The position numbers were made by a program, and so were the translations under genes. From contig JAHITY010000049.1 of assembly GCA_018817165.1 (NCBI GenBank), positions 1-37,178 on the forward strand: DNA of 37,178 nt, given 5' to 3'. Source of the DNA: Candidatus Omnitrophota bacterium. GTDB lineage: Bacteria; Omnitrophota; Gorgyraeia; B26-G9. Positions 1-37,178 of this stretch are shown here, in pieces; position 1 is the first letter of the stretch, and every line of letters starts with the position of its first letter. The notes beneath the pieces were generated by a model that saw only the letters and a program-made list of their open reading frames with translations, did not search any database and was not told the origin of the DNA.

Positions 1-130
1 AAGAAAATGCATAAATTTATGGCTTTTAGCTGATATCCGAAGAAGGCAAAAACTTTATCTCAAAATAAATTACTGACTTCGAATATATTTAACCAAAACT
101 ATTTAAAAATAATATGATTTTTTAATTCTC

Positions 131-1058
131 GGTCAGCCTGTTGAAACTTGACAAAGAGAGATGGTTGCAGTAAAATTAAAATATGACAAGACCGTTACGT
201 ATAGAATATGAAGGAGCAGTTTATCACGTTACCTCTAGAGGTAATGCTAGGGAACCTATCTTTGGAGATAACAAAGATAGGTTTATTTTTTATAAGATAC
301 TATCCGAGGCTAAGAAAAAATATAATATTATATGTCATGGCTATTGTTTAATGGATAATCATTATCATTTAGTTATAGAAACCCCCGAAGGGAACTTAAG
401 TGTGGCAATGCGGTATATAAATGGGGTGTATACCCAAGATTTTAATCGCAAACATAATAGAGTAGGGCATATTTTTCAAGGTCGATATAAGGCTATTTTG
501 ATAGAGCGGGAAGAATATTTATTAGAAGTAACTAGATATGTAGTTTTAAATCCAGTTAGGGCTAAATTAGTAAAGAGTCCTGAGCAATGGGAATGGAGTA
601 GTTTTAGCGGGACGGCGGGAAAGGAAAGAAAAGAGGAATTTCTTGATATAGATTGGATATTAGGAAATTTCGGAAATACAAAAGATATAGCACAAAAATT
701 ATATGTTAACTTTGTGAAAGAAGGAATAAATGAAGAATCGTTTAAAATTAAGATGAAGCGGCAAAATATTTTGGGAAGTGATGATTTTAAACAAAAGCTC
801 TCCAAAAATATCGAAGGTAAAAAAACAATAAAAGAAATTTCAAAGAAACAACGCTATATTGGGCGGCCTAAAATAGAGGATATATTTAATATACTCGGAA
901 CCGAAAAAAGAAAAGAAAAAAGGAATGATTTGATTAAAAAAGCAGTGATGGAATATGGTTATCAGCAGAAAGAAGTAGCGCGAATATTAGGAATGCATTA
1001 TGCTAGCATTAGTAAAATTTTAATAAGAAAAAAGGCTGAATTTCAAGACCTGACCCCG
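131..1058 (+). mobile_element. Candidate RAYT element with degenerate terminal inverted ends
   Basis: Left GGTCAGCCTGTTGAAACTTGAC (131-152) resembles the reverse complement of right TTTCAAGACCTGACCCC (1041-1057); the right end is inside the last codons (…FQDLTP*). Confidence 0.45.
148..182 (+). promoter_or_regulatory. Candidate leaderless sigma70-type promoter of RAYT 1
   Basis: TTGACA (148-153), 17-nt spacer, TAAAAT (171-176), 6 nt, ATG at 183; predicted +1 is the A of ATG. Confidence 0.6.
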
Positions 1059-1061
1059 TAA
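183..1061 (+). CDS. REP-associated (RAYT) / IS200-like Y1 transposase with C-terminal helix-turn-helix region
   Basis: Motifs YHVTSRGNAREPIF, YCLMDNHYHLVIETP (HxH), GHIFQGRYKAILIE, YVVLNPVRAKLV, WEWSSF are typical of Y1_Tnp RAYTs; C-terminal VARILGMHYASISKIL resembles an HTH. Confidence 0.92.
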   Translation: MTRPLRIEYEGAVYHVTSRGNAREPIFGDNKDRFIFYKILSEAKKKYNIICHGYCLMDNHYHLVIETPEGNLSVAMRYINGVYTQDFNRKHNRVGHIFQGRYKAILIEREEYLLEVTRYVVLNPVRAKLVKSPEQWEWSSFSGTAGKERKEEFLDIDWILGNFGNTKDIAQKLYVNFVKEGINEESFKIKMKRQNILGSDDFKQKLSKNIEGKKTIKEISKKQRYIGRPKIEDIFNILGTEKRKEKRNDLIKKAVMEYGYQQKEVARILGMHYASISKILIRKKAEFQDLTP

Positions 1062-1064
1062 TGT

Positions 1065-1115
1065 TACCATGAAATAAGAAATTGACATTTTCGTATTTCA
1101 TGGTATACTTATATT
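1065..1115 (+). promoter_or_regulatory. Promoter embedded in a perfect 12-bp inverted repeat upstream of the AAA ATPase
   Basis: TACCATGAAATA (1065-1076) and TATTTCATGGTA (1094-1105) are reverse complements; TTGACA (1082-1087), 16 nt, TATACT (1104-1109), 6 nt, ATG 1116. Confidence 0.65.
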
Positions 1116-2270
1116 ATGATAAAGCGGAATGGTTATCTGGAAATTATTAAAAAAGCGCTTGCTCGAGGTAGAGCCGTAGCTCTCTTAGGCCCACGTCAAT
1201 GTGGTAAAACTACTTTAGCACAGGAATTTGTTAACAGCCAATCTCCTAATTATTTTGATCTTGAGGATCAAAGCAGCCTTATTTCCCTTGCTGATCCAAA
1301 GGGTGTTCTTGAGCAATTAAAAGGGCTGATTGTTATTGATGAAGTTCAGCAACGCCCGGAACTTTTTCCTGTTTTGCGAGTGCTTTTAGACCGCAAACCT
1401 TTGCCTGCTAAATTTTTAATTCTGGGTAGCGCGTCTCCTAATCTTCTTAGGCAATCTTCAGAATCACTTGCCGGACGTTTGGAGTTAATTGAAATGGGAG
1501 GTTTTGATCTTAGGGAAGTCGGGCTAAAAAAACTGTCACGCTTTTGGCTTAGAGGCGGATTCCCTTTATCATTTTTAGCCAAAAATGACATTGATAGTTT
1601 TATTTGGCGGAAGAGTTTTATTAAAACATTCCTGGAACGTGATTTGCGGGAGCAGGGGATTGATCTCCCAGCTGTGACATTACATCGTTTCTGGGCTATG
1701 CTCGCCAATAGTCATGGTCAAATATGGAATGCGGCGCCGATTGCTTCATCTTTAGGCATTTCAGAGCCAACAGTAAGAAAATATTTGGATATATTTACAG
1801 GCGTGTTTATGGTACGCCAGGTTTACCCATGGCATGTGAATTTGAAAAAACGTCAAGTTAAATCACCCAAAGTTTATATCCGCGATACAGGGATATTAAA
1901 TTCCTTTTTAGAATTGAAGACCGAAGCGGAAATTCTACGTCACCCAGCTTGCGGCGCTTCCTGGGAAGGGTTGGTTATCGAACAATTAATCCGTACTTTG
2001 GATATCGATTACCCCTATTTTTGGGCAACGCATCAAGGCGCGGAGATTGATCTTGTTTTTAACAAAGGCGGCAGGATGTATGGAGTTGAAATAAAAAGAG
2101 CGGACGCTCCAACCATGACACCATCCATGCGCATTGCTCTTGATGATCTTAAACTTGAACGTATTGTTGTTATTTACCCCGGGAAAAAGCGGTATTCGAT
2201 TCACAAACAAATTAATGTTGTGCCTTTTGATGATATTTTTGGCGGGATGAAGGAATTATTTAAGAAATGA
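1116..2270 (+). CDS. AAA ATPase with DUF4143 domain
   Basis: Walker A GPRQCGKTT, Walker B LIVIDEVQQRPELFPVLR, sensor LGSASPNLL, C-terminal DUF4143-like nuclease-fold region (GAEIDLVF…GVEIKRAD). Confidence 0.9.
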   Translation: MIKRNGYLEIIKKALARGRAVALLGPRQCGKTTLAQEFVNSQSPNYFDLEDQSSLISLADPKGVLEQLKGLIVIDEVQQRPELFPVLRVLLDRKPLPAKFLILGSASPNLLRQSSESLAGRLELIEMGGFDLREVGLKKLSRFWLRGGFPLSFLAKNDIDSFIWRKSFIKTFLERDLREQGIDLPAVTLHRFWAMLANSHGQIWNAAPIASSLGISEPTVRKYLDIFTGVFMVRQVYPWHVNLKKRQVKSPKVYIRDTGILNSFLELKTEAEILRHPACGASWEGLVIEQLIRTLDIDYPYFWATHQGAEIDLVFNKGGRMYGVEIKRADAPTMTPSMRIALDDLKLERIVVIYPGKKRYSIHKQINVVPFDDIFGGMKELFKK

Positions 2271-2370
2271 TCTGAACAAAAAATAGACACCAGGTCACAA
2301 GACACAAGCACAGAAAAGTAAAAGCAAAGAATAAATTTTTAATTGCAAAATCCAGTAGCCAGTTAGCCGG

Positions 2371-2436
2371 TTAGCGCATTGATTTTTATATAATCCAAAT
2401 GATTTCATTACGGTCCGGGGCAAGCGCGGCCCCTAC
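2371..2436 (-). repeat. Internally deleted REPIN-like copy
   Basis: Contains the family tail (GCGCATTGATTTTTATATAATCCAAATGATTTCATTACGG) joined to the arm CCGGGGCAAGCGCGGCCCCTAC; compared with copy 19020-19158 it lacks one hairpin arm and part of the spacer. Confidence 0.7.
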
Positions 2437-2443
2437 TTGTGTC

Positions 2444-4603
2444 CTAGGAATTCATCCCCAATTTATCTGTTTGCTGTTTGATGCTTTGGGCGATTTCTTT
2501 GCCGATCATTGCTACTTTTTGTAATGAGGCAATCGGGGCTTTGTTTAAATCCGCAGTGGTTTTAAATCCTTTATCAAATAAATTTCTTGCTCGGGCGCGG
2601 CCAATGCCTTTTAAATTGATCAGCTCGAGTAATTCGGATTTGATGCCATAGCGTACTTGAGTTCTCAGATCATGCAAAGGTTTGGTTTTGGGGATTTTAA
2701 ATAATTTTGCCAGTTCAATGGTGGAATAGAGCATCCAGTCAGCTGTGTCCATGAACCGATGAATATCTCCGGGTCCGGTGCCAAAGAAATTACATAAAGA
2801 ATCTTCTTTTTCTTCTTCGATCCAGCGGCTGATCAGCCAAACGGTTTTAATCTTTTTTAAATGATTGGTATAATCACCGCTGAACGGAATCGGCAGTTCA
2901 AATAAATCATTGTGGGTATCAGCATAAGGTACGACTTTTTCAATATCCGCTTTGGTCAAAGACAGATTCATCATGTCCGGCACAGAGCAGATCAGATAAA
3001 GAGCGCTCAAAGGATTGATCGGAGAAACCATGCTCTTTAAACAATCGCGGATCAAGACCGCGCTGATCGGGTCAATGTATAAACGGCTGATTCTTTGGCC
3101 AAAATCAGTGGCGGTGATCTGATGGTCTTTGACGGTGATCATGTTTTCAACTTCTAAGAAACTAATGATCTCAATGATCATTTCACTCAAGTCATATAAT
3201 TTATTTTGATGCGAGAAAAAGGTTTTATTCACAAATTCAAAAGCGCTTTCAGTGCTGTTAATAAACCCTGTGGCAATTGAAGCCAGAAGATGGACTCTTA
3301 AAGAACTTTCATTGCCCAGATGCGATTGAATCGGCTCCGGATCAGCAAAGATAAAATTACTGAACATATCGCCTTGTTCTTTTTTACTTTTAGCAAATAT
3401 AATTGCTTCCCCATAAGTATCATATTGCGGTCTTCCGGCGCGTCCGCTCATTTGTTTGTATTCCATGACGCTGATTGGTTTCATCCCGGCTCCGGAAACA
3501 TAACGGTAAAGTCCCCGGATAATCACGCGGCGGGAGGGAAGATTCATGCCCACAGCTAAAGTCGGAGTAGCACAGATCACTTTGATCGTATTGTTTTTAA
3601 AATTATCTTCAACTAATTTGCGGTGTTCGGGATTTAAGCCGGCATGATGAAATACCACACCGTCTTTCAGGCAGTCACAGAGTTGTTTGCCTAAAGTGGT
3701 GCTCTCTGAACTGAGTTTTGCGGCTTGCTGCGCTAAATCACTCAAAGCAATTTTTTGTTCATGGCTTAAAGCCGAGCGCATTTGTTTAGCAATTCTTCTG
3801 GCTTCGGCCTGGGCTGAGCGGCGGGTATTAACAAATACTAAAGCTTGTCCATCATCTTTGACGCAGTCAATTGCTAAGGCCGCCATTTCATCATCAGTAT
3901 GTTCTAAACTGATTTCTTGGGAAGTGCCGTCGGCGAATTTGACTGTGCCTTGACAGTAAACGCCTTCTTTTAAATCAACCGGCCGCCAAAAACTCGATAC
4001 TAATTTGGCGTTTAACCAGTCAGCAATATCCTGGGCATTGGCAATTGTGGCGCTTAAACCCACGATCTTTAATTTGGAATTTGTGCTTTGCAAACGAGTG
4101 ATCACGGTTTCTAAAGTCGGGCCGCGAGTGGGATCGCCGATATAATGGATTTCATCAATGATCACACAGCCGAGTTTAGCGCATAAATCATCAGGTATTT
4201 GCCGCAGCAGGCTATCAACTTTTTCCGCGGTGGCAATCAAGATATCATTTTCGGTTAAAGCCTTGGAAGCATAATCAAAATCACCGGTGGCAATTCCGAT
4301 TTTCAGTCCCAGGGCAGTGTATTTTTTGGTGAATTCTTCGAATTTTTCCGAGGCCAGCGCGCGCAAAGGGACAATATACAAACAATTGCCTTGCTTGGAA
4401 AAAATTGTTTTGAGCATCGCTAGTTCAGCCATCAGGGTTTTGCCAGAGGCAGTGGGCATAGCCAGGACAATATTCTGCTTACTGAGCAGGCCATTTTCCA
4501 AAGCTTCAATTTGCGGCTGATATAAACTATTGATATTGTTTTGAGTTAAAACTGCTTTAAGATTGTCCGGGAGCAGGTCTAAACCGGTTCTTTGATTTGT
4601 CAT
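2444..4603 (-). CDS. Hel308/Ski2-like superfamily 2 DNA helicase with C-terminal HhH
   Basis: Motifs AMPTASGKTLMAE, IIDEIHYIGD, VGLSATIAN, LVFVNTRRSA, CATPTLAVGMNLPSRRVII, QMSGRAGRPQYD; C-terminal LINLKGIGRARARNLFDKGFKTTADL. The ORF-track start 4627 is a TTG inside a repeat arm; ATG at 4603 is more plausible. Confidence 0.9.
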   Translation of the reverse strand: MTNQRTGLDLLPDNLKAVLTQNNINSLYQPQIEALENGLLSKQNIVLAMPTASGKTLMAELAMLKTIFSKQGNCLYIVPLRALASEKFEEFTKKYTALGLKIGIATGDFDYASKALTENDILIATAEKVDSLLRQIPDDLCAKLGCVIIDEIHYIGDPTRGPTLETVITRLQSTNSKLKIVGLSATIANAQDIADWLNAKLVSSFWRPVDLKEGVYCQGTVKFADGTSQEISLEHTDDEMAALAIDCVKDDGQALVFVNTRRSAQAEARRIAKQMRSALSHEQKIALSDLAQQAAKLSSESTTLGKQLCDCLKDGVVFHHAGLNPEHRKLVEDNFKNNTIKVICATPTLAVGMNLPSRRVIIRGLYRYVSGAGMKPISVMEYKQMSGRAGRPQYDTYGEAIIFAKSKKEQGDMFSNFIFADPEPIQSHLGNESSLRVHLLASIATGFINSTESAFEFVNKTFFSHQNKLYDLSEMIIEIISFLEVENMITVKDHQITATDFGQRISRLYIDPISAVLIRDCLKSMVSPINPLSALYLICSVPDMMNLSLTKADIEKVVPYADTHNDLFELPIPFSGDYTNHLKKIKTVWLISRWIEEEKEDSLCNFFGTGPGDIHRFMDTADWMLYSTIELAKLFKIPKTKPLHDLRTQVRYGIKSELLELINLKGIGRARARNLFDKGFKTTADLNKAPIASLQKVAMIGKEIAQSIKQQTDKLGMNS

Positions 4604-4611
4604 TGATATTG

Positions 4612-4640
4612 TCTCGGGCTGGGGCAAGCCCAGCCCCTAC
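4612..4640 (-). repeat. Solo REP-like arm of the GTAGGGGC family
   Basis: Minus strand GTAGGGGCTGGGCTTGCCCCAGCCCG resembles the left arm GTAGGGGCCGCGCTTGCCCCGGCCCG of the full doublets. Confidence 0.7.
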
Positions 4641-5113
4641 GTTTTAATTTTCTTGATTTCTATCTCGAATAATTCATCGATCTTATCGATGAAGTCATTT
4701 CTTTGCTGATTGGTCGGGTCGATCTTTTTTTTGATCTTGCCAATAAAATTCAAGCTGACATCAGTTCGGCGAGCTTCATCTTCTAAATGCCAAAGTTCAA
4801 TATTTTTCCGAGATAAGCCTTCAATGGCTTGAGAAAGTTTCTGATTGCTGCCGATTTTATCCATATCCTTGAGCGGATTATAGAGTTTTATTTTTTCTTC
4901 TCTTAATATAACTTTGCTGTTTAAAGCCATTTTTATATAATCATCGATTTCCTGGAGCTGGATATCTTTTTGCTTCTTTAAAAGGGTTAGTTTTTCTTTA
5001 AGCTGTTTGATTGAGAATTTAGGATCTTTTTCCTTAATGCTTTTATTTAAATAAAACTCGCGAATTGATTTAATAGTAAGTTTGTCAACCAAGCTGCCCA
5101 GTGTTTCTGCCAT
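4637..5113 (-). CDS. DUF4254-like small protein
   Basis: ETLGSLVDKLTI N-terminus plus NIELWHLEDEARR and KIKKKIDPTNQQRNDFIDKIDE resemble DUF4254 proteins. Confidence 0.65.
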   Translation of the reverse strand: MAETLGSLVDKLTIKSIREFYLNKSIKEKDPKFSIKQLKEKLTLLKKQKDIQLQEIDDYIKMALNSKVILREEKIKLYNPLKDMDKIGSNQKLSQAIEGLSRKNIELWHLEDEARRTDVSLNFIGKIKKKIDPTNQQRNDFIDKIDELFEIEIKKIKT

Positions 5114-5326
5114 AATAAGTCTCCTTAATTAAAATTTTCCGTTTAGATACTTTACTTTTATAACATGTATGAGTTATTTACTCAAGCTTTTTCCCAGACA
5201 AGTGATTTATTTTTAACAGGGAAGAAGACATATCATCATATCAGCTATAAAGATAAAAATATTTATAATTTTAGCTGAAATTTTCAAGTTGACTGCGTGG
5301 TTTGTTTGTAGTAAGGTATAGATTAT

Positions 5327-6298
5327 ATGAAAAATACAATGATAAAATTAATTAGGAAACCAAGATTAAAAAGCCCTTACCTGATTGCCGCATGGCCAGG
5401 AATGGGTAATGTTGCTGCTCGAGCTGTTGATTATTTGTGGGAGCAGCTTAATCCTATTGAGTTTGGGGAAATCAGCGCAAAAGGCTTTTTTCACCCGCAT
5501 GAAGCTTGGATTGTTGATGGTCAAGTGGAAAAGCCCAGATTGCCAACAGGTAAGTTTTATTATTGGAAAAATACTACAGGTAAGCATGATATCATTATTT
5601 TTCTTTGTGAGGCGCAGCCTTCATTGGAAAAAAGTTATAGTTACGCGAATTTAGTCCTGGATGTTGCTGCTGAGTTTAAAGTTAAGCGGGTATTTACCTT
5701 TGCTTCCATGCCGTCACCGATTGACCATACTCAGCAATCAAGAGTCTGGGCCACTGTTAGTGATAAACGCTTGGCCAAGGAACTTGACCCTCTGGATGTA
5801 AAGCCAATGCGTGTGGGCCAAATCAGCGGCTTAAACGGCTTATTGCTCAGCGTGGCCAAAGAACGTAAAATGGAGGCTTTTTGCTTTTTAGCGGAAATTC
5901 CTTTGTACGCGATTCAGATTGAAAACCCTAAGGCATCAAAAGCTGTGCTGAAAATCTTCACCAAGATGATTGGCTTAAATTTTGATTTTGGTGGTTTGGA
6001 TGAAAGAGCCAAAATTGTGGAAGATGAGATTGAAAAATTAGTTGATTATTTTAAGTCCGGAGCTGCTCCAGGGCCGATAAATGAAGAAGATATAGAAAGT
6101 ATCAAACAAAGCTTAGCTTCGGTAACCAGATTACCAGAATCAGCTAAAGCTAAAATCGAGAAACTTTTTAAATTTGCGGAAAAGGATCTCTCTAAAGCGC
6201 AGGAATTGAAAAGCGAATTAGATAAATGGCATATTTATAAAGATTATGAAGACAGATTCCTCGATTTATTCAAGCCAGGCAAAAGAGATAATAATTAG
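5327..6298 (+). CDS. PAC2 (proteasome assembly chaperone-like / COG1938) family protein
   Basis: N-terminal LIAAWPGMGNVAARAVDYLWEQL and overall layout match PAC2-family proteins. Confidence 0.8.
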   Translation: MKNTMIKLIRKPRLKSPYLIAAWPGMGNVAARAVDYLWEQLNPIEFGEISAKGFFHPHEAWIVDGQVEKPRLPTGKFYYWKNTTGKHDIIIFLCEAQPSLEKSYSYANLVLDVAAEFKVKRVFTFASMPSPIDHTQQSRVWATVSDKRLAKELDPLDVKPMRVGQISGLNGLLLSVAKERKMEAFCFLAEIPLYAIQIENPKASKAVLKIFTKMIGLNFDFGGLDERAKIVEDEIEKLVDYFKSGAAPGPINEEDIESIKQSLASVTRLPESAKAKIEKLFKFAEKDLSKAQELKSELDKWHIYKDYEDRFLDLFKPGKRDNN

Positions 6299-6325
6299 CG
6301 TACTTTTAACCAACCTAAATAATTA

Positions 6326-7300
6326 ATGCTAAGCTATATTTTTAAACGCTTAATAATGCTTATACCGTTATTGATCGGTATTAGTTTGATTTCTTTCCTG
6401 GTGATTCATCTTGCTCCAGGGAAACCCACTGATGTTCAGCTGCAATTAAATCAAAAAGTAAGTCTTCAAGTCAGAGAACGGATCGAAAAACTCTATGGTC
6501 TGGATAAGCCAATCATGGTTCAGTATTTTAGCTGGCTCAAACGGATGGTTTGTCTGGATTTTGGCGTATCATTTATTGATAGCCGTTCTGTATCTGTTAA
6601 AATAGCGGAAAGAATCCCAGTTACTTTATTTATCAGTGTTTTATCTTTGCTGCTTATCCTTTGTATTGCCATCCCGATTGGCGTTTTCAGCGCGGTATGG
6701 GAGGGGAGTTTCTTTGATCAGGCAATGACCGTATTTGTGTTTATTGGCTTTGCTATGCCGTCTTTTTGGCTGGCTTTGCTTTTAATGAAATATTTTGGCG
6801 TGACTCTGCATTGGATTCCTGTATCAGGACTTAAATCAATTCAATTCGATAATCTTAGTTTGTGGGGTAAATTGCTTGATTATGGCCAGCATTTAATTCT
6901 TCCGATTTCAATTTCCGCATTTACGGGCTTAGCCGGTTTATCGCGTTATATGCGCACTAATATGATCAATGTTTTGCAAACTGATTATATTCGCACTGCC
7001 CGGGCTAAAGGCTTGAGTGATAAAAAAATCTATTTCCGCCATGCTTTAAAAAATGCTTTATTACCTGTAATTACAATTTTAGGTTTGTCTTTGCCCGGAC
7101 TGATCGGCGGCAGTGTAATCACTGAATCAATTTTCGCTATTCCCGGCATGGGCAAATTATTTTATGATTCAGTAATGGCCCGGGATTATCCGGTGATCAT
7201 GGGAGTGCTGGTTATTGGCGCATTGCTGACATTAATCGGTAATTTAATTGCCGATATTTGCTATTTTTACGCGGATCCGCGGATTAAGAATGGATCGTAG
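6326..7300 (+). CDS. Oligo/dipeptide-type ABC transporter permease (OppB/DppB-like)
   Basis: Multi-[33 protein letters not shown] (EAA loop) and [16 protein letters not shown]. Confidence 0.93.
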
Positions 7301-7313
7301 ATCCAGACACAAG

Positions 7314-7408
7314 GTAGGGGCCGCGCTTGCCCCGGCCCGTAATAATATACAATTATCAAAAACCAATGAAATTATTAATAAGCGGGCGCAGGCAAGCAGC
7401 GCCCCTAC
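7314..7408 (+). repeat. REPIN-like inverted doublet, copy 1
   Basis: GTAGGGGCCGCGCTTGCCCCGGCCCG – AT-rich spacer – CGGGCGCAGGCAAGCAGCGCCCCTAC, 95 bp. Confidence 0.9.
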
Positions 7409-7473
7409 AAAATTATAATATTATTTAAATAATATAACGCGCAAACACGTTAACCAATAAAAATGTAAAACAT

Positions 7474-8286
7474 ATGAAAAGGATATTAAAAAATAAATTA
7501 GCTAGTGCGGGGTTGCTGATCATTACTGTGATTAGTTTGTTCGCGATTTTCGCCCCGGTTATAACGGCTTATCAGCCGAATGATATTAATATTACTGATT
7601 CTTTGCTTGCGCCTTCAGCCGCGCATTGGATGGGTACTGATTTGCTGGGCCGGGATTTATTCTGCCGGATGGCTTATGGCGCGCGGATTTCTTTGATCGT
7701 GGGTTTGATTGCGGTGAGCATATCAGTGCTGATCGGATTATTGTTGGGATCGATTGCCGGATATTATTCCGGGATGATCGACGCGATTATTATGCGCTTT
7801 GTGGATATTATGCTTTGTTTTCCCAGTATATTTCTGATTTTAGCTTTGGTGGCTTTGCTTGAACCGAGCATTGTGATCATTATGGCGGTAATTGGTTTGA
7901 CCAGCTGGATGGGGATTTCCCGTTTGGTCAGAGCAGAGATCCTGAGTTTAAAAGAACGCGATTATGTTTTAGCTGCCCGGGCTTGCGGTGTTTCTGATTT
8001 TAAAATTATTATGCGACATTTGATTCCCAATGCGATTGCTCCGGTGATCATTAGCGCTACTTTGGGAGTTGCCGCGGCAATTCTCGTGGAATCAAGTCTG
8101 AGCTTTTTAGGCATAGGCGTTCAGCCGCCAACTCCCAGCTGGGGAAATATCCTAATGGACGCTAAAGCCAGTTTGGGCATTGCCTGGTGGATGACATTTT
8201 ATCCAGGACTTGCGATTTTTATCACGGTTTTAGGCTATAATTTGCTGGGTGAGGGATTAAGGGATTTGTTGATTCCGAGAAAGTAA
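7474..8286 (+). CDS. Oligo/dipeptide-type ABC transporter permease (OppC/DppC-like)
   Basis: HWMGTDLLGRDLFCRMAYGARISL, EAA loop AARACGVSDFKIIMRHLIPNAIAPVI, SFLGIGVQPPTPSWGNIL. Confidence 0.95.
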   Translation: MKRILKNKLASAGLLIITVISLFAIFAPVITAYQPNDINITDSLLAPSAAHWMGTDLLGRDLFCRMAYGARISLIVGLIAVSISVLIGLLLGSIAGYYSGMIDAIIMRFVDIMLCFPSIFLILALVALLEPSIVIIMAVIGLTSWMGISRLVRAEILSLKERDYVLAARACGVSDFKIIMRHLIPNAIAPVIISATLGVAAAILVESSLSFLGIGVQPPTPSWGNILMDAKASLGIAWWMTFYPGLAIFITVLGYNLLGEGLRDLLIPRK

Positions 8287-8299
8287 AGAAGGCCACAAT

Positions 8300-8394
8300 G
8301 TAGGGGCCGCGCTTGCCTCGGCCCGTAATAATATACAATTATCAAAAACCAATGAAATCATTAATAAACGGGCGCAGGCAAGCAGCGCCCCTAC
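8300..8394 (+). repeat. REPIN-like inverted doublet, copy 2
   Basis: Near-identical to 7314-7408, with shared tail TTTCTAAAATTATTTGAATTATATAAAAATCAACG downstream. Confidence 0.92.
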
Positions 8395-8462
8395 AATTTC
8401 TAAAATTATTTGAATTATATAAAAATCAACGTGGTAACGCGCAAACGCGGGAACATCAAAGC

Positions 8463-9437
8463 ATGGAAAAATTATTAGAAGTTAAAAATCTGACAACTTG
8501 TTTTGTCCAGGAGGGGAGGGAAATTCCTTTGGTGGATGATGTGTCGTTTTTTATTAATAAAAATTCTGTGCTGGGTTTTGTCGGGGAATCCGGCTGCGGC
8601 AAAACAATGACGGCATTATCTTTGACGGGTCTTTTACCGGGAAAAAATTGTAAAATCGTCTCAGGGAAAATTAATTTTAATGGACAGACGATCAATCAGA
8701 TCAAAGAAAAAGATTTAAAGCAGATCCGCGGCAAAGAGATCACTTATATTTTTCAAGAGCCTTCAACTTGTTTGAATCCGGTTTTAAATATAAAAGAACA
8801 ATTATCCGAAGTTGTTCAGCTCTATTGTAAAGAAATAAGTCCTGAGCAAATCAATCAATTTTTAATCAAACAGCTAGAGCTTGTGGGCATCAGAAGCCCA
8901 GAGGAAAAACTTTTATCATTTCCCCATCAATTATCCGGGGGAGAAAAGCAAAGAGTAATGATCGCGATGAGCATGATTCCCCGTCCGGCTTTGCTGATTG
9001 CTGATGAGCCGACCACGGCTTTGGATGTAACTATTCAGGCTCAGATTTTAAAGCTTCTCGATAAATTAAGGCAGGAAACAGGCGTGGCGATTATGTTAAT
9101 AAGTCATGATCTGAATGTGATTGCTGAGCTTTCCGATTATATCGCGGTTATGTATGCCGGACAAATAGTCGAATTTGCCAAAGCTGAGCAGCTGTTGAGC
9201 AAACCTTTGCATCCCTACACCCAGGGTTTATTTGAATGCTTGCCGAAAAAAGAACATAATAATCAGAATAAGCTAAAAGCAATTATTGGCGAAGTGCCTA
9301 AATCCGGCAATTTTCCCACTGGCTGCAGGTTCCATCCGCGTTGTCCCCAGAAATTTGATAAATGCGCCCAAGCAATGCCGGCTTTATTTAAGCCAAACCC
9401 AGATCAGGAGGTTCGCTGCTGGCTATGCTCAGATTAA
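8463..9437 (+). CDS. ABC transporter ATPase (OppD/DppD-like)
   Basis: Walker A GESGCGKT, signature LSGGEKQR, Walker B LLIADEPTTALD, C-terminal GCRFHPRCPQ. Start placed at MEKLLEV (8463); the 8313 TTG start reads through the repeat. Confidence 0.93.
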   Translation: MEKLLEVKNLTTCFVQEGREIPLVDDVSFFINKNSVLGFVGESGCGKTMTALSLTGLLPGKNCKIVSGKINFNGQTINQIKEKDLKQIRGKEITYIFQEPSTCLNPVLNIKEQLSEVVQLYCKEISPEQINQFLIKQLELVGIRSPEEKLLSFPHQLSGGEKQRVMIAMSMIPRPALLIADEPTTALDVTIQAQILKLLDKLRQETGVAIMLISHDLNVIAELSDYIAVMYAGQIVEFAKAEQLLSKPLHPYTQGLFECLPKKEHNNQNKLKAIIGEVPKSGNFPTGCRFHPRCPQKFDKCAQAMPALFKPNPDQEVRCWLCSD

Positions 9438-10387
9438 ACAAGATAAGCAAATATTATCAGCTGAATAAAAGCTTTATCTCCGCGATAAGCAAAAAGATAA
9501 AAGCCGTTGATTCGGTATGTCTGGAAATTAAATCCGGTCAGACTTTAGGCCTGGTTGGTGAATCTGGCTGCGGCAAATCAACTTTAGCGCGAATAATTTT
9601 AAAATTAATTTCTCCCAGTTCCGGTCAGATATTTTTTCAGAACCAGGAAATTACGGATTTAACGGAAAAGCAGTTTCGGGTTTTGCGCCAGAAAATTCAA
9701 ATCGTATTTCAGGATCCTTACAGCAGTCTTTCACCCCGGCTAACAGTGAAGAATATCATTGCTGAGCCTTTGCAGGCTTTTAAGCAGAAAAAAAAATTGA
9801 TTGAGCCAAGAGTCAGAGAGCTGCTGCTCAATGTGGGTTTAAATCCAGAATATGCTGATCGTTTACCGCATCAATTAAGCGGCGGAGAACGCCAGAGAGT
9901 GGGTATTGCCCGGGCATTGGCGACAAATCCCGAATTATTAATTCTCGATGAGGCAGTATCTTCTTTGGATTTATCCACTCAGGCGCAAGTCTTGAATTTG
10001 TTAAAAGATTTACAAGCTAAGTACAAACTAACGTATTTGTTTATTGCTCATAATTTGGATGTGGTGCGCTATATCAGTGATCATGTGGCGGTTATGTATA
10101 AAGGCAGGATTGTCGAGCAGGCAAGCGTAAAACAATTGTATGAAAATCCTTTGCATCCTTATACTCGAATATTATTAAACAGTATGCCTTCTTTGGAGAA
10201 AAAACTTTTATTAAATAAAACTCAAACCCCAAACCTAGAAAATCAGAGCTTACAGCCAGATAATCAAGGCTGTTGTTTTTACGCTCAATGCAATAAAGCT
10301 AAAGCCGAATGCGCTGAACAAATACCGGAATTAAAACAAATTGAATCCGGACATTGGCTGAGCTGTTTTAAACCAAAGGAAGTTTGA
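9425..10387 (+). CDS. ABC transporter ATPase (OppF/DppF-like)
   Basis: GESGCGKST, LSGGERQRVGIARAL, LLILDEAVSSLD; C-terminal cysteine-containing Opp tail. Confidence 0.93.
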   Translation: MLRLNKISKYYQLNKSFISAISKKIKAVDSVCLEIKSGQTLGLVGESGCGKSTLARIILKLISPSSGQIFFQNQEITDLTEKQFRVLRQKIQIVFQDPYSSLSPRLTVKNIIAEPLQAFKQKKKLIEPRVRELLLNVGLNPEYADRLPHQLSGGERQRVGIARALATNPELLILDEAVSSLDLSTQAQVLNLLKDLQAKYKLTYLFIAHNLDVVRYISDHVAVMYKGRIVEQASVKQLYENPLHPYTRILLNSMPSLEKKLLLNKTQTPNLENQSLQPDNQGCCFYAQCNKAKAECAEQIPELKQIESGHWLSCFKPKEV

Positions 10388-10389
10388 AA

Positions 10390-11550
10390 ATGAATAAAAA
10401 AAATAAAACCACAATTAATCAGCAACAAACAGAACAGCAAAGTAATATTATGCAGCCATTACAGTTTGATTTTTTGCGGCAGGCTAATTTTAAAAAATTT
10501 CAAAAAACAAAGCTGTTTAAAAAACTCCAGGATAATGTGCGGACCATCGCGATTTATAAAGGCGGCGGGGGATTGGGTGATTTGGTGGTGGCGGCGAGTT
10601 TTTTTAAAACTTTTAAGCAAGCTTTTCCCCAGGCTAAAATAAAATACATGGGAGTGATCTATCCGCGATTTCAAAAAATATTTGATTCGATTGATTCAAT
10701 TGATGGCTATATTCATTATGAACGTCCGGATAAAGGCAAGCGGATGAAGCAGTATTGGCAGTTTCGCAAAACCCAGGCACAGGGAATTGATTTATTGATT
10801 GATACTCAAAGACGGTTTGAGACCAGTTTTTGGCTGCGGATGTTGGGTACTAAATATATGCTCAGTGCCAGTCCTTTATTATCCAACTGGAATATGCCTT
10901 GGCTGAATTATAAAAAAATGCATATTTTAGAGCAATTATTCACTTTGCCTGCCAGATTAGGCCTGGATATGCCCGAGAATTTTGTCGCTGATCTGAACAT
11001 TGATCAGCAATTTATTGCTAACGCGAATAAAATGCTCGAGGGAAAAAAGGGGAAAATCGTTGCTTTAATGCCCAGCTGCGGTATGGAGTTTAAAAATTGG
11101 ATGCCCGAATATTTTGCAAAAATAGGAGATTTGTTTGCAAATAATGGGTATACTATTATAATATTAGGCAGCCCCAAGGAATTGGAGCTGTTTAAAAGCA
11201 TTGCTAAGCTGATGAAACATCAGCCGATTATTCCAGCGGAAATCGATTTGGATTTTGCTAAAGAGCTGATGAATGACGCGGCAATTCTAAAACAATGCAG
11301 TGTGGCTGTGGGCAATGATAGCGGCGGTATGCATTTAGCCAGCTGTTTGGGTGTTTTAAGTGCTACGATTTTTGGACCGACAACGCCGCGAAAATTCGCG
11401 CCGATCGGTCCAAGGAATATTGTGTTTTACAAACCAATGGCTTGTTCACCCTGTCGGTTTAAATGTAATCAGTCAATTTTTAAACAATGTTTAAATTCAA
11501 TTACACCGCAGGAAGTTTACGCGGCTTGTATGAAAAATATGGAAAGGTAA
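10390..11550 (+). CDS. Glycosyltransferase family 9 (heptosyltransferase-like)
   Basis: GGGGLGDLVVAASFFKTFKQAFPQAKIKYMG and GNDSGGMHLASCLGVLSATIFGPTTPRKFAPIG. Confidence 0.88.
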   Translation: MNKKNKTTINQQQTEQQSNIMQPLQFDFLRQANFKKFQKTKLFKKLQDNVRTIAIYKGGGGLGDLVVAASFFKTFKQAFPQAKIKYMGVIYPRFQKIFDSIDSIDGYIHYERPDKGKRMKQYWQFRKTQAQGIDLLIDTQRRFETSFWLRMLGTKYMLSASPLLSNWNMPWLNYKKMHILEQLFTLPARLGLDMPENFVADLNIDQQFIANANKMLEGKKGKIVALMPSCGMEFKNWMPEYFAKIGDLFANNGYTIIILGSPKELELFKSIAKLMKHQPIIPAEIDLDFAKELMNDAAILKQCSVAVGNDSGGMHLASCLGVLSATIFGPTTPRKFAPIGPRNIVFYKPMACSPCRFKCNQSIFKQCLNSITPQEVYAACMKNMER

Positions 11551-11555
11551 ATAAT

Positions 11556-12359
11556 ATGTCTGAACAGTTAAAAGATAGTAAACTGAAAAAATTACCAATC
11601 AGTATTGTAATTATTACCCGGAATGTCGATTCAAATATAAAGGCTTGTCTGGAATCTGTTTCTTGGGCAGATGAGATTGTGATTGTCGATAATCATTCTA
11701 CGGATAAAACTTTGGAAATCGCTAAGCAGTATAATCCGATGATTTATCATGATACCTGGGATATGGAAGGTTCGATCCGCAATCGAGCTTATGCTCGAGC
11801 GAAAAATCAATGGGTTTTATCTTTAGATCCCGATGAAAGAGTCAGTCCGGAACTTTACGCGCAGATCAAAGATTTTTTAGACAAGGGAACTGAATATGCT
11901 TCATTTTCCGTGGCAATGCGAAGTATTTTTGGCGGGAAATACTGGATTCGTTATGGCGGCTGGTATCCGGCAAGCAGAGTGAAAATATTTAAAAAAGATA
12001 AATTTAAATATGAAGACGCGGAAATTCATCCCCGCGCTTTTTTAGCTGAGGGCGAAAAAGAGGGCAGACTGAGCGGGGAAATCATTCATTATTGCTACAG
12101 TGATTTTGCTAATGTGGTGAACAAAATGAATGTACAGAGTACCTTAGAAGCGCAGAAATGGCTGAGAGATAAACGGAAGATGAGTTTAAATCTGGCAATG
12201 GTTCGCTATTTTTCCCGGTTTTTTAAAATGTATGTGCAAAAGCAGGGATTTAAAGATGGTTTGATTGGCTTTATGATGGCTTGGCAATGGGCGACTTATC
12301 AGCTTTTAAGCTATGTTAAATATTGGCAGTTAAAAAACATGGAGGTGGATTCAAATTAA
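11556..12359 (+). CDS. Glycosyltransferase family 2 (LPS core / WaaE-KdtX-like)
   Basis: ISIVIITRNVDSNIKACLESVSWADEIVIVDNHSTDKT, WVLSLDPDERVSPEL. ATG 11556 preferred over upstream 11487. Confidence 0.88.
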   Translation: MSEQLKDSKLKKLPISIVIITRNVDSNIKACLESVSWADEIVIVDNHSTDKTLEIAKQYNPMIYHDTWDMEGSIRNRAYARAKNQWVLSLDPDERVSPELYAQIKDFLDKGTEYASFSVAMRSIFGGKYWIRYGGWYPASRVKIFKKDKFKYEDAEIHPRAFLAEGEKEGRLSGEIIHYCYSDFANVVNKMNVQSTLEAQKWLRDKRKMSLNLAMVRYFSRFFKMYVQKQGFKDGLIGFMMAWQWATYQLLSYVKYWQLKNMEVDSN

Positions 12360-12374
12360 GGACTAGATTGTTAA

Positions 12375-12404
12375 AGTTAGGGCAGTAATTATCCCTGACT
12401 TTTT
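12375..12404 (+). terminator. Candidate Rho-independent terminator after the GT2 gene
   Basis: AGTTAGGG (12375-12382) / CCCTGACT (12393-12400) stem with one G-U pair, followed by TTTT. Confidence 0.65.
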
Positions 12405-12616
12405 ATTAAATGAAATTTAACGCTATATTAGATTAATAACTTTGCTTATTAATTTTTAATTATATTATTTTAAGTTTATGTTTTTAGCGTTTATGGTTTA
12501 ATTTATTATTGAATTGTTTGTGTCCTTATCAAGAATCGCTTGTCGCTATTGCTGTTTATTGGCAATCCCATCTTAAAACAGAGTATTTTATTTAGCTGTG
12601 CAAACAAAGAGAAAAT

Positions 12617-13147
12617 ATGATTGATCTGTATATTTTACTTATTTTAATGATTATTGGCGCTGTGCTGGCTTTGGAGATCAAAGACCTGCTTTCCGCGGTT
12701 ATTATTACCGGAGCAGTCGGTTTATGCTTATCCGCGGCTTTTCTTTTGCTCAAAGCTCCTGATTTGGCCATGACTCAGCTGATTGTGGAAATTGTCTTGG
12801 TGATTATTCTGGTGCGGGCAACGATTTTTACAGATTCGCGAGTCCAGCAGACTAAAAGAAATTATGCGAATTTTATTGCTGTATTAATCAGTATTAGCTT
12901 TTTTTTAGGAGCATCCGGGTATGTGATTGCCAAGCTGCCGATCTTTGGCAAGCCTTTAATGCGGATCAGCCGGACATATTTAAGTGAGGCTTTGTCGCAA
13001 GCAAGTGTTAATAATGTTGTGGCGGCAATAACTTTAGATTATCGCATTTTTGATACTTTTTTGGCATTGGTCGCATTATTTACTTGTCTTATCGCGATAA
13101 TGGCTCTTTCTAGAGCGAAAAGCAAAGAACAGAAAACAAATTTCTAA
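12617..13147 (+). CDS. Fused MbhD/MbhE-like antiporter subunit (equivalent to the MrpA C-terminal part; DUF4040)
   Basis: DLLSAVIITGAVGLCLSAAFLLLKAPDLAMTQLIVEIVLVIILVRA (DUF4040-like) then NNVVAAITLDYRIFDTFLALVALFTCLIAIMAL (MbhE-like). Confidence 0.85.
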   Translation: MIDLYILLILMIIGAVLALEIKDLLSAVIITGAVGLCLSAAFLLLKAPDLAMTQLIVEIVLVIILVRATIFTDSRVQQTKRNYANFIAVLISISFFLGASGYVIAKLPIFGKPLMRISRTYLSEALSQASVNNVVAAITLDYRIFDTFLALVALFTCLIAIMALSRAKSKEQKTNF

Positions 13148-13267
13148 TTACTAATTTCTAAACTCTAAATAAACTTAAATGACTAAAGCCAAAAACATAA
13201 AAAGAAAAATTGATAGAGAAAAAGCTAACTAGAGAAAACAAATAACTTTAGAAGATAAATATAGATA

Positions 13268-13765
13268 ATGAAAAATAAAACGAATAATAAAATTAAACAT
13301 AAAACAAAAATACCGGATAATCCGCAAGCTGAGCAGGGAATGAGCATTATTGTCAAGACGGTTACTCGCTTGACAGTGGGGGTGCTGTTTGTTTATGGGA
13401 TCAATGTAGCTTTACATGGTCATATTATTCCCGGCGGTGGTTTTGCCGGTGGGGCGATCATTGCTTTGTCTTTATTGAATCTGGTATTGGCTTTTGGCCG
13501 AGACGCTGCTTTAGAAAAATTAAGCCAAACCTGGGCAATAATTTTCACCACTCTGGGTTTGCTTTTATTTATGGTTGTCGGCTTATTCGGCAATAATAAT
13601 ATTCCAATTTTAGCAAACTTTTTTCAGGATAAAGGTTCAATCCTTAGTTTGTTTTGCATCGGCAATATTCCTTTGCTGAATATCGCGGTTTGTTTGCAGG
13701 TCGGCGCGGGAATTTTTGTTATTTTTATTTATTTGGTTTCGATTAAGCCGGAGGCAGATAAGTAA
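13268..13765 (+). CDS. Mrp/Mnh antiporter subunit B
   Basis: VLFVYGINVALHGHIIPGGGFAGGAIIAL is the MnhB signature region. Confidence 0.9.
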   Translation: MKNKTNNKIKHKTKIPDNPQAEQGMSIIVKTVTRLTVGVLFVYGINVALHGHIIPGGGFAGGAIIALSLLNLVLAFGRDAALEKLSQTWAIIFTTLGLLLFMVVGLFGNNNIPILANFFQDKGSILSLFCIGNIPLLNIAVCLQVGAGIFVIFIYLVSIKPEADK

Positions 13766-14127
13766 TGATTTATTTTTTATGTTTTATCTTATTCTCAATC
13801 GGAATATATGGGGTGCTGGTCAAAAGAAATATAATTAAATTAATTATCAGCACAATGATTTTGAATTATGCCGTGTATATTTTATTAGTGCTTATGGGCT
13901 TTAGATGGCAAGGCCAGGTCCCGGTATTTGTTTCTGATCAGGAGATTAATTTTATGGTTGATCCTTTACCGCAGTCAATGGTAATGGTGGCAATGATCGT
14001 CGGCTTGGCGGTAACTGCTTTACTTGTGGCTGTGGCAATGCGCTTGTACCAGCAATTTAAAACATTTGATATTAAAGAGATAATTGAAATTAAAACTAAA
14101 AAACCAGAAGTAGATAATAATGCCTGA
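13765..14127 (+). CDS. Mrp/Mnh antiporter subunit C (NuoK-like)
   Basis: Three-TM protein with VDPLPQSMVMVAMIVGLAVTALLVAVAMRLY; gene order. Confidence 0.9.
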   Translation: MIYFLCFILFSIGIYGVLVKRNIIKLIISTMILNYAVYILLVLMGFRWQGQVPVFVSDQEINFMVDPLPQSMVMVAMIVGLAVTALLVAVAMRLYQQFKTFDIKEIIEIKTKKPEVDNNA

Positions 14128-15658
14128 TATTCAACAAATTATTCCTTTATTTATTTTAATCCCACTATTGGGGGTATTTCTTTTGGCATTATTTGCCAGA
14201 AAAAAGAATTTCTATGCTGATCTGATTTTATTTTTTATTGTATCCGGATTGTTGCTGCTCAGTGGATGTTTGTTTGTGTTTAAAACCAAGGCTTTAATTC
14301 ATGTGTATTGTTTAGCCGGCTGGCACCTGCCGGAAGCGATTACTTTTATTGTCGATGGCTTGGCGGATTTTTTTCTGGTAAGTGTTTATTTGATGACTTT
14401 TTGTATTATGCTTTATTGTCTGCGGTTTATTGATCATTGGACAAGCAAGTGGAAATTCTATGCTTTATTTTTGCTGCTGTTAACCGGAGCCAATGGAGTT
14501 ATTATCAGCGGAGATCTGTTTACCTTATATTTATTTATGGAAGTTACGGCTATTGCCAGCTATGCTTTGATCTGTTTTTCTTTAGAGAAAAAGGCTTTGG
14601 CTTTTGGGTTTAAGTATATGATCAAAGGGATAATGGCTTCAGCGATAATTTTCCTAGGCATTATTATCTGCTATTGTTTTACTTCAACGCTTGCTTTGGC
14701 GGATATTGCTAATCAGCTTTATCTCCGCCAGCATATTGCGGCTGATCCGGCAATGGGTTGGGTGGTTTTATTTATTCAGGCTTTACTTTTTATCGGGTTC
14801 CTGATCAAGTCCGGGATTGTTCCGTTTAATTCTTGGGTATCTGAGATGAATCAATCAATCCTCGCACCGGTGGGGGCAATGCTGCTGGCGATAATTATTC
14901 CGGTATTAGGAATATATCCTTTTTTAAGAATTCATTTTAATATTATTGGCCCAAGTCCCGAGAGTTTAGCAATTGTCCGCATATTTGCCATGGCGGCGAT
15001 GTTAGGATCATTGTTTTGGGCATTTAAGCCTAAAAACAGCAATCAAGCGATTGCTTATTATACGATCAGCGAATTTGGTCTGGTTATTTTAGCCATGGCA
15101 ACTAATACGCCTTGGGCAATTTACGGAGGGTTTTTACAGCTGCTGCATATTCAGATTACCGCGGCATTGGTGACTTGTAATGCGGGTTTGCTTGATTACC
15201 GGATCTATCCAAAAAAATCGCTAGATCAATTAACTTTTAGTTTTAAATCCAGCCCCAAAGCTTTTATCATGACAATGCTCAGCAATGCGGCATTTATTAG
15301 CCTGCCGCCATTTATTGGTTTTTGGAGCAAGCTGATCATAATTGTGGCTGTCTGGAAAGCGAATTATCATCTGTACGCGATTGGCGTATTGTTAATAGTC
15401 TGTTTCGCCGCAGGATTATTTATTAAAAACCAAAAGAAGTTGCCAGTAAAAAACAGTGATTTTCAGTCTGATTTTAAATTAAACAAAATTAAATTTTCGA
15501 TGGCCGGAGCTTTGCTGCTAATGTTGGGTTTATGTTTAGGTCTTAATCTGCTTTTAGCAACAGAGTATAAAGAGACTTTTTTAAACCCAGCGATTGATAC
15601 TATTCTTTCGACAACAAAATATTCAAAAGCGGTTTTTAAGGCGGAAAATGAAAAGTAA
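14120..15658 (+). CDS. Mrp/Mnh antiporter subunit D (NuoM/N-like)
   Basis: Multi-TM NuoM/N-like protein (GDLFTLYLFMEVTAIASYALI, IKSGIVPFNSWVSEMNQSILAPVGAMLLA). Confidence 0.9.
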   Translation: MPDIQQIIPLFILIPLLGVFLLALFARKKNFYADLILFFIVSGLLLLSGCLFVFKTKALIHVYCLAGWHLPEAITFIVDGLADFFLVSVYLMTFCIMLYCLRFIDHWTSKWKFYALFLLLLTGANGVIISGDLFTLYLFMEVTAIASYALICFSLEKKALAFGFKYMIKGIMASAIIFLGIIICYCFTSTLALADIANQLYLRQHIAADPAMGWVVLFIQALLFIGFLIKSGIVPFNSWVSEMNQSILAPVGAMLLAIIIPVLGIYPFLRIHFNIIGPSPESLAIVRIFAMAAMLGSLFWAFKPKNSNQAIAYYTISEFGLVILAMATNTPWAIYGGFLQLLHIQITAALVTCNAGLLDYRIYPKKSLDQLTFSFKSSPKAFIMTMLSNAAFISLPPFIGFWSKLIIIVAVWKANYHLYAIGVLLIVCFAAGLFIKNQKKLPVKNSDFQSDFKLNKIKFSMAGALLLMLGLCLGLNLLLATEYKETFLNPAIDTILSTTKYSKAVFKAENEK

Positions 15659-16142
15659 AATTGTTTTATTTTTATTTTGTTTGATTATTTGGCTGGGTTT
15701 AAATTGGCCGGTTAATTCGCAATGGCTGGTAGCCGGTGTTTTGGTCAGCGGCTTTGTGGCCATGATTACCGGAGATATATTTATGCATCGGCCGCATATT
15801 ATTGTCCATATTAAGCGTTATTTATGGTTGTTTGTATATTTGATTGTTTTATTGATCGAGGGAATTCGGGCGAATATTGATCTGGCTTACCGGGTTTTGC
15901 ACCCTGATTTACCGATAAATCCCGGGATTGTTAAGATAAAAACAGAGATTAAAACCGAAGTGGGTTTGACTTTATTAGCAAATTCAATTACATTTTCTAC
16001 CGGAGCTTGCGCTGTGGACATTGATCAGCAAAAAGGCTATATTTATGTGCATTGTTTGGATGTGGAAAGTCAAAATATAAAGGCAGCAACTGAATTAATT
16101 GCCGCCAGGTTTGAAACAATTCTTAAAAAGGTTTTTGAATAA
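15648..16142 (+). CDS. Mrp/Mnh antiporter subunit E
   Basis: MnhE pattern …LLIEGIRANIDLAYRVLHP…PGIVKIKTEI…VGLTLLANSITFSTGACAVDI. Start moved to ATG 15648. Confidence 0.88.
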   Translation: MKSKIVLFLFCLIIWLGLNWPVNSQWLVAGVLVSGFVAMITGDIFMHRPHIIVHIKRYLWLFVYLIVLLIEGIRANIDLAYRVLHPDLPINPGIVKIKTEIKTEVGLTLLANSITFSTGACAVDIDQQKGYIYVHCLDVESQNIKAATELIAARFETILKKVFE

Positions 16143-16502
16143 ATGAAAACAAATAAAAATGGTTTTGATCAAAGATTAGTCTGGTTCATTACCAGCATTT
16201 TATTAAGCATGCTGGTTTTGCTGATTTTTATGTTACCGGGAGCGTTTTTAAGCAAAATTTTATTCTTTTTATTATTATGCTGTTTGAGCGCCTTGATTCG
16301 GGTGTTTGTCGGGCCAACTGCGGCTGATCGGGCTTGCGCGATTACAATTATGGGCATGATGGTAATTGGCTTTTGCGGAATTTTAGCTGTATTTACCCAA
16401 AAAAACTGGTATTTAGACATTGCTTTTATCTGGGCATTGCAGTCTTTTATTGTTGCTTTAAGCCTAGCAAAATTTCTCGAAGGTAAGAGGTTTGATCAGT
16501 AG
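16143..16502 (+). CDS. Mrp/Mnh antiporter subunit F
   Basis: RVFVGPTAADRACAITIMGMMVIGFCGILAV is the MnhF/MrpF signature. Confidence 0.88.
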   Translation: MKTNKNGFDQRLVWFITSILLSMLVLLIFMLPGAFLSKILFFLLLCCLSALIRVFVGPTAADRACAITIMGMMVIGFCGILAVFTQKNWYLDIAFIWALQSFIVALSLAKFLEGKRFDQ

Positions 16503-16698
16503 AAATACAACTAATGGTCGATAGCTAATAGTCAATAGTAAAAAGTAAAAGTAAAAAGTAAAAAGTAAAAAGCTATACTCTATAAGTTAGATTGTCGATG
16601 ATCAATAGTTAGTAGTTTTTTAGTAATTAGTCATTTGTTCTTAGTTTTTGGCTATCAGCCATGAGCTATGAGCCATTAGTTATACAGAGGGGTTTATT

Positions 16699-17058
16699 AT
16701 GCCGGAAATAGGGCGTTTACTGATTATCATTGGTTTGTTTTTTAATTTTATCGCTATTCTTAGCTTAATCCGCATGCCGGATGTTTATACCCGGCTGCAG
16801 TCAGCAGCAAGAAGCGTAACTTTGGGTACTGGCAGTATTATGCTCAGTGTTTTTGTTGTTCATGGGTTTAGCGCTACTGGTTTTAAAGCTTTGTTTGTAA
16901 TTGCTTTTCTGATTTTGATTTGTCCGGTTTGCGTGCATGCTTTGGCAAAAGGCGCGTATCAAAGTAAGGTTAAATTAGCCGAAGATTCTGTTTGTGATCA
17001 GTATCAGGAAGATCTGAAGGCCAAGCAGAATCAGGCAGATACAACTCCAAACCTCTAG
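16699..17058 (+). CDS. Mrp/Mnh antiporter subunit G
   Basis: LLIIIGLFFNFIAILSLIRMPDVYTRLQSAARSVTLGTGSIML is the MnhG signature. Confidence 0.9.
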   Translation: MPEIGRLLIIIGLFFNFIAILSLIRMPDVYTRLQSAARSVTLGTGSIMLSVFVVHGFSATGFKALFVIAFLILICPVCVHALAKGAYQSKVKLAEDSVCDQYQEDLKAKQNQADTTPNL

Positions 17059-17159
17059 ATTATCCGGATTTATTGTTTTCTTTAAATTTCTTCCAAAAAC
17101 TGATAGAATTATAGGCATATTAGTTCTGAATTTAGTAAATCAGAAAGAAGGTTTTCACA

Positions 17160-17402
17160 ATGCATGAAGTGGGAATAGCCCAGGATATAATCAATTCTGT
17201 GTTCAAACAACTGGAAGCGCATGATTATAAGCGCGTGAGTAAAATCAAACTCACGGTCGGAGATTTTAATTTAATCACTCAGGATTCTTTGCAGAGCTGC
17301 TTTGATCTATTGGCGGAAAATACCAAAGCCCAGGGGGCTGTTTTGGAAATCGAACAGACACAGGGTATGGAAATTGAAATCAACCACATTGAAGCCGAAT
17401 AG
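17160..17402 (+). CDS. hypA: HypA-like nickel metallochaperone, 80 aa, lacking the zinc-finger domain
   Basis: MHEVGIAQDIINSVFKQ…KIKLTVGDFNLITQDSLQSCFDLLAENTKAQGAVLEIE matches HypA; the normal CxxC…CxxC segment is absent and the protein resumes at a HypA-like tail (TQGMEIEINHIEAE). Confidence 0.8.
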   Translation: MHEVGIAQDIINSVFKQLEAHDYKRVSKIKLTVGDFNLITQDSLQSCFDLLAENTKAQGAVLEIEQTQGMEIEINHIEAE

Positions 17403-17406
17403 TCTG

Positions 17407-18558
17407 ATGCCGATTCAAGTTGATTTAGCTGAGTTTGCAGCTAAAGCTAAAGTGATTTTAGCTTTAGGGGCGGAGTTAAAAGCTAATTACACTATCTTAA
17501 ATAAGCAGAAAGCTTATTTGTATGCTGGATTTGATGATCTGAAAAATCCCGAATTTTATAATAAATACAGACAAAGTATTCTCAGTGAAATAAAGCGATT
17601 AAAGATTAAACCGCAGATTATTACCCATGATCTGAATCCCCTGTTTCTCAGCTCAAGGTTAGCGGAAGAACTGAATAATTCGCTGTTTAAACAAAGCCGG
17701 GTTATGCCAATTCAGCATCATTTTGCTCATATTGCCGGTGCTTGTGCTGCTCTGGGCTTGAAAAAACAAAAAGTTTTGGGCATTGCTTGCGACGGTACAG
17801 GCTTGGGCAGTGATGCTAAAGTCTGGGGTTGTGAGTTTATCAGCTATGATTTTAAGCAGGCAATTCGTTTAGGCCATCTGGGATATATTCCTTTACCCGG
17901 GGGAGATAAAGCCGTAGCAGAGCCTTGGCGCGTGGCAGTTGCTTTGCTGCATATGGTTTATGGTCAGCAAATGCTTGATCTACCGATTGCTTGGATAAAA
18001 CAAAAAAAATACGAGATTAAGATTCTGATCCAAATGATTGAACAGGGGATTAATACGCCTTTAGCTTCCAGCGCGGGCCGATTGTTTGACGGGATCAGCG
18101 CTTTGATTGGATTGTGCCTAAATGTGAATTTTGAAGCTCAGGCGGCAATTGCTTTAGAAAACCAGGCCAGCAAAGCAATTTCTCTTGATAATAAAGCTTA
18201 TAGTTTTGCGATAAACAAACAAGACAAGATGTTTGTTGCGGATATTCGCGAAATGATCAAACAAATTGTTCAAGATATCCAAGATAAGCAGACGATTGCA
18301 CATATCGCGGCGAGGTTTCATAATACTTTTGTTCTGATTCTAGGTAAGATGGCTGTAAAAATAAGCCAGCAGGAAAAAACTGATCAGATTGTTTTGGGTG
18401 GGGGAGTGTTTTTTAATAAAATCATTTCCGAAAAACTAAATGCTTATTTAGTTAAACGCGGATTTACGGTGCACATACCTCGCCAGGAATTTTTGTCAGA
18501 TATTGGTTTGTCTTTAGGTCAGGCAGTACTGGGGGCCCGAATCTCAGCTAATAAATAA
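17407..18558 (+). CDS. hypF: HypF C-terminal (Kae1-like carbamoyltransferase) domain only
   Basis: ILALGAELKANYTI, PQIITHDLNPLFLSSRLAEEL, QHHFAHIAGACAALGL, GIACDGTGLGSDAKVWGCEF, IVLGGGVFFNKIISEKL. No acylphosphatase, zinc-finger or YrdC regions. Confidence 0.85.
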   Translation: MPIQVDLAEFAAKAKVILALGAELKANYTILNKQKAYLYAGFDDLKNPEFYNKYRQSILSEIKRLKIKPQIITHDLNPLFLSSRLAEELNNSLFKQSRVMPIQHHFAHIAGACAALGLKKQKVLGIACDGTGLGSDAKVWGCEFISYDFKQAIRLGHLGYIPLPGGDKAVAEPWRVAVALLHMVYGQQMLDLPIAWIKQKKYEIKILIQMIEQGINTPLASSAGRLFDGISALIGLCLNVNFEAQAAIALENQASKAISLDNKAYSFAINKQDKMFVADIREMIKQIVQDIQDKQTIAHIAARFHNTFVLILGKMAVKISQQEKTDQIVLGGGVFFNKIISEKLNAYLVKRGFTVHIPRQEFLSDIGLSLGQAVLGARISANK

Positions 18559-18797
18559 TTTTGTGTAAAGCAAATTAATACGCATAATAACAGAGACGTG
18601 TTGACACTGGGCAAGGTTAAACGGTAACGAAGCCGGTATCGGTAACGTTTAACGGTTTAGGCTAAAAATAATAAATTTTAAAACGACAGGCTTTACCGTA
18701 AAACGAAACGGGCAGCGTAACCCTGGCCGTAACCTTTTAAAGCAGTAACTCTAAACTTGACTTTGTTATATTGCAATTAATAAATGGAGAGATTATT

Positions 18798-19016
18798 ATG
18801 TGTATTGGTATTCCCGTAAAAATAAAAAAAATTGATGGGCTTACTGCGATTGCCAGTGCTGGCGGGGCAGAAAGAAAAATCGGGATTGATCTGACTCCGG
18901 ATGTTAAAGTCGGGGATTATGTGCTTTTGCATGCTGGATTCTCGATTGAAAAAATCGATGAGGCTGACGCAAAAGAAACTTTGAGATTGCTGAATGAGAT
19001 GTATAAAGATCGGTAG
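18798..19016 (+). CDS. hypC: HypC hydrogenase maturation chaperone
   Basis: MCIGIPVKIKKIDG with Cys2; VGDYVLLHAGFSIEKIDEADAKETLRLL. Confidence 0.93.
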   Translation: MCIGIPVKIKKIDGLTAIASAGGAERKIGIDLTPDVKVGDYVLLHAGFSIEKIDEADAKETLRLLNEMYKDR

Positions 19017-19019
19017 CGA

Positions 19020-19158
19020 GTTAACGCGTTGATTTTTATATAATTCAAATAATTTTAGAAATCGTAGGGGCGCTGCTTGCCTGCGCCCGTTTATTAATGA
19101 TTTCATTGGTTTTTGATAATTGTATATTATTACGGGCCGAGGCAAGCGCGGCCCCTAC
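19020..19158 (-). repeat. REPIN-like inverted doublet with tail, copy 3 (inverted orientation)
   Basis: Doublet core 19064-19158 is the reverse complement of copies 1/2; tail GTTAACGCGTTGATTTTTATATAATTCAAATAATTTTAGAAAT at 19020-19063. Confidence 0.92.
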
Positions 19159-19181
19159 CTTGTGAGAGATTTAGGAAAAAC

Positions 19182-20282
19182 ATGAAATACATTGACGAAT
19201 TTAGAAATCCAAAATTAGCCAAACAGCTGATCAAGCTTATTCATAAACTCGCGGCTCAGCTGGATAAACCAATATCAATCATGGAAGTATGCGGCTCGCA
19301 TACTGTGGCGATGTTTCGCTATGGGATTCGTAAAATATTGCCGGATAATATCCGAGTAATTGCCGGACCTGGCTGTCCGGTTTGTGTGACTTCTCAGGAA
19401 GATATTGACCGGGCTATTGGAATTTGCGAATATCCGGATACGATTATTACAACTTTTGGCGATATGATCAAAGTCCCGGGAACAAAAACAACTTTGCGGG
19501 ATATTCAAGCTCAGGGCCGGGATATCCGAGTGGTTTATTCGACTTTAAACGCGCTGGATTTTGCCAGAGAAAATAAACAGAAAAAAGTAATTCATATTGC
19601 TGTGGGTTTTGAAACAACTATCCCCACAGTTGCCGCTGCAGTTCAGCGGGCCAAACAGGAAAAGCTAAATAATTTTTTTGTTTTGTCTTCGCATAAGATC
19701 ATTCCTCCGGCTTTAAAAGTCCTGGTGGCTTCACCGAAAAGTGAAATCAGCGGTTTTCTTTTGCCCGGACATGTAAGTACAATAATCGGCTCAAAGCCTT
19801 ATGAGTTTTTAGTTAAAAAATATAAAATACCCTGTGTTATTGCCGGGTTTGAAGCTTTGGATATTCTCCAATCAATTGTGATGCTGCTCAATCAGCAGAT
19901 AAACAAACAGCCAAAGGTAGAAATGCAGTATGCTCGTTGTGTAAATGCTCAAGGAAATCTGGTAGCGCAGAAAATGATCGCGCAAGTATTTAAAGTCAGT
20001 GATGTGCAGTGGCGGGGATTGGGTTTAATGAAAAAAAGCGGCTTGATCCTTAGGCCGGAGTACAAAGCATTTGATGCTCTGCGGCATTTTCCGGTAAAGG
20101 TTCCTAAAACTAAAAAAACCGCTTGCCGCTGCGGGGATGTCCTTCAGGGGATAATTAATCCAACGCAATGCGTTTTATTTAAGAAAATCTGTAATCCGAG
20201 TATGCCCATCGGGCCTTGTATGGTCTCATCTGAGGGCGCATGTTCGGCTTATTATCGCTATGGAGGCAAACGCAATGGATAA
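19182..20282 (+). CDS. hypD: HypD hydrogenase maturation protein
   Basis: MEVCGSHTVAMFRYGIRKILP, GPGCPVCVTSQEDID, GFETTIPTVAAAV, CRCGDVLQGIINPTQCVLFKKICNPSMPIGPCMVSSEGACSAYYRYG. Start 19182 preferred over the repeat-derived 19113. Confidence 0.96.
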   Translation: MKYIDEFRNPKLAKQLIKLIHKLAAQLDKPISIMEVCGSHTVAMFRYGIRKILPDNIRVIAGPGCPVCVTSQEDIDRAIGICEYPDTIITTFGDMIKVPGTKTTLRDIQAQGRDIRVVYSTLNALDFARENKQKKVIHIAVGFETTIPTVAAAVQRAKQEKLNNFFVLSSHKIIPPALKVLVASPKSEISGFLLPGHVSTIIGSKPYEFLVKKYKIPCVIAGFEALDILQSIVMLLNQQINKQPKVEMQYARCVNAQGNLVAQKMIAQVFKVSDVQWRGLGLMKKSGLILRPEYKAFDALRHFPVKVPKTKKTACRCGDVLQGIINPTQCVLFKKICNPSMPIGPCMVSSEGACSAYYRYGGKRNG

Positions 20283-21291
20283 GGGAAAGATTACGCTGGC
20301 TCACGGCAATGGCGGGCAAGTAATGCAAAAGCTGATCAATAAAATGATAATTACTAATTTTGGTAATCCGATCCTTAATCGGCTGGATGACGGCGCAGTC
20401 CTTGATTTAAAACCCAGCAATAATAAATTAGTGTTTACGACTGATTCTTTTGTGGTTGATCCGATTTTTTTCCCGGGCGGAGATATCGGGAAATTAGCGG
20501 TTTGCGGAACAGTTAATGATCTGTCAATGATGGGCGCAAAGCCATTGTATTTAAGCGCTAGTGTGATCATTGAAGAAGGCTTTGCCCTAGCGGATCTGCA
20601 GAGAATTATTATTAGTATGAAAAAAACTTTGGCTTTGGCTGATCTGAAAATAGTTTGCGGTGATACCAAAGTGGTGAATAAAGGCCATTGTGATAAGATC
20701 TTTATTAATACCAGCGGGATCGGGATAATTCAGGCTAAGGCAAAAATAACTTCGAGCAATGCGCGTCCCGGAGATTTGATTATTGTTAGCGGGACAATCG
20801 GCGAACATGGGGTTTCGATCATGTCGCAAAGAGAAGGCCTTAAGTTTAAAACTCAATTAAAAAGTGATTGCGCTCCTTTAAATGGTTTGGTTAAGGATAT
20901 GTTAAAATACGCGGACGCGATTCATGTGATGCGTGATCCGACTCGCGGCGGGGTGGCCACGGCTTTAAATGAAATCGCGGAGCATTCGAATGTGGGTATT
21001 GAGATCAATGAGGAAAATTTGCCGGTTAATTCCCAAGCTCAAGGAGCTTGTGAGATATTAGGCTTGGATCCTTTGTATTTGGCTTGTGAAGGCAGATTAC
21101 TGGCTTTTGTCGCGCCAAATAAAGCCGCGGATATTATTAAAGTAATGCGTAAAAATCAATTTGGCAAAAAAGCCCAGATCATTGGTAAGGTTGTTGCAGG
21201 GCATAAGAAACAGGTTTATTTGAGTACCTTAGCCGGCAGTGACCGAATATTAGATGTGCCAATCGCGGATCAAATGCCGAGAATTTGTTAA
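20275..21291 (+). CDS. hypE: HypE hydrogenase maturation protein
   Basis: LAHGNGGQVMQKLI, DDGAVLDL, CGDTKVV, MRDPTRGGVATALNEIAEHSNVGIEI; ends in canonical …PRIC. Confidence 0.96.
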   Translation: MDKGKITLAHGNGGQVMQKLINKMIITNFGNPILNRLDDGAVLDLKPSNNKLVFTTDSFVVDPIFFPGGDIGKLAVCGTVNDLSMMGAKPLYLSASVIIEEGFALADLQRIIISMKKTLALADLKIVCGDTKVVNKGHCDKIFINTSGIGIIQAKAKITSSNARPGDLIIVSGTIGEHGVSIMSQREGLKFKTQLKSDCAPLNGLVKDMLKYADAIHVMRDPTRGGVATALNEIAEHSNVGIEINEENLPVNSQAQGACEILGLDPLYLACEGRLLAFVAPNKAADIIKVMRKNQFGKKAQIIGKVVAGHKKQVYLSTLAGSDRILDVPIADQMPRIC

Positions 21292-21303
21292 AAGCAGGGT
21301 ATA

Positions 21304-21398
21304 GTAGGGGCCGCGCTTGCCCCGGCCCGTAATAATATATAATTATCAAACACCAATGAAATTATTAATAAACGGGCGCAGGCAAGCAGCGCCCCTAC
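21304..21398 (+). repeat. REPIN-like inverted doublet, copy 4
   Basis: Near-identical to copies 1-3, same tail downstream to about 21440. Confidence 0.92.
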
Positions 21399-21489
21399 GA
21401 TTTCTAAAATTATTTGAATTATATAAAAATCAAAGCGCAAACGCGGAACGCAATACTGAAAACAAAAAATGTTTTTTTTGGAGGGATGA

Positions 21490-22689
21490 ATGGCTAAAAC
21501 TATTGCCCAGATAAATGCTAAGATTAAAAAAGGTCAGGCTGTTGTTGTTACTAAAGAGGAAATGCTGGAGATTGTCAAAGAAAAGGGAATTAAGAAATCC
21601 GCGGATTATGTGGATGTGGTAACTACCGGAACTTTTGGGCCAATGTGTTCTTCAATGGCGATATTCAATATCGGTCATTCCAAGCCAAAAATGAAGATTC
21701 AAAAATCCTGGCTAAATGATGTGGAATGTTATAGCGGTTTGGCTGCGGTGGATATGCTTATTGGCGCGGCTCAGCTTTCTGATAAAGATCCGGCAAACAG
21801 CATGGGCCCTGGGAGATTTAAATACGGCGGAGGCCATGTGATCGAAGATTTGGTTGCAGGCAAAGATTTGCGCTTTAAAGCTGAGGCTTATGGCACGGAT
21901 TGTTATCCGCGCAAGGAGCTGGAAACTTTGATCAATATTAATGATATTAATCAAGCGACTTTAGTTAATCCCCGCAATTGCTATCAGAATTATAATGTAG
22001 CGGTTAATCTGTCTAACAAGGCAATCCATACTTATATGGGAGTTTTAAGGCCGAAAATGGCAAATGCCAGTTATTGCAGTGCCGGGCAATTATCGCCGCT
22101 GTTAAATGATCCTTATTTTAGAACCATAGGTATTGGCACCAGAATATTCCTTGGCGGGGGGATTGGCTATGTTTTTTGGCATGGGACGCAGCATTCGACT
22201 GATGGAAAAAGAACTAAAGGCGGTGTGCCTTATGAGCCTTTGGGAACTTTGGCGGTAAACGGAGATTTAAAACAAATGAGTTCGGAATGGGTGCGCGGAG
22301 CATCTTTAAAAGGTTATGGGGTAAGTCTGGCTTTGGGCATGGGAATTCCGATTCCGATTCTCGATTCTGAAATGGTCAAATTTGTCGCGGTAAAAGATCA
22401 GGAAATTTTCGCGCCAATAGTTGATTATAGCGATGCTTATCCTAATCGCAAAGCGCAAAATCTGGGATATGTCAGTTATCATGATCTTAAATCAGGGCAT
22501 ATTCAAATAAAAGGCAAGCAAGTGCCAACCGCGGGGCTATCGAGTTATTATAAAGCCAGACAAATATGCGTGCTCTTAAAACAAAAAATTATTAAAGGAG
22601 ACTTTTTATTAAACGAGCCTGTTGCTAAATTACCCGGTGAAGGTTCGGGGATGAATTTTAAACAGCTTAAAATGCGCTCAATAAAATAA
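21490..22689 (+). CDS. DUF39 / homocysteine biosynthesis (COG1900, HcyBio) protein
   Basis: VVTTGTFGPMCSSMAIFNIGHSKPKMKI…NDVECYSGLAAVDMLIGA…AYGTDCYPRKELET…LVNPRNCYQNYNVAVN; SD GGAGGGA upstream. Confidence 0.88.
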   Translation: MAKTIAQINAKIKKGQAVVVTKEEMLEIVKEKGIKKSADYVDVVTTGTFGPMCSSMAIFNIGHSKPKMKIQKSWLNDVECYSGLAAVDMLIGAAQLSDKDPANSMGPGRFKYGGGHVIEDLVAGKDLRFKAEAYGTDCYPRKELETLININDINQATLVNPRNCYQNYNVAVNLSNKAIHTYMGVLRPKMANASYCSAGQLSPLLNDPYFRTIGIGTRIFLGGGIGYVFWHGTQHSTDGKRTKGGVPYEPLGTLAVNGDLKQMSSEWVRGASLKGYGVSLALGMGIPIPILDSEMVKFVAVKDQEIFAPIVDYSDAYPNRKAQNLGYVSYHDLKSGHIQIKGKQVPTAGLSSYYKARQICVLLKQKIIKGDFLLNEPVAKLPGEGSGMNFKQLKMRSIK

Positions 22690-22750
22690 TCTAAAGAGTT
22701 AAAAATGAGAGGGGCAAGACAGTAAAGCCAGATAAAGATGTTTAAATAAA

Positions 22751-22785
22751 AAAACAGCTCAGTGATTATTCAGAGCTGTTTTTTG
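22751..22785. terminator. Bidirectional Rho-independent terminator
   Basis: AACAGCTC…GAGCTGTT stem with T-run on the plus side and A-run on the other, between convergent genes. Confidence 0.85.
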
Positions 22786-22794
22786 TTTTAAATT

Positions 22795-23424
22795 TTATTT
22801 ATCTTCAACAGATTTTTTAGCATCATCAATTAGTTTGAGCACCATTGCCGGTTCAAAAATCAAGAAGAAACTGCCGTCAATATCTTTGCCCGCGATTTTA
22901 AAGAAAGTTTCAATCAAAATAACTTTATTGGTTTCGGTTTTCATTTTGCTGAAAGCAACATTAAAAACTGTTTCCAGTGTGCCGCAAATAAGATTTGGGG
23001 TAGAGTGGAGGATTACTTGTCTGGTAAAAGTTGATAAAGTAGCCAGATAAGCCGAGATAACAATATTGCCGATTTCTTTTAAAGAAGAAACACCATATTC
23101 AGTGGCATTACCCAGTTCTTTACGATACTGCGACACCGCGTCGATCAAGCTATAAGCGCCTTTTTCCGGAAACATTAATACGATATTCCCAGTTAGGTTG
23201 CCGAGAAGCTGTACGCTTACACCAACAAGCACTTCTTGAGTTCCTTTTAGTTCTTCTAAAACTTTATCAGAATCAATAAGTTTTAAATCCGGAATTGTTA
23301 ATTCAACTTTTTGGCTGAGAACCTGCGATAAGGCGATTGTCGCATTACCTGTGCAGATATGCCCAACTTCTTTAAGCATATCGATGCACATTGCATCTAA
23401 GTTAATTTTGTTATTATTTTCCAT
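22795..23424 (-). CDS. CheC-like (CheC/CheX family) protein, paralog 1
   Basis: DMLKEVGHICTGNATIALSQVLSQKVELTIP and VSSLKEIGNIVISAYLATLS. Confidence 0.87.
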   Translation of the reverse strand: MENNNKINLDAMCIDMLKEVGHICTGNATIALSQVLSQKVELTIPDLKLIDSDKVLEELKGTQEVLVGVSVQLLGNLTGNIVLMFPEKGAYSLIDAVSQYRKELGNATEYGVSSLKEIGNIVISAYLATLSTFTRQVILHSTPNLICGTLETVFNVAFSKMKTETNKVILIETFFKIAGKDIDGSFFLIFEPAMVLKLIDDAKKSVEDK

Positions 23425-23441
23425 GGAAATATATCCCCCTT

Positions 23442-25217
23442 TTATTGAGTTAGCGTAGCTTTATTAACTATAACACATTTTTGCTTAACTAGCCTAGTAA
23501 AAATATCAACAATTTTAGGGTCAAGCTGAAAAGGTGAGCATTCATTTATTAAACGCAGGGCCTTTTTCGTGGAAAAAGCCTTACGATACGGTCGGTCAGC
23601 AGTCATTGCTTCAAAGGTATCGGCAACTGCCAGTATTCGGGCACCTATGGGTATTTCTTCTTTTTTTATGCCTGTAGGATAACCGCCGCCGCTGTATTTT
23701 TCATGATGATGATAAATCATTGATTTAATTTCTTCGGAAAGGTTCATTTCCTTAAGTATCGAGAGGGTAGTGTTTAATGAGCCTTGAATCTGCTGAATTA
23801 TTTTTGGATCAACAATAATCGTGCGTTTTTTCCTTCTGCTCTTTTTATCAGCATCAGCAGTTAAATCAGCCCAGTAAAAGTTAACTGGTCCGAGAATCCT
23901 TCGGCCAATTGTCGGATGTTTCATAATTATTTCATATTCGCTTTTAGTCAGGCTGCCGGGTTTGCTGAGAATTTCTTCCGGAATCCCGATTTTGCCAATA
24001 TCATGTAATATGCCGGCAATTTGAATGCCTTCGATTAATTTAGGGGGAAGCTGTAAAGCCTCAGCAATGGCAACAGAATAATATGAGACAAGATCAGAAT
24101 GACCGCGGGTGTATACATCTTTTTCTTCAATTGCCTGGGCTAGAGCTTTGATTGTACTCAGATAGGTAGTGCGCAAACTTTTATATAAATGCGCGTTTTC
24201 TAAAGCAACCGCGGCTTGATTTGCCAAGGTGCTCAGCGATTGCTGATCTTTTTGATCAAAGCCGTGCTCTTCTATAGAATAAATGCTTAACATCCCTAAA
24301 GTATTGCCTTTGGTAATAATCGGGGCATTAATAACTTCTCGAATATGTTTGGGTAAAATGGGATGCTTAACCTTTTGCCGATGATTTTTAATTTTAATTA
24401 GATTTAATTCAATGTCTTTTGTCGAAAATTTGGTTTTCTTAAGACCTCTGATTACCAGATTAAGATCTTTTTTTAATTTATTAATTGTTCTATTATCGAT
24501 TTTATTTTGGGAACAAAGAGTAAGGCTGGTTGAATCATCAGAAATTACTAAAAGTGTATATAAATCAAAATTAAACAATTCGCGCATACAGTCTGTAAGT
24601 ACATTGATCATCTTGTCTTCAGTTAAAGCGGCATTAAGCGCGCAGCTGATAACATTAAACCTAAATAAATGCTGAATTTTTTCTTCGGCTTCGATATAAA
24701 GCTTGGCATTATGAATCGCGATCGAGCTTTCAAAAGCAAATTTGGAAATAATATTAATGTCATCTTTGGTAAAAGATTCTGATCCGGGAATTCGGTTTAG
24801 GTTAATAACTCCGATTAATTTATTAACAACAATCAATGGAATTGATAAAGATGATTTTACGTTTTTTCGCGGCTTTTTACCGAATATCGCTTGGAAGTTT
24901 TTATTGTTGATCAGTAAGGGTTTTTTAGTTTTAGCAACAATCCCGGCAACAATTTGTCCGAGTTTTACTCTGATCTTTTTAACTAATTTTGGATTAATTC
25001 CTTGGGCAGCGGCAATGTATAATTCGTTTTTGTTAGGAGCCAGGAGCATCAGTGATCCGGAATCAGCATTTGTTTGTTTGACAATTGTATCAAGAATTAT
25101 CTGATATAGTTTGTCTAAGTCAAACCTAGCGCCTAAAACCTGGCTTATTTCCTCCAGGCTGGATAGATTTAAAGCTTGTTTATTGTTTTCATATTTATCG
25201 GAAATGGTTTTTGTCAT
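23442..25217 (-). CDS. Tandem GAF – HD-GYP protein (putative c-di-GMP phosphodiesterase)
   Basis: Two GAF-like regions, then AGILHDIGKIGIPEEIL, HPTIGRRIL, HHHEKYSGGGYPTGIKKEEIPIGARILAVADTFEAMTADRPYRKA. Confidence 0.93.
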   Translation of the reverse strand: MTKTISDKYENNKQALNLSSLEEISQVLGARFDLDKLYQIILDTIVKQTNADSGSLMLLAPNKNELYIAAAQGINPKLVKKIRVKLGQIVAGIVAKTKKPLLINNKNFQAIFGKKPRKNVKSSLSIPLIVVNKLIGVINLNRIPGSESFTKDDINIISKFAFESSIAIHNAKLYIEAEEKIQHLFRFNVISCALNAALTEDKMINVLTDCMRELFNFDLYTLLVISDDSTSLTLCSQNKIDNRTINKLKKDLNLVIRGLKKTKFSTKDIELNLIKIKNHRQKVKHPILPKHIREVINAPIITKGNTLGMLSIYSIEEHGFDQKDQQSLSTLANQAAVALENAHLYKSLRTTYLSTIKALAQAIEEKDVYTRGHSDLVSYYSVAIAEALQLPPKLIEGIQIAGILHDIGKIGIPEEILSKPGSLTKSEYEIIMKHPTIGRRILGPVNFYWADLTADADKKSRRKKRTIIVDPKIIQQIQGSLNTTLSILKEMNLSEEIKSMIYHHHEKYSGGGYPTGIKKEEIPIGARILAVADTFEAMTADRPYRKAFSTKKALRLINECSPFQLDPKIVDIFTRLVKQKCVIVNKATLTQ

Positions 25218-25858
25218 TTTTTCGTCTTATTATTATTTTTTACCGTGTTTTCACAAGCTTTTAAAATTAATTTCATTGATTTAGAATCAAAGGCAATAAA
25301 GAATGTCCCGTTTACGGGGCTGGATTGTTCGGTGAAAACAGTTTCAATAAGAATTAAATTTTGATTTGTTTTAGAGAATGCGCCAAATACACTTTTTACC
25401 ACTGAACTGGGCAATCCATCTGTAAATTGTGGGCAAGAAGGAAATACCGATAATCTGGATAAAGAGCTTAAAGTGGATAAATAAGAGGAAATAACAATAT
25501 TTCCGACTTCTTTTAATGAGGATATGCCGATTTGAGTAATCAGTCGGGTTTTTTGCTGTTTAGTGTTGCCGACTAAAAGCTCCATTAATGTATAAGCATT
25601 TTTTTCTGAAAAAACTAAAAGGATTTGGCCGTTTATCGCGCCTAAAGTTTCCATCTGAATGCCGATAATCGGCCGGTTATCTTTATCAATTGCTTTGGCG
25701 ACATCTTTTAAAGCAATTATTTCTACTTTGGGGATTTCTAGTTCGATTTTTTTAAACAGGATTTGGGATAAGGCAACCGTAGCATTACCAGCGCAAATAT
25801 TTCCGATTTCTTTTAAAATGTCTAAATCAGTTTTATCAAACGCCACTTTTTTCATCAT
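25214..25858 (-). CDS. CheC-like (CheC/CheX family) protein, paralog 2
   Basis: DILKEIGNICAGNATVALSQILFKKIELEIP and ISSLKEVGNIVISSYLSTLS; overlaps the HD-GYP start by 4 nt. Confidence 0.88.
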   Translation of the reverse strand: MMKKVAFDKTDLDILKEIGNICAGNATVALSQILFKKIELEIPKVEIIALKDVAKAIDKDNRPIIGIQMETLGAINGQILLVFSEKNAYTLMELLVGNTKQQKTRLITQIGISSLKEVGNIVISSYLSTLSSLSRLSVFPSCPQFTDGLPSSVVKSVFGAFSKTNQNLILIETVFTEQSSPVNGTFFIAFDSKSMKLILKACENTVKNNNKTKK

Positions 25859-26045
25859 AAACTCCTTTTTAAAAAAACGTTAACTCCTTTATTGATAAAA
25901 TATAACATATATGCTAATTAGTGTCAATAAAATTTGTTTTCAAGTCCTTTGTTTTATGATATTATGAAATAACATTTTATTTTTAGCTTGTAATTTTGGG
26001 CTAAAACCTCTTTTTTGATAAACAGCAAATAGGTGATAGGTAAAA

Positions 26046-27350
26046 ATGGAAACTTTTAAAGGTGGACAACATATAGACGGTTTTAAATACTTAAGCCGGG
26101 AAATGGCAATAAAAATCATGCCATTACCCAGCCAAGTTATTATTCCTTTGAGTCAGCATACTGGAGCGGTTTGTGAACCAGTTGTGAAAAAAGGGGATAT
26201 GGTTAAAACCGGGACAATGATCGGAACCAGTGATAAACTTATTTCCAGTCGGATCCATGCCAGCATTTCCGGCGTGGTTAAAGACATTGTTGAGTATAAT
26301 CATCCGGTATTGGGACAATCAAAGGCTGTGATAATTGATTCTGATGGAAAGGATACTTTAGACAGTTCTATTGTAAAAAGAACTAAAATTGAAGAACTTT
26401 CCAAAGAACAGCTTTTAGAGATTATTAAAAACGCGGGGATTGTCGGCTTGGGCGGAGCAGCGTTTCCCGCGCAGGTAAAGTTAAACCCTTTAAAACCAGT
26501 TGATACTTTATTAATCAATGGCGTTGAGTGTGAACCTTATTTGACTTGTGATTATCGCCTGATGCTTGAGCATACGCATAGTATTCTTAAGGGCATTGGT
26601 TTAATGCAAAAAATTATTGGAGTTGAGCGGGTTGTTATTGGTATTGAAGAAGATAAGCAGGAGGCAATAAAACTTTTACGTAATAAATGTGTGGAGAAAA
26701 AATATGATATAGAGATAGTTTGTTTAAAAGCAAAATATCCTCAAGGCGCGGAAAAACAGCTGATCAAAGCAATTCTTGATCGGGAAGTGCCCAGCGGTAA
26801 ACTGCCTTTTGATGTGGGCGTTATTGTGAGTAATGTCGGTACGGCTTTTTCTCTATTTGAAGCGGTTTATAATGCAAAGCCATTATATGAAAGAGTGGTA
26901 ACGGTAACCGGCAAATGTTTAAAACAGCCGTCAAATTTAAAAGTGAGGATTGGAACGAGATTTAAAGAGCTGATTGATTTTTGTCAGGGCTTTAAGGAAG
27001 CTCCGGGAAAAATTATTATGGGCGGACCAATGATGGGGATCAGTCAGTATACTGACGATGTGCCGGTTATCAAAGGAACTTCCGGGATATTAATTTTAAG
27101 CCAAAAAGAAGTGGATGAGTATACGCAGGGCGCTGATCAGCCTTGTATCCGCTGCGGACGCTGCGTTAATATCTGTCCAGTTGGCATGTTGCCTTATGCT
27201 TTGAGTTTGTGTGTAGAAATGGATAGACTGGATAAAGCAGCGCAATATAATCCTTTTGACTGTATTGAATGCGGGACTTGTACTTATGTTTGTCCGGCGA
27301 AAAGACAAATTTTATCAGGGATACGTTTAATAAAGGCGGTAACAAGATGA
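26046..27350 (+). CDS. rnfC: Rnf complex subunit C
   Basis: GLGGAAFPAQVKL, LLINGVECEPYLTCDYRLMLE, CIRCGRCVNICPVGMLP…CIECGTCTYVCPAKRQI. Confidence 0.94.
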   Translation: METFKGGQHIDGFKYLSREMAIKIMPLPSQVIIPLSQHTGAVCEPVVKKGDMVKTGTMIGTSDKLISSRIHASISGVVKDIVEYNHPVLGQSKAVIIDSDGKDTLDSSIVKRTKIEELSKEQLLEIIKNAGIVGLGGAAFPAQVKLNPLKPVDTLLINGVECEPYLTCDYRLMLEHTHSILKGIGLMQKIIGVERVVIGIEEDKQEAIKLLRNKCVEKKYDIEIVCLKAKYPQGAEKQLIKAILDREVPSGKLPFDVGVIVSNVGTAFSLFEAVYNAKPLYERVVTVTGKCLKQPSNLKVRIGTRFKELIDFCQGFKEAPGKIIMGGPMMGISQYTDDVPVIKGTSGILILSQKEVDEYTQGADQPCIRCGRCVNICPVGMLPYALSLCVEMDRLDKAAQYNPFDCIECGTCTYVCPAKRQILSGIRLIKAVTR

Positions 27351-28333
27351 GTGAAAAAAACACTAGTGTTGATTTAGCGATTACCAGTTCTCCGCATATT
27401 CGTGCAAAAGAAACTACAGCCAAAATCATGTGGAGTGTTACGCTTTGTTTGATTCCTTCTGGTTTGGTCAGCATATATGCTTTTGGCCTATCAGTTTTAT
27501 GGATAATTTTAACTTCAATTGTTTGCGCTATGGCCAGTGAATGGCTGTTTAATTGTTATCTGCAAAAAAAGCCGAACAGTTTAATGGATGGCAGCGCAGT
27601 GCTTACTGGTTTGCTTTTAGCTTATAATCTGCCGGCCGGAGCGCCGTTGTGGATGGCTGGTTTAGGTTCTTTTGTGGCGATTTTATTTGGCAAAGTAGTG
27701 TTTGGTGGTTTAGGATTTAATATTTTCAATCCCGCCTTAATCGGCCGAGTTTTTTTAATGGCTAGTTTTCCGGTTTTAATGACTCGCTGGCCGGCGCCGT
27801 TTAAAGTTGACGCGATTACTGCACCTACACCTTTGGCTGTGTTTAAAGATGGCTTTAGCGGTTCGCCGATACTTAATCCCAGTGAAATAATACATTATTC
27901 TTATTCGGATTTGTTTTTAGGTCTGCGCGGCGGATGTATTGGTGAAGCCAGTGTCTTAGCGCTGTTGCTTGGCGCGAGCTATTTAATGTTTAAAAAATAT
28001 ATATCTTGGAAATTACCGCTTAGTTTTGTCGCAACTGTGGGTATATTTACTTGGATTTTTGGCGGAAGCAGTTTCTTTAGCGGTGATTATATATTACATA
28101 TTCTTTCCGGTGGGCTTATTCTGGGCGCTTTTTACATGGCCACTGATTATGTTACCGGACCAGTTACAATCCAGGGCCAGATAATTTTTGGTATTGGCTG
28201 CGGAATTATTACCAGTATTATCCGCTTGTGGGGAGGATATCCCGAAGGAGTATCGTATTCAATTCTCTTAATGAATATGGGAACGCCATTGATTGACCGC
28301 TTTGTTAAACCAAAAAGATTTGGAGATAAGTAA
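27347..28333 (+). CDS. rnfD: Rnf complex subunit D (NqrB/RnfD family)
   Basis: SSPHIRAKETTAKIMWSVTLCLIPSG, GKVVFGGLGFNIFNPALIGRVF, flavinylation-like DAITAPTPLA, MATDYVTGPVT. ATG 27347 overlaps the rnfC stop. Confidence 0.92.
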   Translation: MSEKNTSVDLAITSSPHIRAKETTAKIMWSVTLCLIPSGLVSIYAFGLSVLWIILTSIVCAMASEWLFNCYLQKKPNSLMDGSAVLTGLLLAYNLPAGAPLWMAGLGSFVAILFGKVVFGGLGFNIFNPALIGRVFLMASFPVLMTRWPAPFKVDAITAPTPLAVFKDGFSGSPILNPSEIIHYSYSDLFLGLRGGCIGEASVLALLLGASYLMFKKYISWKLPLSFVATVGIFTWIFGGSSFFSGDYILHILSGGLILGAFYMATDYVTGPVTIQGQIIFGIGCGIITSIIRLWGGYPEGVSYSILLMNMGTPLIDRFVKPKRFGDK

Positions 28334-29127
28334 TGAAAGCAATTCTACTGGGCGTTATGGCCTTATCAGGTCTTGGCCTTGCATTTGGCGTATTACTGGC
28401 TTGGGTCTCAAAAAAATTTCATGTACAGATTGATCCTCGGATAGAAAAAGTGGGGGAGCTATTGCCGGGCGTTAATTGCGGCGCTTGCGGTTTTGCTGGT
28501 TGTTTGGGCTATGCTGAAGCTCTAGTGAATAAAACAGCTACTTTGGCCGGCTGTCCGGTTTCTACTGCTGATACTAAAAAGCAGATTGCTCAGGAGCTTG
28601 GGGTATGTGATGTTGATCTGCACAGGGTTACTCCATTAGCAGTTGTTGCCTGCGGCGGGGGAATCAGGGCAAAAGACAAGTTTAAATATCAGGGCTTAGC
28701 AGATTGCCGGGTAGCGGTTAAAACCATGGGCGGGCCGAAAAACTGTAAATATGCCTGTGTGGGGCAGGGAACATGTGTTACGGTTTGTCCGGTTAACGCG
28801 ATCAGTATGCAGGCTGATGGGCTTCCATTGATCAATCCTGATCTTTGCGTCGGCTGCACTAAATGTGTTGCGGTTTGTCCGAGCAATATAATTTATATGC
28901 TTGACCGCAAGAAAAAAGTTTATATAAAATGCCGTTCGCATGATAAGGGCGCGCAGGTAATGAAAAACTGTAAATCCGGATGTATTGGCTGCATGAAGTG
29001 CGTTAAAGAATGTCCGGTTAAATGCATTACAATTGTTGATAATCTGGCTGTAATTGATCATGAGAAATGTATTAATTGCAAGAAATGCGTTGCTGTCTGC
29101 CCGACAAAATGTATTGCTGTTTTATGA
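28333..29127 (+). CDS. rnfB: Rnf complex subunit B (multi-cluster ferredoxin)
   Basis: GVNCGACGFAGCLGYAEALV; multiple CxxCxxCxxxCP motifs (CVGCTKCVAVCP, CIGCMKCVKECP, CINCKKCVAVCP). Confidence 0.93.
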   Translation: MKAILLGVMALSGLGLAFGVLLAWVSKKFHVQIDPRIEKVGELLPGVNCGACGFAGCLGYAEALVNKTATLAGCPVSTADTKKQIAQELGVCDVDLHRVTPLAVVACGGGIRAKDKFKYQGLADCRVAVKTMGGPKNCKYACVGQGTCVTVCPVNAISMQADGLPLINPDLCVGCTKCVAVCPSNIIYMLDRKKKVYIKCRSHDKGAQVMKNCKSGCIGCMKCVKECPVKCITIVDNLAVIDHEKCINCKKCVAVCPTKCIAVL

Positions 29128-30437
29128 CAAATACAAATAAAATAAAAAGATTATCCAAACACAATCTTCAGATTAATAAAATTTCCTTTCCGTCTGGTTT
29201 ATCATTTGTTCTAGATACTGATGAGCTCCTAAAAATCGAACAAACAAGCGGTAAACATATTTTTGGTATTGCGGTTGACTTGGGGACTACATCGATTTGT
29301 GTCAGCCTCTGCAATTTAGAAAACGGCCAAGAGATTGCCAATGCTACTGCGGATAATCAGCAGGATAATTTTGCCGAAATGCTGATTGAGCAGGAAAAAT
29401 TCTTAGCTAGCTCAAAAAAAAATCAAGAAAATATTGCCCAGACAGTGCGGCAATTAATTAATCAGGCGATTGACCAGTGCATTAAAAAATCCGGGGTAGA
29501 TAGAAAAAATATTTATATTGGTGTATTGGTGGGCAGCCCGATTATGCAGCAAATAGTTTTATCGATCATCGAAAATTTTAGTCATGATTTAAATAATGAA
29601 ATCCTGGTGGTAAAAGCAGATGATGCTGGTATAAAAATTAATCCAGCGGCTAATTTAAAATTTATTCCGGGATTTAATGATTATATTGGTTCAGATGTTT
29701 TGGCCAGTATTATGAGTTTGAAAATTCTGGAAAGCGCGCAGATCAGTGTTTGTATTGATCTGGGGATGCGGGCAAAAATAATTATCGGGAATCGCGATGG
29801 AGTGTCAATTGTTTCCACCGCGATTAGTTCGATTTTTGAAGGACATAATATAAAGTGCGGGATGATTACTCAGCCTGGAGCAATTGAATGGGCGAGAATA
29901 AATATGGAGAAAGTGGACATCCTGACTATTGGCCATATTCGGCCGCAAGGGATTTGCGGCAGCGGTATTATTGATATTGTCAGTGAAATGCTGCGTAATG
30001 ATATCTTAAAACCGGATGGCAAGATGATAAGTGAAGAATTTATTATTTATCAGGATAAACAAAATAAGATCGAGATCACGCAACAGGATATTAAAAAAAT
30101 TCAGGAATCAAAAGCCGCGGTCGCTGCTGCTCTGGTTATGCTGATGAATAGATTGAAGCTAGAGCCGGGAAAGATTAAAAAAGTCTTTGTTGCCGGACAA
30201 TTAGGGGATTATTTGAATCCTGAGAACTTAATTAAAATCGGACTTATTCCTGAAGCGTTAAAAGCAAAAACAAAATATGTGGGCAATGCGGCTTTTCTCG
30301 GAGCTAAATTAGCTTTATTGAATAAAAAAAAATCACAGAAGATTATCCAGTCACGAATAAAGATAGAGCATGTTATTTTGAAAGAAGATAAGAGTTTTAG
30401 ACAGGCATATAAGCAGGCATTGCCTTTTTTGAAATAA
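29124..30437 (+). CDS. ASKHA/DUF4445 (RACo-like) protein lacking an N-terminal 2Fe-2S domain
   Basis: IFGIAVDLGTTSICVSLCNLENG, FEGHNIKCGMITQPGAIE, GICGSGIIDIVSEML, KVFVAGQLGDYLNPENLIKIGLIPE, VGNAAFLGAKLALL. ATG 29124 overlaps the rnfB stop (ATGA). Confidence 0.82.
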   Translation: MTNTNKIKRLSKHNLQINKISFPSGLSFVLDTDELLKIEQTSGKHIFGIAVDLGTTSICVSLCNLENGQEIANATADNQQDNFAEMLIEQEKFLASSKKNQENIAQTVRQLINQAIDQCIKKSGVDRKNIYIGVLVGSPIMQQIVLSIIENFSHDLNNEILVVKADDAGIKINPAANLKFIPGFNDYIGSDVLASIMSLKILESAQISVCIDLGMRAKIIIGNRDGVSIVSTAISSIFEGHNIKCGMITQPGAIEWARINMEKVDILTIGHIRPQGICGSGIIDIVSEMLRNDILKPDGKMISEEFIIYQDKQNKIEITQQDIKKIQESKAAVAAALVMLMNRLKLEPGKIKKVFVAGQLGDYLNPENLIKIGLIPEALKAKTKYVGNAAFLGAKLALLNKKKSQKIIQSRIKIEHVILKEDKSFRQAYKQALPFLK

Positions 30438-30507
30438 TTTTTATTTATTAAATTTTTTTAAACAGCGAGTTTGATTAATCAAATCAGTCTTATCTTAGGT
30501 AAAGGAA

Positions 30508-31557
30508 ATGAAAAAACGGGTTATTGTGGCAATGAGCGGAGGAGTTGATTCTTCGGTTGGGATTTATTTACTCCAAAAAGCCGGTTATGAAGTTTGCGGA
30601 ATTACCCTGCAGCTGTCTTCAGAGTCTGAGCATATTAATACTGCTAAGCAAATTGCTGATAAGCTTAATATTGAACATAGAGTATTGGATATTCGCCAGG
30701 AATTCAAATCGCTGATAATCGATTATTTTGCTCAGGAATATATTCTTGGCCATACGCCAAATCCTTGTTTGCAGTGCAATTCTCTGATAAAATTCGGGAT
30801 ACTCATGAACATTGCGGTTAAAGAGGATGCTTATTTTTCCACAGGCCATTATGCTCAGATTGATTATGATCAGGAAAAAGATATTTATTTGATTAAAAAA
30901 GCCAAAGACGCTAAAAAAGATCAGTCTTATGTTTTGTTTATGCTTGATCAGGCGAAACTTAGCAGACTGCTGCTGCCGATGGCTGAAAAGACAAAGCAGG
31001 AAATAAAGCTGATTGCCGAGCAGCTTGAGCTTGGGCTTGATTTAAACAAGGAAAGTCAGGATATCTGCTTTATTCCGAATAAAGATTATGTGAATTATAT
31101 TAAGAAACATCTTCCAGCTTTTTCGCCTCAGCCTGGGAAGATCATCAATAATCAGGGCAAGGTAGTTGGTACGCATAAAGGAATAATTTTTTATACAATC
31201 GGGCAGAGAAAAGGACTGGGAATAGCGCATACCGAGCCATTGTTTGTGATCAGGATTAACCAAGAAGATAATACAATTATTGTCGGCACTGAATCAGAAC
31301 TATATAATCATCGATGTGTGCTTAAAAATACCTTTTTTGCCCATCCTGATTTCAATGTGCAGGAGTTTAATGCGCAAGTAAAAATCCGCTATCATCATAA
31401 ACCAGCGCAAGCTACAATATCGCGGCAATCAGATAATAGTTATCAGATTGAATTTTTAGAGCCGCAGAAGTCTATTACTATTGGACAGGGAGCGGTATTT
31501 TATGATTCTGAAGATCGAGTTATCGGTGGAGGGATAATCACTGGAATCGTTTATTAG
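30508..31557 (+). CDS. mnmA: tRNA-specific 2-thiouridylase MnmA
   Basis: AMSGGVDSSVGIYLLQKAGYEVCGITL, GHTPNPCLQCNSLIKFG, STGHYA, KDQSYVLFMLDQ, ESQDICFIPNKDY, YTIGQRKGLGI. Confidence 0.96.
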   Translation: MKKRVIVAMSGGVDSSVGIYLLQKAGYEVCGITLQLSSESEHINTAKQIADKLNIEHRVLDIRQEFKSLIIDYFAQEYILGHTPNPCLQCNSLIKFGILMNIAVKEDAYFSTGHYAQIDYDQEKDIYLIKKAKDAKKDQSYVLFMLDQAKLSRLLLPMAEKTKQEIKLIAEQLELGLDLNKESQDICFIPNKDYVNYIKKHLPAFSPQPGKIINNQGKVVGTHKGIIFYTIGQRKGLGIAHTEPLFVIRINQEDNTIIVGTESELYNHRCVLKNTFFAHPDFNVQEFNAQVKIRYHHKPAQATISRQSDNSYQIEFLEPQKSITIGQGAVFYDSEDRVIGGGIITGIVY

Positions 31558-31811
31558 AAGTACGATTTTTTCGGTTTTGGTTCTTTTTCGCCATCAATGT
31601 AAATGCTGTTTTTAGGTAAGGGTTTCACTTCTTTTTTTGGCTGCCAGTAGAAAACATCAAAGCAATACTTTTCTTTAATCCATTTAATTTTATAATATCC
31701 GCCTTTGGGTAAAGGACATTCAAATTCAAATTGACTATTTATAAATCCGAAGATAAGTGCTCCAAGTATTAATATTCCGGCAAAAAACTTAAAGAAACTA
31801 TTTTCACCCAT
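31554..31811 (-). CDS. Small single-TM hypothetical protein
   Basis: 85 aa, N-terminal hydrophobic FFKFFAGILILGALIFGFI; no recognised family. Confidence 0.5.
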   Translation of the reverse strand: MGENSFFKFFAGILILGALIFGFINSQFEFECPLPKGGYYKIKWIKEKYCFDVFYWQPKKEVKPLPKNSIYIDGEKEPKPKKSYF

Positions 31812-31831
31812 AATCTTACCTTAATTAAATT

Positions 31832-31875
31832 ACACATTAACTTATGCTTGTATTCATTAGCATAAGTTAATGTGT
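31832..31875. repeat. Perfect 16-bp inverted repeat next to the tRNA-Leu 3' end
   Basis: ACACATTAACTTATGC (31832-31847) / GCATAAGTTAATGTGT (31860-31875), 12-nt loop. Confidence 0.85.
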
Positions 31876-31881
31876 CAGTTA

Positions 31882-31967
31882 TGGTACCGAAGGTGGGATT
31901 CGAACCCACAAGGCCTTACGACCATCGGTTTTTGAGACCGACGTGTATGCCATTCCACCACTTCGGC
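31882..31967 (-). tRNA. tRNA-Leu (anticodon CAA), CCA encoded
   Basis: Minus strand GCCGAAGTGGTGGAATGGCATACACGTCGGTCTCAAAAACCGATGGTCGTAAGGCCTTGTGGGTTCGAATCCCACCTTCGGTACCA; loop CTCAAAA; class II variable arm; GGTTCGAAT T-loop. Confidence 0.95.
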
Positions 31968-32001
31968 ATTAGAGAAGTAAAAACGGAACAATCGATTATA
32001 A

Positions 32002-32568
32002 TTATCGGTTTAGCGGGCTGGTCCGCCAATTGAACGTTTGCTTTGATCGCGGTGCTCCCAAGACAATAGACCATATTATACCTTCTTTTAAACTGCTTTT
32101 CAAGTGATATGATTGTTTTTGTCTGCGATTAGCAACAATAGCGGGAGCGGAAGGTTTTGCTGTTTTTTCCACATAATCATCGGTATTGAAATCAGTTTGA
32201 AGTACTGGCTGTTTAAGCTTAGTTTTTTTTTGCTTGTGTAAACGTTGTTTTTTCATCTCCAGTTTTTTATCATAATAAGATTGTTTGAAATGGTCAAAAG
32301 GAGCTGGTTGTTCTGGCTCGGAAGATAATCCTTCTCGGGATGGCTGCTCAGCTTGTGCAAACATTCCTTCTCTTTCCGGCATAGGCTCAGGAAATATACT
32401 ATTGAGAAAAGCCGGGTCGATTTTTGGTTTGGGTAAAGGTTTAGCCTGCGGCTGTTTGGGCGGTAGATTTGATTGTTCTTCATCCCATAAAGCTTGGTTT
32501 TTTTTATTGGACAAAACCCAGACAATACCAATAATAATATAAAATATTAATTTAAATAATCCGTCCAT
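32002..32568 (-). CDS. Hypothetical protein with N-terminal TM and low-complexity Pro/Lys/Gln-rich region
   Basis: FKLIFYIIIGIVWVLSNKKNQALW… downstream of floA in the same orientation. Confidence 0.5.
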   Translation of the reverse strand: MDGLFKLIFYIIIGIVWVLSNKKNQALWDEEQSNLPPKQPQAKPLPKPKIDPAFLNSIFPEPMPEREGMFAQAEQPSREGLSSEPEQPAPFDHFKQSYYDKKLEMKKQRLHKQKKTKLKQPVLQTDFNTDDYVEKTAKPSAPAIVANRRQKQSYHLKSSLKEGIIWSIVLGAPRSKQTFNWRTSPLNR

Positions 32569-32592
32569 AATTTTACCTGATGATTAAACTTA

Positions 32593-33579
32593 TTATTCTT
32601 TAATTTGTGAATCTTTTCGTTCATCCATGCCGCCGATTTGTTCGCGCATTGATGTATCAGCCTGAATATTCTTAATATTATAATAATCCATAACTCCTAA
32701 TTTACCTTCACGAAAAGCTTGAGCAATTGCTTTGGGGATCTCGGCTTCAGCTTCTACAACTTTTGCCCGCATTTCCTGAGTGCGCGCGCTCATTTCTTGT
32801 TCTTGGGCAACTGCCATGGCACGGCGGGTTTCGGCTTTGGCTTGGGCCACTTTTAAATCCGCGTCGGCCTGATCTGTTTGGAGTTTTGCGCCAACGTTTC
32901 TGCCGACATCTACATCGGCAATATCAATAGAAAGAATTTCAAAAGCAGTTCCCGCATCCAGACCGCGATCCAGAACGTTCTTAGATATCTTATCCGGATT
33001 TTCCAAAACCGCTTTATAAGTATCAGCCGAACCAATGGTAGTTACAATCCCTTCGCCGACCCGGGCGATAATTGTCTCTTCAGTAGCTCCACCGACTAAA
33101 CGTTCAATATTTGCTCTTACTGTGACTCTGGCTCTGGCTCTGACTTCAATTCCGTCTTTGGCAACAGCAGAGAGTAGTCCGCTTTTTGGGCAATCAATTA
33201 CTTTGGGATTAACTGATGTTCTAACGGCTTCTAAAACATCACGGCCGGCTAGATCAATAGCACAGGCTTTTTCAAATTTCAAGCCAAGGTTTGCCTTATT
33301 CGCGGAAATCAAAGCTTTTACTACTTTTAGGACATCACCGCCGGCAAGATAATGCGCTTCTAAGGCATCGGAATCAACTGATAGTCCGGCTTTGTGCACC
33401 ATAATAATCGAAGGGACAATAACATAAGGATCGACTTTTCTTAAGCGCATGCCAATAAGGCTGAACAGGGAAGTCTTCACCCCGGAAAAGATCGCCGATA
33501 TATATAATCGGAACGGGATAAAATAAGCGAATAAAGCAAAAATACCGCCAAACAAAATAATGATCAAGATCATTGGCAT
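32593..33579 (-). CDS. floA: Flotillin-like protein FloA (SPFH)
   Basis: [128 protein letters not shown]. Confidence 0.96.
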
Positions 33580-33611
33580 AAAAACCCCCTTTTAAGTTGT
33601 GTTTAAATAGT

Positions 33612-34094
33612 TTATTTTAATTCCCGGACAACAATTTTATTGTTCTCAACATTGAGCACAATAATATTTTTATTTTTTTCAATAAATTCTCCGTCACTTA
33701 CCGCGTCATAATGTTTATGATCAATCAAGATAGTGCCGCTGGGGCGGAGCATGGTTAATGTTGTGCCAGATTTATTCTTTAATTCAGCGGTATCATCAGG
33801 CCCGGAATGATAGCCTTGATTGTTTTGTTCAGTGTGGCTAAGACGGATTTTCTGCCACATTTTTGTTTTGGGCAGAATTTTGAATAAGGCAAAAACAAGC
33901 CCAATGCTAATCAGGCAGACCAGGGCTCCGAATATTTGGCTTAAGCTAGTGAAAGCTGTGTAGCAGGCCGCGATTAAAGCAATTAATCCCAAAATCCCCG
34001 GAAAACCAAAACCCGGTATAATAATAACTTCAATAAAAAGCAAAATAAATCCAATAACAAATAAAGTAATGATATTAAGCCAGATCATTGGCAT
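33612..34094 (-). CDS. Short NfeD family membrane protein
   Basis: N-terminal TM region EVIIIPGFGFPGILGLIALI and C-terminal OB-like domain (LRPSGTILIDHKHYDAVSDGEFIEK). Confidence 0.9.
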   Translation of the reverse strand: MPMIWLNIITLFVIGFILLFIEVIIIPGFGFPGILGLIALIAACYTAFTSLSQIFGALVCLISIGLVFALFKILPKTKMWQKIRLSHTEQNNQGYHSGPDDTAELKNKSGTTLTMLRPSGTILIDHKHYDAVSDGEFIEKNKNIIVLNVENNKIVVRELK

Positions 34095-35621
34095 TTAGCT
34101 GCTCCTTTTTTGTTCAACAAAGACCTTATTGCCTTGAATTTTCACAACAACTATTGGCTTTTCTTTGGAAATAAACTCGCCCTGAGTTGTAACATCAATT
34201 ATATCCTGATCAAATAAAGCTCTGCCGCTAGGCCGGAGAATGCTTTTTGATATGCCTATTGTACCAACACTAATTTTTTCTGGCAAGGACTTTGTCAGAA
34301 AACCTAAATCATTTGTTTCTCTGGCGTTTAATTGAATGCGTTTAAAAATGCTGCTATTGGGCAGATATTTAATTCCTAATAAACCAAGAAGAAAAGTAAT
34401 AATAAATGCCCGAGCAACGGTGTAAAACGCACTAGCAAATTCAAGTGAAGGGAAATTAAAGGGATGTTTTACCAGCATAAGGATAAGTCCGGTAAACATA
34501 AACAATAAACCGGTTAATCCCACAAAACCAAAACCCGGGATATAAAACATTTCAATGAACAGCAAGATTATACCTAAGGAGAAAATTCCTAGATCCGCAA
34601 AATTAGCCAGTCCAACAATATAATGTCCCCAGAAAAATAAAACAATAAATATCGCACCCAAAGTACCGCTGATGCCCCAGCCGGGCATCTTTAGCTCAAA
34701 TAAGAGTCCGAGAAATCCCAAGCTTAAAAGCAAAGGGCTGACAATCGGATGAGTTAAGAATCGGACAATGTTTTCTGACCATGTAGGATTAGTCGTAAGG
34801 ATTTTTAGCTCAACAGAGTTATTAACATTATTCATAAGTTTGGTTTTTAAATATTCAAAAAAATCATCTTCTGATTTTAATGTTTGGCTGCTTAATTTTA
34901 AATCCAAGGCTTCATTAGCCGTAAGGTTTAAAAGTTCTTTTTGCGCGCAGATAATCTTTTCATTTGCAATTATTTTTTTTGGGTTTTTTGCTTTTAAATC
35001 ATCAAGCTCAGCTCGAGTAAGGATAAGGGTTTGATCATTGAATTCAATCTGAATAAGCTCAATGTTCATATCGACCATTGCCTGGGCAAGATTAGGTGAA
35101 TGATTATTTGCTTCAGCAGTTGCTTTAAATCCAGCGCGCAAAGCAGAGATCATTTTTTCATCAGTTGTTTGGGGGCTGTTCGGCACTCCCATGATTCTTG
35201 GTTCAGCTGATCCAATTGAGGCTCCGGTCTGCATACTGATATCTTTGCAGGCGATGGCAATCAAGGCTCCGGCACTCCAGGCAGAATGACTGACATAGGC
35301 AAATGTGGGTATAGGCGCGAGATCAGCAATGATTGTAACGATTTCATCAGCCGCATCAACCCGTCCGCCATAAGTATTGATATCCAAAACAACCGCATCA
35401 ACTTTTTCTTCTTTAGCCAGTTTAGCCGCGCGTTTGACAAAAGCGGAAAGTCCCAAATCAATTGTGCCTGTTATGGGTATAATATAAATGCTTTTTTCTT
35501 CCAAGGGTTTTTCAGCCTTAATAGTAGAATCTGAGGTGGCTTGAGTGATGGAATATCCTAGACTAGTTGAGTTTAGACAGAATATTAAGATCAAACAAAG
35601 CAATAAGATAGTTTTTTTCAT
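34095..35621 (-). CDS. Long NfeD protein (ClpP-class membrane serine protease, NfeD1b type)
   Basis: AYVSHSAWSAGALIAIACKDISMQTGASIGSAEP (Ser site), downstream DEKMISALR Lys candidate, TM block, C-terminal OB domain (LRPSGRALFDQDIIDVTTQGEFI). Confidence 0.92.
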   Translation of the reverse strand: MKKTILLLCLILIFCLNSTSLGYSITQATSDSTIKAEKPLEEKSIYIIPITGTIDLGLSAFVKRAAKLAKEEKVDAVVLDINTYGGRVDAADEIVTIIADLAPIPTFAYVSHSAWSAGALIAIACKDISMQTGASIGSAEPRIMGVPNSPQTTDEKMISALRAGFKATAEANNHSPNLAQAMVDMNIELIQIEFNDQTLILTRAELDDLKAKNPKKIIANEKIICAQKELLNLTANEALDLKLSSQTLKSEDDFFEYLKTKLMNNVNNSVELKILTTNPTWSENIVRFLTHPIVSPLLLSLGFLGLLFELKMPGWGISGTLGAIFIVLFFWGHYIVGLANFADLGIFSLGIILLFIEMFYIPGFGFVGLTGLLFMFTGLILMLVKHPFNFPSLEFASAFYTVARAFIITFLLGLLGIKYLPNSSIFKRIQLNARETNDLGFLTKSLPEKISVGTIGISKSILRPSGRALFDQDIIDVTTQGEFISKEKPIVVVKIQGNKVFVEQKRSS

Positions 35622-35803
35622 AAATGTCCTTAGTTATGTAGTGTGAATAGTCTTTGTACTTAGAATTATTTTAAATCCTTGATGCAAAATAAGCAATCAA
35701 TTTCCTTAATATTATCAAATTGCCAGGTTTTATGTTTGAATTATGCCCAAAATAATGGTATTTTAAAAATAAGTCTAAGTTTTGGGGACAGACACTTTTT
35801 TAA

Positions 35804-35838
35804 TTGACAGTAGCGAGGTTAAGAAATAAAATTAAAAT
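35804..35838 (+). promoter_or_regulatory. Candidate leaderless promoter of RAYT 2
   Basis: TTGACA (35804-35809), 17 nt, TAAAAT (35827-35832), 6 nt TAAAAT, ATG 35839; same layout and start region as RAYT 1. Confidence 0.62.
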
Positions 35839-36510
35839 ATGCCTAGGCACGCAAGAATTGTCATACCAAATACAGCGCATCACATAACCCAGCGAGGCAA
35901 CTATCGTCAAACCATTTTCGATAGACAAGAAGACTATATTCAATATTGTGAATGGCTGGACAAATATGCGCAGGAAAAGAGTTTAGAAATAATTGCATAT
36001 TGCTTGATGAATAATCATGTTCATTTTATTGTTGTACCCAAAAAAGAACAAGATTTAGCAGAAGTATTTAAGATCGTGCATATGAGGTATTCGCATTATA
36101 TAAATAAGCAAAGAGCCGCAAAAGGGCATCTATGGCAGGGAAGATTCTATTCTTGTATCTTGGCAGACGATCATTTGTATAGAGCAATAAGATATCTTGA
36201 AAATAATCCTGTTAGAGCTAAAATTGTAAAACAGGCATGGGAATATGAGTGGTCCAGCGCTAAATACCATGTAGGGCATATGAATAATAGGCCGCTAATA
36301 AAACTTGTAAATTATGAAGCTGTTGATCACGGAGAACAATGGCGGGAATATTTGCAGGAAGAAGATATTCAAATGACTGAAGAGATGAGATTAAAGACTG
36401 AACGAGGATTAGCAATAGGCACTGAAAAATTTATAAAGAAATTAGAGAGCACATTAAATCGTTCGCTGAAATGTGTAAATCAGGGAAGACCGAAGAGTAA
36501 GAATAAATAA
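35839..36510 (+). CDS. REP-associated (RAYT) / IS200-like Y1 transposase
   Basis: HHITQRGNYRQTIF, YCLMNNHVHFIVVP (HxH), GHLWQGRFYSCIL, YLENNPVRAKIV, WEYEWSSAKYH. Confidence 0.93.
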   Translation: MPRHARIVIPNTAHHITQRGNYRQTIFDRQEDYIQYCEWLDKYAQEKSLEIIAYCLMNNHVHFIVVPKKEQDLAEVFKIVHMRYSHYINKQRAAKGHLWQGRFYSCILADDHLYRAIRYLENNPVRAKIVKQAWEYEWSSAKYHVGHMNNRPLIKLVNYEAVDHGEQWREYLQEEDIQMTEEMRLKTERGLAIGTEKFIKKLESTLNRSLKCVNQGRPKSKNK

Positions 36511-36536
36511 AAGGTGTCTGTCCCCTTAAGGAGATT

Positions 36537-36944
36537 ATGGATTATATAAAATGGCATAAGGGATTAAGCGTTAATGTTGAAGAAATCGACAATCAACATA
36601 AGCGTTTGATTGAAATAATAAATATACTTTACAGTTCAGTAATAGCTCTTGATAGTACCAGATTACAGGAAAATATACTGATTGATATGATGGAGTTTGC
36701 TGATACACACTTTAAAACTGAAGAAAAATACATGGAACGATTTAAATTTCAGGGACTTGAATCCCATCGTTTAGAACATGAAAAATTTGTTAAAAAGATT
36801 ATAAAATTAGAAAGAGTTATCTTGAAAAGTAAAGCTGACGCTAGACCTGCAATGTTAGAATTTCTAAAAGATTGGTTGGAGTCTCACCTCTTAGAAATAG
36901 ATAGAGAATATATTGAATGTTTTAATGAAAATGGTCTATATTAA
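36537..36944 (+). CDS. Bacteriohemerythrin
   Basis: W…VNVEEIDNQHKRLIEIIN, HFKTEEKYM, HRLEHEKF, WLESHLLEID carry the hemerythrin ligand pattern; SD AAGGAG upstream. Confidence 0.92.
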   Translation: MDYIKWHKGLSVNVEEIDNQHKRLIEIINILYSSVIALDSTRLQENILIDMMEFADTHFKTEEKYMERFKFQGLESHRLEHEKFVKKIIKLERVILKSKADARPAMLEFLKDWLESHLLEIDREYIECFNENGLY

Positions 36945-37046
36945 AAAATCATCTAATAAATTACTTTCCCGCCACAAAGCGGCGGGATAAACAGGCAATC
37001 TTAAAAACAGGGGGTATGAAAAACAGGGATTAGGTGGTAGGTGTTG

Positions 37047-37105
37047 AATATCAGGACATCGTTTACCCAAGTTAGCGAGTAAGAATATCATGACATCGTT
37101 TACCC
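37047..37105. repeat. Two 22-bp direct repeats with one mismatch, 37-bp period
   Basis: AATATCAGGACATCGTTTACCC (37047-37068) and AATATCATGACATCGTTTACCC (37084-37105). Confidence 0.85.
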
Positions 37106-37178
37106 TAACTATTTTTATTAACATGTTTTTTAAAAGCAAAACGCGAATATTTCAGACGATAGTCACACAATATATACG

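Follow-up and report, generated by a model that had tools for sequence, protein, structure and literature searches.

A HypA without the zinc domain in Omnitrophota, apparently of several origins and mostly in genomes without detected HypB

Introduction

HypA binds Ni(II) through its N-terminal MHE motif, and its zinc site is regarded as important or even essential for the maturation of hydrogenases and urease, with HypB as the constant partner. The zinc module is kept also in HybF. In Thermococcus kodakarensis, binding of HypB brings His98 of HypA to the MHE motif, creating a nanomolar nickel site, and in the complex of HypA with the immature large subunit the nickel sites lie near each other (PMC7055735). 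Nickel insertion comes before protease cleavage, and under laboratory conditions HypAB can be bypassed by supplying extra nickel (PMC12134894). In Helicobacter pylori, hydrogenase activity is lowered in every zinc-site Cys mutant, to 9-60% of the wild-type level (PMC5557546).

Here we describe an 80-residue HypA from Omnitrophota, a poorly known bacterial phylum, encoded in a stretch of 37,178 nucleotides of one contig that is referred to as the window. With HypA/HybF (PF01155, TIGR00100; structures 3a43, 5yxy and 5aun from T. kodakarensis, 6g81 and 2kdx from H. pylori) it shares the MHE motif, the nickel-binding fold, the order of the elements, the last β-strand and the gene neighbours. It differs in lacking the CxxC-Xn-CxxC module (34 columns), in a TIGR00100 score below the cut-off and in that HypB was not found in its own genome. 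It belongs to a large family, apparently of several origins.

Results and discussion

An 80-residue HypA reduced to the nickel-binding domain

The gene is encoded at 17160..17402 (+) and is translated as MHEVGIAQDI...GAVLEIEQTQGMEIEINHIEAE, 80 aa (P0001; full sequence MHEVGIAQDIINSVFKQLEAHDYKRVSKIKLTVGDFNLITQDSLQSCFDLLAENTKAQGAVLEIEQTQGMEIEINHIEAE). Residues 1-69 match columns 1-69 of the 112 columns of PF01155 with 61.9 bits (cut-off 28.9), and TIGR00100 covers the same part with 56.2 bits, which does not reach the equivalog cut-off of 88.1. When the short protein was set against 27 full-length HypA sequences from relatives, the difference was confined to a single block of 34 columns that contains both CxxC motifs. 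Immediately after this gap the final β-strand is retained, where GMEIEINHIEAE aligns to GDEIILKS.../GKEFYIDNIEIES of full-length HypA. There is no CxxC-Xn-CxxC site in P0001, whose sole Cys is C47, while the N-terminal nickel motif is present (M1, H2, E3) and invariant in alignments A1-A3 (A3 comprising the type-A rows and the window). The initial annotation, which read this ORF as a HypA missing exactly its zinc domain, is thus borne out by the profile match and the gap. Its further claim of an in-frame loss with both flanks kept also holds, as the profile, the alignment and the AlphaFold model agree. A frameshift or a 3′ truncation is excluded, the last β-strand being in frame and conserved.

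The AlphaFold model, computed with 27 sequences (window and database loci), has a mean pLDDT of 89.8 and contains the elements H2-20, E26-34, H41-52, E61-67 and E72-79. Where full-length HypA has the zinc module, the model shows a tight β-turn of some four residues. In a Foldseek search of the PDB the 14 best matches were all HypA, including HyhL-HypA and HypAB complexes, with TM-scores of up to 0.82 on the query. The short protein is therefore predicted to have the fold of the HypA nickel-binding domain. The zinc module of HypA is inserted between the final two strands of this domain; as a short turn joins these strands in the short protein, the domain is predicted to close still after removal of the module.

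Conservation and origins of the short form

The nearest relative, a member of the same genus (L047), has an 80-aa ORF at the same place, identical at 70 of 80 residues. The two genes differ at 27 nucleotides, 17 of them in third codon positions (NG86 dN 0.060, dS 0.441), and judged by these substitutions the short hypA is under purifying selection. The same deletion was sought in relatives and was found widely: none of the 55 short sequences of 78-88 aa (window and 54 others) contains a CxxC motif, and they come from independent genomes, near-single-contig assemblies among them. In an even sample of the phylum (384 genomes), the HypA match ends near column 59-85 in 66 genomes, counted by hand. 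What had been taken for a single case is instead a large family with several origins. A protein scan placed short HypA also in metagenome-assembled genomes labelled Elusimicrobiota, Auribacterota, Nitrospirota and Nitrospinaceae, where binning errors are possible; at least five of the six loci have the short hypA following the same hydrogenase protease as in Omnitrophota, and full-length HypA accompanies the short form in five of the six genomes.

A maximum-likelihood tree of 82 HypA sequences, from which the zinc-loop columns had been removed, needs six changes between short and full form, three of which are forced by well-supported branches. A single origin was rejected, the log-likelihood being lower by 90.9 when one clade was forced (p-AU 0.0008). 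The cases are clearest within genus g13 of family f4, where L095 and L096 have the short form and L002, L004, L005, L006, L008 and L011 the full one, and within family f11 (L075 and L079 short; L009 and L020 full). On the evidence of this tree the zinc domain was lost several times in Omnitrophota; the exact number of losses is uncertain, since the tree rests on only 81 columns and has several long branches. None of the open-licence PMC papers found describes a zinc-less HypA family, which is weak evidence, as subscription papers and preprints were not covered.

Genomic context of short hypA

In the window the short hypA is linked to [NiFe] maturation genes, being followed on the same strand by hypF (C-terminal half), hypC, hypD and hypE. 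The half HypF (17407..18558, +) starts 4 nt past the hypA stop and comprises only the Kae1-like carbamoyltransferase part (TIGR00143 columns 382-739 of 741; PF17788 and PF22521), with no acylphosphatase, zf-HYPF or YrdC domain detected by Pfam. It is followed by HypC (18798..19016, +; starting MCIGIP; PF01455, 89.7 bits), HypD (19182..20282, +; PF01924, 502 bits; TIGR00075, 495.7 bits) and HypE (20275..21291, +; TIGR02124, 471 bits), whose C-terminus, read from the sequence, is PRIC, the cyanation tail that E. coli HypE also has. Directly upstream of hypA lies a Mrp/Mbh-type cation antiporter cluster of seven ORFs (12617..17058, +; PF00361 at 14120-15655, PF03334 at 16699-17058). In relatives this cluster runs on into a group 4 hydrogenase, the protease and the short hypA. 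As the hydrogenase, ferredoxin and protease genes that accompany the antiporter cluster in relatives are missing next to it here, the window operon could be what is left of a group 4 hydrogenase operon; it may also be an independent antiporter.

In relatives the short hypA mostly follows a hydrogenase maturation protease immediately, and at nearly all loci with a recognisable operon the protease and a [NiFe] large subunit adjoin it. Three types of [NiFe] hydrogenase were found beside it: Mbh-like (group 4) with the Mrp antiporter, HydB-G-S-L sulfhydrogenase-like (group 3-like) and group 1 with a Tat signal. These names rest on gene order, motifs and Pfam labels, with no hydrogenase classifier. 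Where the sequence examined covers them, the large subunits keep the nickel cysteines (RICGIC/RICGVC and DPCxxC). A few loci are without nearby hydrogenase genes (e.g., L040, L072, L076, L095 and L096). Several genomes have two short HypA copies, or one short and one full, which look like operon-specific paralogues. E. coli HybF is likewise a HypA dedicated to one hydrogenase, an arrangement seen here in some genomes either as two short copies or as a short copy in the Mbh/Mrp operon with a full-length one elsewhere; HybF retains the zinc module, whereas the short HypA is without it.

Partners and hydrogenases in the own genome

The initial annotation had noted that the window contains no hypB, and the absence extends to the whole assembly (143 contigs, 93.45% complete), where TIGR00073 found no match, although a contig may be missing. 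A second, full-length HypA in the own genome together with decay of this copy in relatives would have refuted the first reading. We found neither: no second HypA was detected in the 93.45% complete genome, and the 55 short sequences keep the architecture, with the low dN relative to dS given above.

No full HypF was found in the own genome, the half in the window being the only high-scoring match of its kind there. The genome does have a stand-alone acylphosphatase (L036) and a Sua5/YrdC protein (L038), which we infer could in principle replace the missing half. On another contig a group 1 [NiFe] large subunit is encoded with a small subunit, a protease and a cytochrome c; no genomic linkage ties the short hypA of the window to the hydrogenase that it serves. 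The genome also contains three matches of [FeFe]-hydrogenase type (G000:C125 58025-58897 and C136 17168-21511). Neither HydG nor HydF exceeded the cut-off there, while a congener (G269) has both, which may reflect either an incomplete assembly or a different source of maturation.

HypB and HypF across genomes

Among 80 genomes examined, HypB was found in 4 of the 54 with short HypA and in 14 of the 26 with full-length HypA only (Fisher p 9e-6, uncorrected for shared ancestry, which confounds the association). The GTPase of the HypAB cycle thus went undetected in 50 of 54 short-HypA genomes tested. The coupling is not strict. In two genomes (G141 and G041) the short hypA directly adjoins hypB, by which we reject the notion that zinc loss always goes with HypB loss; in G082 HypB adjoins a full-length hypA copy, and in G136 it lies on another contig. 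In family f4, conversely, HypB was lost and the zinc domain mostly kept.

HypF is cut to its Kae1-like C-terminal half in about 30 genomes, and in the window the PRIC tail of HypE is kept alongside such a half. Truncation of HypF and loss of the zinc domain as one event was rejected by the mixed combinations across genomes: several with short HypA have full-length HypF, and several with full-length HypA have half HypF. The reduction of HypF is independent of the zinc loss.

HydG and a HypC-HydE fusion beside [NiFe] genes

The window operon itself keeps the classical HypC, HypD and HypE with the half HypF. At many other short-HypA loci there is no hypD, hypE or hypF nearby, but a HypC-HydE fusion and HydG are encoded beside the [NiFe] genes. 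At L050 (8198-11661) the fusion has HypC at residues 1-75 and HydE at 97-405, and HydG scores 444 bits; at L073 (8151-10895) HypC, HydE and HydG are fused in a single protein of 915 aa. The arrangement recurs at L045, L051, L054, L058, L059, L064, L071 and L082-L084. Both HypF and HypD were undetected genome-wide in 20 of the 80 genomes, and 19 of these 20 have HydG over the cut-off. In 13 of the 19 neither a true HydF nor an [FeFe]-hydrogenase was detected (G241, G282, G249, G247, G176, G346, G263, G199, G079, G284, G223, G330 and G086), and therefore the sole hydrogenase seen there is the [NiFe] enzyme; the remaining six have HydF, all with an [FeFe] enzyme. In most of the 13, one contig carries the [NiFe] operon with the fusion and HydG next to it. 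For G199 we have only the genome-wide HydG match, its short-HypA locus (L072) showing no hydrogenase. HypE was outside the genome-wide search, and the genomes are 75-96% complete.

These findings suggest, by comparative-genomic inference only, a hybrid route to Fe(CN)2CO in which HydG and HypC-HydE replace the classical one. Whether [NiFe] maturation as a whole has been rebuilt, with a nickel arm free of zinc and HypB and, in some relatives, an iron arm where HydG and HydE (both radical-SAM maturases of [FeFe] enzymes, the latter fused to HypC) stand in for HypD, HypE and HypF, we regard as evenly balanced. If true, tyrosine rather than carbamoyl phosphate would supply the diatomic ligands; the radical-SAM maturase observation, if confirmed, would amount to a second biological route to the [NiFe] cofactor. 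No description of the HypC-HydE fusion was found in open-licence PMC papers either, again weak evidence that leaves out subscription papers and preprints.

The motif of the HydG auxiliary cluster reads CAACYR in L082-L084 and CTAGYRC in the ten others aligned (L045-L073). We dropped the shifted Cys of CTAGYRC as a sign of [NiFe]-specific HydG, as it occurs also in L048, whose genome has HydF.

A probable zinc-free nickel delivery

We consider it likely that the window gene encodes a functional, selected HypA reduced to the nickel-binding domain, which loads nickel without zinc and mostly without HypB; nickel binding and delivery are inferred. The N-terminal MHE would bind Ni(II), the nickel-binding domain would dock on the immature large subunit, and nickel would be handed to a site that already holds Fe(CN)2CO, after which a HycI/HyaD-type protease would cleave the C-terminus. 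The end point is presumed to be that of the HypAB cycle, nickel in the large subunit before C-terminal cleavage. The zinc module may be dispensable because most short-HypA genomes are without detected HypB: with HypB lost, HypA could also shed the portion used for HypB-dependent trapping of nickel and keep the domain by which nickel reaches the large subunit. The nickel affinity expected is weaker, and we can only speculate that it may be enough under anoxia, with ample nickel or where the HypA serves strictly one operon. The H. pylori zinc-site mutants count against this explanation, though their domain is present but misfolded, and the genomes with hypB beside short hypA, together with the HypB-less, zinc-keeping family f4, count against a strict coupling.

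The short HypA may alternatively work with an NTPase other than the GTPase HypB, such as an unrelated MinD/Mrp-type ATPase, a possibility to which we give only limited weight. It draws on the ATPase-type HypB of some archaea (PMC12134894) and on a cluster of MinD-like ATPases (c38) near two short-HypA loci (L056 and L062). These two are, however, all that was seen among some sixty loci, MinD-like ATPases are common for other reasons, and no partner gene recurs across the short-HypA loci.

That the short HypA was repurposed, for instance as a chaperone keeping the large subunit in an open state up to protease cleavage while nickel enters unaided, seems improbable to us. Its constant position beside the maturation protease would suit such a role, and the lost module is considered essential elsewhere; yet MHE is invariant (type-A rows and window), the predicted fold is that of the nickel-binding domain, and in genomes with a single HypA nothing else was found that could donate nickel to the hydrogenase. 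Zinc-free nickel delivery, itself an inference, fits better than repurposing because in many relatives the short form adjoins [NiFe] structural genes and the nickel-dependent protease. That the short form is an assembly error, or that this copy is decaying while a full-length HypA lies in the part not covered by the 93%-complete genome, is hardly credible: the genome is incomplete and full-length HypA coexists with the short form in five of the six genomes of other phyla, but the same architecture recurs in 55 sequences from independent assemblies and the gene is under purifying selection.

With zinc-free delivery by the reduced HypA as the preferred reading, nickel loading in these Omnitrophota probably works in a simpler way, since the zinc domain appears to have been cleanly lost several times, usually together with HypB. 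A natural family with repeated loss of the zinc module, mostly in HypB-less genomes, separates the needs of nickel insertion (MHE and the nickel-binding domain) from the regulatory parts. If the inferred nickel function holds, its 80-aa member would be a naturally occurring minimal nickel chaperone, of use in experiments and in producing hydrogenases in heterologous hosts.

Other features of the window

An interspersed repeat of 142-154 nt, 93-95% identical, is present at three intergenic sites (8294-8447, 19011-19164 and 21304-21448), with one copy inverted, between hypC and hypD; it yields spurious ORFs that begin MPRPVIIYNYQ. Near both ends of the window (183-1061 and 35839-36510) there are two ORFs that by eye resemble REP-associated (Y1-type) transposases. 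At 26046-29127, with no recognisable RnfG, RnfE or RnfA adjoining, lie ORFs that resemble RnfC, RnfD and RnfB, likewise judged by eye only.
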